Of a DNA stretch of 59,118 nucleotides, positions 1-59,118 are shown piece after piece. Position 1 is the first letter of the stretch; each line of letters starts with the position of its first letter. A model generated the notes under the pieces. It was given only the letters and a program-made list of their open reading frames with translations, searched no databases and was not told the origin of the DNA. The position numbers and the translations under genes were made by a program. Location of the stretch: positions 1 to 59,118 of IMG/VR virus record IMGVR_UViG_3300047494_000124; one strand, given 5' to 3'. Origin of the DNA: a virus.

Positions 1-127
1 GTCTGGGCTGAAGCAAAGCGCCAGGCGATCGAGGCCGCGGCCGGCATATCCTGAAACATTGTTGCGCGCTCGCCAGAGGCGCAGGGGCGGGGCTACAGGC
101 CCGTCTCGGTCTCAGCGGCCCGGAGCA
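1..127. repeat. Terminal direct repeat, left copy (circular assembly overlap)
   Basis: These 127 bases are identical to the last 127 of the window. A repeat of exactly this length is what a de Bruijn assembler using k=127 leaves when a contig closes on itself, so the molecule is best read as circular (or circularly permuted) with 58,991 unique bases. Positions 1..54 are the 3' end of the small Zn-protein gene that begins near the right edge, with its TGA at 52..54. A genuine short terminal repeat cannot be excluded from sequence alone. Confidence 0.93.
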
Positions 128-281
128 CCGCCGCGCCAGCGTGAGGCCGGCAGAGCGGGACGCCATTGATCCGGTGGCTGGCTTTGGTCGGGCATGTCTT
201 TCCCTTCGACCAGCGGTTCGGCTTGAGGGCCGCGGCGCACCTGGTTGCGGGCTCGGCGCGCTCGAGCTCGTGGGTGGTCAC
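93..281 (-). CDS. Small Cys/His-rich protein, possible zinc finger
   Basis: A 62-residue protein of unknown function. Two cysteines in the first half and a C-terminal 'LCRPHAG' (C-x2-H) suggest a single bound zinc ion. Its ATG overlaps the TGA of the upstream J-domain gene by four bases, so it is probably translated by coupling as the last gene of the leftward early operon. It converges on the plus-strand gene that crosses the circle junction, with only 38 bases between and no clear terminator. The start is fixed by the ATGA overlap. Confidence 0.7.
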   Translation of the reverse strand: MTTHELERAEPATRCAAALKPNRWSKGKTCPTKASHRINGVPLCRPHAGAAVLRAAETETGL

Positions 282-922
282 GGGTAGGTGGACGGGAAGG
301 TCACAAAGGCGGTGGCGAACTGCGGCCGCTCGGCGTCAAACTCGTAATCCGCCATCCAGGTGCGGGCCAAGCCCAGGATGCGCAGCCGCTCCTCGACCTG
401 CTTCTGGGTGCCCTCCATGGTCCGGACGCGCTCCTCCAGGATCAGCGCCAGCATGTTGGGCTTGTCCTGGTCGCCCTTCTTGCGCTTCCGGCGCCAGCGC
501 TTGGCCAGCTTGCGCGCGAGCTTCATGGCCTTGCGGATGCCGTCCAGCTCCTGGTTCATCTGCTGGACGCCTGTGTCCAGGCTGGCCAGGATGCCAGCCT
601 TCAGGTCGACCTGGGCCGGATCGCGGTTGTGCTTGATGGCGGTCTGGACTGCGTCGTCCAAGGCGCCAGCCACAATCTCGATGATCGCGGACTGGGTATT
701 GTCGACGGGTGCGTCCTCGAACTTGCCGGTCCGGTCATATTTGGCGCGGCGGTCCGGATCGATCAGGACATCGTGGGCGAGCCGCAGCGCGCCGAACTTC
801 TCGGCCGTGCCGCCGGCGTCGGGATGGGCTTTCTTGGCCTGCTGGCGGAAGGCGCGCTTGATGTCGGCCTCGCTGGCGCCGGGCGGCAAGCCCAGCTCGC
901 CATAAAGGTCCCGATCAGCCAC
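278..922 (-). CDS. J-domain (DnaJ-like) co-chaperone
   Basis: The protein has 214 residues. The first 60 form a J domain: 'DLYGELGL' at the start, the diagnostic HPD tripeptide at residues 33-35 and the closing 'RRAKYDR' segment. J domains stimulate the ATPase of DnaK/Hsp70 and deliver clients to it. There are no Gly/Phe, zinc-finger or substrate-binding modules of full DnaJ; the rest is a charged helical region that probably binds a phage-specific partner. No DnaK is encoded here, so the host one would be used. I chose the GTG at 922 because it gives the normal J-domain start and overlaps the preceding stop; an upstream GTG at 943 would add seven residues. Confidence 0.88.
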   Translation of the reverse strand: MADRDLYGELGLPPGASEADIKRAFRQQAKKAHPDAGGTAEKFGALRLAHDVLIDPDRRAKYDRTGKFEDAPVDNTQSAIIEIVAGALDDAVQTAIKHNRDPAQVDLKAGILASLDTGVQQMNQELDGIRKAMKLARKLAKRWRRKRKKGDQDKPNMLALILEERVRTMEGTQKQVEERLRILGLARTWMADYEFDAERPQFATAFVTFPSTYP

Positions 923-1112
923 GGCGCAGCTCGTAATCACCACACCACTCTGACGGAGCCGTCATTGGCCATTCCCCGCACATCGAAATAGGCGCGTGCG
1001 CTGGGTCAAGTACCGGGGCGCGGCGGTGGCAGGTTCCATTCATCGGCTGCCGGTATTCTGGCGCGGACTGGTAGAACCGGCAGCTAGCGCAGGTGTCAAT
1101 CCTATCGGCCAT
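915..1112 (-). CDS. Small Cys-rich phage zinc-ribbon protein
   Basis: A 65-residue protein with cysteines at about 8, 11, 28, 45 and 57. The pattern CxxC, then CxRRAP, then W-x-CG resembles a family of small phage proteins whose function is unknown; zinc binding is inferred. The ATG begins 'MADRIDTC'. Its 5' end overlaps the preceding gene by 11 bases and its 3' end overlaps the J-domain gene, so it is a coupled operon member. Confidence 0.8.
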   Translation of the reverse strand: MADRIDTCASCRFYQSAPEYRQPMNGTCHRRAPVLDPAHAPISMCGEWPMTAPSEWCGDYELRRG

Positions 1113-1332
1113 GCTCGGCCCTCCTCTTCGCCACCTCGGCCAGCAGCGCGTCCACCGATGGCGACCCCGGCGGCCGGCGCGTGAATTCCTTGCCGCAGCT
1201 GCAGAACACCCGCTTCGTGTCCCAACCCCACCAGCGGAAGACCCGCCAGATGTCATGGCCGCCGCGGAGCAGCCGCAGGCCCGTCCAGATGTGGACTGCG
1301 GCCCTCCAGCGGGCGCGTAGCTGCAGGCTCAT
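1102..1332 (-). CDS. Small Trp-rich hypothetical protein
   Basis: I do not recognise this 76-residue protein. It is rich in Trp and Arg in the first half ('VFRWWGWD'), has a CxC pair near the middle and a helical C-terminus. It starts at an ATG overlapping the stop of the preceding 22-codon gene and its end overlaps the next gene, an arrangement typical of genuine coupled phage genes. The Trp/Arg-rich half might contact nucleic acid or membrane, but nothing shows which. Confidence 0.6.
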   Translation of the reverse strand: MSLQLRARWRAAVHIWTGLRLLRGGHDIWRVFRWWGWDTKRVFCSCGKEFTRRPPGSPSVDALLAEVAKRRAEHGR

Positions 1333-1397
1333 AGGATCAGCCCCAGCACGCCGCAGACGCCAACGATCACGGCCATGACAGCCAGATAAATGCGCAT
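1329..1397 (-). CDS. Tiny single-span membrane peptide (22 aa)
   Basis: After an 'MRIY' start the peptide is almost entirely hydrophobic (Leu, Val, Ile, Ala, Gly), enough for one membrane span. Its ATG lies two bases after the stop of the deoxyribosyltransferase-like gene and its TGA overlaps the next ATG, so translation would be coupled at both ends. Tiny single-span peptides of this kind are common in phage early regions but their role is unknown. Support is positional and compositional only. Confidence 0.45.
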   Translation of the reverse strand: MRIYLAVMAVIVGVCGVLGLIL

Positions 1398-1399
1398 TA

Positions 1400-1888
1400 T
1401 CAGAATTCCTGCGCTTCCGACGCAGTTCCATCCATCTCGGTAACGACATCCGGACGCACCAATGCCCGCATTTGCGCAAGGGCCACCGTCAGCGACGGAA
1501 CCACCCGGACCCGCTGGCGGTACATACTCCAGGGCAGGATGTCCCGGTGTGGCAGCCGGACATGGCCGGTGGTGGCCTCGGTGATGACATCCACCCCGTT
1601 CCCGTCGCCGGCAATCCAGCACTTCTTGCCCCGGCCGATCGCATAGCCGATCTCAACCAACGATCCTTTCAGGTGGTCGCCAGGCTCGACGTAAAGCAGG
1701 AAGAAATGGGCGGCGACGATGTCGTCGAAGTTTTCCTGCTGCCAGTGGGTGACGGGTTTGAGCCGCTGGCGCCCAGCGTCGGCGGTGTCCAGCCAGCGGG
1801 CGTTGAAATGGAATCCGTCCTGGCTCACCGCTTTGAGCTTGGCGGCATGCTCGAGCTTGGCCGAAGTGTATACCTTGATCTGCTGCAT
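1400..1888 (-). CDS. Nucleoside 2-deoxyribosyltransferase-like protein
   Basis: A 162-residue protein resembling the nucleoside 2-deoxyribosyltransferase-like fold: an N-terminal 'VYTSAKLEHA' strand-loop-helix, a central 'FFLLYVEPGD' strand followed by 'EIGYAIGRGK', which carries the conserved Glu expected for the catalytic nucleophile, and a C-terminal helix. Family members exchange bases on nucleosides or hydrolyse them; related folds cleave nucleotides in defence and counter-defence. The start at 1888 is chosen because AAGGG sits just upstream of the ATG; 16 further upstream codons are open but lack support. Its substrate is unknown. It lies between a winged-helix remnant and small early genes. 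Confidence 0.75.
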   Translation of the reverse strand: MQQIKVYTSAKLEHAAKLKAVSQDGFHFNARWLDTADAGRQRLKPVTHWQQENFDDIVAAHFFLLYVEPGDHLKGSLVEIGYAIGRGKKCWIAGDGNGVDVITEATTGHVRLPHRDILPWSMYRQRVRVVPSLTVALAQMRALVRPDVVTEMDGTASEAQEF

Positions 1889-1889
1889 T

Positions 1890-2090
1890 TTACCCTTCCA
1901 GCTGTTTCTTGAGCGTCCGTGCAGCCGAGAGAGCATTGGCCAGATTGGCGATCAAGGTATCGATGATGGCGGTTGGTGCTTTCTTACCCTCACGCGGGAG
2001 AAGGCGGTAGGCGCCCTGCCTGGAGACAGTGGCGATGGCATTGCGGCCAATCTTGGCACGCAGGTTCTTAACCAGCGTGTGGCGTCGTAA
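1890..2090 (-). pseudogene. Winged-helix domain remnant without its own start
   Basis: In the frame offset from the DHH gene, about 65 codons read like the C-terminal half of a winged-helix DNA-binding domain: 'LVKNLRAKIG' followed by 'IATVSRQGAYRL' matches the recognition helix and wing of OmpR-type domains (HIxxLRxKLG ... TVxGxGYRL). No ATG, GTG or TTG precedes it before the frame runs into out-of-frame DHH sequence near 2090, and its first helices are missing. It looks like the 3' half of a regulator gene left by a deletion, unless a frameshift joins it to the DHH protein. Confidence 0.5.
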
Positions 2091-2743
2091 GCGTCCTGCA
2101 TGATCGTGTCGCAAACGCTGCGGTAGTAGCGCCAGATCGGGCGGCCTTCCTCGATCAGGCGCGCCACCCCACGGGCGATGATCGTGTCCCAGGTCTGGAA
2201 GTCCTGCGGATAGCTGCGCAGGGCGATGGTGAACTGGTCGCCGTCTGGCAGCGCCTTGCGCCACAGGTCCCGGTCTTCGATGTAATCGATGAATTCCGGG
2301 CGAGCGTCGAATGCTGCTGCGGCAGCTTGCTCAACCGTCGATCGGTGCGCCAGGTTGTTGAAGAAATCCCAGGCGATGCCGGCGCCGCTGCGGTTCATGT
2401 CGAACAGGCACCCGACAACCTTGGCCGGTGCTGCCTTCAGCTTCTGGCCCCATTCGTGAAATGACACACCCGCCGGCGGCAGACCCGCCAGGTCGGCCTG
2501 CGCGGTCTTGTGGTGGTCCAGAATAAGCAGGGTGGCGCAGTCGGCGATCATCTGGTCGATCACCGGGCGCTTGTAGCTGAAGTCCACCAGGATCACGTCC
2601 CGGGCGGTCACGTCCGGCGGTTCCTTCTGGTAGACGCCAGGATAGAATTCGACGCGGTCTTCGCCCAGCGCGCGCCGGACAGCCCATGCGGCGGCAAAAC
2701 CATCATCACACGCGCCATGGTACATGCACAAAATCTTGCTCAT
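1952..2743 (-). CDS. DHH-family phosphoesterase, C-terminally truncated
   Basis: The 263-residue product starts 'MSKILCMYHGACDDGFAAAW', has 'VDFSY' and the signature 'DHHKTA', and continues with 'YIEDRDLW', all typical of the catalytic domain of DHH phosphoesterases (metal-dependent hydrolases of short oligonucleotides or cyclic dinucleotides). The expected C-terminal DHHA1 substrate-binding domain (ending in a GGGH motif) is absent; after 'DAYDATRW' the frame continues into Arg/Pro-rich sequence that is antisense-like and overlaps a winged-helix remnant. The gene therefore looks truncated by a deletion near 2085. The second of two tandem ATGs is preferred because GGAG is six bases upstream. 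Confidence 0.8.
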   Translation of the reverse strand: MSKILCMYHGACDDGFAAAWAVRRALGEDRVEFYPGVYQKEPPDVTARDVILVDFSYKRPVIDQMIADCATLLILDHHKTAQADLAGLPPAGVSFHEWGQKLKAAPAKVVGCLFDMNRSGAGIAWDFFNNLAHRSTVEQAAAAAFDARPEFIDYIEDRDLWRKALPDGDQFTIALRSYPQDFQTWDTIIARGVARLIEEGRPIWRYYRSVCDTIMQDAYDATRWLRTCVPRLAAMPSPLSPGRAPTAFSRVRVRKHQPPSSIP

Positions 2744-2764
2744 CATCGTCTCCGGGGTTGTGAC

Positions 2765-3553
2765 CTAAGCGGCCTTGTCTTCGTCTTTCAGCTCGATCAT
2801 GCGCGAGAGCAGGTCGGCCGCCGACACCTGCAATTCCTTCTTGGTCTTGGAAAGACCATCCCAGGCGGCGTCCCTGGCGGCGTCCCTGCCGGCATCCCAG
2901 GCGGCGGCCCTGGCGGCGTCCCAGGCGGCGGCCCTGGCGGCATCCCAGGCGGCATCCCAGGCGGCGGCCCTGCCGGCGGCCCAGGCGGCATCCCAGGCGG
3001 CATCCCAGGCGGCGGCCCAGGCGGCGGCCCAGGCGGCATCCCAGGCGGCGGCCCTGGCGGCATCCCAGGCGGCATCCCAGGCGGCATCCCTGGCGGCATC
3101 CCAGGCGGCGTACGCATCTGTGCGGACAGCCTCGAGCGCAGGCATGAGCGACGGGCATTGCGCGAAATCGGTAATCTCGGGCAGTGACGCGAGAAGGTCG
3201 GCCTGCTTGTCCAACTTTGCCAGCCGCAGCCACGCGACAGTGTGGACGCGAATCAGCCAGTCGGCCGACATGGTGGCGCGACGCTGTTCGAGCGCGGGAG
3301 AACCTTTGGTGCCGACAAGGCGCGGGATAAACGGAAGCAAGATGGCGGTGCGCTCATCTTCCGGAAGCCAATCGTTCCAACTGCGCATAAAGGCTGAAAG
3401 AACAGGGCAACTGCATGCTGTATGATCCGACCACGGCTCACGCGCGATATAGGCCACGGCCTCCATGGCGCACATCTCGGCACCTTCGCGGTGAGCGCCG
3501 GCGGCAAGGACTTTCACTTCCGAGAGCCGGTCAGTATCGATTTCAGGCTTCAC
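2765..3553 (-). CDS. Tetrapeptide-repeat protein (AAWD/AARD repeats)
   Basis: A protein of 262 residues. The N-terminal ~150 are ordinary, with a Cys pair 'ACSCPV' and several Trp; they are followed by 21 consecutive tetrapeptides of the type A-A-W-D, in which W alternates with R, D with A, and the second A with G. About 30 charged residues close the protein. The repeats are encoded by perfect-length 12-bp units. A GTG at 3553 is preferred over the GTG at 3589 since AAGGA lies eight bases upstream. A Trp/Arg every fourth residue makes a stripe on a helix, suggesting a long amphipathic or self-associating rod. Function unknown; the gene sits in the early operon. Confidence 0.85.
   Translation of the reverse strand: MKPEIDTDRLSEVKVLAAGAHREGAEMCAMEAVAYIAREPWSDHTACSCPVLSAFMRSWNDWLPEDERTAILLPFIPRLVGTKGSPALEQRRATMSADWLIRVHTVAWLRLAKLDKQADLLASLPEITDFAQCPSLMPALEAVRTDAYAAWDAARDAAWDAAWDAARAAAWDAAWAAAWAAAWDAAWDAAWAAGRAAAWDAAWDAARAAAWDAARAAAWDAGRDAARDAAWDGLSKTKKELQVSAADLLSRMIELKDEDKAA
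2859..3110. repeat. 21 tandem 12-bp repeats
   Basis: The consensus unit on the plus strand is TCCCAGGCGGCR. Twenty-one units follow each other without any insertion. Variation is confined to four positions: T/G at 1, A/T at 5, G/C at 7 and G/A at 12. On the coding (minus) strand three of these change the amino acid (D/A, W/R, A/G) and the fourth is silent. Because the unit length is a multiple of three and lacks stop codons in any frame, several spurious reading frames cover it on both strands. Confidence 0.95.
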
Positions 3554-3612
3554 AGGGTTTTCCTTTCTGGCTGGACTATCTGGTGGCACGCAAGCATCCG
3601 GCTTTTAGCCGG

Positions 3613-3843
3613 TCAATGGCGGCGTGTTTCACGACGAACAATTCCCAGCGGCGAGACCGTGATGACCTCGCAATACCTGCAGCGGTAGACATCGCCTGGC
3701 CGGCAGGCTCCCAGCCCAAGGCAGATCGTGATCGTCATGGGCTCGCCTTCTTCGGCTGCCGCCAGCTTGGCGGTGGCGATCGCGGCCTGGATTCCTTCTT
3801 CGCGGATAGGCTCGATGGACAGGATATCGCTGTCGTCGCTCAT
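3613..3843 (-). CDS. Small hypothetical protein with one CxxC
   Basis: A 76-residue protein, acidic in its first half, with 'CRYCEVITV' near the end; a single CxxC is too little to assign a zinc fold without dimerisation. The ATG at 3843 overlaps the TGA of the GcrA gene (ATGA), so it is probably co-translated with it; an upstream in-frame GTG at 3849 is less likely. I do not recognise a family. A partner role for GcrA is possible only by position. Confidence 0.7.
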   Translation of the reverse strand: MSDDSDILSIEPIREEGIQAAIATAKLAAAEEGEPMTITICLGLGACRPGDVYRCRYCEVITVSPLGIVRRETRRH

Positions 3844-4370
3844 TCCCACATGCTCACCTGGCCGCGGCGCGCCGGGTAGCGCTTGCCGTTGGCGCGGCGC
3901 CCATCCTGCTCACCAACCTGCCGAGCGCTGGCGGCAAGTGGCTGATAGACGATCTTGCAATGCGCCTCGCAGTAGGGCTTCCCGGTCTTGGGCGCGTTGC
4001 CGCAGAAATGGAATTCACGGTCTTGCGGTTCTCCGATCGGCCAACGGCATGTTCGATCCGTCACCGTCTCCAGCGTCACGAAGGCGCCGTTCTCCAGCAC
4101 CAAGGGCGGCTCAAGCGACATGGTGGGCCTCTGCACCGGAACGGGGGGCTTGGGCTTGGAGGTTTTCACCGGAGGCGCTGGCAGGTCGTTGCGCTGGCCC
4201 TGCCGGCTTGCCCGCTCCGGCAGCTGAAGGCGGTGGACCTTGCCGAGAACCGCTGACCTGGTGGCGCCCGCTATCTGGCGAGCGATCTGGCTGCAGGACT
4301 GGCCACCAGCCCACATGGTCTTGAGCTGCTCGACCTGGTCGTCGTTCCAATCGACGCGCGCTTCGGGCAT
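3840..4370 (-). CDS. gcrA: GcrA-like cell-cycle transcription regulator
   Basis: This 176-residue protein matches GcrA from end to end. The N-terminal helix-turn-helix reads 'W-N-D-D-Q-V-E-Q-L-K' then 'AVLGKVHRL', a Pro/Lys-rich linker follows, and the C-terminal domain has 'CRWPIGEP', 'FHFCG' and 'PYCEAH'. In Caulobacter GcrA binds the sigma-70 housekeeping holoenzyme and activates promoters with GANTC sites methylated by CcrM. A phage copy may redirect host RNA polymerase to phage or S-phase promoters. The start at 4370 overlaps the stop of the upstream gene by one base and gives the family's normal N-terminus. No CcrM-type methylase is visible in this genome, so it would read host methylation. 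Confidence 0.93.
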   Translation of the reverse strand: MPEARVDWNDDQVEQLKTMWAGGQSCSQIARQIAGATRSAVLGKVHRLQLPERASRQGQRNDLPAPPVKTSKPKPPVPVQRPTMSLEPPLVLENGAFVTLETVTDRTCRWPIGEPQDREFHFCGNAPKTGKPYCEAHCKIVYQPLAASARQVGEQDGRRANGKRYPARRGQVSMWE

Positions 4371-5401
4371 CAGCCGGTCCTCCGGGGGATGGCAACGACA
4401 TTCAGGGCCCGGTTGCCGTAATCGACATCTGGGCTTTCCCGCAGGTCCCGCAGGTCCTTCCATTCGTGAAAACGTCCGTTGGGGTCGGCTGGGAAGGCGC
4501 CGCGTGGATGGCCGCCCTGTTCCTCCCAGCGCTGCTGCGCAAGCGACACGAGGTCGGCCGGGGCCGCGCATGACCCGCTGCGTGGCCTGGGCCCGTATTG
4601 CGGGGGCCACCAGCCAGATTCCAACCAACGGGCAAGCCGCTTGCTCCAGCCAGATTCGTCGGTTTGCTCGATCGGCGCGTTGGCCCGCTGCTCGGCAATC
4701 GCCGCCGTCAGTTTTCTGGCATCGCGCTTCGCTTCGAAGGCCTTCCGGAAATACGCCAAGCTGCCAAGGTCGCGCGGGACCGAGCCGGCGGCGCGCCGTT
4801 CCTGGATCGTCGCCAGGATGTCGAGCTCGAAGTCGAAGCCATCGGCCTCGAGCCGGACGAGCTCCTCGATAAACCGAGGACCTCCCCGGCTGGTGGACAG
4901 GTCGAACCCAAGGGCGGTGCCCAGCCTATCGACCTTGCGGATTTTCTCTTGGAACGTGGTTGGCGGCACTACTACTTTGGGTGTGGGTGTAGCTATGGGT
5001 GTTAGTGGCATTTTCTCCTTGGCATCGTCGGACGTCTGATTTTGCTGAGGAATTTCTGTTTTCTCCGGACTTTTCCCGGACTTTTCCCAGCGTTTTCCCG
5101 CCCGTTTCCGCTGCGTTTCCGAGAAGTTTCCCGCCTCTTTCAGGACAGAATCGACTCGGTTGGCCTTCAGCAAACCGTCCTCAACCCAGACCTTCCCCTT
5201 ACGAAGAAGCGATGCCTTTACGACTCGGAGCTGGTTGCCGTGGCACCCAAGCAGGCGCCGCAGAAGGGTGTCATCATCGGGCAGTAATCCATCCCGGCTG
5301 TAGAGTAGATCGATGATCTTGTTGTAGGCCCCGCATTCCTCAAGGGTGAGCTCGGCCATGCCCGCCAGCGCTGCGTCTGGGTCCCGTTTGTAGAATTTCA
5401 T
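4370..5401 (-). CDS. DUF1376-domain replication protein
   Basis: The first ~90 residues of this 343-residue protein are a DUF1376 (YdaU-like) domain: 'MKFYKRDPDAAL', 'LTLEECGAYNKIIDLLY', 'LLRRLLG' and 'RVDSVLKEA'. In phages this domain occurs at the N-terminus of proteins encoded beside the replicative helicase and is thought to act in origin recognition or helicase loading. A basic linker and a Ser/Thr/Pro-rich stretch lead to a C-terminal helical domain. The ATG at 5401 has GGAGGG three bases upstream. It is immediately downstream of the DnaB-type helicase gene, consistent with an initiator/loader pair. Confidence 0.82.
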   Translation of the reverse strand: MKFYKRDPDAALAGMAELTLEECGAYNKIIDLLYSRDGLLPDDDTLLRRLLGCHGNQLRVVKASLLRKGKVWVEDGLLKANRVDSVLKEAGNFSETQRKRAGKRWEKSGKSPEKTEIPQQNQTSDDAKEKMPLTPIATPTPKVVVPPTTFQEKIRKVDRLGTALGFDLSTSRGGPRFIEELVRLEADGFDFELDILATIQERRAAGSVPRDLGSLAYFRKAFEAKRDARKLTAAIAEQRANAPIEQTDESGWSKRLARWLESGWWPPQYGPRPRSGSCAAPADLVSLAQQRWEEQGGHPRGAFPADPNGRFHEWKDLRDLRESPDVDYGNRALNVVAIPRRTG

Positions 5402-5439
5402 TTTCCCTCCAAAGCCCAAATCCCGGGCGGATCAAAATA

Positions 5440-6939
5440 TCAAAATGGCTTGTTGTCGAGGGCTAGTTGCGGTGCTCGCCCAGGAATGGGCTTCTCTGGA
5501 CGTATGGCAGAGCTCGCTATGTCGATGAAATGCTTTGTTGTTTTGGTCTCGCCCGACCGCTGCTTCAGCACTTCGATCTCGAGCACGTTCCTGCACTTCT
5601 CCAGCTCGAACTCTGCCTTTGATGTCTGACTGTCGTCCTTGGCCGTGCGCAGCGCCGCATTGGCGTAATACTCGCCGCGGTACAGGCCCAGCACGATATC
5701 CGCGTCCTGCTCGATTGAGCCGGAATCCCGGAAGTCAGCCATGAACGGCCGCTTGTCATCCCGCTTTTCGATGTCGCGCGAAAGCTGGGCCAGCAGCACG
5801 ACGATCGATCCCGTGCGCTTCGCTAGGCGCTTGGCCGCGCCGGTGATCTCTGACAGCTCGTCGACCCGGCGGCCGCGGTAGCGATCTTCTGGCATCAGGA
5901 TGTGGAGATGGTCGATCACGATCAGGCGAAGGCCCGGCCTGCGCGCAACTCGAGCACGGGTGATAGCCGCGATCCGACTCATGGTGACACGGTCCTCGCT
6001 GAAAACCGAGATGGGCAGTTCGCGTATCAGGCCATTGGCCAACGTGGCACGCTCCAGCTGGCCGCCGGTGGCGCGCATCTTGACCAGGTCTTCGTAGTGC
6101 AGGGGTTTCAGGCCCTGCTCGATCGCCTGGTCGTAATCCTGGTCGCATATCAAGCGCGCCGATGTTTCACGGGACGGCATCTCGATCGACCACCAGTCGG
6201 CCGGAATTCCCTGCAGGGCAGCTTCACGACATAGGTTTTCCCCCAGGACGCTTTTGCCCATACCGGGGCGACCGCCGGCCACGATCAAATTCTCCGGGAA
6301 CAGGCCACCCAGGACTTGGCCGAGCTCGCCAGAAAGCCGCATGCCGAATTCTTGCTGCGTGACAGCCTGGGCGCTGATCTGTCTCAGCAGGGCATCGCCC
6401 TGGTCACCAGCTCCAAGTTCAACCGTCCTGGAAGTCTGCTTTTCGCTGATCTCGTCGGCGATCCGAACGACACCCTCGAGGGCTGGCATAATCGCCTGGG
6501 GCGTACTGACCCCGCGGCCGGTGATGGCGTCTTCTGCCTCGCCGATCGCCCACACAGCTCGGCGCCTAATCGATAGGTCCAGCACCATCTCCGCCAGCGG
6601 CGTGACGTCCGGGGTAGAGCCGTAATAGCGGGCCAGGTTGGCGAGGTAAAAGGCCGCCTCGCGGCCAGGGGGCGCCTCTTCGCGCTCCAGCTTGTTGATC
6701 TGCTCCACCGCAGGGTTGTGCTTGATCCAGGCGTTCAAGCTAACAGGGCTTATTGCCCGACCCTCTTCGTCAAAGCTGAATATCAGTTCGCAGATAAGCT
6801 GATGAATTTCATGGAAGAAATCGGATGGCTGAACGATGGCGCGGGCCACTGATGTATGGCGTTCCGGATGTGCCAGCATGGCGCCGAGCAAGGTTTGCTC
6901 GGTAGCGTCGTCGTATAGCGGGTGCTTGGCTTCTGACAT
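5440..6939 (-). CDS. dnaB: DnaB-type replicative DNA helicase
   Basis: A 499-residue RecA-fold helicase. An N-terminal helical domain ('EQTLLGAMLAHPE', residues 14-26) is followed by Walker A 'GGRPGMGKS' (222-230), Walker B 'LIVIDHLHIL' (339-348), motif 'LLAQLSR' (382-388) and a C-terminal 'SIEQDADIVLGLYR' close to motif H4. It unwinds DNA ahead of the host polymerase at the replication fork. It is the first gene of the leftward operon, directly downstream of the divergent control region. Length and motif order match phage DnaB proteins; it lacks the primase domain of T7 gp4, so host DnaG is presumably recruited. Confidence 0.96.
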   Translation of the reverse strand: MSEAKHPLYDDATEQTLLGAMLAHPERHTSVARAIVQPSDFFHEIHQLICELIFSFDEEGRAISPVSLNAWIKHNPAVEQINKLEREEAPPGREAAFYLANLARYYGSTPDVTPLAEMVLDLSIRRRAVWAIGEAEDAITGRGVSTPQAIMPALEGVVRIADEISEKQTSRTVELGAGDQGDALLRQISAQAVTQQEFGMRLSGELGQVLGGLFPENLIVAGGRPGMGKSVLGENLCREAALQGIPADWWSIEMPSRETSARLICDQDYDQAIEQGLKPLHYEDLVKMRATGGQLERATLANGLIRELPISVFSEDRVTMSRIAAITRARVARRPGLRLIVIDHLHILMPEDRYRGRRVDELSEITGAAKRLAKRTGSIVVLLAQLSRDIEKRDDKRPFMADFRDSGSIEQDADIVLGLYRGEYYANAALRTAKDDSQTSKAEFELEKCRNVLEIEVLKQRSGETKTTKHFIDIASSAIRPEKPIPGRAPQLALDNKPF

Positions 6940-7354
6940 TGCGGTTCCGGTGATGGACGGAAAGGCCTCGAGGGGCGCCGGAGCCAGCCATCACACTGGT
7001 TCGGCGCCCCGCGAGTTGCACACCAAGGTTTCCCAAGGCTGCTGGCGGCACTCAAGGCGACATGGAACCGATCGGTCAAGGAGGATCGAGGGGAACGAAT
7101 CGCGATTGTGCGCGTGTTGCTGAGTCGTTCCTGTGAAAAGCTCGGGCGCCCGGACTTCCATTCGCGCACCCGGACGCCCAGTGCCGCGGACCGGTTCACC
7201 GCCAGCCCAGGCCGGCCCCTTCTTCAAAAGGCTGGCGGGACCGCTCCCCGGATTTACGCCCATCGCCGGCGTCCTTGACATTCCGCCTATAGCAGGAAAT
7301 GCGAACCGGTGTTATCACGAGCGCTTCCAGTTTTCCTTTTGAGAGGACAGACCG
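6940..7354. other. Divergent intergenic control region
   Basis: There are 415 bases between the leftward helicase operon and the rightward virion operon and I see no convincing gene. The region holds the leader hairpin described separately, a 10-bp palindrome AATCGCGATT at 7098..7107, a 7-bp inverted repeat (GGAACGA at 7092.. and TCGTTCC at 7124..), and two GANTC sites (GAATC at 7097, GAGTC at 7122). A TTGACA at 7275 is an isolated -35 match. It is the natural place for early promoters and possibly an origin; which element does what is not visible. Confidence 0.6.
6972..7010 (-). promoter_or_regulatory. Leader hairpin upstream of the helicase gene
   Basis: GGGGCGCCG and CGGCGCCCC form a perfect 9-bp inverted repeat, extended inward by a G-T pair, an A-T pair, a one-base bulge and CCA/TGG. 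It lies 33 bases upstream of the helicase ATG in the expected 5' untranslated leader. No T-run follows on the minus strand, so it is not a standard terminator. It could control translation or mRNA stability, or be a protein-binding site at DNA level. Confidence 0.55.
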
Positions 7355-7648
7355 ATGGCCAAGAGCAGCGATTCGATGATGGCGGGCGGCGCGGGTATGA
7401 GCCCCCGCAAGGCGATGGGCATGGGCAAAGGCGATTCGGGCGCCGGCAGCGTCGGCTCGCTGGAAACCGTGCAGCGCCCCAAGGCGATCATGGGTGTGAA
7501 GGGCGGCAAGGAGCTGGCCGACCACGAGCGCGGCATCGGCGGGTCGGTCTCCCGCGGCAAAGGTATGCACCCCGGCCAGGCGCAGCCAGACCATGGTTCG
7601 ACGCACCCGATGGGCACCGGAACCGAGCATTACGCCGGCAAGGTCTAA
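7355..7648 (+). CDS. Small Gly/Met-rich basic hypothetical protein
   Basis: A 97-residue protein rich in Gly, Met and Lys and probably disordered. GAGAGGA eight bases before the ATG is a good ribosome binding site. It is the first gene of the rightward virion operon, ahead of the packaging genes, so a role in the virion or in DNA packaging is possible, but no family is recognised. Confidence 0.75.
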   Translation: MAKSSDSMMAGGAGMSPRKAMGMGKGDSGAGSVGSLETVQRPKAIMGVKGGKELADHERGIGGSVSRGKGMHPGQAQPDHGSTHPMGTGTEHYAGKV

Positions 7649-7696
7649 GTCGGTCTCTCGCGCGTTTACCGATCTCAACCAGTACCGGAGGTGGCC

Positions 7697-8704
7697 ATGG
7701 GCCAGGACGACCAGCAGCAGAACGGCGGTGCCGTCACCCAGGACACCACCCAGCAAGATGCATCGTCCCTCCAGGGCGATGGATCGGAAGTGGGGGCTTC
7801 GGCTCCCGCCTCCCCACCCATCCCCGCCAATCCGTCCCTGCCGGAATTCACCGGTGCGGGAACGGGCAACGGGATGGCCGGCCCGGCTCTTGAACCGCTC
7901 CCCGCCGCCGTCGTGCCGCCGGAAGAGCAGCTGAAGCAGGCCAATCTTTCTGGTGCCAGACCCGACAATCCTTTGCACGATGCCACCAACGCCGCGAAGG
8001 ACAACTTGCCGCCTATCCCGGAGGATTCGGTCCTCGAAGCCCTGCCGGACAGCGACGTCCAGGACTTGGCCCACCTCTACGGCCTGCCGTGCGAATCGCG
8101 AGCCGATGGCATCGCCGGACTGAAGAAGCGCCGCGATGGTGTCGCCCTCACGAGCATGGCACACCCGAACGACGCCTTCACCGACTTCGACCCCACCAAT
8201 CCGCGGGAATTTGATCCAACTGTCGTCCTTCTGCACCTGGAGCGCGATGGCGTCGTGGCCGAGGGTTTCATCGATCCCTTCACCGGCGCCGGCACGCACG
8301 ACCTGCTGGTGGCCCTGCAGGACGAACTGTCCAAGGCTCGCGCCAAGGCCGAGGCTACCGGGCAGCCCATGGCACCCGTCAAGGTGGTGGTGGGCGAAAC
8401 CCCCGACCCCAACGCTCTCAAGCGCCAGCGCGCCGCCGCCCTGGGCCATGACCTTGATCCCGAAACCGGTCGGTGCCGCAAATGCCGAGCCGCCGAATGG
8501 GCCTGCCTGGATGGCGCACCTTGCGAGGTGCGTACCGATGCGGCCAGCGTTGTTGCGGCAGCCGAGGCGGATGGCCAGACGACGGCCGAGCGCGTCGATG
8601 ATTTGAAACACGAGGGCATCACCGTCGAGGAGCCGGCCGAGCCCATCGAAGAGGTGGACCATGGCGAAGCTCACGTCGAAGAAGCGGAACGGCCTGCCGG
8701 GTAA
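7697..8704 (+). CDS. Hypothetical protein with C-terminal zinc-ribbon-like motif
   Basis: A 335-residue protein. The first ~100 residues are Gln/Pro/Ser-rich and probably unstructured; the middle is a mixed alpha/beta region ('PTVVLLHLERDG'), and near residue 260 there is 'CRKCRAAEWACLDGAPC', a four-Cys zinc-binding pattern. The C-terminus is acidic. The ATG at 7697 is preferred to the GTG six bases upstream since GGAGG is spaced five bases from it. It precedes the terminase genes; a head or packaging accessory role is inferred from position only. Its 3' end overlaps the next gene by 44 bases. Confidence 0.75.
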   Translation: MGQDDQQQNGGAVTQDTTQQDASSLQGDGSEVGASAPASPPIPANPSLPEFTGAGTGNGMAGPALEPLPAAVVPPEEQLKQANLSGARPDNPLHDATNAAKDNLPPIPEDSVLEALPDSDVQDLAHLYGLPCESRADGIAGLKKRRDGVALTSMAHPNDAFTDFDPTNPREFDPTVVLLHLERDGVVAEGFIDPFTGAGTHDLLVALQDELSKARAKAEATGQPMAPVKVVVGETPDPNALKRQRAAALGHDLDPETGRCRKCRAAEWACLDGAPCEVRTDAASVVAAAEADGQTTAERVDDLKHEGITVEEPAEPIEEVDHGEAHVEEAERPAG

Positions 8705-8873
8705 CGACTTCGCCCTACCGGGGCGCCGCTATCCGATCAATGATGTGAACCACGCAAGGAATGCGCTGGCTCGCGTTGCCCAGCATGGCAGCCAAGCTGA
8801 GCAGGCCACGGTGCGGCGCAAGGTGCACGCGGCATTCCCAGGTATTGGCGAAAAGCAGGCCTTTCCGGATTGA
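8661..8873 (+). CDS. Conserved small phage protein (FALPGRRYPI type)
   Basis: A basic protein of 70 residues containing 'FALPGRRYPINDVNHARNAL', a pattern found in small proteins and in C-terminal tails of head-maturation or structural proteins of many phages. It begins inside the 3' end of the preceding gene in another frame, an overlap of 44 bases. Function unknown. Its stop codon overlaps a sigma-70-like -35 element. Confidence 0.75.
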   Translation: MAKLTSKKRNGLPGNDFALPGRRYPINDVNHARNALARVAQHGSQAEQATVRRKVHAAFPGIGEKQAFPD

Positions 8874-8897
8874 CAGGCTGACCCAGCCATCTATTCT
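8870..8897 (+). promoter_or_regulatory. Sigma-70-like promoter
   Basis: A perfect TTGACA at 8870..8875 is followed, after a 16-base spacer, by TATTCT at 8892..8897 (four of six matches to TATAAT). It is the best sigma-70 match I found in the window. Transcription would start near 8904 and meet the hairpin terminator about 80 bases on, before the terminase genes. Confidence 0.6.
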
Positions 8898-8903
8898 CGC
8901 GCC

Positions 8904-8988
8904 TGCCGTGTCCCAAACCGCGGCGGTGTACCCCACCAAAACCCAATGTGCAGCGCCCTGACCCCACCGTCAGGGCGTTTGCATTTTT
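8904..8988 (+). ncRNA. Candidate small RNA or attenuated leader
   Basis: Starting at the predicted promoter and ending at the intrinsic terminator there are about 80 bases with no reading frame having a ribosome binding site. Either this is a small RNA, or it is a leader whose terminator must be antiterminated to express the packaging operon. The ends are estimates: the 5' end is seven bases after the -10 element and the 3' end is the T-run. Confidence 0.4.
8954..8988 (+). terminator. Intrinsic terminator before terS
   Basis: CGCCCTGAC and GTCAGGGCG form a perfect 9-bp stem around a CCCACC loop, followed by TTTGCATTTTT. The geometry is that of a Rho-independent terminator, with a slightly interrupted T-run. 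It separates the genes to its left from the terminase operon. Confidence 0.75.
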
Positions 8989-9042
8989 GGCCCTCTGCCC
9001 GTATCGCTTGTCGCAAGACAGACCAGCCAGGTAGCGAATCAC

Positions 9043-9588
9043 ATGGGGGCACCCCGCAAGTCGATCCCGCCAACAGCGAAGCGATCGCGGACATTCGGAA
9101 AAGGTGGCGGTCGCCCGGCCGGCTTCCGCGACGAAATGATCGGCCAGGCCACGGAGCTGGTGGCGCGGGGCTTCACCGATGCCCAGATCGCTGATTTCTT
9201 TGACGTAAACCCATCGACCCTTTGGCGCTGGAAGCAGCATGTCCCGGTCTTCGGGAAGGCGTTCCTGCGCGGCGAGGAGCAGATGCAGGCTGTCATCGAG
9301 GCTTCCATGCTCCACCGCGCCACCGGCTACAGCCACCAGTCGGTCAAGATATTCCCGCCGCGCGAGATCGTGACGGGTCGCGGAAAGAACAAAAAAATCA
9401 AGCTGTCAGAGCCGATCGTGGTGAAGTTCGAGGAGCACTTCCCGCCCGACAAGGGCGCGGCCGAGCTGCTGCTGCGCAAGCTGGACCCCGCCGTCTACAA
9501 CCCGCGCATGACGGTGGTGGGCGACCCCAAGGCGCCGGTCCAGTTCATCATGCAGAACCGCCCCCCGAAGGAGAAAAAGCATGGGTAA
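9043..9588 (+). CDS. terS: Terminase small subunit
   Basis: This 181-residue protein has an N-terminal helix-turn-helix ('ARGFTDAQIADFFDVNPSTL', then 'RWKQHVP') for binding phage DNA, and the conserved 'HRATGYSH' and 'EHFPPD' segments of phage small terminase subunits. It recognises the packaging site and regulates the large subunit. The large subunit gene follows after one short gene, which supports the call. The terminator ahead of it implies a separate promoter or antitermination. Confidence 0.88.
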   Translation: MGAPRKSIPPTAKRSRTFGKGGGRPAGFRDEMIGQATELVARGFTDAQIADFFDVNPSTLWRWKQHVPVFGKAFLRGEEQMQAVIEASMLHRATGYSHQSVKIFPPREIVTGRGKNKKIKLSEPIVVKFEEHFPPDKGAAELLLRKLDPAVYNPRMTVVGDPKAPVQFIMQNRPPKEKKHG

Positions 9589-9862
9589 TCCGATCGACGA
9601 CCCGCTGGCCAACCAGTGCGGAAATTGCAAGTTCTGGGACGCGATCCCGAACCACCCGCAGCGCGCCGGCGAATGCCTGGGTGTGCCGCCAACCCCATGC
9701 ATCATCGGCGCCCAGCCAGCCAAGTTCGGCCAGGGTGTCCAGTATCACACCGAGATGATGCGCCCCATGATGGCCGCCAACGCCCGCCCGTGCTCGCTTC
9801 ACCAGCGCACGCTGGTCATGGACCTGAAAACCTTGGGGCCGTCCAGCAAGCTGCAGAGTTGA
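9581..9862 (+). CDS. Small Cys-rich zinc-ribbon-like protein
   Basis: A 93-residue protein starting with 'CGNCKFWD' and continuing with Cys residues at 'GECLG', 'TPCIIG' and 'ARPCSLH', so it could hold zinc. The pattern resembles the Cys-rich protein of the early block at 915..1112. It overlaps the end of terS by eight bases and precedes terL, so it is co-expressed with the packaging genes. Function unknown. Confidence 0.8.
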   Translation: MGNPIDDPLANQCGNCKFWDAIPNHPQRAGECLGVPPTPCIIGAQPAKFGQGVQYHTEMMRPMMAANARPCSLHQRTLVMDLKTLGPSSKLQS

Positions 9863-9871
9863 TCCGGGCCA

Positions 9872-11341
9872 ATGCCCCAGATCAATTTCGACTATGCCCA
9901 AGTCCCGACGATCGGCCGCTTCAGCAATTCGGATGCTTTCATCCGGGCGCTGATCGGCCCCTTCGGTTCCGGCAAGTCGTCTGGCTGCGTGGCGGAATTC
10001 CCATACCGGGCTGGCATGCAGGCGCCGGACCCGGCCGACGGTAAGCGCCGGACCCGCTGGGCCGTGGTGCGCAACACCTATCGCCAGCTCGAAGACACCA
10101 CGATCCGGACTTTTCACCAGTGGCTGCCGCCCGGCTATTTCGGGCGCTGGTATTCGACCGACCATCGCTATGTCGTGAACGCTTTCCCCGGCATCGAATT
10201 TGAGGTGCTGTTCCGGGCCCTCGACAAGCCCGACCACGTCAAAAACCTGCTCTCCCTGGACCTGACAGGCGGCTGGGTGAACGAGGCGCGCGAGGTGCCA
10301 TGGGCGATCATCGAGGCCCTGATGGGCCGGTGTGGCCGCTATCCTGGCACGATCAACGGTGGCTGCACCTGGTCCGGCATCTGGATGGACACCAACCCGC
10401 CAGACATCGACTCGAAGTGGTACAAATTCTTCGAGGAAGAGGAATGGCTTAAAGACTTTCTTGAGATGCGGCAGGCGAATGCCCTGCCGCCCGGCATCGT
10501 CCACCCGGAGGACTTTGCCGCCATCTTTCACCAGCCGTCCGGCCTGTCGCCCAACGCCGAGAACATTGCGAACCTGCCTGTCGGCTATTACCAGCGCCTG
10601 GGTATCGGCAAGACCAACGAGTGGAAAAAGGTCTATATCCGGGGCGAATACGGCTTCGTATCCGACAACAAGACCGTCTTCTCGGAATACAAAGATGAGG
10701 TCCACCAGCGCGCCCGCGACCCGGTTCCGGGTCTGACGATCGAGCGGAACTGGGATTTCGGCCTGACGCCGGCGGTTTCCTTCTCCTGCGTGCTCCCGAC
10801 CGGGGAATGGCTGATCTTCGACGAGATGATCGCCACCGAGATGGGAATCGACCGCTTCAGCGACCAGGTGCTGGAACATTGTGCCAAGGCCTTCAAGGGC
10901 CAGGTCAGCTTCGACGACATCGGCGACCCGTCTGGGGAATCCCGCAAGGATACCGATGAAAACACCTGCTTTGCCATCATGCAGGGGAAGGGCATCCAGA
11001 TTTACGGCGGGGAACAAAACCTGCAGATGCGCCTGGAATCCCTGCGCCTTCCGCTAACCCGGCTAGGCTCCGGTGGCGAGCCCCGCCTGATCCTGCATCC
11101 TCGCTGCAAGACGATTCGCAAGGCCTTCCTGGGCGGCTATTACTACCGGCGCCTGGCGACCAATGCCGAGCGCTACTCCACCGAGCCTGAGAAGAATCAC
11201 CCTTACTCCGATCTGATGGACGGGCTGGAATACCGAGCGGTCCAGCATTTCGGGGCTCTCTTGACCCGCGATGTCCAGCAGGATCAATCTCCCCAGCGTC
11301 CGCGCGACGACACGGGGCGGTCCAAAGTGACGGGGTATTGA
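9872..11341 (+). CDS. terL: Terminase large subunit
   Basis: The ATPase and nuclease that pumps DNA into the prohead. Residues 29-37 'GPFGSGKSS' are Walker A; 'LTGGWVNEAREV' around residue 138 provides Walker B and the catalytic Glu. The C-terminal half has the RNase H-like nuclease start 'RNWDFGLTPAVSF' and 'FDDIGDPSG'. Length (489) is normal for the family. It forms a coupled cluster with the following small genes (TGATG at its end). Confidence 0.96.
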   Translation: MPQINFDYAQVPTIGRFSNSDAFIRALIGPFGSGKSSGCVAEFPYRAGMQAPDPADGKRRTRWAVVRNTYRQLEDTTIRTFHQWLPPGYFGRWYSTDHRYVVNAFPGIEFEVLFRALDKPDHVKNLLSLDLTGGWVNEAREVPWAIIEALMGRCGRYPGTINGGCTWSGIWMDTNPPDIDSKWYKFFEEEEWLKDFLEMRQANALPPGIVHPEDFAAIFHQPSGLSPNAENIANLPVGYYQRLGIGKTNEWKKVYIRGEYGFVSDNKTVFSEYKDEVHQRARDPVPGLTIERNWDFGLTPAVSFSCVLPTGEWLIFDEMIATEMGIDRFSDQVLEHCAKAFKGQVSFDDIGDPSGESRKDTDENTCFAIMQGKGIQIYGGEQNLQMRLESLRLPLTRLGSGGEPRLILHPRCKTIRKAFLGGYYYRRLATNAERYSTEPEKNHPYSDLMDGLEYRAVQHFGALLTRDVQQDQSPQRPRDDTGRSKVTGY

Positions 11342-11601
11342 TGGAATTCACGACCGACAATCTCTTGGTCATCAAGGCGCACGAGCATTACCTCATCCGA
11401 AATGAGGCGACCGGGATGGTGACCATCTTCGTAAACCCGGAAAAGATCGAGATCGAATTCCCGGAATGGGACCTGCTGCAGCTTCGAAGCCAGGGGGAAC
11501 GCCAGGAATTCGTCGCCGGCAAGATCAGGGCTGCGCTGGAGCGGCGCGCCAACGGGAACGTCTTCCACCCGCGGCGCCACGAGATGAGGAATTTCGGCTG
11601 A
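11341..11601 (+). CDS. Small hypothetical protein after terL
   Basis: An 86-residue protein with predicted beta-strands in the first half and a helical C-terminus. The ATG shares one base with the terL stop (TGATG), implying translational coupling. Not recognised; its place between terminase and portal suggests a head or packaging accessory. Confidence 0.75.
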   Translation: MEFTTDNLLVIKAHEHYLIRNEATGMVTIFVNPEKIEIEFPEWDLLQLRSQGERQEFVAGKIRAALERRANGNVFHPRRHEMRNFG

Positions 11602-11774
11602 TGGAAAATGTCCCCTCCGATGTCCGGCCTAACCCGCGGCCAGATCGACCGAAACCTTCGCTCCGGGCCTTCCTGCTGGCCCAGGCGTCTGACCCTATCC
11701 TTGGCGCCGCGTGCGCGCCGATCCAGAGCACCATCCCGGTCGTCCGGTCGGCACCAGAGCGGAGGAAGAAATGA
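11601..11774 (+). CDS. Small Pro/Arg-rich hypothetical protein
   Basis: The protein is 57 residues, Pro/Arg-rich at its start, with one short hydrophobic stretch 'FLLAQASDPILGAACA'. Both ends overlap neighbouring genes (TGATG before, ATGA after), which is the main evidence for it. No family is recognised. Confidence 0.6.
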   Translation: MENVPSDVRPNPRPDRPKPSLRAFLLAQASDPILGAACAPIQSTIPVVRSAPERRKK

Positions 11775-12010
11775 AACTCGACCCGGTCCAAGGCTCCAGC
11801 GTCATCAAGGCCCAGGGGTATGACCCCGCCACCGGCAAGCTGCGCGTCGAGCTTCACAGCGGTAAAACTTACGAGTACACCGACGTGAGCGTCGATAAGT
11901 ACGCGGCCTTCACCGGTGCAGCATCGCCGGGCGCCTTCTGGAACGCCAAGATCAAGAGCGGGCACCCCCATCGTGAAATCCCCAAGGCTCACCCTCCGTC
12001 CCGTTCCTGA
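11771..12010 (+). CDS. KTSC-domain protein
   Basis: Seventy-nine residues, nearly all one KTSC domain: 'SSVIKAQGYDPATGKLRVE', 'SGKTYEYTDV' and 'FTGAASPGAFWNAKIK'. The domain is a small beta-rich fold found in phage and bacterial proteins and fused to some lysyl-tRNA synthetases; its role in phage is not known, possibly nucleic-acid binding. The start is fixed by an ATGA overlap with the preceding gene. Confidence 0.85.
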   Translation: MKLDPVQGSSVIKAQGYDPATGKLRVELHSGKTYEYTDVSVDKYAAFTGAASPGAFWNAKIKSGHPHREIPKAHPPSRS

Positions 12011-12239
12011 AGCCTGGTGGCGCGTGCTGGGGCGCGGGGTGCGCCGGGCCTGGCACAAGATCGTGCCGCCAGCGCCCGAGCGCATCCCTGGAACCTGGCG
12101 CCGGCCGCCGCCGACTTCATTCGGCACCATCCTGATCGACGGGGAATTCCCCATCGTGGCGGACGGGAAGGGTGGCTTCTTCGTCGCCCCTCCCCAGCGT
12201 GAGCGCGCCGCCCGTGCATCTCGGCCAAGAACGCGCTAA
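11973..12239 (+). CDS. Small basic hypothetical protein
   Basis: An 88-residue reading frame from a GTG inside the KTSC gene (38-base overlap). The sequence is basic at both ends, with a well-formed middle 'SFGTILIDGEFPIVADGK' and 'GFFVAP' that looks like real beta-strand protein. The start is uncertain; no strong ribosome binding site is seen. It lies just ahead of the portal gene. Confidence 0.55.
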   Translation: MKSPRLTLRPVPEAWWRVLGRGVRRAWHKIVPPAPERIPGTWRRPPPTSFGTILIDGEFPIVADGKGGFFVAPPQRERAARASRPRTR

Positions 12240-12270
12240 ACGGATCACCTGATTTCAGGGCAGGGCGGAC

Positions 12271-15200
12271 ATGGCTGTTGAAACCTCACGCGGTTCCGGC
12301 GCTTCGGCGCTCTCCCAGCTCACGGGTGACGACGAAGACGTCCTGGACAGTGCCGAAGAGCAGGAAGAGCTCGAGGTCCGCCAGGATCGGGAAGCCGAAC
12401 CGCCCAAGGTGATTCTTGATCGCCTGCTGGGCTGGATCGACAACCAGAACATCGCCCGCGATATCGACCAGGATGTCCTGCGCGACCTGGGCATGCTGGT
12501 GGTCCGCGAATATGAGATCGACGAGCAGAGCCGGTCCGAATGGAAGGACGAGGCCCAGAAGGCCCTGGATTTTGCCACCCAGACCGCCCAGCCGAAGCAG
12601 TATCCGTGGGAAAACGCCTGTTTTTCCTTGGACACAGATGTCCTGACACAGGCCGGCTGGAAGGCTGTTGGCGATATCTGCCCGGGGGAAATGGTTCTCA
12701 GCCGTGCTCCAGACGGGACGGCGTCCTTCCACCCTGTCAGTCACACCTTCCGCTTTTCCTCCCTGTCCATGGTGCACTTCGAAGGTAAAAGCATTGACCT
12801 TCTCGTGACCCCAAATCATGCGATGGTTATCGAGGACCGGGCTGGCAACGTCAGAATGTTGCCCGCCAGCACCTTCGTCGAATCGTCAGAACGGTCCCCG
12901 TCTGGAATTCGGCTGGCCGACCAGTACATCCCGCTTTGCAGCACGGTTGCCGGCGCATCCCCAGAAACTGTGCATGGCATACCCGCTACAGCCTATATGC
13001 GGTTCCTGGGGTGGTACATTTCTGAGGGCTGGTTTAACGCGCCGAAGCACAATCGACACGCCCTGAAATCTGGCGAGAGCGTCGATTACGGCGCGACGTT
13101 TGGCAGCTTTTTCATTGGTCAAAGTCAAAAGGCCAACCCGCGGAATTGCAGGACGATAGAGGAAGATTTGCTGGCGTGCGGGTTCACTTTCGCGCGCAAT
13201 AAAGGTGGTTATACCGTCCATGCCAGGTCCATGCCGCCGGAATTGAAGGCTGAGCTCCGTGCCATGAAGGGCAGCGCAGATAAGTATATCCCTGCGCACG
13301 CTCTCGAATATTCGCCAAGGTTGTTGGAGAACCTCCTAGAGACATTGGTGCTTGGTGACGGGTGGGTGCGCCGCCGCGTTGGCCGGTCTCCGTCGCGGTC
13401 CTACTTCACAACATCTGCGGTTTTGGCCGACCAAGTACAGATTCTGTGCCAGCGAATAGGGGTTCGCGGCACCATCGCGGCGAGAGGGGCAGTAGTTGGC
13501 GGTGTCATAAACGGTCGCCAAATTACCGGCGCGCTTCGCGGCTATACCATTTCAATTAATAGAAAATCTCGCATTCAGGTCGCAAAGATGCGGCGCCGTC
13601 TTGTACCTTATTCCGGGGAGGTGGCCTGCGTTCAAGTCGATCCGCACAATACGCTGTACGTTCGGCGCAATGGCAAAGCAGTTTGGGCTGGAAATTCGAA
13701 TGTCATTTTCCCGCTCATCACCAGCGCCGCCATGCGGTTCGGCGCCGTCGCCTATCCGGCGATCGTGCCCAGCCGCAATGTGGTCAAGGGCGTCGTCTGG
13801 GGGGATGACAAGGGCACACCTGTCACCCAGGACGGCAAGCCGGACGGCGCTCCCAAGCTTACCGATGACGGCCAGCCAATCTGGCTTGTCGCGCCAGGCG
13901 TTAAGAAGAAGCGCGCCGAGAAGATCGGCGAGCACATGAGCTACCAGCTCCTCGAGCAGCTGGGGTACTGGGAAGAGCAGACCGACACCATGCTGCACCA
14001 GCTGCCAATCGTGGGCGGCGCGGTGCGCAAGACCTATCGGGACACCCGCGAAGACTGCAATGCCAGCGAGCTCGTCGAGCTGATGAATCTCGTCTGGAAC
14101 ATGAATGCGAAGAGCTTCGAGAAAGCCCCGCGCCACACGGAAATCCAGGAGCTCTACCCCCACGAGATCGAGGAGCTGGAGCGCGACAACGAGACCTTCC
14201 TGCCGCTGAATTACGGGCCGGGCGATGTCGCGCCATCCACCGCCGATCCCAGCCGGCCGGCGCCGGACCAGTCGGACAGCGAAGCCCCGCACGTCTTCAT
14301 CGAGCAGCATCGCCGGTATGATCTGGATGGTGACGGCTATCCGGAACCTTTGATCGTGACGGTGCACCTGCGGAGCGCCAGTGTGGTGCGAATCGTGGCC
14401 AGGTTCGAAGAGTCAGGCCTCATCACAGACGACAAAACCGACGCCCTGAAGCGGATCGACCCCTGCGACAGCTATACCCTCTACCGGTTCCTGCCCAACC
14501 CCAAGGGGGGCAGCTACCCCTGCGGCTTCGGCCACTATCTCAAGCCGCTCAACGAGGCGGTCAACACGACCATCAACCAGATGTTCGACGCCGGCCACCT
14601 GCAGATCGCTGGCGGCGGCTTCATCGGCACCGGGCTATCTGTCCACGCCGGACCGACCAATTTCTCGATCGGCGAATACAAGCCGGTCAACACCAAGGGC
14701 GGCAACATCCGGGACAGCATCTTCCCCATGCCCTGGCCTGGCCCGAACGAGGTGCTGTTCCAGCTGCTGGGATTCCTGGTCGGCGCCGCCAAGGAAGTGG
14801 CGAGCGTCCAGGATGTGCTGACGGGCGATTCGGCCATGGCCAATACGCCGCCTACCACCATGCTGGCGCTGGTCGACCAGGGCATGAAGGTCTACACGGC
14901 CATCTACAAGCGCATCTATCGCGCCCTGAAGATGGAGCTGAAAAAGCTCTATCGCCTCAATCGCTTGTACCTGACCGAGGACGAGCGCTATCGGATCGGC
15001 GACACCTGGCGGACCGTGACGCCGGACGATTACCGGCTCGGCGGCGGCGTCGAGCCGGTGGCGGACCCCACCATGGTCACCGACATGCAGCGCATCACCC
15101 GCGCCGCGCTGATCGTCGACCGGGCCAAGAACAATCCGCTGGTTAACCCCCTGGCAGCCGAACGCTATCTGTTCGAGGCGGCACAAATCCCGCGGATTGA

Positions 15201-15777
15201 CGATTTCCTGCCGGAACAAATGCCCCCGCCGCAGCCGAGCCCGGAGCAGATCAAGGCCCAGGCTGCCCAGGCGGAGGCCACCATGAAGGGGCAGAAGCTG
15301 CAATTCGAGATCGCGGAATCCCAGTCCAAGCTGGGTCTCACCCGCGCCCAGGAGCTGCAGGCCTACACGACTGCGATGCTGAATTTTGCCAAGGCGAAGG
15401 CGTCAATGAGCGACCAGCAGGTGGCCTGGATGGAAGCGCAGCTCAACACGATGCGGCTGCACATCGAAGCCCTCAACACGACGGTCAAAGCCGCGGCGGT
15501 CGACGCCAAGATGCGCGCCGACACCCTGCACCACCACGCGACCATGTCTGGTCACGAAGTCACCCATGCCGCCAATGTGGCGGACACGGCAGCCAGAGCA
15601 AGGGAGATAGCCAATGAGCCAGGACCCGCAGACAATGGTGGAGGAGGGACGGCTGTCCCCGACGTTCCAGAACCCAGCAGCGATGGAACTGACGGAGGAG
15701 GAGCTGCAGCTGTGGCGCCGTCACCCGGTAACACAATGCTTCCTGCTATTCCTGGCCCACAGGAGCCAGTCCCTTAA
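12271..15777 (+). CDS. Portal protein containing an in-frame intein
   Basis: The 1168-residue precursor would splice to an 809-residue portal, the dodecameric ring at the capsid vertex through which DNA passes. The extein parts rejoin as 'WENA' plus 'SNVIFPLITSAAMRFGA', the conserved portal segment. The rest contains 'LNEAVNTTINQMFDAGHLQ', and a C-terminal coiled coil ('QAAQAEATMKGQKLQFEI') with a Gly/Pro-rich tail. The intein occupies residues 117-475. The last 164 bases overlap the next gene in another frame; that part of the portal is low-complexity and likely tolerant. Downstream scaffold and capsid genes confirm the role. Confidence 0.93.
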   Translation: MAVETSRGSGASALSQLTGDDEDVLDSAEEQEELEVRQDREAEPPKVILDRLLGWIDNQNIARDIDQDVLRDLGMLVVREYEIDEQSRSEWKDEAQKALDFATQTAQPKQYPWENACFSLDTDVLTQAGWKAVGDICPGEMVLSRAPDGTASFHPVSHTFRFSSLSMVHFEGKSIDLLVTPNHAMVIEDRAGNVRMLPASTFVESSERSPSGIRLADQYIPLCSTVAGASPETVHGIPATAYMRFLGWYISEGWFNAPKHNRHALKSGESVDYGATFGSFFIGQSQKANPRNCRTIEEDLLACGFTFARNKGGYTVHARSMPPELKAELRAMKGSADKYIPAHALEYSPRLLENLLETLVLGDGWVRRRVGRSPSRSYFTTSAVLADQVQILCQRIGVRGTIAARGAVVGGVINGRQITGALRGYTISINRKSRIQVAKMRRRLVPYSGEVACVQVDPHNTLYVRRNGKAVWAGNSNVIFPLITSAAMRFGAVAYPAIVPSRNVVKGVVWGDDKGTPVTQDGKPDGAPKLTDDGQPIWLVAPGVKKKRAEKIGEHMSYQLLEQLGYWEEQTDTMLHQLPIVGGAVRKTYRDTREDCNASELVELMNLVWNMNAKSFEKAPRHTEIQELYPHEIEELERDNETFLPLNYGPGDVAPSTADPSRPAPDQSDSEAPHVFIEQHRRYDLDGDGYPEPLIVTVHLRSASVVRIVARFEESGLITDDKTDALKRIDPCDSYTLYRFLPNPKGGSYPCGFGHYLKPLNEAVNTTINQMFDAGHLQIAGGGFIGTGLSVHAGPTNFSIGEYKPVNTKGGNIRDSIFPMPWPGPNEVLFQLLGFLVGAAKEVASVQDVLTGDSAMANTPPTTMLALVDQGMKVYTAIYKRIYRALKMELKKLYRLNRLYLTEDERYRIGDTWRTVTPDDYRLGGGVEPVADPTMVTDMQRITRAALIVDRAKNNPLVNPLAAERYLFEAAQIPRIDDFLPEQMPPPQPSPEQIKAQAAQAEATMKGQKLQFEIAESQSKLGLTRAQELQAYTTAMLNFAKAKASMSDQQVAWMEAQLNTMRLHIEALNTTVKAAAVDAKMRADTLHHHATMSGHEVTHAANVADTAARAREIANEPGPADNGGGGTAVPDVPEPSSDGTDGGGAAAVAPSPGNTMLPAIPGPQEPVP
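12619..13695 (+). mobile_element. Intein with LAGLIDADG (DOD) homing endonuclease
   Basis: A 359-residue protein-splicing element. It begins with Cys in block A ('CFSLDTDVLT') and ends 'VWAGN' before an extein Ser, after a block F-like 'NTLYVRRNGK'. The usual penultimate His is Gly, a known variation. Between the splicing halves are two DOD motifs, 'FLGWYISEGW' (portal residues ~245-254) and 'LLETLVLGDGWV' (~355-366), the second with the catalytic acidic residue preserved. Codon use is more AT-rich than in the flanking portal, as expected for a horizontally spreading element. It interrupts the most conserved stretch of the portal. Confidence 0.92.
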
Positions 15778-15946
15778 GCACGACGCGGCCGAATACTATG
15801 TCGCCGGCACGATCGAGATAGCCGAAAAGGGCGGCATGCGCGGCCGGATCATGGAGATCGAGGAGTTGCTCATCCTGAAAACCGGTGATATCCACCGATT
15901 CTACGGCAAAGAGCCGGAAGCCAAGAAGCCAGACAGCAAGAGCTAA
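15614..15946 (+). CDS. Hypothetical protein overlapping the portal 3' end
   Basis: A 110-residue, mostly helical protein containing 'LTEEELQLWRRHPVTQCF', the style of a small conserved phage protein seen after portal genes. Its first 54 codons overlap the portal reading frame by 164 bases. The downstream half is free of overlap and reads naturally into the next gene with a two-base gap, so the frame is probably real. Function unknown. Confidence 0.75.
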   Translation: MSQDPQTMVEEGRLSPTFQNPAAMELTEEELQLWRRHPVTQCFLLFLAHRSQSLKHDAAEYYVAGTIEIAEKGGMRGRIMEIEELLILKTGDIHRFYGKEPEAKKPDSKS

Positions 15947-15948
15947 AA

Positions 15949-16404
15949 TTGAGCCAGATTGAATCAGGACGGCGCCTGCTCAAGAACACCCAAGCGGAGT
16001 TCGAGCGCGCGATTTTCTCAGGCACGAACGAATCGGGGGTTCGCCCCATTGGCACCAGCGTCCTCGTTCTCATGGACCAGGTGGCTAAGAAATCCGGTGG
16101 CGGCATTCTGCTGCCCCAGGAAACCGTCGCCAAGATGGACATGGCGTCCGAATCCGGTGTCATCGCCGCCGTCGGTGATGCGGCGTTCCGCTATTACGAC
16201 GACGGATCGAAATGGGTGGATTATAAACCCAAGGCCGGCGATCGGGTCTTCACCGAGCGCTATGCGGGGCGCGAGCTCCTAGGCGCCGATGGCAACACCT
16301 ACCGGATGATGACCTACACCTGCATCGCGGGCATCGAGGACGTCGTCCCGGTCGTCATCAAGAAACCGGCGGCGAAGAAGTCCGCCGCCAAGAAGAAGGG
16401 CTGA
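15949..16404 (+). CDS. GroES-like co-chaperonin
   Basis: A 151-residue protein of which residues ~24-135 are a Cpn10/GroES-like barrel: 'GVRPIGTSVLVLMDQV', the mobile-loop region 'KKSGGGILLPQE', 'SGVIAAVGDAA', 'AGDRVFTERYAG' and a closing 'CIAGIEDV'. It would cap host GroEL to fold phage head proteins, like T4 gp31. A Lys/Ala-rich tail of about 15 residues follows. It sits between portal and scaffold genes. A TTG two bases after the preceding stop is taken as start because it leaves a complete N-terminus; no GroEL is encoded here. Confidence 0.88.
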   Translation: MSQIESGRRLLKNTQAEFERAIFSGTNESGVRPIGTSVLVLMDQVAKKSGGGILLPQETVAKMDMASESGVIAAVGDAAFRYYDDGSKWVDYKPKAGDRVFTERYAGRELLGADGNTYRMMTYTCIAGIEDVVPVVIKKPAAKKSAAKKKG

Positions 16405-16408
16405 TCCC

Positions 16409-17485
16409 ATGGGTCTCGGTATGGCGCGCCCCGGCGCGATTTCTTCCTCCCTCCCCGAAGTCCCAGACGACGAGATTGAACAGGACGAGGTCGATGGCGA
16501 AGGCGACGGCCAGTTCGAGGACGAGGACGATCCCGAGGATGTTGCCGCACAGGCCGATGGTTATGCGGACGCGGCCGAAAAGACTGCCATGGAGGCCGAG
16601 GCCCACGCCCAAGGCTGGCGCCCGCTCGAGCAATACCGGGGCAAGCCCGGCGGCTGGGTTAATGCCAAGACCTTCATCGAGCGCGGCAAGAATTATCTGC
16701 CCTTCGTCCAAAAGGAACTGCGCGAAAGCAAAGAAACCATCGGCCGCATGAGCGGCGAGATGGAGCAGCTGCGCACCCTGGTGGCCACGACTCAGTCCGA
16801 CATGGCCAAGCTGCTCGACTTCTCCCGCCGCGCCAACCAGGCCGGATATGACAGGGCGGTCAAGGACCTGAAGGAGCAGCAGCGCGAGGCCGTCACAGCC
16901 GGAGACGTCGCCACCTTCGACAAGATCGAAGGCCAGCTGGAACAGATGGCCGAAGCCCGCGAAGAGGGCGCCGAAGCGCCCGCGCCGGCACCAGCCCCTC
17001 AGCCAAAGCCGGCCATCGGTATCCCGCAGGAATACCAGGACTTCATGGCGGAAAACCCCTGGTTCAACACCGACCGCGTGCTCAACAGCGCCATGATCGC
17101 CGAGCACAATGCCATCATTGAAGAATCGCCGGGCATGTCGCTCGCGGACCAGCTCGAAGCAGCCAAGGAGGCCGTGGTGGCACGTTTCCCCAAGAAATTC
17201 GGTGTCGATGCTCCGGCCCCGGCGCCCGCGCCACAGCCGCGCGAACGCCGTCCCGCCGCCCCGCTGCCGCCGCGCAACCAGGGCGGCCGTCTGCCGGCTC
17301 CCCGCGGTGGCGAAGACCCGATCGAGTCTCTGGCCGATCCCCGCGAGCGCGCCGATGCCCGTGCCGGATATGCCAATGCCAAGAAATCCATGCCCGATCT
17401 GAGCAAGGCGGAATACATGGAAATCTTCAGCAATCCCCACGGTGACGTGCTCGACACGATCACTCGCAACAAGCCCAAGAAGTGA
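16409..17485 (+). CDS. Capsid scaffolding protein
   Basis: A 358-residue protein with the profile of a phage scaffold: a very acidic start ('DDEIEQDEVDGEGDG'), long central helices with coiled-coil character ('ETIGRMSGEMEQLRTLV'), Ala/Pro-rich hinges and a basic C-terminus ending 'ITRNKPKK' that would bind capsid protein. It lies between portal and capsid genes, the standard scaffold position. It would guide prohead assembly and then leave the particle. Confidence 0.82.
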   Translation: MGLGMARPGAISSSLPEVPDDEIEQDEVDGEGDGQFEDEDDPEDVAAQADGYADAAEKTAMEAEAHAQGWRPLEQYRGKPGGWVNAKTFIERGKNYLPFVQKELRESKETIGRMSGEMEQLRTLVATTQSDMAKLLDFSRRANQAGYDRAVKDLKEQQREAVTAGDVATFDKIEGQLEQMAEAREEGAEAPAPAPAPQPKPAIGIPQEYQDFMAENPWFNTDRVLNSAMIAEHNAIIEESPGMSLADQLEAAKEAVVARFPKKFGVDAPAPAPAPQPRERRPAAPLPPRNQGGRLPAPRGGEDPIESLADPRERADARAGYANAKKSMPDLSKAEYMEIFSNPHGDVLDTITRNKPKK

Positions 17486-17492
17486 GGCAGTA

Positions 17493-18197
17493 ATGGCCAC
17501 CAGGACCAAGGCTCCCGCCGCGCCGGCACCGGCCGCCGAAAAAGGTTTCTACTCCCCGACGACCGAGAAAGCGGAGCTGAAGACGGCTGCGAAGGCGCCG
17601 GTCGTCAAGGCGAAGAAGTCAGCCCCCAAGGCTCCCGCCGCGCCGGCAGTCGGTCCGAGAAGCGCGCTACCGCATCTTGAAACTGTCCGGGTCGACACCC
17701 AGGACGACCACTTGACGGCCGATGCCGGCCTGACGACGGCGCCAGACAGCCGTGATTCCCTTCAGGCCGACATCGCCCGCATCCGTGCGCAGCGCAAACC
17801 TTTCGGCGCCTTCACGCAGAAACTTGCGTATCCCGCACGACCGGGATATCACAGGCACTGGTTCAGCGATGAACCGGGGCGTGTGGATGAAGCGGTCAGC
17901 AACGGCTGGGCACACGTCAACGACAAAGACAGCAAGCCAGTGAAGCGTGTTGTGGGCCGCGGCCGAGATGGCGGCGCCATGTATGGGTTCCTGATGGAGC
18001 TCCCGAAGGTCTTCTGGGATGAAGACATGCTGGCGAAGCACGACGCCGCACAAGCTAGGATAGACGAGATCAAAAAATCGCCGTTCCGCGCCAAACCGGG
18101 ACAGGCTCAGAAGTCGGACCAGGATAAGTTCTATTCTGCCCGCGAGGAGCCCGTCCAAATGACGCAATCGTCGGTTCGATCCTCTCCTAGCACCTAA
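17493..18197 (+). CDS. Conserved phage structural-region protein
   Basis: The first ~55 residues are an Ala/Lys/Pro-rich disordered tail. A conserved core follows ('KLAYPARPGYHRHWFSDEPG', then 'AVSNGWAHVND'), a pattern typical of proteins encoded between scaffold and capsid genes in podoviruses. The 234-residue frame starts at the ATG eight bases after the scaffold stop; an upstream ATG in the scaffold is unlikely. A virion or head-assembly role is inferred from position. Confidence 0.78.
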   Translation: MATRTKAPAAPAPAAEKGFYSPTTEKAELKTAAKAPVVKAKKSAPKAPAAPAVGPRSALPHLETVRVDTQDDHLTADAGLTTAPDSRDSLQADIARIRAQRKPFGAFTQKLAYPARPGYHRHWFSDEPGRVDEAVSNGWAHVNDKDSKPVKRVVGRGRDGGAMYGFLMELPKVFWDEDMLAKHDAAQARIDEIKKSPFRAKPGQAQKSDQDKFYSAREEPVQMTQSSVRSSPST

Positions 18198-18238
18198 CTC
18201 TCCGCCAGCCAGCTCCAGCTAGATCAGCCATATTGTCG

Positions 18239-18263
18239 GACCGCGCGATGACCGCGCAGTCCT
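18239..18263 (+). promoter_or_regulatory. Hairpin upstream of capsid-region genes
   Basis: GGAC plus GCGCG pair with CGCGC plus GTCC around an ATGAC loop, with one mismatch. It lies in the 94-base gap before the decoration/capsid pair. No T-run follows, so it is more likely an mRNA-processing or stabilising structure than a terminator. Confidence 0.35.
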
Positions 18264-18291
18264 TGGGCTCTCATCTTGACCGGAGACGGCT

Positions 18292-18900
18292 ATGGGCATG
18301 GCGAATTTCAATGGACCGATCGGGCTGCGTCCGATCAACGAGAATGGCACGCCTTGGAGCGGCCAGGGCCGAATGGTCTATTTCCCGGCCTCGCAGGCCG
18401 GCAACATCTTCCTCGGCGACCCGCTGGTCCCGCTGGGCGGCTCAGATGCTTTCGGCGTTCCCGCCGTCGGCATCGCCACCGCGGGCGCCACAAATGTGGT
18501 CCTGGGCGGCTTCAATGGCATCTCCAACGGTCCGGCCGGGTCCGGCTTCACGGTCACCCGTGATCTGCCGGTCTATCGCCAGGCCTCGATCGCCAATTAC
18601 GGGTTCATCCCGGACGATCCCAACCAGCTCTATGTCATCCAGGAAGACTCGGTGGGCGGCGCGATCGCCGCGGCCACTGGCGGCTTCTCGAATGGCAACC
18701 TGGTCGCGGGCGCCGGCTCGACGGTCACCGGCTTCTCCGGCTGGCAGTTGCAGAGCTCTTCGGTGGCTGGTGCGGGCAACCCCACCTACCAGCTGAAAAT
18801 CCTCGGTCTGCTGCGCGGCCCGGACAATGCGATCGGCGTCAACGCCAAATGGGTGGTCAGGCTCAACCTGCCGGCTCTCTGGAGCACGGCCGGCATCTAA
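18292..18900 (+). CDS. Putative capsid decoration or head protein
   Basis: A 202-residue, Gly/Ala/Asn-rich, mostly beta protein starting 'MGMANFNGPIGLRPI'. Proteins with this N-terminal motif sit next to the capsid gene in related podoviruses and are found in virions, so a decoration or minor head role is likely. The ATG has GGAGA seven bases upstream, and the stop precedes the capsid gene by 39 bases. Confidence 0.7.
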   Translation: MGMANFNGPIGLRPINENGTPWSGQGRMVYFPASQAGNIFLGDPLVPLGGSDAFGVPAVGIATAGATNVVLGGFNGISNGPAGSGFTVTRDLPVYRQASIANYGFIPDDPNQLYVIQEDSVGGAIAAATGGFSNGNLVAGAGSTVTGFSGWQLQSSSVAGAGNPTYQLKILGLLRGPDNAIGVNAKWVVRLNLPALWSTAGI

Positions 18901-18939
18901 GCCCGGGCTTTCGGAACAACTTTTTCAGGAGACTGATCG

Positions 18940-19878
18940 ATGGGCATGGGAATGGGCATGGCGGCGGCCGGTGGCGTTATCACCACAGGCGCACATCCGA
19001 AAGCACTCTGGCCTGGCATCAAGCTGTGGTGGGGTCGCGAATACGACGAGCACGAGGCGGAATATCCCGACTGGTTCGACGTCGTCACCTCGGACAAGGC
19101 CTACGAGGAAGAGGTCGAAATCTCCGGCTTCTCGGTCCTGCGCGAAAAGGACCAGGGCCAGGCGGTCACCTATGACACCGAAGTCCAGGGCGCCATCACC
19201 CGGTACACCCACATCGCCTATGGCGGCGGCTATATCGTCACCTTCGAAGAGCTGCGCGACAACCTGTACGAGGTGGTCTCCAAGCGCCGCGCTGCGATGC
19301 TGGCCTTCGCCGGACGTCAGACCGAGGAAATCGTCGGAGCCAACACCTTCAACCAGGCCTTCAATGCCGCCTTCCCGATCGGCGACGGGCAGGCCTTTAT
19401 CTCGGCCACCCACCCGACCATGGTGGGCAACCAGTCCAACCTGCTGACCACCAGCGCCGACCTGTCGGAACTGGCGATCGAAGACCTGGGCGTCCAGATC
19501 ATGCAGGCCACCGACTATCGCGGTAACAAGATCGCGCTGGTCCCCCAGAGCCTCGGCATCTCGCCGGCGCAATGGTACGACGCCAACCGCATCCTGCATT
19601 CGGTGCTCCAGAACGACACTTCGAACAATGCCATCAACGTCATCAAGGCGTCCGGCATGTTCAAGAAGGGCATCATGGTCAACCACTACTTCCTCTCGGG
19701 GACGGCGTGGTTCATCCATACCAACGCGCCGGCCGGTGCCCAGTTCATGTGGCGCGACAAGCCCATGTTTGATACCGACAATGAATTCGATACCAAGAAC
19801 GCAAAAGCGAGCCTGTATATGCGCTTTTCCTGCGGTGTCACAGATTGGCGCAGCTACTACGGCACGCCCGGGGTATAG
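18940..19878 (+). CDS. Major capsid protein
   Basis: A 312-residue protein with the features of an HK97-fold shell protein without a long cleaved delta domain: 'WPGIKLWWGREYDEHEAEYPDW', a glycine-rich 'AYGGGYIVTFEELRDNLYE' helix start (spine helix region), a P-domain 'ANTFNQAFNAAF', and C-terminal 'YYGTPGV'. A good ribosome binding site (CAGGAG) lies before the ATG, and a strong intrinsic terminator follows, as usual for the most highly expressed gene. Position after scaffold and decoration genes supports the call. Confidence 0.9.
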   Translation: MGMGMGMAAAGGVITTGAHPKALWPGIKLWWGREYDEHEAEYPDWFDVVTSDKAYEEEVEISGFSVLREKDQGQAVTYDTEVQGAITRYTHIAYGGGYIVTFEELRDNLYEVVSKRRAAMLAFAGRQTEEIVGANTFNQAFNAAFPIGDGQAFISATHPTMVGNQSNLLTTSADLSELAIEDLGVQIMQATDYRGNKIALVPQSLGISPAQWYDANRILHSVLQNDTSNNAINVIKASGMFKKGIMVNHYFLSGTAWFIHTNAPAGAQFMWRDKPMFDTDNEFDTKNAKASLYMRFSCGVTDWRSYYGTPGV

Positions 19879-19913
19879 CCTCCAGTCCGTAACAACCAAG
19901 CAAAATCAAGTAG

Positions 19914-19944
19914 AAAGGCCCGGAAACACCATCCGGGCCTTTTT
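19914..19944 (+). terminator. Intrinsic terminator after the capsid gene
   Basis: AAAGGCCCGGA and TCCGGGCCTTT form an 11-bp perfect stem around the 7-base loop AACACCA, ending in TTTTTC. It is the strongest terminator in the window and would set capsid message apart from the nuclease gene downstream. Confidence 0.93.
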
Positions 19945-20003
19945 CTTGACCGACGCTGCGCGGTGTTGGCATCCTTGTTCTCAGCTAGATAAGGAATTCA
20001 GCT

Positions 20004-20717
20004 ATGCCGTGCTCCGCGTGCCCCAACGAGAAAGTCTTTGCCGCCGGCCTTTGCTCTGGCTGCTATAGTCGGAAGCGCCGACGCGGCACCGTCGAGCGCA
20101 AGAACGTCGTCAATAGCGGGGCGTTCCTTGAGTCCGGCTGCGATCGACATGCATTTGCCAAGAACAGGTGCGCGCTCCATTACCAGCGTTCCCGCCATCC
20201 CCTTGCGATCCTCTGGCGGAATGTTCGATCTCGGGCCTTCGAGGGTTACCCCGACGAATGGAAGACTTTCGACGGGTTTCTGGCTTTCATTGGTGAGCGC
20301 CCGTCCCCGCGGCATCAGTTGCGCAGACCGGACCCCACCAAGGCTTGGTCGTCGGACAACATGGTCTGGCGCGAGCCGATCCCAGGCAGCTTCAAGGGTG
20401 ACCGCAAGGATTATGCCCGCAAGTGGGACCTGCGGAAGAAATACAATCTGACCGTCGAGCAGGTCGAGGCCATGGCCAAGGCGCAGAACGGCCGGTGTGG
20501 CTGCTGCCCGGCGGTGCTGGGCGAGAACGGCGCCAAGGTCTGTGTCGACCACGATCACGTCACCAGGGCGGTCCGTGGGCTGCTGTGCGATCCCTGCAAC
20601 AAGGCGCTCGGGCTGATGCAGGACGACGTTGACCGGCTTCGCCGTGCGGCCGATTACTTGGAATTACACGCAGCTAGAAAGGTAGAAAATGGCGATCCTG
20701 AAGGAATTCAGCCCTGA
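20004..20717 (+). CDS. Endonuclease VII-like / homing-type nuclease
   Basis: A protein of 237 residues with two parts. The N-terminal part has Cys pairs ('CSACPNEK', 'CSGCYSRK') and a segment ('FLAFIGERPSPRHQLRR', 'WSSDNMVW') like one found in HNH homing nucleases, including the minus-strand nuclease in this genome. The C-terminal ~75 residues are a treble-clef recombination endonuclease VII domain: 'CGCC', 'VCVDHDHVT', 'RGLLCDPCNKALG'. It may resolve branched DNA before packaging or be a mobile nuclease; insertion between capsid and head genes, after a terminator, favours mobility. Confidence 0.85.
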   Translation: MPCSACPNEKVFAAGLCSGCYSRKRRRGTVERKNVVNSGAFLESGCDRHAFAKNRCALHYQRSRHPLAILWRNVRSRAFEGYPDEWKTFDGFLAFIGERPSPRHQLRRPDPTKAWSSDNMVWREPIPGSFKGDRKDYARKWDLRKKYNLTVEQVEAMAKAQNGRCGCCPAVLGENGAKVCVDHDHVTRAVRGLLCDPCNKALGLMQDDVDRLRRAADYLELHAARKVENGDPEGIQP

Positions 20718-21090
20718 AGAGGCCCGCGACTGGGACGACTTCGTGGCCAGCCGGCCGCCGGCGGTGGCCGACCTTTGCCGCCGCTTCCCGCCCAACAGGC
20801 TGTACCGCCTCAAGGACACCGGTCATCGCGTGACCATCTCCTCCTATTTCGAGGGTGGCACCTTGAAGGTCTTTGTCGGCGCCGAATTCAACCAGGTGAT
20901 GTTCGAGCGCGAGGTGTTCGGCATCTCGCCGGACAATCTCGAGGAATGTGATCTGCCAGAAGCCGCGGAACCGACTGGCGCGGCCATGAGCCCGGAAGAG
21001 GTGGACGACAATATCGAGGCTTTGCGCGTCTTGATCCGTCCCGACCTGTTCGTCATGGGCGAAGACGGCAAAGCTATTCGGAAAAATTGA
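20689..21090 (+). CDS. Conserved virion-region hypothetical protein
   Basis: The protein has 133 residues with a compact beta-rich centre ('RLYRLKDTGHRVTISSYFEG') and an acidic end. The ATG lies 29 bases inside the nuclease gene. Proteins of this type follow the capsid gene in related phages; function unknown. Its overlap by the nuclease gene suggests the nuclease arrived upstream of it. Confidence 0.75.
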   Translation: MAILKEFSPEEARDWDDFVASRPPAVADLCRRFPPNRLYRLKDTGHRVTISSYFEGGTLKVFVGAEFNQVMFEREVFGISPDNLEECDLPEAAEPTGAAMSPEEVDDNIEALRVLIRPDLFVMGEDGKAIRKN

Positions 21091-21096
21091 GGCACC

Positions 21097-21600
21097 ATGA
21101 CCACTGAAATCGACACCGGCGAGATGGCGAAGAAGGTCCTGGCAGCCGCCCAGGCGCTGTCCGACCAAGCCCTGGCCGCCGGCCTCGCGATTACGCCCGC
21201 CCATCTCCTGACGCTGGCGATCCGCCAAGACATCCTCGATAGGTGGAACGCCTTCCGGGCCAGTGAGAGGGGCCGTGAGGTCTGCGAATTGGCGATCGAG
21301 CTTTGCCGGAAAGAGCAATGCGTGCTGCCGGCGGATCACCCGAAAGAGGAAATCGTCCGCGGACAGCTTTATCCGCTGGCAGTCTGCACGGTGCACGGCC
21401 CGTCAAGGGAGGGCTACCCCAAGAACTTCGAGTCAGCCCTGCGTCAAATCCACGAAGGCCAGCCGCTTTGGGCCTGTTACATCGGGCAGGCGACGGCGGT
21501 GCTGGACGAGCGCCGTGCCGCGGGTATACCACGGTCGACATGCGAATCACCCGCCACGCAATCCACTGGCTCGCCGTCGCCTATTTCGCGGCCGTCCTGA
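21097..21600 (+). CDS. Hypothetical protein
   Basis: A helical 167-residue protein with several Cys ('CELAIELCRKEQCVL') and a Ser/Pro-rich C-terminus that overlaps the next gene by 61 bases. The ATG follows the preceding stop by six bases (GAGGCACC). I recognise no domain; it is in the block between capsid and decoration genes. Confidence 0.7.
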   Translation: MTTEIDTGEMAKKVLAAAQALSDQALAAGLAITPAHLLTLAIRQDILDRWNAFRASERGREVCELAIELCRKEQCVLPADHPKEEIVRGQLYPLAVCTVHGPSREGYPKNFESALRQIHEGQPLWACYIGQATAVLDERRAAGIPRSTCESPATQSTGSPSPISRPS

Positions 21601-21740
21601 TTGCGGCGGCGCATAGACCGGCCCAACACCGAGAGGGCTATGCTTGCGCCCCCGGCGGCGCGTCCTGGACCTATTCCGGCTCGGGCGCTGGCGTGCAGCC
21701 GGACCTTTCCTGTGTCCAGCGCGTTCCCACCGGACCATGA
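21540..21740 (+). CDS. Small exported or membrane-anchored protein
   Basis: A 66-residue protein with an N-terminal hydrophobic segment ('WLAVAYFAAVLIAAA') after a basic start, resembling a signal anchor, then a short Gly/Ser-rich part with two Cys. It begins inside the preceding gene in another frame and ends 11 bases before the DUF3309 gene. Topology is inferred as periplasmic C-terminus. Function unknown. Confidence 0.55.
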   Translation: MRITRHAIHWLAVAYFAAVLIAAAHRPAQHREGYACAPGGASWTYSGSGAGVQPDLSCVQRVPTGP

Positions 21741-21751
21741 GGGAGAATCCA

Positions 21752-21907
21752 ATGCCCGGACTGCTTTTGATTGTCGTGCTGGTGCTGTGTCTATTCGGAA
21801 GCTTTCCGACATGGCCTCACGCAGCAAATTGGGGTTACGGGCCGTCAGGAATTCTCGGATTGATCCTGATCGTCGTCTTGATACTGCTGGTGCTGGGGCG
21901 CCTGTAA
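21752..21907 (+). CDS. DUF3309 family small membrane protein
   Basis: A 51-residue protein matching DUF3309: 'MPGLLLIVVLVLCLFGSFP', the conserved 'PTWPHAANWGYGPSG' loop and a second hydrophobic span ending 'LGRL'. Such two-span proteins are common in proteobacterial genomes, especially Alphaproteobacteria, and function is unknown; a phage copy is probably acquired from a host. GAGGGAGA upstream of the ATG is a good ribosome binding site; an in-frame ATG five codons upstream is less likely. Confidence 0.85.
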   Translation: MPGLLLIVVLVLCLFGSFPTWPHAANWGYGPSGILGLILIVVLILLVLGRL

Positions 21908-21969
21908 CCTTGACCGGCGGTGTGACGGCGCGCACATTCGGCGCCTCGACAACCTTGCAAGGAGCCGAC

Positions 21970-22038
21970 ATGGCCAAGGAAAAGTCCAAGCCGAAGCGCG
22001 AAATGAAGAAACCCAAGAAGGGCGCCAAACCGAAGTAG
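21970..22038 (+). CDS. Very small lysine-rich protein (22 aa)
   Basis: The peptide is more than half Lys, Arg and Pro ('MAKEKSKPKREMKK'). AAGGAG eight bases before the ATG is a near-ideal ribosome binding site, and an intrinsic terminator follows 25 bases after the stop, so the frame is probably translated. It could bind nucleic acid. Similar tiny basic proteins exist in alphaproteobacteria and their phages. Confidence 0.6.
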   Translation: MAKEKSKPKREMKKPKKGAKPK

Positions 22039-22062
22039 CGCGCACCGCCCACTGATTTCCAG

Positions 22063-22095
22063 AACCCCGTCGGAATTCCCGGCGGGGTTTTTGTT
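22063..22095 (+). terminator. Intrinsic terminator
   Basis: AACCCCGTCGG pairs with CCGGCGGGGTT (one G-T pair) around AATTC, followed by TTTTGTTT. It closes the small-gene cluster behind the capsid gene. Confidence 0.88.
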
Positions 22096-22122
22096 TGACG
22101 CGCCGCCATCCCGGGCTTACAC
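22095..22122 (+). promoter_or_regulatory. Candidate promoter immediately after the terminator
   Basis: TTGACG at 22095..22100, a 16-base spacer and TTACAC at 22117..22122. The -35 is good, the -10 weak. It would serve the decoration-type gene 120 bases downstream after the terminator has cut off upstream transcripts. The arrangement, not the match alone, makes it plausible. Confidence 0.35.
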
Positions 22123-22242
22123 CGGACATCAGCTAGACAGCCAGCCAGTTCGGATTCGTGATCGGCGGCCTGTCGCTTTCTCCTGACATCACCCGCGCGC
22201 ACGATACGGCTCTGGCGGCTCAACCGGTCAAAGGAGAGTTCC

Positions 22243-23163
22243 ATGGCAAAGGCAGCTTGGTCAGGCCCGCTGGTCACATTCGGCAATCGGTCGAACCCCG
22301 CCGCAGGCGGCTCGAATAACCCGGACCAGGGCCCCGGCGCGATGCTAGGCGGTAATGGCCTGATCGACCCCCGCGTCAATTACAACGTCACCCGCAAGGG
22401 CTGGATCGGTATCGGTGTCGGTGACTACCGCGTCCTCTCCGCCGTCCCGAAGGCCCTGGGTCTCGGCACCGTGGCTGCCGCTGCCAATGTGGTGAATGGC
22501 ACCCCGATGGCGCTTGCGGGCGCGTCGACCGGTATTACGGTGGTCCCCGCCGGCGGTTTCGTGCCGCCCGGCAACCCCAGCGCTCTCATCCCTGCCGGCT
22601 CCCTGGTTCTGGACGGAAACCCGGCGCTCATAAATTACGGGCTGGCCGACTCGAACGGCAACTACAACAACAACGCCTATGACAATTCTTCGCTGCTCTC
22701 GCGCGCCATCTCGATCACGGGCGTCGGCGCTGGCGCGGGCGGAAACTTCTTGGTCACCTGCGCGGATGCCTATGGCTACACTTGGACCCAGCTGGTCACG
22801 GTCGCCGCCGGCGTCAACACGGTCGCAACCCTAAAGGCGGCCAAGTTCGTCCTGTCGATCGTTCCGCAGTTCACCGACGCCCATAACTATTCGGTCAACA
22901 CCACCGATGTGTTCGGACTGCCGGTGCGCGCCGCGATCTTCAGCGAGACCATCATCCACTGGAACGAGACGCTCATCACCGCCAATGCCGGCTTCGTGGG
23001 CGCGGTGGCGACCAGCCCCTCGACCAACCTGCTGGGCGATGTGCGCGGCACCTACGCGGTCCAGAGCGCCTCGGACGGTGCCAAGCGCCTGACGATCCGG
23101 GTGAGCCCCGGGCAGGTCAACCTGGGTACCGCGGTGGGCGTCTTCGGCGTAAATCAAGCCTGA
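22243..23163 (+). CDS. Virion surface or decoration-type structural protein
   Basis: The protein has 306 residues, rich in Gly, Asn, Ala and Val, with repeating beta-strand patterns and no membrane segments. Its composition and location among head genes suggest a structural protein exposed on the capsid. CAAAGGAGAG before the ATG is a strong ribosome binding site and it has its own terminator/promoter pair upstream, so high expression is expected. No family is firmly recognised. Confidence 0.75.
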   Translation: MAKAAWSGPLVTFGNRSNPAAGGSNNPDQGPGAMLGGNGLIDPRVNYNVTRKGWIGIGVGDYRVLSAVPKALGLGTVAAAANVVNGTPMALAGASTGITVVPAGGFVPPGNPSALIPAGSLVLDGNPALINYGLADSNGNYNNNAYDNSSLLSRAISITGVGAGAGGNFLVTCADAYGYTWTQLVTVAAGVNTVATLKAAKFVLSIVPQFTDAHNYSVNTTDVFGLPVRAAIFSETIIHWNETLITANAGFVGAVATSPSTNLLGDVRGTYAVQSASDGAKRLTIRVSPGQVNLGTAVGVFGVNQA

Positions 23164-23798
23164 TTTTTGGAGCGAGGATGCCCAGGGCCCCAGCCACGCG
23201 CAGGTGTTTCGAGCGCCTTTTCAACCGGCCATTTGAGCAGGTTGAGGCGCCGCTCAAGCGTGTCGGGGGAAAGTCTCATTTCTCGCGCCCACATAGCCAA
23301 AGTCATGGAGCGGCCGCAGTGTTCAAGAATGCGATTGTTGCGTTTGTTGTTTCCCTGCTTCTGCGGGGTTGCCCAGCGGCAATTATTGGGCTCGTAATGG
23401 CGCTCGTTATCCAGGCGCTCCACCGAGTGCCGGGGGGATTGTCTTGGACCCATGTCCGCCAAGAAGTTCTCAAATTTCATCCATCGTTCGCAAACCGATA
23501 TGCCTCTTTCCCCATATTCGGGGAAGGATCGGTTGTTAGGGTTCTCGCAGCGGTTCTTCATGCCGCCCCAAATGCGGTGCTCCGGTGTGGCGTTCAGGCC
23601 GTGAATGGTGTGTGTAACCCTTTGCTTTTCGCGCTTTGCACACCCGCACTTCGCTCCGCTCTTGGACCGCAGGTTGGTCTCGGAAACTTCGACGATGGCG
23701 CCGCAAACGCAGCGGCACAAAACGCGGCGGCGAGTTGCCAAGGCCTGCGGGGTTGGCAGAATCGTCAAAGACCCGAATTGAAGGCCAATCGCTTTCAT
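23154..23798 (-). CDS. HNH-type homing endonuclease, antisense in the virion operon
   Basis: A protein of 214 residues. An N-terminal Cys-rich part ('CRCVCG', 'KCGCAKREK') is followed by a conserved homing-nuclease core: 'HRIWGGMKNRCENPNN', 'YGERGISVCERW', 'FLADMGPRQSP', 'ERLDNERHYEPNNCRWAT' and an Asn-rich 'QGNNKRNN', then a helix-turn-helix ('LAMWAREMRLSPDTLERRL'). It is free-standing, on the opposite strand to all surrounding virion genes, and less GC-rich than they are, all signs of recent insertion. It overlaps the preceding gene's 3' end by ten bases. The start 'MKAIGLQFG' is a choice; upstream codons are also open. Confidence 0.85.
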   Translation of the reverse strand: MKAIGLQFGSLTILPTPQALATRRRVLCRCVCGAIVEVSETNLRSKSGAKCGCAKREKQRVTHTIHGLNATPEHRIWGGMKNRCENPNNRSFPEYGERGISVCERWMKFENFLADMGPRQSPRHSVERLDNERHYEPNNCRWATPQKQGNNKRNNRILEHCGRSMTLAMWAREMRLSPDTLERRLNLLKWPVEKALETPARGWGPGHPRSKNQA

Positions 23799-23845
23799 AC
23801 CTTCTTGTATGCCGAACACGGCCTTTCCGCACAAGGGTCTTTCTG

Positions 23846-24271
23846 ATGGCCGACACTGTCGCCTCACTGCTGCTCGAGAATGGGAACCGCAACTGGGGTT
23901 ACCAGCTCACGAGCTTTTCGGACGGCACCGGCGAAACGGCGGTGGTGAAGGTCGACGGCTCGGCGTCTGGCCCCCTTGGGGTCACGATCGCCGGCCAGAC
24001 TTTTTATCCAGGCGTTCACCTCAAGATCAAAGAAATCAGGTTTCAGGTCACCGATATGTCGGTGCGGCTGCAATGGGACGCTGGGACGCCGCGGGATATC
24101 GTCACCCTGTCGCCAGGCGCCGATACCCTGAAGTTCGAGAAGTTCGGCGGCATCTTCATCCCGGTCGGCCTGGCCGGCGCCACCGGCAAGATTTTGCTCA
24201 CCACCATCGGCCAGCAGGTGAATTCGAGCTATATGATCGCCTTCTGGGGTACCAAAGGCATCCACCAGTGA
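23846..24271 (+). CDS. Virion structural-region protein
   Basis: A 141-residue beta-rich protein ('VHLKIKEIRFQVTDMSVRLQW') of unknown family. AAGGG lies before the ATG. It follows the inserted nuclease and precedes the neck genes, so a head or head-completion role is inferred from position. Confidence 0.78.
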   Translation: MADTVASLLLENGNRNWGYQLTSFSDGTGETAVVKVDGSASGPLGVTIAGQTFYPGVHLKIKEIRFQVTDMSVRLQWDAGTPRDIVTLSPGADTLKFEKFGGIFIPVGLAGATGKILLTTIGQQVNSSYMIAFWGTKGIHQ

Positions 24272-24283
24272 GGCGCGCGTCGC

Positions 24284-24745
24284 ATGGGTCGCAAGCGAGG
24301 CGTTCAATATCGGCCGGGCAGCTTCTATAGGAGCGACGACCGGTCCGGGTTCACCCGGCGCGCCGAAGACACCAAGAAGGAGTGGACCGAGCTTATCGTC
24401 GGCAACGACCTGTGGGAAATCCGCCAGCCCCAGGACTTTGTCCGCGGCGTGCCGGACGACCAGACAGTTCCCAATCCGCGCCTGGTTCCACCGGCGGTCT
24501 TCGTGGGACCAATCTATGCCCAGACATCGGCCAACGTGGCGATCGGCGCCACCTTCATCCCGCTCAATGCGGTCAACACTTTCACCGCTGGCGACAAGAT
24601 CGGCGTCATGTTGGACACAGGCGTCCTCTTCAACACCACCCAGGTTGGCGACGCGGCGGCCAACGGGATCACGATCGCGAACCCGATGCCCAACACGTCG
24701 CAATCTGGTAACGATGTCGTGAACTATGGGGCGACAGGACCGTGA
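24284..24745 (+). CDS. Virion structural-region protein
   Basis: A 153-residue protein: a basic N-terminus ('MGRKRGVQYRPGSFYRSDD') like that of small head-tail connector accessories, followed by a beta-rich half with a repeated small-residue pattern ('AVNTFTAGDKIGVML'). It overlaps the next gene by four bases. No firm family. Confidence 0.75.
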   Translation: MGRKRGVQYRPGSFYRSDDRSGFTRRAEDTKKEWTELIVGNDLWEIRQPQDFVRGVPDDQTVPNPRLVPPAVFVGPIYAQTSANVAIGATFIPLNAVNTFTAGDKIGVMLDTGVLFNTTQVGDAAANGITIANPMPNTSQSGNDVVNYGATGP

Positions 24746-25044
24746 GCGAGCAAGGGCAGCCCACCGAGACGATCGAGGAGATTCTGGCGAACGTGCAGGC
24801 CGCCCAGAAGCGCCAGGCTGCCGCGCGCCGTCCCCTGCTGGCCGCTGATCGAGTTCCTGATGGCTCTCTAGTCGTTCTCAGCGAAGCGGCGCATATCAAA
24901 CTTGGCCTGCGCCGGGCGCGCGCCGCTGACGTCGTTGGCATTGTCTTGGGCTTCGACCTGCGCACGCAGCGCTACAATGTGGGCTGGCAGGACGGCATGA
25001 TTGAGCCACTGTCGACAAAATACGTCATGCAGGCGGAGGGTTAA
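24742..25044 (+). CDS. Small hypothetical protein before the neck genes
   Basis: One hundred residues: a helical N-terminus ('TIEEILANVQAAQKRQAAA') and a beta-rich C-terminal half ('DVVGIVLGFDL') that may be a small barrel. It begins at a GTG that overlaps the preceding TGA (GTGA), so coupled translation is expected. It ends one base before the gp4-like gene. Unknown function. Confidence 0.75.
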   Translation: MSEQGQPTETIEEILANVQAAQKRQAAARRPLLAADRVPDGSLVVLSEAAHIKLGLRRARAADVVGIVLGFDLRTQRYNVGWQDGMIEPLSTKYVMQAEG

Positions 25045-26067
25045 ATGGCCACCTCTGGCGTCACAGCGTTCAACCCTGCCGCGGTCCAGATCATCACTGG
25101 CGCGCTGCGCAAGATGGCGGTCATCAACGAGGACGAGGGCCCCACCGCCGGCCAGTACAAGGACCTTCTTTTTGCGCTCAATGCCATGACGAAGGAATGG
25201 GAAGCGCAGGGAATTCATGTCTGGACCGAGGAAGAGGGCATCATCTTTCTCCAGCAGTTCCAGCGGCAGTATCGCCTGGGCACCGGGCAGGCTGGGACGC
25301 CCGCGCCAGACCGCGCCTGTTATGCGGGCAGCTGGACTTTCGCCCCAACGGTTGTTGCGGCGGCTCAAGGTTCCAGCATCGTCTTTGTGGCCAGCGTGGC
25401 CGGTCTGAGCAACGGCGATAACTTCGGCGTGGTGCTGAACAATGGCGCCGCATTCTGGACCACGATTTCCAATATCGTCGGTCTGTCCGTCCATCTCGCC
25501 GCACCGCTTCCCGCACCGGTCGGAGCCCAGGCATGCGCCTTCAGCTATCCGGTCGCGGCCCAGATTCTGCGACCATTGCGCGTGCCCTTCGCGCGGCGTC
25601 TTCAGTATGCCCCGAGCCTTTCCCAGCCGGGTACCATCGGCGCACCAGACTGGGGTGGCATCATCACGCCGCTGTCGCCCATGATGAGTCGACGTGAATT
25701 CTTCGATCTGCCGCAGCCGACAAACCCCGGGTTGGTCACCCAGGCCTATTACGATCCGGCGCGCGATCAGGGCTCGATGTGGGTCTGGAATGTGCCGCAG
25801 AATGCGAATTATGGGCTGCGGTTCACTTGGTATCGGCCCATCCAGGACTGGACCACACCCGCCACCACGGCCGACCTTCCGCAGGAATGGGCCAATGCCC
25901 TGATCTGGAACTTGGCCAAAGAGGCGATGCTGGACTATTCGGTCGCCGAGCGCCGCGCGCTGGCGATCGCCACCATGGCGGACAAGAAGCTGGAGTTGGT
26001 GCAGGGTTGGGACCGCGAACCGGAAAGTGTCTATTTCGGCCGGTCGTCTCTCCAGTCGCGGGGATAG
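25045..26067 (+). CDS. P22 gp4-like head-to-tail adaptor
   Basis: The first ~80 residues ('AVQIITGALRKMAVINEDE', 'LLFALNAMTKEWEAQGIHVWT') and the last ~90 ('WANALIWNLAKEAMLDY') form the helical tail accessory factor fold that stacks under the portal in P22-like podoviruses. At 340 residues it is about twice as long as P22 gp4, owing to an inserted beta-rich region (residues ~90-180). It closes the portal channel after packaging. The gp10-like gene follows, as in P22. Confidence 0.85.
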   Translation: MATSGVTAFNPAAVQIITGALRKMAVINEDEGPTAGQYKDLLFALNAMTKEWEAQGIHVWTEEEGIIFLQQFQRQYRLGTGQAGTPAPDRACYAGSWTFAPTVVAAAQGSSIVFVASVAGLSNGDNFGVVLNNGAAFWTTISNIVGLSVHLAAPLPAPVGAQACAFSYPVAAQILRPLRVPFARRLQYAPSLSQPGTIGAPDWGGIITPLSPMMSRREFFDLPQPTNPGLVTQAYYDPARDQGSMWVWNVPQNANYGLRFTWYRPIQDWTTPATTADLPQEWANALIWNLAKEAMLDYSVAERRALAIATMADKKLELVQGWDREPESVYFGRSSLQSRG

Positions 26068-26073
26068 GCCGCT

Positions 26074-27510
26074 ATGGCGCAAATCCTCTTCGGCATCCAA
26101 TCCTATCAGTCCCGAAGCAAGCCGCTGTCCAACCAGCGCGTGGTGAACTGCTTCCTGGAGAAACAGCCGGAAGGCGCCAAGAGTCAGGTGCCGGTCTTCG
26201 GCGCTCCTGGTCTTACGGTTTGGACGACATTGCCGGAGTCCCCGCACCGCGGCGAGTGGAATTTCAATGGCGTCCTGTATGTCGTGGCGGGCGCCAGCCT
26301 CTACAGCGTCAGCCCGGCGGGCGTCTACACCAAGATCGGCACCGGGATCACCGGGATCAACAATGTCTCGATCTCGGATAACGGCGTCCAGCTGGTGATC
26401 GTGAATGGTGTCGGTGGCTGGATTTACTGCACCACAAACAACAATTCGCTCGGCGTCTCCGGCTTCTTTGACCTCACCCTGCAGCCCAACTTCTACCCAG
26501 CACATACCGTGCTGTTTTTCGACGGCTATTTCGTCTTCGACCGGGTTGGCAGCAATGAATTCTTCCTGTCTGCGCTATACGATGGCACCAGCTATTCCGG
26601 CCTCGACTTCGCGAGCGCTGAGGCCCAGCCAGGCTTCCTGATCGCCGTTGCCCAGAATCTGCAGCTGCTGTTTCTCTTCTGCCAAAACCACATCGAAATG
26701 TGGTACGACGCCGGCGCCGCGGATTTTCCCTTTCAGCGCTACGCGGGCGGGGTGATCGAAAAAGGCTGCGCCGCGCCGCTCACCGTGATCGTCCAGGATG
26801 AGGCGATCTTCTTCCTGGGAACCGACCTGGTTTTCTATCGCCTGCAGGGCAATGTCCCGGTGAGGGTTTCGACCCATGCCGTCGAGCATGCCTTTGCTCA
26901 GTATGGGGACGTGTCGGACGCCTTCTGCTTCACCTACACGCTAGAGGGGCACAAGATGGTGCACCTCACCTTCCCATCCGTCCCGCATTCCTGGGTTTTC
27001 GATCTGTCGACCAGCATGTGGCATGAGCGCGTTTCGCTGGATAACCGCAATATCGATCTGAAGCGGTGGCGCGGGAATTGCGCGCTCCGCATCTACAACA
27101 TGAACCTGATCGGCGATTTCTACACCGGCACGCTCTGGAACCTGGACTGGGATGCCTACAAGGAGGGCACGAACACGATGCCCATGATTATCGACTCGGC
27201 GCCGCTCCACCAGGATCGCCAGCGTGTCTTTGTGACCCGTCTCGAGCTGGATATGGAGGTTGGCGTCGGTCTGACGACCGGGCAAGGATCAAACCCGCAG
27301 GCGATGCTGCAGTGGTCGAAGGATGGCGGGAAGACCTATTCCACTCTCCAGCCCTGGCGCTCGATGGGCAAGATCGGCGAATACCTGCGCCGCATGCGCT
27401 GGATGAGTCTGGGCGAGGCCTACCAGTGGAATTTTCGGCTGGTCATCACGGACCCGGTGAAGCGCGTGCTGATCGCGGCTCATGCCGACGTCGAGATCGG
27501 GATGGAATAG
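26074..27510 (+). CDS. P22 gp10-like packaged-DNA stabilisation protein
   Basis: The product (478 residues; P22 gp10 has about 470) begins 'ILFGIQSYQSRSKPLSNQRVVNCFLE', the diagnostic N-terminus of this family, and continues as a beta-propeller with repeated strand pairs ('GVLYVVAGASLYSV'). It plugs the tail channel below the gp4 adaptor and holds DNA in the head. The pair gp4-gp10 is strong evidence for a short-tailed (podovirus) particle. Confidence 0.9.
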   Translation: MAQILFGIQSYQSRSKPLSNQRVVNCFLEKQPEGAKSQVPVFGAPGLTVWTTLPESPHRGEWNFNGVLYVVAGASLYSVSPAGVYTKIGTGITGINNVSISDNGVQLVIVNGVGGWIYCTTNNNSLGVSGFFDLTLQPNFYPAHTVLFFDGYFVFDRVGSNEFFLSALYDGTSYSGLDFASAEAQPGFLIAVAQNLQLLFLFCQNHIEMWYDAGAADFPFQRYAGGVIEKGCAAPLTVIVQDEAIFFLGTDLVFYRLQGNVPVRVSTHAVEHAFAQYGDVSDAFCFTYTLEGHKMVHLTFPSVPHSWVFDLSTSMWHERVSLDNRNIDLKRWRGNCALRIYNMNLIGDFYTGTLWNLDWDAYKEGTNTMPMIIDSAPLHQDRQRVFVTRLELDMEVGVGLTTGQGSNPQAMLQWSKDGGKTYSTLQPWRSMGKIGEYLRRMRWMSLGEAYQWNFRLVITDPVKRVLIAAHADVEIGME

Positions 27511-28335
27511 ATGGCCGATCCGCCTCCCGTCCCGGCCGCATCCAACCCAGTACCGCCGCCCCTGACCAAGATGCCATTGGTCAACCTGCGGACCGGCCTG
27601 GGCACGCTCAATTTCATCTCGTTTCTCACGCAGTTGTGGGCCTCAGTCGCCGGCGAAGGTGGCTTGGGGCCGCTGATTCAAGAGCTTCAGATTGAGGTAG
27701 AATTTCTCACCGGGTCCGTGGCTGCGCTGGCCGCCAAGGTGGCGATCATCTTTGGCATGCATGGCGACGGAACCCTGACACAGGACGGTGAACTGACGGT
27801 CACCAGCACGAATGGCGTTCCGTTCGCCCCCTCGGCCACGACAGACACCACCATCGCCGACAACATCAAATGGGGCACGCTTCCAACCCTGCAGCTGCCT
27901 GTCTGGCTATTTCAGTGGTCAACGATCGACGAACTTCCTGATCCGGACGCGGGTAACGGCATCCTGTGCACCGATCTTGGTGGCGGCCCTGGCGTCATTA
28001 TGGCCGACGGTTCGGCTTGGCGGCGCACCAGCGCAGGCCTCGAAACACAGGTGCCGGCGCCAACCATTTCCCTGCAGGTCCTGACAAACGCCGAGGAGCA
28101 GTATCAGTCGGCCGCCCTGACGGCCAACATGGTGGTCACCCTGACCAACGACATCCTCTGCTACCCGGGAGCGAGGTTTCGCTGGGTCCGGGCCGGCGCG
28201 GGCGCATTCACCCTGGCATTCAAGGACTCCTTGTCAGGTGCCACGCTTTACACTTCGGCAGTTTCGGTTACCGAAACGGTTGAATTCCTTTACGCCGACC
28301 TGGCCTGGGTGCTTGCGCAGCATTCCGCTTTGTGA
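27511..28335 (+). CDS. Probable tail or neck structural protein
   Basis: A 274-residue protein: Pro-rich start, a helical middle ('FLTQLWASVAGEGG'), then a beta-rich C-terminal half ending 'VEFLYADLAWVLAQ', which resembles tail-fibre collar segments. It starts directly after the gp10-like stop. A tail-attachment role is likely from position, without a firm family. Confidence 0.72.
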   Translation: MADPPPVPAASNPVPPPLTKMPLVNLRTGLGTLNFISFLTQLWASVAGEGGLGPLIQELQIEVEFLTGSVAALAAKVAIIFGMHGDGTLTQDGELTVTSTNGVPFAPSATTDTTIADNIKWGTLPTLQLPVWLFQWSTIDELPDPDAGNGILCTDLGGGPGVIMADGSAWRRTSAGLETQVPAPTISLQVLTNAEEQYQSAALTANMVVTLTNDILCYPGARFRWVRAGAGAFTLAFKDSLSGATLYTSAVSVTETVEFLYADLAWVLAQHSAL

Positions 28336-28365
28336 CCCGATGGGCCTCCATCACGGAGATTCCCC

Positions 28366-28512
28366 ATGGCAAAAGCAACCGGCGCCCCTATGTGCAAGCT
28401 GTGCAGGACCGCCCATTGGTCACAGCAACCCCACGATCCTGCTGGCATCAAGGCGATGCGCAAGGGCGGCGCTCCCAAGACCGAGCCGGAAAAGAAGCGC
28501 GCAGGCCGGTAG
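28366..28512 (+). CDS. Small zinc-knuckle-like basic protein (48 aa)
   Basis: The protein starts 'MAKATGAPMCKLCRTAHW' (CxxC with a nearby His) and ends in a Lys/Arg-rich tail. ACGGAGATT upstream of the ATG is a good ribosome binding site. It occupies an otherwise empty 270-base gap between structural genes. Nucleic-acid binding is plausible; function unknown. Confidence 0.65.
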   Translation: MAKATGAPMCKLCRTAHWSQQPHDPAGIKAMRKGGAPKTEPEKKRAGR

Positions 28513-28605
28513 CCCAGACTTTCCCATCCGTCGCCCCTGTGGTATTCCGGGCCACAAGATAGTCAGATAGCCAGCCGCGTCACCAGCAGAACAGGCGATC
28601 TGACC

Positions 28606-29175
28606 ATGAATTTCATCATCCCCGTCGATTTTATCGATGTGTCGCGTATGGCGGCAGCCCTTGTACTGAAGCATGCCGTCCATTTCGCGGACGACAAGCG
28701 GCGTCAATCCACCCCTGGAACCCCGCATCACGACACCGAAACCATCTTGCTGCGCGGTCCGCTGGGTGAGATCACCACCGAAAACTGGTTCCAAGACGTG
28801 CCGCACGCCGATACCGACCTCTTGAAGAGTTGGCCGAGCGCCCAGCAGGTCTTGGGCAAGATCGCCGAATCCCATGTGCGGCGCGCCGGCCATGAGCCGA
28901 TTCTGGGAAAGGCCATGGTCGTCTCCCTCAAGGCTGGCGGCCACGTCGACTGGCATGTCGACCAGGGCGCCTATGCCGAGGCCCATGACCGCTTCCATGT
29001 GTGCCTTGTGCCTTCCTCTGGCGCCATGACGTATTGCGGTGGCCTGGGCGCATCACTGCCGGTCGGTCAACTCACCTGGATCAATAACCGAGCCCTGCAC
29101 AGCGCCATCAATGTCGGCAGCAACCCGCGCATCAACTTGATCGTCGATGTCCGCAAGCCGGAGACCGTGAATTGA
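28606..29175 (+). CDS. Aspartyl/asparaginyl beta-hydroxylase-like dioxygenase
   Basis: A 189-residue double-stranded beta-helix protein. The iron and 2-oxoglutarate ligands of the Asp/Asn hydroxylase family are all visible: 'GHVDWHVDQG' with H117 and D119, 'RFHVCLV' following, 'ALHSAINVGSNPRINLIVD' with H165 and R175. It would hydroxylate a protein side chain using 2-oxoglutarate and oxygen. The target is unknown; expression with virion genes and coupling to the following GNAT gene suggest a virion protein or an injected target. CxxC-type membrane or TPR modules of eukaryotic AspH are absent. Confidence 0.82.
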   Translation: MNFIIPVDFIDVSRMAAALVLKHAVHFADDKRRQSTPGTPHHDTETILLRGPLGEITTENWFQDVPHADTDLLKSWPSAQQVLGKIAESHVRRAGHEPILGKAMVVSLKAGGHVDWHVDQGAYAEAHDRFHVCLVPSSGAMTYCGGLGASLPVGQLTWINNRALHSAINVGSNPRINLIVDVRKPETVN

Positions 29176-29744
29176 GCGATCTGGTTGTCGCCCGCGAACC
29201 ACTGTCCGGCATCCTGGAATCAGGGCTGGCGGCGCTGCTGCGTGCACACTGGGAAGAAGTGGCGCACGACCGCGATCAGATCGAGCTCGACCCGGACTGG
29301 AACGGCTATCTGGACGACGAACGCCAGCACCGGTTCATCGCCTGGTCAGCGCGCCGCGACGGCGAACTGGTGGGCTACAATGCTTTCTTCACCGTGCGGC
29401 CGCGCCACTATCAGCGCGACATTTTTGCCATCAACGACGTCATCTACCTGAAGCCCGGTGAGCGTGGCGTATCCGGTGTCTCGATGATCGTGCAGGTGGA
29501 GCGCGCCCTAAAGGAAATTGGCGTGGCGAAGGCCTTCTATCACGTCAAAACCGACGCGATCCTTGGCCAGGTGGGGGATTCGCTGGAGGCGCTCGAGCAG
29601 ATCACCGATCTGGAGCATACCCTCGGGGTTACATTTCCGGACGCGCTCTTCGCTACCGATCGAACCTTGGGCGGCGTACTGCGCGCCCTGGGCTATAACC
29701 ACATCGAGAATCATTTCGGCAAGCTGCTGTTGGAGAAGGGCTGA
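29172..29744 (+). CDS. GNAT-like acetyltransferase-fold virion-region protein
   Basis: A 190-residue protein with GNAT pattern: 'FIAWSARRDGELVGYNAFF' (strands 2-4), 'INDVIYLKPGERGVSGVSM' leading into the acetyl-CoA loop helix, and 'AFYHVKTD'. The usual Q/R-x-x-G-x-G/A loop is degenerate (RGVSGV). Proteins like this are encoded among ejection genes in several podovirus groups, where they may be structural rather than enzymatic. The TTG start overlaps the hydroxylase stop. Confidence 0.75.
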   Translation: MSDLVVAREPLSGILESGLAALLRAHWEEVAHDRDQIELDPDWNGYLDDERQHRFIAWSARRDGELVGYNAFFTVRPRHYQRDIFAINDVIYLKPGERGVSGVSMIVQVERALKEIGVAKAFYHVKTDAILGQVGDSLEALEQITDLEHTLGVTFPDALFATDRTLGGVLRALGYNHIENHFGKLLLEKG

Positions 29745-30850
29745 TGGCCATCACGGCGACGATCGGCGGGGCGGTGATCGGGGCTGGCGGAAGCCTGCTC
29801 TCTGCCAGTTCGCAGGCGGATGCTTCCCAGAATGCGGCGAACACGTCGGCGGCGGCCACCAACCAAGCAACGCAGGCCCAGCTGCAAATGTATAACCAGA
29901 CGCGGTCAGACCTGTCCCCCTATGTCGGGGCTGGCAATACTGCCTTGTCCGGGCTCTCGTCTTTCCTCAGCCCATCTGGCCCGATCAATTCCACCCTCAG
30001 CCAGCTGTCCGGACTTTATGGCGCCGGCGGCCCACTCTCGACATTGCTCGGCCTGGGCCCGAACGGTGCGGCAGGCGCGACCACGCAGCTCCAGAATATG
30101 CCCGGTTATCAGTTTGCGCTGCAGCAGGGCCAGCAATCCCTCGATCGCTCGGCAGCCTCGCGCGGACTGGTGCTTTCTGGCGGCCAGCTGAAGGACAGTC
30201 AGACCTTTGGGCAGGGCCTCGCAAGCCAGCAGTACGGCAACACGATCAGCCAGCTGGAAGGCTATGGCACCGGCCTCGGCGGTTTGGCGGCCCAATACGG
30301 GACCTATGGCAATGCGATCGCCGGCCTGGTCAATACAGGCGAGAATGCTGCCGCCCAGACCGGAAATGCTGGCAGCGCGGCCGCTACCAGCGTGAGCAAT
30401 GCGCTCCTTACCGGCGCTGGGCAGCAGTCACAGGCGCTCCAGAATGGCGGCACGGCCACGGCCAGCGGCTATGCGGGCGCGGCGAATAATATCGGGTCGC
30501 TTCTCAACAATGCCAGTATCCAGGCGCTCTTCCAGGGCAACCCATCGATTACTGCCCCGTCGGTCGATCTTGGAAATCTCGGCTATAGTGATATCGGCAC
30601 CCCGACACTTTCGGACCGGCGCGCGAAGACCGACATCAAAAAGCTCGGAAAAACGCAATCCGGCCTCAACATCTACAGCTATCGCCTGAAAGGTGATGTG
30701 CGAACCCAGATCGGCGTCATGTCCGACGAAGTGCGCAAAGTGGCGCCTGATGCTGTGCGCCGCGCCCCGGACGGGTTCGATCGAGTCGACTATGGCAAGG
30801 TCTCGCGGCTACCTGCCATCCGCAATACGCCGCTGAAAAGGGCTGCCTGA
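29744..30850 (+). CDS. Ejection-region protein with C-terminal peptidase S74 chaperone domain
   Basis: A 368-residue protein. The first ~280 residues are Ala/Gly/Gln/Ser-rich, with a hydrophobic start ('TIGGAVIGAGGSLLSAS'), as in podovirus internal or ejection proteins. The last ~80 form an intramolecular chaperone (S74) domain: 'LSDRRAKTDIKKLG', 'IYSYRLKG', 'QIGVMSDEVRKVAPDAV' and 'RVDYGKV'. S74 domains help trimer folding and cut themselves off before the Ser. Here it ends an ejection-type protein and not a tail spike. Confidence 0.83.
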   Translation: MAITATIGGAVIGAGGSLLSASSQADASQNAANTSAAATNQATQAQLQMYNQTRSDLSPYVGAGNTALSGLSSFLSPSGPINSTLSQLSGLYGAGGPLSTLLGLGPNGAAGATTQLQNMPGYQFALQQGQQSLDRSAASRGLVLSGGQLKDSQTFGQGLASQQYGNTISQLEGYGTGLGGLAAQYGTYGNAIAGLVNTGENAAAQTGNAGSAAATSVSNALLTGAGQQSQALQNGGTATASGYAGAANNIGSLLNNASIQALFQGNPSITAPSVDLGNLGYSDIGTPTLSDRRAKTDIKKLGKTQSGLNIYSYRLKGDVRTQIGVMSDEVRKVAPDAVRRAPDGFDRVDYGKVSRLPAIRNTPLKRAA

Positions 30851-31101
30851 TGAAGTCGAAGAACACGAATGTCGCTCACCACAAGGCGCCGAAGCCACGG
30901 TTGCGCACCCGCCACCTTTCGTCGGCCGGCAAAAGTGCTTATGGCGCTCCGGCCGGAGGTATTCCCGCTTTTCCGTCGGCGCCCGGTGGCGCGGCTTTTC
31001 CAGACCCCAGCGCAGGTGGCGCGCCTGGTGCTCCCGATCCCGGCATGGGTGGTCCAGATTCTGCAGCGCTGGCAGGTCCCGGCGGCGCTCCGGGAATGTA
31101 A
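30850..31101 (+). CDS. Small Gly/Pro/Ala-rich hypothetical protein
   Basis: An 83-residue low-complexity protein: basic start, then Gly/Ala/Pro repeats ('GGAPGAPDPGMGGPD'). The ATG overlaps the stop of the previous gene. Position between two ejection-type genes suggests a flexible minor virion component; nothing else can be said. Confidence 0.65.
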   Translation: MKSKNTNVAHHKAPKPRLRTRHLSSAGKSAYGAPAGGIPAFPSAPGGAAFPDPSAGGAPGAPDPGMGGPDSAALAGPGGAPGM

Positions 31102-31104
31102 TCC

Positions 31105-32382
31105 ATGTCCTATTCTGGATTGCCCGCCCTTGATATCGATCCTCTGAAACGGGCTGCAGAAATCAACCAGCAGAACGCTCAGACCGGGCTGATCCAGCAG
31201 CAGACCGCGGCCAGCAAACAATCGCTCGACACCACGACGGCGCTTGCGCCCTATGTCATTAAGGACACACAGCGGCGCAGCGGTCTCGAGGACATGGCGG
31301 CTGCCAACCAGACCTTGGCGCAGGTCGCAAAAGACGCGCAAGCGGCTGACCCTGCGGACGCTCCGGACATCTGGGACCGCGGCATGCAGGCAGCGGCTGC
31401 CACAGGCAATACCGTCGCTTCCCAGTATGTCGGCCACTATCGTCCGGACTTGGCAGAACGGGTTGGTGATATCTATGGCGGTCAAGGTGCCGGCGCGGCT
31501 GGCGCGCGTGGTGGTGCTGGTGGTGCAGGTCAGCCGGACCAAGCGGCCATGGAGCGCGCGATCGCCTCGATGCCTGCCCCCAAGATTGTCCAGGCCCTGG
31601 GAAACCTCAACCGGGCGATCAGCTCCTTCAATACCGTGAAGGACAAGGAAAGCTGGGATGCCGAGATGCAGGCGCTGAAGGACAGCGGAATCGATCCGAC
31701 GAAGTTTTTGCCGTCGACGGACTGGAATCCGATGAATTACGCCCAAGCTGCGCGCACCATCAAAAGCCTCGTGCCCTATCGGGATGCTATGGCGGCTCGT
31801 GCTGCGATCGTTGCTGCCGGAGCCACGCCACCGGCGCCCGCTCCCCTTGGAACTTCCCAGTACATCGGCAGCTCGCCGGAAAGCCAGTTTCCCGTCTATC
31901 ACAACTCCACCACCGGCGAGGACACAGTCGGCAAAGTGCCAGTTGGTCCAAAGCCTTCGGCGGCGATCTCGACATTCCAGTATAAACTCAAGCTCGCCAC
32001 GGGCTCCGGCATGTCTGGCCAGGATGCCCTGGCGTTCGCTAATGGCACGAAATCACTGCCGCCGGAGCGTCTGCAGGCCATCGCGCTTACCGAGGCCAAC
32101 AAAGAACTTGGTGACGCAACCTTGGCTGGTGCCCAAATCCCGGACCCCGATGCCTGGGTCCGGGACAAGGCTCGACAGAATTTCCAGCTTCTATCAACCA
32201 GCGCTGTCCAAGCGCCGGGTGGTGGTGCCGGCGGTGGTGGGTCGACCACACCCGCTCCTGCCGCACTTCCTGCCCGCGCACTCAGCGCCGTGAAGGCGGC
32301 CAACGGCCGGCCGGTCCGTTTCAACAACGGGCTCACCTACAAGTGGGACGCCAGAGCCCAGCGCGCCGTTCCGGTCCAGTAA
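31105..32382 (+). CDS. Putative internal virion (ejection) protein
   Basis: The protein has 425 residues, is Ala/Gln-rich and largely helical ('LKRAAEINQQNAQTGLIQQQ'), with Gly-rich flexible linkers near residues 130 and 370. This composition and its position directly before the giant polyvalent protein fit the internal proteins that podoviruses eject ahead of their DNA. No enzymatic motif is visible. Confidence 0.72.
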   Translation: MSYSGLPALDIDPLKRAAEINQQNAQTGLIQQQTAASKQSLDTTTALAPYVIKDTQRRSGLEDMAAANQTLAQVAKDAQAADPADAPDIWDRGMQAAAATGNTVASQYVGHYRPDLAERVGDIYGGQGAGAAGARGGAGGAGQPDQAAMERAIASMPAPKIVQALGNLNRAISSFNTVKDKESWDAEMQALKDSGIDPTKFLPSTDWNPMNYAQAARTIKSLVPYRDAMAARAAIVAAGATPPAPAPLGTSQYIGSSPESQFPVYHNSTTGEDTVGKVPVGPKPSAAISTFQYKLKLATGSGMSGQDALAFANGTKSLPPERLQAIALTEANKELGDATLAGAQIPDPDAWVRDKARQNFQLLSTSAVQAPGGGAGGGGSTTPAPAALPARALSAVKAANGRPVRFNNGLTYKWDARAQRAVPVQ

Positions 32383-32383
32383 T

Positions 32384-35300
32384 ATGAGCTCGCCCGGCAA
32401 CGACCCCTGGGCGGTAGCGAACGACGCAGCGCCCGCTGCGTCGGCGCCCACTTCCGATCCGTGGGGCACCGGTGGACAGGGCGCTTGGGCGCCGACCGAG
32501 GATGATGCCCGCGAGGCAATTCAGACCATTGCACCTGGCGCGACCATCACCAGCCAGGCGCGCACGCCGGAGCACAATGCCAAGGTTGGTGGTGTCGCCG
32601 ATTCGATGCACCTCGGCGCCCAGGCGACCGACATTGTGCTGCCGAAGGGTGTGACGGCCAGTCAACTCAAGGCCCAGCTGATCGCGCAAGGTTATCCGGT
32701 GACGGAATTCCTGGACGAAGGCACCCATGTGCACTGGGGCTGGGGTCCTAAAGGTGGAAATCCTGGCACCGTTCCGGCCGATCCGTGGGCGCCTGCAGCT
32801 TCCGCTGCCGCACCGAACGATGGCCACTGGCACAACACGCCACAGGAGAACGCCGACCTCGACGCCTTCGAGGCTGCTGAAAAAACGCTACCGCCCGACA
32901 AGTCTCAGCAGCCGGCCGCGAGCTGGTGGGATACGATCAAATCAGCCGTCACCTCGACCCCAGCCCGTTGGAAACAGATGGCTGGCGCCGCTATGCAGGC
33001 ACTGGGCGAACATCCGGATTTCTTGACGCCGTCGAATCCCAATTTGAGCGCCGAGGAAAATGAGGACATGAATGCTGGCCTTGCTCCGGCGCGCGCTGCG
33101 GCGGGGCAGAAAATGGCCCAGTTCGGTACGAAACTCTATGCCGATGCTGCGGCCGACATCAAAACCAACATGCCGAACCTGGACGCCAGCACGGCAAAGC
33201 GGCTCGCCTATACGATCACCAGCGGAACCATCGACATCCTGCCGGTGCTGGCCGCCACGGCGGTGACCAAGAATCCGCTCGTAGGTGGCGCCATGATGGG
33301 CGCGCAAGCAGGTGTCTCGAAATACGGAGAGGCGCGCGCCGACGGCCGCAGCCCGGACCAGGCGGCTATGGATGCCAGCTTCAGCGGCATGGTGAATGGC
33401 GCGCTTGGTACATTGCCGTTGGGCGCCCTGATGAAGCCGGGACAGACCTTCCTTGCCAAGACCCTGCAGAGCGCCGTAACCTTCGGCGCGATCTCGGTCG
33501 CCACCGAGGCCCTGCAGCTCGGCTACGACAAGGGCCTCGTGACGCCAAACATGACCTTGGCGCAGGCCATGCAACGCCTTGAGGAGGCTGGGGTTGTCGG
33601 CACGCTGCAGGGCGCCTTCTTGGGTGGCGGCCATGCTGGTCTGGAGTCAGCCGTAAATCGCCTGCACGCGACCGCTCCGACCCCGCAAGCGCGCGTCGAG
33701 CCAGCGCCCGCTTCCGCCCCGCCGCCGCCAGAAGCTGCTCCAGCGGCCCCACAGGCCATCGGACCAGTCCAGGCAAAGGTCCGGAGCGCTTTGGGGCTGG
33801 ATCGCCCCGGTGTGGCGCCCGAAGCCGATCCATGGGCCCCTGCAGCCAAAGGTGCCGCAGCGCTACCGGCATCTGCCCCGGCGCCAGAAGCAGCCGCCGT
33901 CGAGAGCTCCGGTATTCCGCACCGTGCCCTGGAGCCCGACGTGGCTGTCACCTCGACCGGCCGAGAAGTTCCGGTCCAGTATGCGGTGGTGGAGGCCAGC
34001 CATCTGGTCCCGTCCCAGACCCAAGAGGGAAATCCCAACCCCGCCTTCCCGGCCGAGCTGCAGCCCCGCGATCGCACGCGCGCCGTCTCCCAGGCCCAGA
34101 TCGCCAGCATCGCCCAGAATATCAACCCGCGGCTCCTGGACCGGTCCGTGAACGCCAGCGATGGCGCGCCCATCGTGGCGCCCTCCGGAGTTGTGGAATC
34201 CGGCAATGGCCGCTCCCTGGCCATCCAGCGCGCCTATGCCGACAACCTTCCATCCGCGCAGGCGTATCGCGATTATTTGTCGCAGCAAGGTTACCCGGTC
34301 GAGGGTATGGAGCAGCCGGTGCTGGTCCGCATCCGGACCGACGCCATGCACCCGGATGAACGCCAGGCTTTTGTGCGCGAAGCCAATCAATCCGGCCAGT
34401 TGGGCTATTCTGCCACCGAGCGGGCGATGTCGGACGCCGCTGCCATGCCAGACCATTCCATGGGCCTGTTTCGTGGCGGTGACATCGAGAGCGCCGGAAA
34501 CCGCGAGTTTGTGCGGTCATTCATGTCCAACGCCCTGCCGGCAAACGAGCATGCCGCCATGGTGGACCAGCACGGAAATCTCTCTCTCGACGGTGCGCGC
34601 CGCCTGCGCTCCGCCATGCTGGCTAAGGCCTATGCCGATCCCGACCTGGTCGGCTCGGTGGTGGAGAACGGCGATTCCTCGATCAAGGCCATTGGGAATG
34701 CCTTGACGGATGCCTCGCCAGACTGGGCGCTTATGCGGTCCGGCGTCGCCCGCGGCGAAATCCCGCCGGCGCTGGACCAGACCGGCAAGCTCCTTGAGGC
34801 GGTAAAACTGGTGGCGCGCGCCCGCCAGGACGGCCGCAATGTCGCGGAATTCGTTGGCCAGCCGGACATCTTCACCGGCCAGTCGATCGACCCGGACGTC
34901 GAGGCCTGGCTGCGGCTCATGTTCCGGAACACAAAAGACTGGACCCAGCCGGTTGGCCGCGACAAGTTGGCCGAAGCCCTGCAATTCTATGCCCGTGAGG
35001 CACAGAAGGCGCAGGTCGGCCCGAACCTGCTTGGCGAGCAACCAGTCTCGCCCGGCGATGTCCTGGCAGTAGCAAAGGCGAAACAGTATGGCGGACAATC
35101 TTCAGAGCAGGGCCCATCGCTTTCTTTTGGCGAAGACGTTCGAGCACGTCGCCTCGAAGGAGACCGATCCGGCGCTGAAGGCGCAGCGGCTCGAGGAGGC
35201 GCGGAAGCTGCGCGCATTGGCCCTGAAGGCGCCTATCGAGTAGCGCCTTTCGGTCCAGCGCCCGAAAACCCCAGGCTGCGTCGCGTCTCCATTGGCGAGC

Positions 35301-38300
35301 GGGCCGTCTTGACTGGAGAGGCGCGCGATTATCTTCGTGAAGCTGGCATTGATCCAACCAATCGTCCAGAAGCTATTTCCGGGCTGGCCAACCTCGTTTA
35401 CTTGCGTGGCAAGCGGTTCGGGTTTGAGAGCCTTGGCACTGTTGATAATGCCGGTGTTGTGACGGCAGCCACCAGCGGCCGGGACAATTTTGTCGATTTT
35501 CCCGAGGGGATGTTCGAACGCCTCAACGATCCAAAAGAGCGGATCATCTCGGTGCACAACCATCCGTCCAGCAGCGCACCTTCATGGGGCGATGTTGGCA
35601 GTTTGGCATATCCTGGCCACCAGGCCGTTGTCGTCGTCGGGCATGACGGGGAGTGGCATGTCGCAACTCTGGCAGCAACCGTTCTTCCAGGGGCAAAGCC
35701 TGGAGATGTTGCCGGTCTGATAAAGGGAGCTGCCCGAGGGGCTCGGGGCACCGCAACCGACTCCGTCGATCATTTTTACAATGCCCGGACTGTGACGGGA
35801 AATGAGGCCAACCATCTGATTTCGCACTTGACCATGAAGGGTCTGGAACGAGCAGGGCTGATCCACTATTTGGGGCCGGACCGAATTCCGGAGAAAATTG
35901 CCAAGGAGGCAGACCATGTCGTCGACATCATCGCGTCGAACGTCAGGAACTTCGTCGACAAAAATGAAACCGTCGGGCTACGACTCAATACCGGGTCTTT
36001 CTCGGACGTTGATCGACCCGCCCGGCCGGTACAGCTCGCCGACGGAATTGCGCAAATTCTTGGTGAGTCTCGCCAGCCTTCCGGACAGTCCGGACGTGCG
36101 GGAAGCGCGGGCACAGACGTTGGACGACCTGAAGTTCCACGAAAGCCGGAGCAGCTAAGGCTTCTCGAAGAGGAAGACCGTTATACGGTCAAGCCGCCAG
36201 GGAAGCTGTATCGCGGCACCGTCACGGGACAGCAGGAGAGTGGCGCCAGCGGCCTCGGGACGTTCCACCTTGGCAAAGGTCTATACAGCAGCCCAGATCG
36301 CAGTTTTGCGAAGATGTACGGGCCCGTATCTGAGGTCCCAATTAAAGATGGTTGGCCCCGAAAACCTCTCGTGCTCCGTGGCGCAGGGGGCGCCCAATCG
36401 CTTTTGCATGACTGGATTTTCCGAAACACAGATTACAAGAATATTCGCGACTTCAACCGGGATTACCCTGACCCCGGAGCTTTCATTCGCTCAAAAGGAT
36501 ATGACGGCGTCATTGCTGGCGACGAAGTCGTAAAGTACCCGGATCGCGAATTTCAGCGAGATCAGGAATCACAGACCGATCCCAGCATCCTGCGCGAAGA
36601 ACAAGATCGTCGATATGCCGAAGAGCCCGGCGCCGTCGATGCCAACGGTCGCCCGCTGCCGCAGTCCATCATCCCCGGCGCCGAGCCGTCCGCTATCCAG
36701 CTGGCCAAGGCCCGCGAAGGGCGGCTGGGCACCAAGGTCGAGCAGAAGCCGCCTGGCGGCCTGTTCGGCGCCCAGGATGTGCCGGGCCAGGACCAGCTTT
36801 CCCTGTTTGAAGACGGGCGCCGGTATGCCGAAATCCCGCGCGACGACCGCGAGACCTTGGAGAAGGCGGCTCGCACCGGCGACTGGATAGGCAAATACAA
36901 GGCCGAGGGCGCAACCCCGGACGCGCGGATCAGGAACGCGATCGGCCGTGCCTTTGACGCCTGGCGCCGCTCCGGCGGATCGGTCCCCGCCGCCGTGCGC
37001 GCCATCTTCAGCCAGCTGCCGCGCGGCTTCTCCGACAATCCCGTCACGACCCGGCCGACCGAGGCCTTCAGCGAGAAGGTGAAGCGCGCCGCCGATGCGG
37101 CCATGGACCTTGTGCACGATGCCCAGATGCTGATCGCCCCCATGGCGGAAGGCACAAACGAGGCCCGCGCGACCGCCAAGGACTTCGCCAACATGATGCG
37201 CCTCGCCCGCTATCACGGGAACCGCATGATGGAGGGGTTGAAGAAGAACTTCGACCCCAACCAGCGCCGCAAGATGTGGGAGGCGGCCGACGAGGAGTCG
37301 GTTCTGCGCCAAAAGGGTGAAGCGACCGCTGGCCGCGGTTTGTCCACCCTGACGCCGGACGAGCGCCGCGCTGTGCTGGAGCAGCAGGCCGATGCCCAGA
37401 ATGTCTGGCAAGCAGCCAAGGATCAGGGAATGGTCCAGGGCGACGGATTGCCGTCCTATGTCCCGCGCATGATGGTGGAAATGGCCCGCACTGGCGTGCA
37501 GCGCCTTGGCACCGGCGACGCCGAGGTGCGCTCGATCCCTGGGATCGGCCGGAACCTGAAGACCAAGACCGGCCAGATGCAGCACCGCAAATACATGACC
37601 ACCGAGGAAACCGAACAGGCCGGTTCGAACAAATTCGACACGCATGCCGCGGTGGTGCGCGACATCCAGACCTTGCCGCTGGCCACCATGAAGCTGCGCG
37701 AAGCCGTGGCTGGCCGCGCCCTCATCAACAAGATCAAGGAGCTGGGCCAGAAAACCGGCGACGACACCGTGGTGGAAGGACACGAGCCCACCGGGACGCC
37801 ATACAAATGGTTCACCTTGGACAATCCGGCCTTCAAGACCTGGCGCCCGAAGCTCATCAAGAACGAGGAGACTGGCAAATACGAGCCGGCCAAGGACCAG
37901 AACGGCGACACCGTGTTCGAAAAGGTGCCGCTGTTTGTCCGCGGCGACTTCGAAGGCCCGCTGCGCGCAGTCCTCAGCCAGGACAGCGGCAAGGTCTACA
38001 ATGCCCTGATGAACATGAAGGGCCGGGCCATGACGGCCATCATGTATTCTCCGCTGATCCACAACGCGGTGGAATGGGGCCGCGCGCTCCCTGCCATGCC
38101 GGGCAAGGTCGCCACTTTCCGCATCTATTTTGAGGGCAACCGCGCCAAGCGCGACCCCGAGACCATGACCCAGGCCATCATGCACGGACTGGTCCCGATC
38201 GGTCATCAGGCTGGCATGCAGGACATCACCTCGATCGCCAACCCGGAATCAATCGCAGCCGGCCGGTCCTGGACCGCCAAAATTGTGGGCGCCATCCCAG

Positions 38301-39604
38301 GCCTGTTCTCGCGCGATGCCAAGCAGGCGGTCTACCGGACCATCGATCGCATGGGCGACCTCTGGCACAACACCCTCCTGTGGGACCGGGTGGGCGACCT
38401 GCAGATGGGTCTCTACACAAATTTCCGGGACCACTTGATCGCCAAGGGAAATTCGCCCGACGCCGCAGCCTATATGGCGGCGCACTTCGCCAACCGGTAC
38501 GCCGGCGCGCTCCCGCTGGAATCTATGTCCAGCACCTCGCGCAAGTTGGCGAACCTGGCTCTGTTCTCCAGGACCTACACCCTGGGCAATCTTGGGGCCC
38601 TGAAGGATGTCATCACCGGGCTGCCGCGCGACGTACAAGCTCAGATCGCCCGGGACGGCACTGTCGAGCAGCTGAAAGGTGTTCGGTCCCTCGCCGCCCG
38701 CAAGGCGATCGCCATCCTGGCCACCGACATCGCGCTCTTCTATGCCGGTAACTCGATCCTGCAGTCCGCGGTCTCCTACATCGCCGGGCGCCAGGACTTG
38801 AGCGAGATCGAGAAAGGCTATGTCGACCGCCTGAAGGGGTTGCTGGGAAAGGTCACCGAATCACCCATGGAGCTGCTCAACCCCTTCGCAGACCTGCAAG
38901 CCCTTTCGGCCACCAGCGAAAACGAGCCTGGCCGCCAGAACCGCGTGCTGGTCGGGTATGACCGCAATGGCACCGCCATCTATGCTCGCAACCCCGTGGG
39001 CAAGATCGGCGAGGAATTCACCAACTGGCTGACCAGCCCGCTGGAGACCCTGAAGGCGAAATTCTCGACCATTCTGCGCCCAACCTGGCAGACGCTGACC
39101 AATGATGCCGGGTTCGGGCGCCAGGTCTATGATCCCAAGGCCAAGGGTCTTTCCGGCCTGGCCACCAATCTGGGCCATGTGATTTCGCTGTATCTCAGCA
39201 GCCAAATCCCGCTGGACAGCCTGAAATCTGCCGCCGAAACCCTGAAGGGCAGCGGCAGCGAAATCGACACCTACAAGGCGCTGGGCCCCTTGGCCGGCGT
39301 CACTTTCTCGAAGGGTGCGCCAGGCGGTCCCGGGGTCGGGGAGTTGTTCGAACTGCGCCGCCAGCAGCAGGCGAAGCAGTCGGCGGCGATGCCCGATGTC
39401 ATCGAAAAGATCAAAGCCGGCGATATTGCGGGTGCCAGGAAGGCCATGCGGGAAGTTGGCATTTCCCCCGGGCTGCAAAACTATTATGTCCGTGTTACAC
39501 AGAACCCGCGCCTCCGCCTCAACAGCAAAAGCGCTCGTGAGCTATTAAGACAGGCGACCCCCGAAGAGCGGGCTCGCATCTTGCAACCCACGGGAGCGCA
39601 GTAA
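32384..39604 (+). CDS. Giant polyvalent injected virion protein (2406 aa)
   Basis: Modules in order: a Peptidase M15-type domain with zinc ligands H76, D83 and H117 ('SMHLGAQATD', 'THVHWGWG') that could cut peptidoglycan during entry; a small-residue-rich hydrophobic helical region (~280-400); a DdrB/ParB-like domain (~530-690, 'RDRTRAVSQAQIASIAQNI', 'VVESGNGRSLAIQRAY'); a JAMM/MPN-like domain ('HNHP' at 1058-1061 with S1067 and D1070); an ADP-ribosyltransferase-like domain (~1270-1390, 'LYRGT', 'GLYSSPDRSFAKMYG', 'GYDGVIAGDEVV'); then ~1000 residues of long helical virion sequence. This is the layout of a polyvalent protein, injected with DNA to deliver several effector enzymes. Single uninterrupted frame. 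Confidence 0.9.
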   Translation: MSSPGNDPWAVANDAAPAASAPTSDPWGTGGQGAWAPTEDDAREAIQTIAPGATITSQARTPEHNAKVGGVADSMHLGAQATDIVLPKGVTASQLKAQLIAQGYPVTEFLDEGTHVHWGWGPKGGNPGTVPADPWAPAASAAAPNDGHWHNTPQENADLDAFEAAEKTLPPDKSQQPAASWWDTIKSAVTSTPARWKQMAGAAMQALGEHPDFLTPSNPNLSAEENEDMNAGLAPARAAAGQKMAQFGTKLYADAAADIKTNMPNLDASTAKRLAYTITSGTIDILPVLAATAVTKNPLVGGAMMGAQAGVSKYGEARADGRSPDQAAMDASFSGMVNGALGTLPLGALMKPGQTFLAKTLQSAVTFGAISVATEALQLGYDKGLVTPNMTLAQAMQRLEEAGVVGTLQGAFLGGGHAGLESAVNRLHATAPTPQARVEPAPASAPPPPEAAPAAPQAIGPVQAKVRSALGLDRPGVAPEADPWAPAAKGAAALPASAPAPEAAAVESSGIPHRALEPDVAVTSTGREVPVQYAVVEASHLVPSQTQEGNPNPAFPAELQPRDRTRAVSQAQIASIAQNINPRLLDRSVNASDGAPIVAPSGVVESGNGRSLAIQRAYADNLPSAQAYRDYLSQQGYPVEGMEQPVLVRIRTDAMHPDERQAFVREANQSGQLGYSATERAMSDAAAMPDHSMGLFRGGDIESAGNREFVRSFMSNALPANEHAAMVDQHGNLSLDGARRLRSAMLAKAYADPDLVGSVVENGDSSIKAIGNALTDASPDWALMRSGVARGEIPPALDQTGKLLEAVKLVARARQDGRNVAEFVGQPDIFTGQSIDPDVEAWLRLMFRNTKDWTQPVGRDKLAEALQFYAREAQKAQVGPNLLGEQPVSPGDVLAVAKAKQYGGQSSEQGPSLSFGEDVRARRLEGDRSGAEGAAARGGAEAARIGPEGAYRVAPFGPAPENPRLRRVSIGERAVLTGEARDYLREAGIDPTNRPEAISGLANLVYLRGKRFGFESLGTVDNAGVVTAATSGRDNFVDFPEGMFERLNDPKERIISVHNHPSSSAPSWGDVGSLAYPGHQAVVVVGHDGEWHVATLAATVLPGAKPGDVAGLIKGAARGARGTATDSVDHFYNARTVTGNEANHLISHLTMKGLERAGLIHYLGPDRIPEKIAKEADHVVDIIASNVRNFVDKNETVGLRLNTGSFSDVDRPARPVQLADGIAQILGESRQPSGQSGRAGSAGTDVGRPEVPRKPEQLRLLEEEDRYTVKPPGKLYRGTVTGQQESGASGLGTFHLGKGLYSSPDRSFAKMYGPVSEVPIKDGWPRKPLVLRGAGGAQSLLHDWIFRNTDYKNIRDFNRDYPDPGAFIRSKGYDGVIAGDEVVKYPDREFQRDQESQTDPSILREEQDRRYAEEPGAVDANGRPLPQSIIPGAEPSAIQLAKAREGRLGTKVEQKPPGGLFGAQDVPGQDQLSLFEDGRRYAEIPRDDRETLEKAARTGDWIGKYKAEGATPDARIRNAIGRAFDAWRRSGGSVPAAVRAIFSQLPRGFSDNPVTTRPTEAFSEKVKRAADAAMDLVHDAQMLIAPMAEGTNEARATAKDFANMMRLARYHGNRMMEGLKKNFDPNQRRKMWEAADEESVLRQKGEATAGRGLSTLTPDERRAVLEQQADAQNVWQAAKDQGMVQGDGLPSYVPRMMVEMARTGVQRLGTGDAEVRSIPGIGRNLKTKTGQMQHRKYMTTEETEQAGSNKFDTHAAVVRDIQTLPLATMKLREAVAGRALINKIKELGQKTGDDTVVEGHEPTGTPYKWFTLDNPAFKTWRPKLIKNEETGKYEPAKDQNGDTVFEKVPLFVRGDFEGPLRAVLSQDSGKVYNALMNMKGRAMTAIMYSPLIHNAVEWGRALPAMPGKVATFRIYFEGNRAKRDPETMTQAIMHGLVPIGHQAGMQDITSIANPESIAAGRSWTAKIVGAIPGLFSRDAKQAVYRTIDRMGDLWHNTLLWDRVGDLQMGLYTNFRDHLIAKGNSPDAAAYMAAHFANRYAGALPLESMSSTSRKLANLALFSRTYTLGNLGALKDVITGLPRDVQAQIARDGTVEQLKGVRSLAARKAIAILATDIALFYAGNSILQSAVSYIAGRQDLSEIEKGYVDRLKGLLGKVTESPMELLNPFADLQALSATSENEPGRQNRVLVGYDRNGTAIYARNPVGKIGEEFTNWLTSPLETLKAKFSTILRPTWQTLTNDAGFGRQVYDPKAKGLSGLATNLGHVISLYLSSQIPLDSLKSAAETLKGSGSEIDTYKALGPLAGVTFSKGAPGGPGVGELFELRRQQQAKQSAAMPDVIEKIKAGDIAGARKAMREVGISPGLQNYYVRVTQNPRLRLNSKSARELLRQATPEERARILQPTGAQ

Positions 39605-40186
39605 ATGGCTGGACTGGCCTCCAGATTCGTCCTGCCGTACCAAACGGTGATCGACGCCACCGGCGTTCCGATCCCGGGTGCGCAGCTGTATTTCTACGAA
39701 TCAGGCACCAGCACGCCTCTCGACACCTTCTCGGACCCGAACCTGACGGTGCCAAATCAAAACCCGGTTCCAGCTGATGCTGGCGGCCGGTTTCCAAACA
39801 TTTTCCTGCTGCCCCAGGCCTATAAGGTTGTCCTCACGGATGCGCTGGACGATGAAATCTGGACTGCTGATCCGGTTGAGGAATTCGGGCCCGGCGGTGA
39901 CGCGAGCAGCCTGCGTACCGTCACCGCCGACACCACCGTTCTTTTCTCCGACACCATCATCGAGGTGGATGCCACGGCTGGACCAGTCACCGTCACCTAT
40001 CCCCTGGACTTGGGCGGCGCGTCTCAAACCCAGGTTGTGAAGATCGTGAAAGTGGACAATACCGCGAATGCGGTAAATATCAGCGATGGGACGAATGTCG
40101 TGGGCGCCTTGGTCTTCCCGATCAATGGCGCCAGCTGTCAATCTTTTGGGGTCTATAGCACCGGCGCCGCCCTGCGCATCGTCTAG
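39605..40186 (+). CDS. Tail-fibre/spike virion-attachment protein
   Basis: A 193-residue protein beginning like the head-binding collar of tail spikes: 'GVPIPGAQLYFYESGTSTPL', 'TFSDPNLTVPNQNPVPADAGGRFPNIFL'-type motif split over residues ~25-65. The remaining part is beta-rich. It probably docks the receptor-binding proteins encoded next on the tail. Unlike the three following genes it has no signal peptide. Confidence 0.8.
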   Translation: MAGLASRFVLPYQTVIDATGVPIPGAQLYFYESGTSTPLDTFSDPNLTVPNQNPVPADAGGRFPNIFLLPQAYKVVLTDALDDEIWTADPVEEFGPGGDASSLRTVTADTTVLFSDTIIEVDATAGPVTVTYPLDLGGASQTQVVKIVKVDNTANAVNISDGTNVVGALVFPINGASCQSFGVYSTGAALRIV

Positions 40187-40196
40187 GAGTGATGCC

Positions 40197-40742
40197 ATGA
40201 AAAAGCTGTTTCTGATTGCCGCACTGTTCCTTCTGCCCTGCGCCGCGCATGCCCAGTCGACTTCCGCGATCGTGGTCGCGTCCTGCGGCACCCCTCCGGC
40301 CGGCTACACGGCTGGCCAGAACCGTCAGATCACGCAGGACACCACAGGAAAGCTCTGCGATACCGGAGGCGGTGGTGGCGGCTCGACGACGGCCAATCAG
40401 GGAGCGCCAAACGCCGGAGGCGCGAGCGCATGGCCAGTCGCCACGAGCCCGTCGGCGCGAACGATCATTGCCCTGGATGTGGCGACGGTGACCACCGGTG
40501 GGGCCGCGGTGACTGCCCTGACGGCCGGACACCGCACGGCCGGCGGCTTCCTGCAAAACCCTGCAGGCGCCACCGTAGCGCTATGCATTAACGAGCAGGG
40601 CACCGCCAGCGGAACCACATCTGCAGGCGCCACCACCTGTATTCCGCCGGGGGGGTCCTACACGTTGGCGCCAGCAGCGGGCGCGGTCTCAGTCGTAACG
40701 TCCGACTCTTCTCATCCGTTTTCTGGCGAAGGGCTAAACTGA
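40197..40742 (+). CDS. Tail-region protein with Sec signal peptide
   Basis: A 181-residue protein. The first 19 residues ('MKKLFLIAALFLLPCAAHA') make a textbook signal peptide with cleavage after AHA. The mature part is Gly/Thr/Ala-rich beta-type sequence with a conserved-looking 'NPAGATVALCINEQGTA' segment, as in phage tail-associated beta-sandwich proteins. GGAG precedes the ATG. Why a cytoplasmically assembled virion protein would carry a signal peptide is unclear. Confidence 0.8.
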   Translation: MKKLFLIAALFLLPCAAHAQSTSAIVVASCGTPPAGYTAGQNRQITQDTTGKLCDTGGGGGGSTTANQGAPNAGGASAWPVATSPSARTIIALDVATVTTGGAAVTALTAGHRTAGGFLQNPAGATVALCINEQGTASGTTSAGATTCIPPGGSYTLAPAAGAVSVVTSDSSHPFSGEGLN

Positions 40743-40743
40743 T

Positions 40744-41502
40744 ATGCGCCAACTTCCTGCCCTGGCATTCCTGATCTTATTTACCGCGTCCGCGATCGCG
40801 CAGCCTGTCGGTCCTGGGCCGGTTCCGCCACCGATTTCCGCGAACCCTTCCGCAACTATCGGTGCATCGGCCATCAATGGTACTGCATCCACCTTCATGC
40901 GCTCGGATGCCGCTCCCGCGCTTCCAGCGACGCTTCCGGCTTTGAATGGTTCGGCGCTGACGAACCTCAATGGCTCAGCTATTGCCAGCGGTACTGTACC
41001 GGCAGCGAACGGCGGTGCTGGGGCGGTTAATGGCGCCCTCAAGGCAAACGGTGCTGGTTCTGTTTCCCAGGCAGCTTGCGCAGACCTTTCCAACGCGACC
41101 GCTTCGTGCTCGACCTCTTTCACCGGCGTGACCTCCTATACGCCCGCGATCACCTTTGGCGGCGCAGGTGTCGGAGTCACCTATTCCGTCAACCAGGGTT
41201 TTTATGACCAGCAGGGAAGCCGCGTCTGCTTCAACGCCTACATCGTCCTCAGCAGCAAGGGGTCATCGACCGGCGCAGCGACGATCTCTCTGCCGGTGGC
41301 CAAGGCGACGGGCTATAAGGACACCTTTACATCCTTCAATCAGCAGGGCCTGACATTTACCGGGGCGCTGCAAGCTGCGACAGCCTCGACCACAGCGGTC
41401 GGTATCTACACCAACACTGCTGGCACCTTTGCGTCTCTTTCGGACACCGCCTTTGCCAATAATACCGACCTTGGCTTGTCCGGCTGCTACTTCACGAACT
41501 GA
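40744..41502 (+). CDS. Tail-fibre-like protein with Sec signal peptide
   Basis: A 252-residue protein with a cleavable signal ('MRQLPALAFLILFTASAIAQ'). The mature part has a repeat-like stretch seen in phage fibres ('NGSALTNLNGSAIASGTVPAANGGAGAVNGALKANG' type, residues ~85-115; shown here only as the motif TNLNGSAIASGT) and a C-terminal beta-sandwich ending 'LGLSGCYFTN'. It is placed between two other signal-peptide-bearing tail genes. Confidence 0.8.
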   Translation: MRQLPALAFLILFTASAIAQPVGPGPVPPPISANPSATIGASAINGTASTFMRSDAAPALPATLPALNGSALTNLNGSAIASGTVPAANGGAGAVNGALKANGAGSVSQAACADLSNATASCSTSFTGVTSYTPAITFGGAGVGVTYSVNQGFYDQQGSRVCFNAYIVLSSKGSSTGAATISLPVAKATGYKDTFTSFNQQGLTFTGALQAATASTTAVGIYTNTAGTFASLSDTAFANNTDLGLSGCYFTN

Positions 41503-41510
41503 GGAATCCG

Positions 41511-43865
41511 ATGCGTAAAATCTTGAAGACATTCGCCGTCGCGGCCTTTGCGTTGTTCGCCATGGGGGCAAGCAACCCGGCCAACATCGCAGCTGTGCCG
41601 AGCATGGCCGTCCTGCAGAGCTTCACCGCTCCCGTCATGGCCCAGTATTCGACGCTCCAAGTCGTCGATTTCTATGCCAATTCCCAGACCAATGGCGGTG
41701 GCACCTTCAAGTGGTTCGGTGCGGGAAAATGCCCTGCCATCGCGTCGGATGGCGGCGTGGTAGTGGCTCCGGCCGGTCAGTCCGGCTCGGTCTCGCAGGG
41801 ATGCATGGTGCGCCAGCCCATGGGCCAGAAGGCCATGCCGCAATGGTGGGGCGCTTATGGTGATGCGATCTCCATCCTTTCGTCGACCAGCATCACGAGT
41901 GGATCAAATGTCCTGACACTTGCCACTGGCAACTTCACGGCGTCGGATGCCGATCCGACGAACAAGAAGATCATCCAAATCCCTGGCGCTGGCACGGGCG
42001 GAGACCTGCTGCGCACGACGATCTCGACCTATATCAGCCCCACCCAGGTGCAGCTGACGGACGCCGCCCAGACCACCGTAACGGCCCAAAATTATGTCGT
42101 GACCTACGGGCACAATGACACGGCCGGAATCAATGGCGGCTTGGCCTATCTGAGCTCGACCACGTCGCCCACTTATACCCAGCAGCTCCAGAAGGGTGGC
42201 TGCCTGTACTTGCCGCGCGGCAGCTATTTTTACGACGGCACGCTGAGGCTGAACTCCAACGTATGTCTGCTGGGCGAAGGCCCGCTGATGACGCAGATCG
42301 GGGTGCCGGGTAGTTCGGCGCCGACTTCATTCCCGGTCCAAGCTCTCAGCACTCCTGGCCAGAAAATCTGCTGCACGGCCATCTTCCCGGTCTCGCCGCT
42401 CACCACGGCCATGATCGATACCGCGCCGTTTTATACCGCGGCTATTCCGGGTGACAGCGGAACCGCCCAAGGTGGTGGCACGAATGCCGGCGGCTTCTGC
42501 GGTAACGCGCCCTACATCACCCTGCAGGCCAGCGCCTCGTCAACCAACAATTTTTACTCCGGCAACACGATTACGATCACGGGCGGAACGGGCGCCAATC
42601 AGACGCGCACTGGTGGCTGCTATGACGGAACGCTCAAGCGCTTGGTGGTGTCGTGGCCCTATGTCGTCGTCCCCGACAACACCAGCGTCTATTCAATGCC
42701 GGCAAAAAACATCGGCGACCGCTACACCAGCCTTATCGGCCTGACTGAACTGAATTGCGTCCCGGCCCAGGCCCCGCAGCTCAACTATGTCGTCGGCCTG
42801 AAGGTCGATGGTATAAACCTGGTTTCCAATTCCTCGTCGGTTGCCCGAGATTATGAAGGTTACCGCTTCCTCTGCGCCGCGCATGCGCCGATCAAGAACA
42901 TAGGAGCCTTTGGGTTCCAGATCGGTTGTGAATTCAGCGCCGTCGCCTACCTGTCGATCGACAACACCTATTGCGTCGGCACGATGGTGGATAGCGCCTT
43001 CATGGCCACCGACCAGCTTGCGGTCAGCAACAGCGGAAATTTCGGTGGCGTGTTCGACACTATCACCAGTACGAACAAACCATGGTTCATGGAAATGCAA
43101 GGGGCTGACGGCTTCGATCCGCACAGCAATTTTAACACGGCCGTTTATTCCTTTTTCGATGATAACTCGACTTTTAACACCATTAACGGCGAGGAATTTA
43201 CGCGGTCGTTTTTCTTCAGCTCTCCAAATGCCACAGTCATCAATGGCCTCCACATGGAGAACTGGACGGCGAGCTGCCCCTTCTATGTCCAGGGCGGCAA
43301 CATGGCGATCCGCGGCATCACGCTTTCCGAAAATACCGCCAACCAAGCGTTCTGCGGCGTAAACCCAATTCTGACCTTGGACAACATTCTCAACATTGGC
43401 GGCAGCAACGGCAGCCCTTCAATCTTGGGACCGATCAGCTGTCAGTACGGCGGCTCTATTCGCATCTACCAATCCCCACCGTTCTCCGGGGATGTTCCAC
43501 CAGACGGCAACTCCTGCATCTATTGGGATAATTACGGCCGCCCCTTCAGCCAGGCCCTGTCGACGCCGTATTCGATGAACGGCTACCAGCATATGGTCCT
43601 GAAGTATTTTGCTGGTGCCGCCACCGTGAACTTGCCCCCGACTGCGTGCGGAACATCATGCATTCCAGTAATTCACAATGGATGGTGTGCAGTCATCGGA
43701 AACGCGACCGGGGATGCCGTGACTATCACGGTGGCGACACCAGATGCAGTCCCGATCGTGGGAAGCACCTCGATCACCGGTGGATATGGAAGTCAGGCCT
43801 ACGTCTTCGAGGGGTCCAATTTCCAGGCCATCGGTGCATGTCCTCCCCAGGCAAATTCGCCATAG
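41511..43865 (+). CDS. Tail spike with N-terminal signal peptide
   Basis: The largest tail gene, 784 residues. The N-terminus ('MRKILKTFAVAAFALFAMGA') is a signal peptide. 'VDFYANSQTNGGGTFKWFG' and 'QWWGAYGD' mark the start of a tail-spike body; the repeated Asn/Gly/Thr-rich strands and 'AVAYLSIDNTYCVG' suggest a right-handed beta-helix, the fold of phage polysaccharide depolymerases. Catalytic residues cannot be assigned. It is probably the host-receptor-binding or capsule-degrading protein. Confidence 0.82.
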   Translation: MRKILKTFAVAAFALFAMGASNPANIAAVPSMAVLQSFTAPVMAQYSTLQVVDFYANSQTNGGGTFKWFGAGKCPAIASDGGVVVAPAGQSGSVSQGCMVRQPMGQKAMPQWWGAYGDAISILSSTSITSGSNVLTLATGNFTASDADPTNKKIIQIPGAGTGGDLLRTTISTYISPTQVQLTDAAQTTVTAQNYVVTYGHNDTAGINGGLAYLSSTTSPTYTQQLQKGGCLYLPRGSYFYDGTLRLNSNVCLLGEGPLMTQIGVPGSSAPTSFPVQALSTPGQKICCTAIFPVSPLTTAMIDTAPFYTAAIPGDSGTAQGGGTNAGGFCGNAPYITLQASASSTNNFYSGNTITITGGTGANQTRTGGCYDGTLKRLVVSWPYVVVPDNTSVYSMPAKNIGDRYTSLIGLTELNCVPAQAPQLNYVVGLKVDGINLVSNSSSVARDYEGYRFLCAAHAPIKNIGAFGFQIGCEFSAVAYLSIDNTYCVGTMVDSAFMATDQLAVSNSGNFGGVFDTITSTNKPWFMEMQGADGFDPHSNFNTAVYSFFDDNSTFNTINGEEFTRSFFFSSPNATVINGLHMENWTASCPFYVQGGNMAIRGITLSENTANQAFCGVNPILTLDNILNIGGSNGSPSILGPISCQYGGSIRIYQSPPFSGDVPPDGNSCIYWDNYGRPFSQALSTPYSMNGYQHMVLKYFAGAATVNLPPTACGTSCIPVIHNGWCAVIGNATGDAVTITVATPDAVPIVGSTSITGGYGSQAYVFEGSNFQAIGACPPQANSP

Positions 43866-43867
43866 CT

Positions 43868-44311
43868 ATGCAACTCAGCTCGCACTTCACGCTCGACGAA
43901 CTGATGTTCTCGCAAGAGGCGGTCCGGCACGGCATCGACAACACGCCGCCGGTCGAAATCGTCGAGGCACTGAAAAGAACCTGTCAGCAGGCGGAGGCTG
44001 TGCGCGCGCTTTTGGGTTCTTCCATGCTGGTGTCAAGCGGGTTTCGCTGCCGGTCACTTAACAGCCTGATCGGTGGCGCTCCAAACAGCGCACACCAGTT
44101 CGGCTGGGCGATGGACTTCATCTCGCCGGCATTCGGCAAGCCGATCGACATCTGTCTGAAAGTCGCCGACGCCAAGATCAAACTGGACCAGTGCATCCAG
44201 GAAGGAACTTGGGTCCACCTTTCCTTCGCTCCGACCTATCGCATGCAGTTTCTGACGGCTAAATTCGGGCCAAATGGTGCAACATATTCGGATGGCCTGG
44301 GGGCGGTATGA
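43868..44311 (+). CDS. Endolysin, Peptidase M15 family
   Basis: A 147-residue zinc peptidase that cuts peptide cross-links in peptidoglycan. Ligands are H76 and D83 ('SAHQFGWAMDF') and H117 ('WVHLSF'), the same spacing as in the giant virion protein; 'VSSGFRCRSLN' and 'HFTLDELMFSQEA' are typical M15A segments. No signal peptide is seen, so it needs a holin. The start 'MQLSSHFT' matches the family; an in-frame ATG ten codons upstream lies in the spike gene. Confidence 0.9.
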   Translation: MQLSSHFTLDELMFSQEAVRHGIDNTPPVEIVEALKRTCQQAEAVRALLGSSMLVSSGFRCRSLNSLIGGAPNSAHQFGWAMDFISPAFGKPIDICLKVADAKIKLDQCIQEGTWVHLSFAPTYRMQFLTAKFGPNGATYSDGLGAV

Positions 44312-44655
44312 GCGTGCAGCAGAACAATCCCGATTACGTTACCACCATCGGGATGGGCGTCCTGGCCTTCGTCGGTGCCGTCTCTAAGGGGAACCAGTGG
44401 CGCGACGGCAAGACGGGAAAGATCAGTCTTTCCCTGCTCTTCACCGGTGTTTCCACCGCCCTGCTGCTGACCGCCATCGTGCGGGCCATAGGTATCCACT
44501 ATGGGATGGAGGTTTGGGCCCAAATCGCCCTCGCAGGCGTTTTCGGATATATCGGCCCAGACCCGATCATCAGCGTAATTTCGAGCCTGGTCCTGAAATG
44601 GCTCGGCTTAGGAGATCAATCCAATGGCGGACGTGACGATGGCCCAAAGCAATAG
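44308..44655 (+). CDS. Holin (three membrane spans)
   Basis: A 115-residue protein with hydrophobic segments at about 11-28 ('TTIGMGVLAFVGAVSK'), 42-62 ('LSLLFTGVSTALLLTAIV') and 70-98 ('AQIALAGVFGYIGP'), and a hydrophilic C-tail ending 'GGRDDGPKQ'. It resembles LydA-type phage holins and lets the endolysin reach the cell wall. It overlaps the endolysin gene by four bases (ATGA) and the next gene by 32. Confidence 0.85.
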   Translation: MSVQQNNPDYVTTIGMGVLAFVGAVSKGNQWRDGKTGKISLSLLFTGVSTALLLTAIVRAIGIHYGMEVWAQIALAGVFGYIGPDPIISVISSLVLKWLGLGDQSNGGRDDGPKQ

Positions 44656-45025
44656 CGCGCCCGCTTTGGGCGGCGGCCCCTTCAAGGACTGGTTCACCCA
44701 CGAGCGCCGGTACTGGCTCGGCTTGGTCGCGGCGGCTGCCCTGGTCGGATTCGGTATCGGCAACGGCCATACGACCCAGGGGGCGGTCGAGAATATCTCC
44801 ACCCAGCTAGGCCAGAGGGGTGCGCAACTGCATCAGCTTGAGGCCCATGACATTCCCAAGCTAAAGGCCCAGGTCGGCTGCGAGCATGTGCGGGCCCAGA
44901 CTGCGATAGCGGTTGCCAGGGACGGCCGCGACGCGCCCGACCTGTCCGATGTTCCAACCTGTCCGCCGATTGCTGCCGTCAAGGACTTGGGCAAGCTGGC
45001 GCCGTCCGCTTCCGCACCGAAATAA
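44624..45025 (+). CDS. Probable inner-membrane spanin (Rz-like)
   Basis: A 133-residue protein: short cytoplasmic part, one membrane span ('WLGLVAAAALVGFGIGNG'), then a periplasmic helical segment ('LGQRGAQLHQLEAHDIPKLKAQV') with two Cys in the tail. This is i-spanin topology, and overlap with the holin gene fits. No Rz1 is nested in it; the lipoprotein encoded at 45674 may be the outer-membrane partner. Confidence 0.6.
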   Translation: MADVTMAQSNSAPALGGGPFKDWFTHERRYWLGLVAAAALVGFGIGNGHTTQGAVENISTQLGQRGAQLHQLEAHDIPKLKAQVGCEHVRAQTAIAVARDGRDAPDLSDVPTCPPIAAVKDLGKLAPSASAPK

Positions 45026-45092
45026 TTCTGCGCATTCTCGCCACATTGCTGCCGCGCCAGCGTTTCCTCTCGTGCACTTCACGGGGGTTTCC

Positions 45093-45179
45093 ATGGCTGC
45101 CAACTTTGTGCCGATCGCGCTGACCTTGGGCATCATCCTTCGCGCTATTGGAGACGCCCTTTACGTCCTTGGGTTCTGA
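45093..45179 (+). CDS. Tiny membrane peptide in the lysis cassette (28 aa)
   Basis: The peptide 'MAANFVPIALTLGIILRAIG...' is one hydrophobic span with an Arg in it. A G-rich stretch (ACGGGGGT) sits before the ATG. Its place among lysis genes suggests a small holin or antiholin-like peptide. Evidence is position and composition only. Confidence 0.45.
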   Translation: MAANFVPIALTLGIILRAIGDALYVLGF

Positions 45180-45215
45180 GGCCATATTGCGGTCCGAACC
45201 GCTGCCGGGGCTGCC

Positions 45216-45677
45216 GTGCTCGACCTCACCCAATTTCTGACCACATACGCCTATCCGCTGCTGGCCCTGATTCTTGGAGGCTGCGCGATCTTCCTGACCG
45301 GCTGGCTGGTCTCGAAGGGAAATCCCTGGCTGCAAGCCCACGCCAAATTTCTCAATGCCCAGTCGATGGAGAAAATCCAAGCGCTCGAGCAGAAGGCAAT
45401 CGATGCCGGTGTGCAGTTCCTCATGCAGCTGGTTGAGAGCCAGGGCGCCAAGGTGCGCATATCGGTCTCCAATCCAGCCGTAAGGCAGGCGGGGCAGATA
45501 GCCCTGGACCATGCAGGTGGTGCGCTGTCCACGGCAGGGGCGTCGCCCGATAGCGTGGCAACAAAGATTTTGGCCCAACTTCCCACCTATGCCATCACCA
45601 CCGACACAACTGGCGCGGTTGCACATGTCATTCCAGTCGATTCGGCACCCCTTCCCTCCATCGGAGATGCAAAATGA
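45216..45677 (+). CDS. LLH-type holin-like protein
   Basis: A 153-residue protein. One N-terminal membrane span ('YAYPLLALILGGCAIFLTGWL') leads to an amphipathic helical region ('IQALEQKAIDAGVQFLMQLV') and a C-terminal part resembling the cytoplasmic or periplasmic domain of phage holins of the LLH family. With the three-span holin upstream, it may be a second holin or a regulator. GTG start with the closest stop five codons upstream; end overlaps the lipoprotein gene. Confidence 0.65.
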   Translation: MLDLTQFLTTYAYPLLALILGGCAIFLTGWLVSKGNPWLQAHAKFLNAQSMEKIQALEQKAIDAGVQFLMQLVESQGAKVRISVSNPAVRQAGQIALDHAGGALSTAGASPDSVATKILAQLPTYAITTDTTGAVAHVIPVDSAPLPSIGDAK

Positions 45678-46051
45678 AAATGCTCAAGGTTCTTGCCTTC
45701 GGTGCCGTCGTGGCCCTTGGCGGGTGCACCAGCTTCGGGTCCTTCGTTTCTGACCTGGCAATCTCCGCCACCAGTGCAACGCCGACTCAGGCAAAGACCG
45801 TCGGTGAGGCCGCAACGCTGGCGACCGCTGCCGAGAAGGCGCTGGACCTTTATGTCACTACCGGCTCGCCGAGCACCGGCGTTTTGAACGAGCTGAATAT
45901 CCTGGTTCCTGCTGTCCACAATGCACTGGTGAAGGTCGAGGCGGCCAACAAGGCTGGAAATAGCGCGCTGACCGCGGCCGCGCTTGCGACCTTCAACGAG
46001 GCGCTGGCCGCATACGAAAGTTATGCAACCCAAAACGGAGTCGTCCATTGA
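45674..46051 (+). CDS. Small lipoprotein, possible outer-membrane spanin
   Basis: A 125-residue protein with a type II signal peptide: 'KMLKVLAFGAVVALGGC' with lipobox Cys at residue 18. The mature part is Ala/Thr-rich helix. O-spanins are lipoproteins, usually shorter and Pro-rich, so the role in lysis is an inference from position behind the holin genes. The ATG overlaps the preceding stop (ATGA). Confidence 0.72.
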   Translation: MKMLKVLAFGAVVALGGCTSFGSFVSDLAISATSATPTQAKTVGEAATLATAAEKALDLYVTTGSPSTGVLNELNILVPAVHNALVKVEAANKAGNSALTAAALATFNEALAAYESYATQNGVVH

Positions 46052-46362
46052 GCGATCAAGCCCAGCCAGCCGCCGAAACGACCCTCGACCAGGTAGCTGA
46101 TGTTTTCGACCAGGCGCTTCCCGTCGCTGCAGCAATCGCCACCGCCCTGGCTCCAGAGGCTGCCGCCGCCATCGCGATCGGCCTGAAGATCGGACAGGGT
46201 GTCGCTGCCGGCGTGCCGGAAGCCGAGGCGCTATGGGCCCAGTTTCAGAGCGGCACGCCGCCCACTCAGGATCAGTTGGATGCGTATGCGGCCAGCGAGC
46301 AGACCGCCTATGACCAGCTCATGGCCGACATCAAGGCCAAGCTCGCGGCGCCGGCAGTCTAA
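46048..46362 (+). CDS. Small Ala-rich hypothetical protein ending the late operon
   Basis: A 104-residue protein with a hydrophobic Ala/Ile middle ('AAAIATALAPEAAAAIAIGL') that might be a weak membrane helix, and a helical C-terminus. It starts at a TTG overlapping the lipoprotein stop. Its end overlaps the end of the convergent HNH gene by four bases, so no terminator lies between the two operons. Confidence 0.65.
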   Translation: MSDQAQPAAETTLDQVADVFDQALPVAAAIATALAPEAAAAIAIGLKIGQGVAAGVPEAEALWAQFQSGTPPTQDQLDAYAASEQTAYDQLMADIKAKLAAPAV

Positions 46363-47006
46363 TCGTCGTTGATGTCGCGGACGCGAGTCCTGTGGCCCTT
46401 GCTGCCGAAAGGCCGTGGGGGCCATTTCTTTTTCGGGCGCTCCTTGCGGCCTTCGCCAGCCTGGGCGTCCATCTTGGCCTTCTCGGCCTCTTCCGCTCGG
46501 CTTTTCACGACATGGCAGGCGCCGCACAATGTCTGCATGTTCGCGAGCTTGAAGTATTCGATGCGCTGAAGCGGCGCCATGTGGCGCACCTTCCACAGCG
46601 GGACGCGGTGGTCGTTGTGCCAGCAGCTCACCCGCCGCAGGAACACGAACTCGCAATATATGACTCCGGTGGGGAATGGCGTGGTGGGCGGCGAGTCGTA
46701 CCAGCTGCGGCCATCGTCGCTGATCCAGGCCTTCGCGCCGGCCAGGAGCCGGAACTGTCCGCTGCAATCCTCGCCGCATTTGGCACAGACCCCGTGGTCG
46801 CGCGCCTCCAGCATGAAGCGCGCATAGCTGGGATCGATGATGGTCTTGAATTCGTCCTCGCAGGCCGAATGCCAAACCTGGCGGCCTTCCTCGTCGACCG
46901 GTTTGCCGCACCAGCGGCACTTCCCCTTTTGACGGGGAAGGTGCAGGGAAAGGACGGCGTCGACTGGAGGCTTGCGGATTTCGACTAGCGGTCTTGGTCC
47001 AGCCAT
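46359..47006 (-). CDS. HNH endonuclease with two zinc-finger Cys pairs
   Basis: A 215-residue protein. Cys pairs at 30/33 ('CRWC') and 74/77 ('CAKC') flank an insertion; the HNH core is 'CWHNDHRVPLWKV' (D132-H133), 'LANMQTLCGACH' (N156, C161, C164, H165). The C-terminus is Lys/Arg-rich. Being the last gene of the recombination operon it may nick or cut DNA in recombination or packaging, or be a former homing nuclease now domesticated. Confidence 0.85.
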   Translation of the reverse strand: MAGPRPLVEIRKPPVDAVLSLHLPRQKGKCRWCGKPVDEEGRQVWHSACEDEFKTIIDPSYARFMLEARDHGVCAKCGEDCSGQFRLLAGAKAWISDDGRSWYDSPPTTPFPTGVIYCEFVFLRRVSCWHNDHRVPLWKVRHMAPLQRIEYFKLANMQTLCGACHVVKSRAEEAEKAKMDAQAGEGRKERPKKKWPPRPFGSKGHRTRVRDINDD

Positions 47007-47350
47007 TCGGCCACCCGCCAGTTCGAGCCGTCACTGCGGACCCTGGCCTTGCGCATGCCGCCGCCAATCGCGATCGCCTTTACCAGCATGGGCAGGCAGT
47101 CCGTCACGATTCGCTCTGCACCCTCGCGGCCTTCAGGATTAGGTAGCGCGCCCACCGTACCGGCGCTTTCCATCATCTGCAGCATGTCGTCATCCTGCAG
47201 GGCGGCTGGGATCAGCTTGTCGAGTTCTTTTTCAAGACCTTTGCTGCGCGTTAGGGCACCTTGGTCACGGGTTCGAAAATAAGCTCTCTGAGCCTCACGG
47301 ACGTCACGAGCCTTTTCAACGGCAAGCTTCAATCGCTCGAACTGGCTCAT
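46985..47350 (-). CDS. Hypothetical helical protein in the recombination operon
   Basis: A 121-residue protein, mainly helical ('LKLAVEKARDVREAQRAYF'), with a Gly-rich turn near the end ('AIAIGGGMRKARV'). It overlaps the sigma-4-like gene before it (ATGA) and the HNH gene after it. No domain recognised. Confidence 0.75.
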   Translation of the reverse strand: MSQFERLKLAVEKARDVREAQRAYFRTRDQGALTRSKGLEKELDKLIPAALQDDDMLQMMESAGTVGALPNPEGREGAERIVTDCLPMLVKAIAIGGGMRKARVRSDGSNWRVAEWLDQDR

Positions 47351-47574
47351 GCCTTGTCCCCTCTCGCCGCCACCAGCGCCACCCTGGCCCGGTTCAATCG
47401 GCTCTTCACGGTGCCGATCGCCACGCCCAGCTGGACCGCGCGGGTTTCATACGGTCCCGTCATGGCCAGCGCGTCCTGGTAGTCCTTCGGCAGCTTGGCG
47501 ATCAGCGGCGCGTCGGCGTCCGTGATCTTGAGGGCGCGCAGCTTTGGCGTGCCCAGTTTCATCCCGGCCCGCAT
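47347..47574 (-). CDS. Sigma region 4-like helix-turn-helix miniprotein
   Basis: A protein of only 75 residues. The segment 'LPKDYQDALAMTG' followed by 'TRAVQLGVAIGTVKSRLNRARVAL' is the helix-turn-helix of sigma-70 region 4 (GTVKSRLxRAR is the recognition helix signature of ECF sigma factors). Regions 1 to 3 are absent, so it cannot be a sigma factor alone; it may bind the RNA-polymerase beta flap or a -35 element. The loop before the helix is a few residues shorter than in ECF proteins. It sits between recT and the HNH gene. Confidence 0.75.
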   Translation of the reverse strand: MRAGMKLGTPKLRALKITDADAPLIAKLPKDYQDALAMTGPYETRAVQLGVAIGTVKSRLNRARVALVAARGDKA

Positions 47575-48884
47575 CAGCGCTTCCCCTTCTTTCCGCGGCG
47601 CTGCTGCTCGACGAGCACCATGGTCGTGAACCGGCCGCGCAGCATGTCGAGCTCATCCGGCGTCAGGCCCTCGAAGCTGTCGATCACGCCCCGGCCGCGC
47701 TTCTTCAGGTCGTCAAGGTCCTTCTCGTCCATGATCCCGGCCTCGGCGGTGTCCAGCCAGTTGCTGGCGCCCATGTAGGCTTCGCTGGGCGGCTGCTCAT
47801 CATCTTCCGGCTGGGCTTCCGCCACCGGCTCACGGACCGGCTCAGGCTGCTGCTGGGGCTCTTCCTGGGCAGCCTGGGCCGGTTCTGACTGGCGCTTGAC
47901 CTCTTCGCCCACCGGCGGCGGCTCCGGGCGCCCGTCCGGGCCCTGCGCAGCCTGCTGGGCCGGCTCCTGCCTCTTCTCGATCGCCACACCTTCGATGGCC
48001 GCCTTGGGCTCTGGCTGGCGGGCGAAATCGCTCTCCCTGGGCCGCGGCGGGATCATCTGGCCTTCGACCACTGGATTCTTGGCCAAGTCATCCGAAAGAT
48101 CGAAGTTGTCATCATCACTGGTGACCACCGCCAGCAGCTTTTCGCTGACCGGGACGCTCTTCATGCCGCGCCGCACGACCGTCTTTCGATAGCCTTCCTC
48201 CGGAAAGTCCTTCCACATGAGGCTGTCCGGGGCCTTGGATTTCGAACGGGCCTTCTCGATCTGCCCATAATCCATCACCTCGCGGTGTAAGATCGTGCCA
48301 TCCTCACGCTTATAGATCGCATAGGCGCCGATCTTGTCCCCGCGCGGCTGACCGAGCTTTGCCGGCGTGTGTTCGATCCTAGGGGTGTCGCCCTGCGCCC
48401 ATAGAAATGCGTCGTTCAAATAGACGACCTGGGCGTCGATCAATATTCCGTCCAGCTCCTTGGCGCGCTTACGAATCCCGTGCGCCATCGGTAGCCATTG
48501 AGCGACGTCCTGATAGGTGTCGCGCCCATCTAGGCCCTTCACCTTCGTGTTGTAGACGTTGATGAAGCCTTCGCGCCCATCCGGCATAAGGCCATCCTGG
48601 GCGGCCTTTGTGATGGCGGACACGAGAGACCTGGCCGTGGCGCGCAGCAGGGACGGGTTTTGCTTGATGGCCGCCATCGCAACTGCGTGGAACCTGTCCC
48701 GCGGAATGTGCGTTGGCAGCATGGCCCCGATTTCGTCAGCCCTGGCCTTCAGTTCGGTCTCGAATTGGTCCCAAACCTCCCGCGGGCTAGTGGCCGGCAG
48801 CTGCGCCGCCGGAGCCTGCTGTGGCGCCTGCTGCTGGGTCTGGTCCTTCGGCTTCTCAGCCGTCTTTGCTTTCGTCGTGGCCAT
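47574..48884 (-). CDS. recT: RecT single-strand annealing recombinase
   Basis: A protein of 436 residues. Residues ~30-290 match RecT: 'LMPDGREGFINVYNTKV', 'VAQWLPMAHGIRKRA', 'GAYAIYKREDGTILH', 'KDFPEEGYRKTVVRRG'. RecT coats single strands and anneals them during recombination-dependent replication. A C-terminal extension of ~150 residues, Pro/Gln/Glu-rich with a final basic helix, is not part of the standard RecT and may recruit partners. The upstream genes are a FEN-type exonuclease and a coiled-coil protein. Confidence 0.93.
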   Translation of the reverse strand: MATTKAKTAEKPKDQTQQQAPQQAPAAQLPATSPREVWDQFETELKARADEIGAMLPTHIPRDRFHAVAMAAIKQNPSLLRATARSLVSAITKAAQDGLMPDGREGFINVYNTKVKGLDGRDTYQDVAQWLPMAHGIRKRAKELDGILIDAQVVYLNDAFLWAQGDTPRIEHTPAKLGQPRGDKIGAYAIYKREDGTILHREVMDYGQIEKARSKSKAPDSLMWKDFPEEGYRKTVVRRGMKSVPVSEKLLAVVTSDDDNFDLSDDLAKNPVVEGQMIPPRPRESDFARQPEPKAAIEGVAIEKRQEPAQQAAQGPDGRPEPPPVGEEVKRQSEPAQAAQEEPQQQPEPVREPVAEAQPEDDEQPPSEAYMGASNWLDTAEAGIMDEKDLDDLKKRGRGVIDSFEGLTPDELDMLRGRFTTMVLVEQQRRGKKGKR

Positions 48885-48895
48885 TGGGCTCTCCT

Positions 48896-50404
48896 TCAGG
48901 TTCTGATTGTCAGGTCGCGTTCGTACCGGAACTCAACGCCTGGCAGCTCCGGCAGCTTCACCAGCTCGCCGGTAAATCCGGACTGGCGCGCTCGCATGAT
49001 GTGGAAGGTGGCGCCCTCCAGGGCATCGGCGGTCAGGAACGGGCCCAGCGGGCCGCACACCTTGCGCAGGGCATCTTCGTCCACAATGTAGCGCGTCCAG
49101 CGGCGCCCCTGGCTGCCAACCGTACCCAGGTCGCCGCGGGTGCGGGAGAAGTCGGCATCGGTGGAATTCTCGACGCGGCGCTCCATGCGCCCAGCGCGGT
49201 TCTCGACCCGGCCAGCATCCTCGTCGGCGCGGCTGGCATCACGGCTGGCATCCTTCAAATCGCCATAGGCCTCGTTGGCATCCTTGCGGGCCGCCGTCAA
49301 TTCCTTGCGGGCAGCGGCAGCTTCTTCCTTCGCCTTGGCTGCCGCAGATTCAGCCTCTTCACGGGCTTTCCGCGCCACCTCGGCCGCCTCATCGTCCGCC
49401 CTGCGCTTGGCGTCCCGTTCCGCGGCCAGCTTGGCCGCCTCGGCATCCGCAGCCTTCCGTTCCTTTTCGCGGCGCTTGCGCTCCTTGGCGCCCAGCCGCT
49501 CTTCTAGGACCTGACGCATATTGCCCAACGCCAACCGGACCTGCTCGATCTCCAGCAGCTCTTCGTGGGACAACAGGGTCGAGGCGAAGACCTGGTTGGC
49601 CAGCACGCCGATAATGCCGCCAGGGCGCACCAACGCATCCAGCTGCTCGACATCTGCCTGCTCGATTTCGCCCTCTTCTGCGTCGCCCATCTTGTCATGG
49701 AACTTGGTCGCCGGCTTCATGTGACCGCGAATCTGCTTGAGCAAATCGGCATTGCGTTCGCGCTCGGCCTTTTCACTGGCCTTCTTTTCGGTCTCGACGC
49801 GCTTGGCCTCTTCGGCGGCGCGGGCGGCCCCAGCTTCGGCATCGCGCTTCCGCTGCTCGGCCTCTGCGGCTTCCCGCTTCGCCCGCTCCTCACGCTCGGC
49901 AGCCTCCGCGGCCTGCCGTTCCGCTTCGGCGCGCCGGGCATCGGCGGCTTCGGCTTCCTTGCGGGCGGTCTCGGCGCGCTCGCGCTCCTTGCGGGCCTCT
50001 TCTTCAGCGGCACGTTGGGCGGCAGCGCGCTTTTCATCCATGAAGGCATCGAGGCGCGGTCGCCACGTCTTTTCCCAGCTCTCGATGGTCTCCTCGGCCG
50101 TGCCGAAGAAATTCATCACCACCTTGGCGAGCTTGTCCCATGGCTTCTTCTGCTCGGACCGCTGGCCCTTCCAGGCGGATCGCTCATCCTTCATCTGGCC
50201 CAGCAAGTCCTGCAGCTCCTTGGCCACAGTCTCGTCCTTGATCTGGTCCGGGAAGCTCTTCAGCGCGCTTTCAAATTCCGCCAAGCGCGGCTTGATCTTG
50301 GGGTATCGGCGCTCCAAGTCCGCCAGCAGGTCCTGCTCGGTTGGCGGCGTCACGGGCGGAATATTGCCGCCAATGCCATGGCGGTTGTCGTCTGTAACGC
50401 TCAT
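48896..50404 (-). CDS. Long coiled-coil protein in the recombination operon
   Basis: A 502-residue protein. An N-terminal domain (~1-130, 'IPPVTPPTEQDLLADLERRYP', 'EETIESWEKTWRPRLDAFM') is followed by an Ala/Glu/Arg-rich coiled coil (~130-215), a short globular region ('GGIIGVLANQVFASTLLSHEE'), a second coiled coil, and a C-terminal beta-rich domain. The layout is like adaptor proteins of phage recombination modules; no nuclease motif is seen. AAGGA lies before the chosen ATG, which overlaps the exonuclease stop. Confidence 0.82.
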   Translation of the reverse strand: MSVTDDNRHGIGGNIPPVTPPTEQDLLADLERRYPKIKPRLAEFESALKSFPDQIKDETVAKELQDLLGQMKDERSAWKGQRSEQKKPWDKLAKVVMNFFGTAEETIESWEKTWRPRLDAFMDEKRAAAQRAAEEEARKERERAETARKEAEAADARRAEAERQAAEAAEREERAKREAAEAEQRKRDAEAGAARAAEEAKRVETEKKASEKAERERNADLLKQIRGHMKPATKFHDKMGDAEEGEIEQADVEQLDALVRPGGIIGVLANQVFASTLLSHEELLEIEQVRLALGNMRQVLEERLGAKERKRREKERKAADAEAAKLAAERDAKRRADDEAAEVARKAREEAESAAAKAKEEAAAARKELTAARKDANEAYGDLKDASRDASRADEDAGRVENRAGRMERRVENSTDADFSRTRGDLGTVGSQGRRWTRYIVDEDALRKVCGPLGPFLTADALEGATFHIMRARQSGFTGELVKLPELPGVEFRYERDLTIRT

Positions 50405-51753
50405 CGGGAATTCCTTTTCTTGCTGGCTGGCTTGGAACAATGAACCGCCGGGAGAGCGGTTCGGTCAACGGGAGAATGCGGATTCACCTTGGGGTGTGCT
50501 GGGTCATAGGCGGAAAGCCACGCCCGGTCTGCCATTTCGAATTCGTACTTCTGGGAGGTGATTGGGCGCCGGCAAAGGCGCGGCCATTCCAGGACCGGAT
50601 CGGCTGGTTCTCTCCCGACCGTACAGCGCAGGATTTGCTGTCCGGTCTTGACGCCGGTGATCGGGTCAATTTCATCTTCGCGCCAAATAAGGGCCGGAAC
50701 GAAAACACCTTTTTTATTCAACCTTCGCTCGTAACAGCCCACTTGCGGCTCATCCGGAACGGGCTGGCCTGGGACCAGAAGTTCCTCATTCCACCAGTCT
50801 TCTGCTGCGCCGACGGTCGGCGGCACAACCCGTTGCAGCTGTGGTGTGGCGGCGAAGATAGATTCGAATCGGCCGGAGGCACCTAACACTCGCAGGATAG
50901 TGTCGACGTGCTCACGCATAATAGGCTGAAGAGCCAAATCGTCCCATTTTACAGACAGGGGAACGTCTCGGCGCAATATCGCCAGGCCCCGGTAAAGCTG
51001 CAGGCGCGCCAGCGCGTCTGGCTTCTTCATCTGAACGCGCTGGCTAGGCGAGAAATAACAGGCTGTTTCTCGATCCCTTGCCGCGGCCACCACCTCCTCG
51101 ACGGTGCCAAACGAGCGCACCAGTTCCTGCGCGGTCTTCAAGCCAATGCCATCTATTCCAGGAATGTTGTCGACATCGTCGCCCGCCAAGGCCTGCACGT
51201 CCGGGACCTGTTCCGGTGCCACCCCGAACTTGCCGGATCGCACAGTTTCCACTGTGTGGCGGAGATGCTGGACTGGGTCCAAGACCGTCACCAGATGGTT
51301 GACGCACTGCAGCAGGTCCTTGTCGCTGGACACCAGCGTGGTCCGAATTCCCTCCTCAGTGGCCCAGTGCGCAAGCGTCGCCAGCAGGTCATCGGCCTCG
51401 AAACCATTAAATTCGACCGGCTGGATTCCCATCGTGGCGCAGATGTTGAAAACATAGGGCATTTGGGCCTCTAGCTCGGCGTCTCTTGCCGGCCGGTTTC
51501 CCTTGTAAGCAGCGAAAAGTTCGTGCCGGAAGGTCTTGCCAGGCGCGTCCAAGACCGCGGCGGCATAATCCGGCTGATCATGCTGGGCGGCGCCCAAAAG
51601 CCGCCACAGAAGCCGCAGCAGCCCCTCCAGCGCCCAGGTCGGCAACCCATCTTCCCGGAAGCGGTTCGGATTACCCCCGTGGTAGGCCCTGCGGAAAAAG
51701 CCGCTCACGTCGATAAGGAGCAGGTGTCTTTGTGTCGGGTGATGGTCTGACAT
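50401..51753 (-). CDS. FEN/PIN-type 5'-3' exonuclease with C-terminal extension
   Basis: A 450-residue protein. The first ~290 residues are a 5'-3' exonuclease of the DNA polymerase I N-domain type: 'LLIDVSGFFRRAYHG', 'FRHELFAAYKGNRP', 'GFEADDLLATLA', 'SSDKDLLQCV' and the helix-hairpin-helix 'LAGDDVDNIPGIDGIGLKTA', with the acidic metal ligands in place. It would remove primers or resect ends for RecT. About 160 more residues form an unrecognised extension. First gene of the leftward recombination operon; two copies of an 11-bp repeat containing AAGGG lie just upstream of the ATG. Confidence 0.9.
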   Translation of the reverse strand: MSDHHPTQRHLLLIDVSGFFRRAYHGGNPNRFREDGLPTWALEGLLRLLWRLLGAAQHDQPDYAAAVLDAPGKTFRHELFAAYKGNRPARDAELEAQMPYVFNICATMGIQPVEFNGFEADDLLATLAHWATEEGIRTTLVSSDKDLLQCVNHLVTVLDPVQHLRHTVETVRSGKFGVAPEQVPDVQALAGDDVDNIPGIDGIGLKTAQELVRSFGTVEEVVAAARDRETACYFSPSQRVQMKKPDALARLQLYRGLAILRRDVPLSVKWDDLALQPIMREHVDTILRVLGASGRFESIFAATPQLQRVVPPTVGAAEDWWNEELLVPGQPVPDEPQVGCYERRLNKKGVFVPALIWREDEIDPITGVKTGQQILRCTVGREPADPVLEWPRLCRRPITSQKYEFEMADRAWLSAYDPAHPKVNPHSPVDRTALPAVHCSKPASKKRNSR

Positions 51754-51755
51754 GG

Positions 51756-51779
51756 CCGGAACCCTTTCCCGGAACCCTT
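51756..51779 (-). repeat. 11-bp direct repeat at the exonuclease ribosome binding site
   Basis: CCGGAACCCTT occurs twice, 13 bases apart, right before the start codon of the exonuclease gene. On the coding strand each copy contains AAGGG, so there are two possible ribosome binding sites, the nearer at about 10 bases. Confidence 0.6.
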
Positions 51780-51818
51780 GGGCCGGTCAAGGAGGAAATC
51801 TCGAATAATCCGTTGACC

Positions 51819-51842
51819 GAATTTCCAGCGCGGTGGAAATTC
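51819..51842. promoter_or_regulatory. Perfect 9-bp inverted repeat, operator candidate
   Basis: GAATTTCCA and TGGAAATTC are separated by GCGCGG. It lies in the 133-base gap between the leftward exonuclease operon and the rightward GapR-like operon, directly after a TTGACC -35-like element at 51813. Its symmetry and position suggest an operator for a dimeric repressor controlling one or both operons. Confidence 0.6.
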
Positions 51843-51886
51843 GATTCCGCCATCACAAACCCACCAACAGCAAAGGAATTTAAGCT

Positions 51887-52273
51887 ATGGCAGCAGCAAA
51901 GAAGGCAAAGCGCGTCCTGAAGGGCGGCGGAGGCGGTATCAACGGCATCACCGAGGAGGATGTGCGCCAGTATTTCGACCAGGTGCACGAGATTTCCGAC
52001 GAGATGGAAGAAGCCTCGGCCACCTCCCGCGGTGCCATCAACCGGGTCTATGAAAGGGCCTGCGAGAAACTGGACGTCTCAAAGGACGCCCTGACCTTCC
52101 TGTTCAAGGAAGAACGGCGCCAGCGCAAGGCGCAGGCAAAGGCGGCGAAGATGGACAGCCGAGCCCGCGACTCCTTGCAGAAGCTCAGCCAAGCCATGGG
52201 CGACACGCCGATTGGCATCTGGGCGAACGAAATGGCCCAGCGCGCCGGCACCGAGTCGGGCACCGAGGCCTGA
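51887..52273 (+). CDS. GapR/DUF2312-like helical DNA-binding protein (tentative)
   Basis: A 128-residue, highly charged helical protein: basic start 'KKAKRVLKGG', a coiled-coil helix ('VRQYFDQVHEISDEME'), 'INRVYERACEKLDVSKDAL', a strongly basic helix ('KEERRQRKAQAKAAK') and a closing helix. The order coiled coil, 'VYxxA...DV..L', basic helix resembles alphaproteobacterial GapR, which clamps overtwisted DNA, but the match is remote. GGAAT precedes the ATG. Confidence 0.7.
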   Translation: MAAAKKAKRVLKGGGGGINGITEEDVRQYFDQVHEISDEMEEASATSRGAINRVYERACEKLDVSKDALTFLFKEERRQRKAQAKAAKMDSRARDSLQKLSQAMGDTPIGIWANEMAQRAGTESGTEA

Positions 52274-52274
52274 C

Positions 52275-52853
52275 ATGCAGACCCTCTTCTTCGACACGGC
52301 CCGCAGGACGGGTTACGCGGCGGGCGACCATCATCGTGTCGAGAAGTTCGGGTTTTTTGAAATGCCACAGACTGGCGACGATGTTGGCGCCTATTTGATT
52401 TTTGCCGAGCGCCAGATCGAAACCTTGATCGACCGCCACCACCCGAAAAGCGTCGGATACGAAGCGCCGCTGCTGGTCTCAAAGCGAAAGATCAACGGCA
52501 AGTGGGTCAATGTCGACAGTCCTCGAAAACTTATGAAGCTCTATGGGCTGGCCAACGAAGTGGAAAAAGCCTGCATCCGGCACGGCATTCCCTGCGTCTA
52601 TGCCACCCTGGGTCAAATCCGCACCCACTTTCTTGGCGCTGGCTATCCCAGCGACACTGAGTGCGTGAAGATCGCCACGAAGAACAAGTGCCGAGAACTT
52701 GGCCATGACGTGCCGGAAAGTGATGAAGCGGATGCGCTGGCTGGATTGAGCTTTCTGCTTTCCCTCCAGAAGCCTGAGACCGCCATTTCCATCACCCCGC
52801 TTTTCCAAAGCAAAGCCAGCCGCAGACGAGGAGATAAATTGCATGTCGGATAG
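52275..52853 (+). CDS. RuvC-like Holliday-junction resolvase
   Basis: A 192-residue RNase H-fold nuclease. Expected acidic residues are D7 ('TLFFDTARRTGYA'), E63 ('VGYEAPLL') and D150/D153 ('ESDEADALAGLSFLL'). It would cut four-way junctions arising in recombination or replication and clear branched DNA before packaging. It begins one base after the GapR-like gene's stop and overlaps the next gene by 11. Confidence 0.88.
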   Translation: MQTLFFDTARRTGYAAGDHHRVEKFGFFEMPQTGDDVGAYLIFAERQIETLIDRHHPKSVGYEAPLLVSKRKINGKWVNVDSPRKLMKLYGLANEVEKACIRHGIPCVYATLGQIRTHFLGAGYPSDTECVKIATKNKCRELGHDVPESDEADALAGLSFLLSLQKPETAISITPLFQSKASRRRGDKLHVG

Positions 52854-53064
52854 ACCGCTGCCGCGCCGCCCGGAGTTTGATGAAATCTGCAACGGGTGGG
52901 GATCGGACAGTCGTGCTGATCTCGAAGCGCGCATGGAACTCGTCCTGGAATTCCAGCAGAAGGTCGGCACACTCACATTGGCCGAGGAAAAAATCCTGCG
53001 GGCCATGTCTGCTCGCCACGTCGGTTTCAAGATCGCCGCTGGTGAGATGGAGCCAGCGAAGTGA
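52843..53064 (+). CDS. Small hypothetical helical protein
   Basis: Seventy-three residues, mostly helical ('LEARMELVLEFQQKVGTLTLAEEKILR'-type; the core is EARMELVLEFQQKV). It overlaps the resolvase gene by 11 bases and ends three bases before the next ATG. No family recognised. Confidence 0.75.
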   Translation: MSDRPLPRRPEFDEICNGWGSDSRADLEARMELVLEFQQKVGTLTLAEEKILRAMSARHVGFKIAAGEMEPAK

Positions 53065-53067
53065 GCC

Positions 53068-53517
53068 ATGGGAAGACGCAACGGATGTCGCGGAAAGGTG
53101 CGGCACAAGAACAAAAGGTCGGCGGTCCAGGCCCTAAAGGCGATCGGCAACGCGGGGCTGGATTGCTACCCGTGCCCGCGGTGCCAGGGCTGGCACCTGG
53201 GAAATTCCAGGAATCCGGTGAAGTTGCAGGCGCGGATCACCCAGCTGCTCGCCCGCTCATCATCGCCGCCGGCCGCTCCTATCGCCTCCGCAATGGTGAG
53301 CGAGTCAAGGTGCTCAACCAGCGAGAGATCGCCACCAAAATCGACGGAAAGCCTGCCCGATATCGCTTCTGGATCGGCATTTTCGACGGCACCCGCCAGA
53401 AATGCACCTGGCAACCTGATGGCCGATACTCGCCGGTGGCTGACGGCCCGCTGGACATCGTGGCGCGGGCGTAATGGAAGACCAGCTGGAGATGTTCGCG
53501 GCCCCGGCACGCCCTGA
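53068..53517 (+). CDS. Small Zn-ribbon protein, C-terminus doubtful
   Basis: The first ~60 residues look genuine: basic 'GKVRHKNKRSAVQAL' and a zinc pattern 'CYPCPRCQGWHLG'. After 'ARITQLLAR' the frame turns into Ser/Arg/Pro-rich sequence that is out-of-frame translation of the next protein and runs past the start of a third gene. The real product may end by frameshift near 53240, or an indel may have fused frames. The 53517 end is only where the frame stops. Confidence 0.55.
   Translation: MGRRNGCRGKVRHKNKRSAVQALKAIGNAGLDCYPCPRCQGWHLGNSRNPVKLQARITQLLARSSSPPAAPIASAMVSESRCSTSERSPPKSTESLPDIASGSAFSTAPARNAPGNLMADTRRWLTARWTSWRGRNGRPAGDVRGPGTP
53181..53474 (+). CDS. Small beta-rich hypothetical protein with uncertain start
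   Basis: The credible part is 'GRSYRLRNGERVKVLNQR' to 'PLDIVARA' (about 73 residues), a small barrel-like sequence seen in other phage proteins. Its stop overlaps the next ATG (TAATG), good evidence of translation. No ATG precedes the conserved part in frame; GTGs at 53172 and 53181 lie inside the Zn-ribbon gene. It could be the second half of one frameshifted protein. Confidence 0.55.
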   Translation: MPGLAPGKFQESGEVAGADHPAARPLIIAAGRSYRLRNGERVKVLNQREIATKIDGKPARYRFWIGIFDGTRQKCTWQPDGRYSPVADGPLDIVARA

Positions 53518-53680
53518 TCGGCGCGAGGCTGCGAATTTCCATGCTGCCGTGATCTTCCTGAGAAAGAAAAAACAGCCGGTCCATCGCGTGAGCGGGAAGC
53601 AAAGCGCGGTCGCTGGACGGATTGTCGATAATCGCACCCTGGTAAAGATGGCCAAGCTGCTGGGATGGAGAAAAGAATGA
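53474..53680 (+). CDS. Small basic hypothetical protein
   Basis: Sixty-eight residues: acidic start, then a basic 'LRKKKQPVHRV' stretch and a helical end 'TLVKMAKLLGW'. Overlaps at both ends with its neighbours (TAATG, ATGA) support it. Not recognised. Confidence 0.7.
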   Translation: MEDQLEMFAAPARPDRREAANFHAAVIFLRKKKQPVHRVSGKQSAVAGRIVDNRTLVKMAKLLGWRKE

Positions 53681-54099
53681 GCCTGCAGATCGTCTTCACG
53701 CCGCCGCCGGACCACATTTACGAGGCCTGCGATGCCCAGTTCAAAATCCGCGGCCGCCGTGGCGTCATCTGGACGGTGGGCGGTCTGCTGCATAATCCGG
53801 ACCGCATCCAGATCGACCCGGCCCTCCTGGCTCACGAGCAGGTGCACTCCACCCGCCAGCTGGCCGCGGGCGATATCGAGACCTGGTGGACTCTGTACCT
53901 GGAAAGCAAGGAATTCCGGTTCGCCGAAGAGCTGCTGGCCCACCAGGAGGAATGGCGCGTGATCCGGGACACGATGTCGTCGCGCCAGCAGCGCCGGCAG
54001 GCCCTTGGCTACATTACCAGCCGTTTGTCCGGCTCGCTGTACGGCAACCTGGTCAGCAAGACCGAGGCCAAGCGCCTCATCACCCGCGGGGCCGAATAG
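53677..54099 (+). CDS. HExxH-motif putative metallopeptidase
   Basis: A 140-residue protein with 'LLAHEQVHSTRQ', an HExxH zinc motif at residues 53-57, in a helix after a beta-rich N-terminal part ('GLLHNPDRIQIDPALL'). The following 'FRFAEELLAHQEEW' carries Glu residues that could supply the third ligand. It resembles short gluzincin-like phage proteins of unknown target. Start overlaps the preceding TGA. Confidence 0.75.
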   Translation: MSLQIVFTPPPDHIYEACDAQFKIRGRRGVIWTVGGLLHNPDRIQIDPALLAHEQVHSTRQLAAGDIETWWTLYLESKEFRFAEELLAHQEEWRVIRDTMSSRQQRRQALGYITSRLSGSLYGNLVSKTEAKRLITRGAE

Positions 54100-54102
54100 G
54101 CC

Positions 54103-54357
54103 ATGGCCGGGATCGAGATGGGTAAGAGCGACCAGGTGCGCCAGATCGGCGCCAAGATATGCCGGTTCGCCAACGGCACGCCCTGCTTGTGCATGGAAAG
54201 GGGCACCCCACTTTGCTCCAACGTCCGCCAGATGGCGATCGACTGCTGGGAGCTGGCTCACACCACCGAGATGCCGCGCGAGGTTTTTAACGCGCACAAT
54301 AAGCTGCAAGCGAATCTCGATGGGAAGCCGGTCAAGAAGGTCCGGCCGCGCCGATAA
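54103..54357 (+). CDS. Small Cys-containing hypothetical protein
   Basis: An 84-residue protein with five Cys ('ICRFANGTPCLCMERGTPLC') and a basic C-terminus. A disulfide or zinc site is possible. Last gene of its operon; it converges on a minus-strand gene nine bases away. An internal ATG five codons later is an alternative start. Confidence 0.65.
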   Translation: MAGIEMGKSDQVRQIGAKICRFANGTPCLCMERGTPLCSNVRQMAIDCWELAHTTEMPREVFNAHNKLQANLDGKPVKKVRPRR

Positions 54358-54366
54358 ATGGCTCCG

Positions 54367-54591
54367 TTACTGTTGGGTGTCGCCATCGCCGCGCATCTGC
54401 GCGCAGGCGTCGGCACCGTGTTCGTCGAGATCAAGGGCGGCTTGGGCCACGGCAGCCATGTCGGCATCGCGGCAGTTCTTGACGATGATCCGCAGCGCGC
54501 CGCGCATGGTCATGGCGCTCTCCGTCACCTTGTCCAGTTCGGTCTGGACATTCTCAAGATCGGCGGCCAGGGCTTCTTTGGTGTCGGGCAT
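54367..54591 (-). CDS. Small acidic hypothetical protein
   Basis: A 74-residue helical protein ('ALAADLENVQTELDKVTE', coiled-coil-like start). Last gene of the repressor transcript. The ATG before 'PDTKEAL' is chosen; upstream codons in this frame overlap the neighbouring gene and look unnatural. Function unknown. Confidence 0.65.
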   Translation of the reverse strand: MPDTKEALAADLENVQTELDKVTESAMTMRGALRIIVKNCRDADMAAVAQAALDLDEHGADACAQMRGDGDTQQ

Positions 54592-54604
54592 GGCGCTCCA
54601 AAAA

Positions 54605-54799
54605 TTATTCGTTGATCGTGATAGGGCGCGGCACGCCCACACCGTCCGGAAAGCTCTCCAGCTCACGCTGGCCATGTGCACCGATTCGGCAATAGACCTC
54701 GGTTCGGCGCTGCCGGCGCGTAAATAGCCGCCCTCCAATAGCGGTAGGAAAGGCAGCATTTACCACGGTTGCGACGGGTGCTTTTTGTGAGTCGGTCAT
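54605..54799 (-). CDS. Small hypothetical protein
   Basis: Sixty-four residues with a beta-like end ('TEVYCRIGAHGQRELESF'). The ATG overlaps the repressor stop (ATGA). Not recognised; co-expression with the repressor suggests an early regulatory role at most. Confidence 0.65.
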   Translation of the reverse strand: MTDSQKAPVATVVNAAFPTAIGGRLFTRRQRRTEVYCRIGAHGQRELESFPDGVGVPRPITINE

Positions 54800-54999
54800 T
54801 CCTCGGTCTCGGCCAGGCGTTTCATGGAAAGACCGAGGGCGCCCCCCAGCTTGCACACGGTTCGAAAGCCAGGGTCCTTAACGTGCCCTGTCTCAATCTG
54901 GGAGATCACCGAATTGTTGATTCCGGTGCGCCGCTCCAGCTCGCGCAGGGACCATTTCTTCAGCTCACGGGAAAGCTGGATCAGTTCGCCGAGCTTCAA
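54796..54999 (-). CDS. Cro/CI-type helix-turn-helix repressor
   Basis: A 67-residue, one-domain XRE-family protein: 'GELIQLSRELKKWSLRELE', 'TGINNSVISQIETGHVKDPG' (the HTH), 'RTVCKLGGALGLSMKRL'. The TTG start is chosen because GGAGGAAAC lies immediately upstream and the resulting protein starts at the usual helix 1; longer starts up to 55077 exist. It has no oligomerisation or LexA-like cleavage domain, so Cro-like action is more likely than inducible CI. It probably controls its own and the divergent DUF932 operon through the palindrome upstream. Confidence 0.88.
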   Translation of the reverse strand: MKLGELIQLSRELKKWSLRELERRTGINNSVISQIETGHVKDPGFRTVCKLGGALGLSMKRLAETEE

Positions 55000-55018
55000 A
55001 GTTTCCTCCAAGGATTGC

Positions 55019-55042
55019 GCGGAAAATAATATCCGCTTGACA
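55019..55042. promoter_or_regulatory. Operator/promoter region of the divergent repressor switch
   Basis: An imperfect 18-bp palindrome GCGGAAAATAATATCCGC (55019..55036) abuts TTGACA at 55037..55042, a perfect -35 for the rightward operon (its -10 near 55061 is weak). On the minus strand the palindrome contains TATTAT, a -10 for the repressor gene, starting transcription about 20 bases before its start codon. Binding there would block both promoters. Confidence 0.55.
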
Positions 55043-55155
55043 ATCCGAGCGTAGGCCGCTCTGAATGCGCGGGTCAAGGGGACAACCCCGAGACATCAAA
55101 CCCCTCGTGGGGCCTGCGGTGGTCGCGGGTAGCGAGCGGACCAAGGAGACTGAAA

Positions 55156-56256
55156 ATGAAGACTGGTAAATCCATCGTACAGCTGGCCCAGGAAATCGAA
55201 CGCCAGAACGGCAGCAAGCGGGACTTCATCGTCGATACGAAGGCCCTGCACATGAACCCCACCCAGGGGCTCGACGACGCCAACCACAGCATCGAACTCG
55301 AAGTCGGCAACCAGCTGGCCTTCGGCATCAACTCCATCGGGCATCGCCAGATCGGCGAGCATGTCGGGGTTCCGGCCAAGTATTACGACCGGATGCTGCA
55401 GCACTCGCCGGCCCTCCTGGCCCATAACGTCAATCACTGGTTCGGCGCCGAGCCGGGCCAGCGCATGGTCCGGACCATGGACGGCAATGCCCGGGCCTTC
55501 CTGTCGGACCGCTATCGCCCGCTCGAGAATGTCGACCTGGCGGAAGCGGTGATCCCGATCCTTCACGACCTGAAGATCGAGGTCATCTCGTGCGAAATCA
55601 CCGAATCGCGCCTCTACCTGAAGGGTGTCGACCAGCGGGTGGTGCGCACGATCAACGCCCGCCGGCAGGTCGATGGCCAGCTGGTCACGGCCGACGACGT
55701 CTGCCCGTCCATCTGCATCTCGAATTCCGAGGTGGGCATGGGCGCGCTGTCGATCGAGGTGGGCATGTTCACCCACGCCTGCAAGAACATGATGCTGTTC
55801 CGGGAATCCTCGCTCCGGAAGTACCATGTGGGCGGCAAGCACGAAGCCTTCGGCGACCAGCTGCGTGAGCTTATGTCGGACCAGACCCGCAAGGTCACCG
55901 ACGCAGCCACCTGGCTGCAGGTCCGGGACGTCGTGCGCGGTGCGTTCGATGAGCAGCGCTTCACCGCCAACATCTCCGCCGTCCAGGAGATGACGCAGCA
56001 GAGGCTGGTCGGGGACCCGGTCAAGGCGATCGAGCTCACCGCTCGCCGCCTTAACCTGGCGGAGGGCGAGCAGAAGTCCGTCCTGCGCCACCTGATCGAG
56101 GGCGGCGACCTGTCCCGCTACGGCGTCTTCAACTCCATCACCCGCGCCGCGGAGGACGTGACGTCTTACGACAGGGCTACAGACCTGGAGCGCGCTGGCG
56201 GCATGGTCCTGGCCCTGGCGGCCAACGACTGGAAGGCGATCGCCGAGGCTGCGTAG
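55156..56256 (+). CDS. DUF932 family protein
   Basis: A 366-residue protein of the DUF932 (phage/plasmid-like) family: 'GHRQIGEHVGVPAKYYDRM', 'ARAFLSDRYRPLENVDL', 'CPSICISNSEVGMGALS' and a helical C-terminal half. Members are encoded by many plasmids and phages, often early and highly expressed; function is unknown, possibly nucleic-acid binding or anti-defence. AAGGAGACT precedes the ATG. It heads the rightward accessory operon facing the repressor. Confidence 0.88.
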   Translation: MKTGKSIVQLAQEIERQNGSKRDFIVDTKALHMNPTQGLDDANHSIELEVGNQLAFGINSIGHRQIGEHVGVPAKYYDRMLQHSPALLAHNVNHWFGAEPGQRMVRTMDGNARAFLSDRYRPLENVDLAEAVIPILHDLKIEVISCEITESRLYLKGVDQRVVRTINARRQVDGQLVTADDVCPSICISNSEVGMGALSIEVGMFTHACKNMMLFRESSLRKYHVGGKHEAFGDQLRELMSDQTRKVTDAATWLQVRDVVRGAFDEQRFTANISAVQEMTQQRLVGDPVKAIELTARRLNLAEGEQKSVLRHLIEGGDLSRYGVFNSITRAAEDVTSYDRATDLERAGGMVLALAANDWKAIAEAA

Positions 56257-56267
56257 AGCCCAGACGG

Positions 56268-56297
56268 CCGGGGCCCGGTCCATCACCCGGGCCCCGG
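56268..56297 (+). other. 11-bp GC hairpin after the DUF932 gene
   Basis: CCGGGGCCCGG and CCGGGCCCCGG form a perfect stem around TCCATCAC in the 85-base gap after the gene. There is no T-run, so it is more likely an mRNA 3'-end protector or attenuator than a complete intrinsic terminator. Confidence 0.6.
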
Positions 56298-56341
56298 ACG
56301 CGTGCGCTAGGCACAGTCTTGACCATCACCAGGAGATCACC

Positions 56342-56521
56342 ATGGACTTTCCCTGCATCACAGTGGGCGAACTGAAGGCCAAGCTGGCCGGTATGCCGGA
56401 CGAGGCCAAAGTCTTCGCCTGGGCCCCCGGCAGCTACATGCCGGTCGCCTGCGCCGTCTTCAGCAAGGATCGGGCGCTGCTCGAGATCAATGTGCCGATC
56501 GGGTGCGCGCTTGACCGGTAA
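56342..56521 (+). CDS. Small hypothetical protein (59 aa)
   Basis: The frame encodes 'MDFPCITVGELKAKLAGMPD' and a second half with 'KVFAWAPGSYMPVACAV'. The motif 'TVGELKAKLAGMPDEAKV' is typical of small phage proteins whose fold is a beta-hairpin behind one helix. CCAGGAGATC before the ATG is a good ribosome binding site. It fills the gap between the DUF932 gene and the ParB-like gene. Confidence 0.75.
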   Translation: MDFPCITVGELKAKLAGMPDEAKVFAWAPGSYMPVACAVFSKDRALLEINVPIGCALDR

Positions 56522-57101
56522 ACGCGAAGTGCGCGGCTACGAGACGGCAGGCCCCGACGGGACCAAAATCCGCATCTTCGGCGCCCTGCCAACCGACGAG
56601 GTGCACACCGGCAGCGAGAGCGGCACCGTCAACGTCACCGCCATGTGGCGCGCGGTCGGGGAAGGCCAGCACGGGCCCAACCCGATCCCGGTCTGCTTCC
56701 GCACCGTCCTAATCGACGAGGGCTCCCTGCGCATGCTCCAGAACCAGGACATCGACCAGGTCCACCTGGCGCGCGTCACGGCCGAGCGGGCCGAAAAGCC
56801 GGTCCTGACCATCGCGATGCCCGAAGGCACCCACTTCCTGGTCGACGGCATGCACCGGCTGGCCTGGCGCCACGCCCAGGGCCTGCGCAACTTCGCCATG
56901 TACGAATTCGCCACCGAGGCGCTCGACCGGTTCCGTGTCCGCTACCGGATCAAGCCGCGCGGGTCATTCTGGCGCGAGCTGAAACCCGGCCAGGTCCTGG
57001 AGAAGACCGTCGGCAAATACCCCGTTCTCGACGACTCTGGCCGGCAGATCGGCACGCGGGTCGATCCATCACGCACGAAACCGAAGGAGACCATCACATG
57101 A
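56490..57101 (+). CDS. ParB-like (HxxVDGxHRL) fold protein
   Basis: A 203-residue protein. 'LTIAMPEGTHFLVDGMHRLAWRHAQG' holds the ParB/sulfiredoxin signature (VDGxHRLxA), used for nucleotide binding in ParB-fold proteins; the N-terminal half is beta-rich and the C-terminus basic. It lacks a helix-turn-helix, so it is not a partition protein. The start is uncertain: ATG at 56490 or TTG at 56511, both overlapping the previous gene. Confidence 0.72.
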   Translation: MCRSGARLTGKREVRGYETAGPDGTKIRIFGALPTDEVHTGSESGTVNVTAMWRAVGEGQHGPNPIPVCFRTVLIDEGSLRMLQNQDIDQVHLARVTAERAEKPVLTIAMPEGTHFLVDGMHRLAWRHAQGLRNFAMYEFATEALDRFRVRYRIKPRGSFWRELKPGQVLEKTVGKYPVLDDSGRQIGTRVDPSRTKPKETIT

Positions 57102-57517
57102 GGGACAAAACACTGCAGGAGCGCGGCGCCGCCCTGATCGAGCGCCTGCAAGAAGCAAAAAATGTTGCGTTCCCATCCTATGACATGGGGCTTCTTTGGA
57201 ACCCGGACGATTGCGCCGAGGCGATCGAGGTTCTGACCTTGGGTGCTCGGGAAATCGACAATCTGAAGCCGGAGAGCGACATGTTTCGCCGTGCCGTCCT
57301 AGCGGCGGCGGTTTTCCAGTGTGGTGGCCCGCTCGCTTACCTCCTGCGGCCAGGCCAGAGCACCGTGATAGATGGACCGCCGGCTGCCGCCAAGCGGATA
57401 GCAGAATTGACGGGGGCGCTCGAAGCGGTGATCACAAATTTCACCGTCGCCAGCCGTCCGGACCAAGACCGGCTTGACGCGGCCCGTGCCGTCCTGGCCA
57501 AAGGTGCAAAACCATGA
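57098..57517 (+). CDS. Hypothetical protein
   Basis: A 139-residue helical protein ('ERGAALIERLQEAKNVAF', 'AELTGALEAVITNF'). GAAGGAGA before the ATG is a strong ribosome binding site, and the ends overlap neighbouring genes by four bases. No family recognised. Confidence 0.75.
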   Translation: MRDKTLQERGAALIERLQEAKNVAFPSYDMGLLWNPDDCAEAIEVLTLGAREIDNLKPESDMFRRAVLAAAVFQCGGPLAYLLRPGQSTVIDGPPAAAKRIAELTGALEAVITNFTVASRPDQDRLDAARAVLAKGAKP

Positions 57518-57714
57518 GCCGCCCTTCTCCACAGCAGGAACGGCTCGCCCAGGGCATCTGGGGCGACAAGGCGCCACCGAAACGCGGCTATACCCAGTGC
57601 TGCGATTGCCCGGCCCATTTCCCCACCAGCGGCCGCAAGAAGCGCTGCTCCCCGTGCTCGGACATCCACGCCGAGACCATGGCGCGCGCCAGGTGCAAGG
57701 CGGCGCGGGCATGA
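57514..57714 (+). CDS. Small four-Cys zinc-ribbon protein
   Basis: Sixty-six residues with 'QCCDCPAHF' and 'RCSPCSDIH', a CxxC...CxxC zinc ribbon, on a basic background. ATGA overlaps at both ends show it belongs to the accessory operon. Probably binds nucleic acid or a protein partner. Confidence 0.78.
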   Translation: MSRPSPQQERLAQGIWGDKAPPKRGYTQCCDCPAHFPTSGRKKRCSPCSDIHAETMARARCKAARA

Positions 57715-58163
57715 GAAAGCCATTACCAGAACGGCTCGAGGCCGCCCGCTACAATCTCGGCTCCCACCGCGGCGACGGTGCCTATGGCGCCTTCCAGCTG
57801 CGCGGACCATGTGGTGAGGACCTGCGCATCATCGCCAGCGGCGCCGACCATCCCGACGACGACATTTCCCAAGGCTGGGAGCACGTCTCGGTCTCCAAAG
57901 CCCGCAACCCGCCCAACTGGCGGGAGATGTGCTTCGTCAAGAACCTGTTCTGGGGTCCGGAGGAATGCGTGGTGCAGTTTCACCCGCCCGAGGTCGACTA
58001 TGTGAACAACCACCCGAACGTCCTGCACCTCTGGCGTCACATCACCGTCGAATTCCCGCGACCGCCGGCGATCATGGTTGGCATCAAGGACCTCGGAACC
58101 CTTACGAAAGAGCAGGCCCACGCCATCAACAAGGCCCGCGGCCTCTTCACGGCACAGGATTAA
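57711..58163 (+). CDS. DUF7694-like phage protein
   Basis: A 150-residue protein with 'GWEHVSVSKARNPPNWREM', 'VKNLFWGPEECVVQFHPP', 'YVNNHPNVLHLWRH', which I recognise as the core of a widespread phage domain (DUF7694-like) of unknown function. The ATG overlaps the preceding stop. Confidence 0.8.
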   Translation: MRKPLPERLEAARYNLGSHRGDGAYGAFQLRGPCGEDLRIIASGADHPDDDISQGWEHVSVSKARNPPNWREMCFVKNLFWGPEECVVQFHPPEVDYVNNHPNVLHLWRHITVEFPRPPAIMVGIKDLGTLTKEQAHAINKARGLFTAQD

Positions 58164-58206
58164 ATTCCGCACCACGGTTCCCGCTTTTGCAATTTAAGGT
58201 CCTGAC

Positions 58207-58566
58207 ATGCGCAAAATCTCCTTCTTCCTCACGAAAACCCAGATAATCCAGCGCCAGAAGCGCGTCACGCGCCGCACCGGCTGGGATTTTGCAATCCCCG
58301 GAATGCACCTGCAGCCGGTCGAGAAATGCCAGGGCCTCAAGGCCGGTGAACACCAGGTCCTGCTGGGCTGCCCGATCTTGCTGCTGGACGTGCGCCGCGA
58401 ACCGCTCACGCGCCTGATCGACGATCCGGGCTATGGCGCCATCGAAGCCGAGCTCGAGGGTTTTCCTGGCTGGACCGGCCAGCAGTTTGTGGATTTCATC
58501 TGCAAGCAGCCAGGCGTCTACCCGGCGCGGCAGCTCAACAGGCTGGAATTCGACTATGTCGGTTAG
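58207..58566 (+). CDS. ASCH/PUA-like domain protein
   Basis: The 119-residue product starts 'KISFFLTKTQIIQRQKRVTRRTGW', with 'PGMHLQPVEKCQGLKAGE' and 'CPILLLDVRREPL', a pattern of phage ASCH-like proteins, a PUA-related RNA- or nucleotide-binding barrel. Some ASCH proteins hydrolyse modified nucleosides; nothing here fixes activity. It overlaps the next gene by 11 bases. Confidence 0.75.
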   Translation: MRKISFFLTKTQIIQRQKRVTRRTGWDFAIPGMHLQPVEKCQGLKAGEHQVLLGCPILLLDVRREPLTRLIDDPGYGAIEAELEGFPGWTGQQFVDFICKQPGVYPARQLNRLEFDYVG

Positions 58567-58768
58567 GCACCGAGTCACCAATTTCGGCAGCGAGCCGCTG
58601 GTCATAGTCCTGGTCGGCAGCACGGTCGAGCGCCACCTGCAACCAGGCGAAGTATTCACCGGTGAGATCGGCCATATCGTTCACGGCACCGGCCGCATCC
58701 ACTATTCCGTCAGGCCTGCCGAACGCGCAGTCGCACCCGATCCATTTCCAGCCGATGACGACGAATAG
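58556..58768 (+). CDS. Small beta-rich hypothetical protein
   Basis: Seventy residues, mostly beta ('FGSEPLVIVLVGSTVERHLQPGE', acidic tail). Overlaps at both ends with neighbours. Not recognised. Confidence 0.7.
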   Translation: MSVRHRVTNFGSEPLVIVLVGSTVERHLQPGEVFTGEIGHIVHGTGRIHYSVRPAERAVAPDPFPADDDE

Positions 58769-59045
58769 CCCGCGCCTGTCCTGCGTCGTGCCGTTCTGCC
58801 GCCACACTATCGGCAAGCGCAAAGGTGAGCCGCCGATCGTCCCCGGAGCCGAATGGGTCTGCGGCCAACATTGGCGCCATGTCTCCCGGCACATCAAGCG
58901 CCGGCTGACACGGCTGCGTCGGCTGAAGGAGCGGGCGCGCGGTCTCGGCCGGCAATCGGTCTTCGAGCACCTGGTCCGCCAGGGCGCGCTGGTCTGGGCT
59001 GAAGCAAAGCGCCAGGCGATCGAGGCCGCGGCCGGCATATCCTGA
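58755..59045 (+). CDS. Small Zn-finger basic protein spanning the circle junction
   Basis: A 96-residue protein: 'CVVPFCRHTIGKRKG' and 'WVCGQHWRHV' supply four potential zinc ligands, followed by a strongly basic helix ('RRLTRLRRLKERARGL'). It probably binds nucleic acid. Its last 54 bases recur at positions 1..54 because of the terminal overlap, so on the circular genome it is intact and converges on the first leftward gene. Confidence 0.78.
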   Translation: MTTNSPRLSCVVPFCRHTIGKRKGEPPIVPGAEWVCGQHWRHVSRHIKRRLTRLRRLKERARGLGRQSVFEHLVRQGALVWAEAKRQAIEAAAGIS

Positions 59046-59118
59046 AACATTGTTGCGCGCTCGCCAGAGGCGCAGGGGCGGGGCTACAGGCCCGTCTCGG
59101 TCTCAGCGGCCCGGAGCA
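58992..59118. repeat. Terminal direct repeat, right copy
   Basis: Exact copy of positions 1..127. One of the two should be removed to obtain the circular sequence. Confidence 0.93.

Follow-up and report, generated by a model that had tools for sequence, protein, structure and literature searches.

An inverted repeat with paired GANTC sites at the start of a gcrA-bearing phage replication operon, a candidate element for GcrA-dependent control

A phage genome from IMG/VR carries, in the non-coding gap ahead of its replication operon, a 40-bp inverted repeat (GGAACGAATC-N20-GAGTCGTTCC, 7092-7131) with one YGAKTCG motif in each arm, and the third gene of that operon encodes GcrA. The analysis established the genes, the sites and the repeat, as well as the conservation of the repeat in a distant relative and its co-occurrence with gcrA. 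On this comparative evidence, the repeat may be a conserved regulatory element serving methylation-dependent control of the early replication operon by GcrA and sigma-70, a reading to which we assign a rough probability of 0.5.

The stretch of DNA that was analysed (the window) is the whole linear IMG/VR virus record IMGVR_UViG_3300047494_000124 (59,118 bp, labelled G000), in which a simple codon-usage gene caller predicted 81 genes. The relevant features are the following:

3840 to 4370, minus strand: gcrA (176 aa), gene 3 of the leftward operon (PF07750, phmmer, alignment A3).
4370 to 5401, minus strand: DUF1376 primosomal-type protein, gene 2 of the leftward operon (PF07120; phrog_9327, primosomal protein).
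5440 to 6939, minus strand: DnaB-like replicative helicase, gene 1 of the leftward operon (PF03796/PF00772, phrog_19).
6940 to 7354, no strand: non-coding divergent gap of 415 bp from gene calling, the control region that separates the replication operon from the packaging and structural genes on the rightward side.
7092 to 7101, plus strand: left arm GGAACGAATC, containing GAATC 7097-7101 (inverted-repeat search, motif scan); counterpart at 2884-2894 in the relative L064.
7105 to 7110, minus strand: possible -10 hexamer CACAAT of a putative leftward promoter, read from the sequence.
7122 to 7131, plus strand: right arm GAGTCGTTCC, containing GAGTC 7122-7126 (inverted-repeat search, motif scan); counterpart at 2913-2922 in L064.
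7355 to 7648, plus strand: first rightward gene, a small conserved protein with an MSPRKAM motif (homologues in L004, L015, L064 and L277-L280).
9043 to 9588, rightward: terS.
9872 to 11341, rightward: terL, with structural genes also on the rightward side.

The gcrA and DUF1376 genes overlap by one base, and the leftward operon continues with further genes past gcrA. The initial annotation had described gcrA as next to the GANTC sites, which is loose, as the gene lies 2.7 kb away, yet it is the third gene of the operon that starts there. Elsewhere in the window, 2765-3553 encodes a protein rich in long alanine/tryptophan/aspartate repeats (AAWDAA) with related phrog families, and a tRNA-Pro called by ARAGORN inside its gene (2912-2990) is probably false. 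A second regulatory region (54592-55155) holds a Cro/CI-type HTH gene (54796-54999, minus strand) and, facing away from it, an operon at 55156. A TTGACA hexamer lies between the two, and YGAKTCG motifs are present at 54682 and 54788, on the far side of the HTH gene.

The two GANTC sites were recovered exactly where the initial annotation had placed them, with starts 25 bases apart and both inside the divergent gap. Each fits the Y-GANTC-R context claimed for it and also the stricter YGAKTCG (CGATTCG at 7096-7102 on the minus strand, TGAGTCG at 7121-7127 on the plus strand), the extended motif described for methylated promoters that GcrA activates (quoted in PMC7987155). The control region thereby contains the motif expected of a GcrA-activated promoter, and the two copies form the closest pair among the 35 YGAKTCG of the window genome. 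A density of GANTC raised above that elsewhere was not found: the gap has 2 versus 0.84 expected (P=0.20, window alone), and close GANTC pairs show no excess in the window (4 seen versus 5.8 expected). Genome-wide, GANTC is under-represented, with 119 occurrences versus 250, 213 and 154 expected under order-1, -2 and -3 Markov models, and CTNAG and TTNAA are depleted equally. The observed/expected ratio is 0.78 in the window, 0.68 in the GcrA-encoding relative G008 and 0.41-0.48 in three GcrA-less relatives that are partial records (G031, G032 and G005), so that the two phages with a GcrA avoid GANTC less strongly than these three do. The pair at 7097/7122 stands above chance because it is conserved in a distant phage, and not because of the window statistics.

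Searches with TerL recovered relatives in IMG/VR, plus prophages in Gluconacetobacter and others. One IMG/VR relative, UViG_3300036830_000246 (61,680 bp; L064/G008), shares the divergent layout with the window, with TerL 63% and DnaB 28-30% identical. Its dnaB gap (2820-3082, 263 bp) contains six GANTC and is the densest spot of that genome (P 3e-5), although one of the six (2992) falls in a tRNA-like stretch; three of the 16 genome-wide YGAKTCG lie here within 44 bp, the next closest pair being 593 bp apart. Remnants resembling a T-arm and a D-arm were noted at 2970-3080 of this gap, where no tRNA was called, possibly an old attachment site. Two of the YGAKTCG lie inside an inverted repeat, GGGAGAACGAATCGCTA-N13-TAGTGATTCGTTCTCCC, with arms of 17 nt that are 94% complementary, and the third, together with two further GANTC, flanks the dyad outside the arms. 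The repeat core reads AACGAATCGC...TGATTCGTT in the relative and AACGAATCGC...TGAGTCGTT in the window, with GANTC spacings of 26 and 25, and the right-arm cores differ solely at the N of GANTC (GATTC and GAGTC, respectively), both within the K of YGAKTCG. When the window was searched with the repeat of L064, the top-scoring place was the gap 6940-7354 (score 26, next 20), and with one L064 arm alone none of 10,000 random 415-bp sequences reached a score of 26. A whole-gap local alignment with lenient scoring gave p of about 0.007, the arm-specific test being much stronger. The candidate -10 ends three bases before the left-arm GANTC on the minus strand, and the relative has GAAAAT in the equivalent position; no good -35 for this hexamer was found in either phage, and a scan for consensus sigma-70 promoters found none.

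The distribution of the element was assessed in 16 records, 15 of the terminase clade and G002, a GcrA phage of another group. The pattern AACGANTC-N12..28-GANTCGTT was present in two of them, the window and G008, and the reversed control in none; G002 lacks it. Within the terminase clade, it occurs in both GcrA-encoding records and in none of the 13 GcrA-less ones (Fisher 0.0095, with records that may be incomplete and are non-independent). The sister of the window in the TerL tree, L277 (72%, support 100/100), has no gcrA, no dnaB relative and no element, and the element is also absent from L278 (TerL 60%). Two GcrA-less records, G032 and G005, have a dnaB relative with a divergent gap at the operon start, containing 1 and 0 GANTC, respectively; their helicases are about as similar to the window DnaB as that of G008, yet both are without the element. 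Since L277 is missing gcrA, dnaB and element alike, while G032 and G005 keep dnaB without GcrA or the element, the element tracks the early module that bears gcrA, and neither the terminase nor dnaB by itself. None of 385 Alphaproteobacterial genomes contained it, and thus it is no copy of a common host promoter. A loose form of the dyad pattern matched 102 stretches in IMG/VR, of which 80 were listed. These wider matches were rejected as kin, as among those examined only the L064 contig shares the terminase-side genes of the window; two had a weak dnaB or DUF1376 match and many lay in coding-like or low-G+C DNA. The strict pattern matched five stretches, one being the L064 contig and the other four having neither shared genes nor GcrA.

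The call of a full-length GcrA homologue at 3840-4370 was borne out. The protein scores 133.4 bits against PF07750 (cut-off 26.9), with residues 7-150 aligned to profile positions 2-153 of 155, and phmmer matched it to the full-length Caulobacter GcrA 7ye1 (E 2e-26), as well as to the solved DNA-binding and sigma-interacting domains (5yiu/5yix). In an alignment with 7ye1 and other phage GcrAs, the N-terminal DNA-binding domain (TRNAV.GKVHRL region) is present, and so is the C-terminal sigma-interacting motif CRWPIGEP..FCG..PYC..H (family pattern C.WPIG.P, FCG, PYC..H). Judged by these alignments, the family member is complete, and its motifs for DNA binding and sigma binding are intact. Its nearest relatives are chromosomal GcrAs (48-54% identity, 190 Alphaproteobacterial genomes), compared with 27-34% for other phage GcrAs (alignment A3) and at most 41% in the best-matching segment for phages of IMG/VR, and a weakly supported GcrA tree places it among the chromosomal proteins, apart from those of phiCbK and G008. 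Based on these relatives and this placement, we read the window GcrA as a separate capture from a host. The GcrA of G008 (L148 14834-15418, equal to G008 54834-55418) is very divergent and not a clear orthologue in the tree. Two DNA-binding-like repeats stand in tandem in this protein and FDCG replaces WPIG; it may bind DNA while having lost its contact with sigma. The gene shares the strand of dnaB and, assuming that the two ends of the record join, lies about 9 kb past it, an ORF of opposite orientation separating the two. In the phage collection, GcrA was matched in 20 records, mostly phiCbK-like Caulobacter phages. The control search with this family, known from Alphaproteobacteria, unexpectedly also matched a genome named Sulfolobus acidocaldarius.

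Beyond this clade, a general rule that GcrA phages cluster GANTC in non-coding DNA was rejected, the non-coding/coding ratio being 1.33 in 17 further GcrA-phage loci versus 1.37 in GcrA-less relatives, and a published survey of phages describes GcrA sites without positional bias (PMC9437464). At the starts of gcrA operons, five YGAKTCG were counted versus 1.1 expected (P 0.006), two in the window, two in L260 and one in L259; with the window removed, three versus about 0.95 is not significant at 5%, and in most other GcrA phages the start of the operon is free of YGAKTCG. In L260, an unrelated GcrA phage, a CI-like repressor gene is divergent from the gcrA operon (9087-9172), and two YGAKTCG (9099 and 9119, 20 bp apart) adjoin the divergent start of that operon; depending on the choice of start codon, they fall at the extreme start of the CI ORF or ahead of it. 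Four more GANTC cluster at 7863-7894 of the same locus. Tandem GAACGATTCGTT repeats were seen at 13025-13061 of L181 and 91-127 of L184, with 6-7 GANTC nearby and, in L184, at the end of a DUF1376 gene; they are probably a coding repeat.

Caulobacter GcrA acts as a cofactor of sigma-70 and is brought to promoters that CcrM has methylated (review PMC7403470); at one such promoter, fully methylated, it protects the DNA from -35 to -10 (PMC3667746). By analogy, the phage, holding a captured host-type GcrA within its early replication operon (dnaB, DUF1376, gcrA), would have both GANTC sites methylated by host CcrM once its DNA enters the cell. GcrA and sigma-70 RNA polymerase would then be recruited to the element, host GcrA first and phage GcrA added later, and would activate, or gate, leftward transcription of dnaB, DUF1376 and gcrA, with the direction of this effect inferred, like the methylation, binding and promoter activity. 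Activation of gcrA by its own product could create a feed-forward loop, linking phage replication with the state of methylation and of GcrA in the host. No N6/N4-methyltransferase of PF01555, which we take to be the fold family of CcrM, is encoded in G000, G008 or G002, and methylation would therefore have to be supplied by the host. The initial annotation had proposed that phage transcription, early or late, may be timed to host methylation, or that the phage GcrA may flood host S-phase promoters. Late timing is unlikely because the genes downstream of the element are a replication module. The proposal of methylation timing stands in part, being favored indirectly by a conserved element at the start of the gcrA operon, by its YGAKTCG match and by its restriction to the two GcrA-encoding records of the clade, and weakened by a GANTC density that is not raised in the window, by the lack of a cluster in most GcrA phages and by the lack of a consensus promoter. 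Against GcrA as the reader of the element, only two phages carry it, the perfect 17-bp dyad exceeds what GANTC sites need and could serve another protein, and the G008 GcrA is divergent, has no WPIG and lies outside one uninterrupted operon with dnaB.

The explanation that competes best takes the repeat for an operator bound by some other transcription factor, of phage or host origin and without relation to GcrA, with GANTC falling in its recognition sequence by coincidence. We consider it unlikely on balance, even though the strong dyad symmetry, chiefly that of the L064 arms, speaks for it, as do the CI/Cro-type HTH protein encoded by the window and the fact that the GcrAs of the window and G008 are not clear orthologues. 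An operator of this kind would leave several observations aside: within the shared core, the right arms differ only at the degenerate N of GANTC; G008 has its third YGAKTCG and two GANTC beside the dyad; GcrA-less relatives of the same layout are missing the element; and the arm GAACGANTC is absent near the HTH gene and from the divergent gap 55000-55155. A CI/Cro operator was also rejected as a candidate, GAACGA/TCGTTC not being repeated near the repressor gene (54592-55155).

A role in DNA processing has a small probability in our estimate, whether the repeat next to dnaB is an origin of replication or a hairpin for primosome assembly, or is a cos/pac site upstream of the terminase genes. 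The repeat does adjoin the helicase gene, 1.9 kb upstream of terS, and a single strand of it folds into a hairpin, with z of -2.2 for the window and -7.0 for L064, but the fold is weak in the window and no Rfam family matches the element. Moreover, the repeat tracks neither dnaB, as the similarly related helicases of G032 and G005 are without it, nor the terminase. A cos/pac site was rejected on this ground, the element being present in L064 (63%) and missing from L277 (72%, sister) and L278 (60%). Finally, that the sites are two functionless GANTC in a 415-bp gap fits the window-only statistics given above but is very improbable, as the same 14-16 defining bases, spaced almost identically, are found again in the homologous gap that a distant phage has but in none of the remaining records among the 16, and as the reversed pattern gave no match and the random sequences none as good for one arm; chance is contradicted for the element as a whole and is possible only for its link to GcrA.

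Returning to the reading of the repeat as a GcrA/sigma-70 element, a more specific version is that the phage lineage built its own GcrA/CcrM-responsive switch, in which the phage-encoded GcrA reads two extended GANTC sites, inverted relative to each other, at the promoter of the replication operon, and replication starts only during the appropriate methylation phase of the host cell cycle. We put this forward tentatively. If true, the phage would possess an epigenetic timer made of a captured host regulator and a dedicated cis element, and DNA methylation would be used by a phage as a regulatory signal and not as protection from restriction. Phage GcrA has been known since 2012 (phiCbK) with a proposed role, for which the cited literature contains no experimental test. 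A short, conserved cis element that stands at the replication operon of a phage and contains the GcrA motif from the literature offers a concrete test of that role, namely, whether phage or host GcrA reads methylated phage DNA to time phage replication.

Among known systems, phiCbK and its relatives encode the GcrA homologue gp222, which, like the window GcrA, is a phage-encoded PF07750 protein and has been suggested to boost replication functions of the host (Gill et al. 2012, PMC3556154). However, it is only 28% identical to the window GcrA, its carriers are phages of another type of about 200 kb, and, unlike the window, the phiCbK gcrA operon lacks both YGAKTCG and GANTC in the 250 bp preceding its start. 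The relative L064/G008 resembles the window in its divergent dnaB gap, inverted GANTC repeat and encoded GcrA-family protein, and differs in its nearly perfect 17-bp arms, the six GANTC in the gap and a divergent GcrA far down the strand of dnaB. The GcrA/CcrM sigma-70 promoters of Caulobacter crescentus (PMC3667746) have in common with the window two YGAKTCG in the promoter region of replication genes, putative in the window, and the presence of GcrA; unlike them, the phage sites form an inverted repeat and are 25-26 bp apart. In CtrA-regulated phage promoters and lytic deferment (PMC9437464), the regulator is another one, and the sites of a host cell-cycle regulator are likewise found in phage control DNA.
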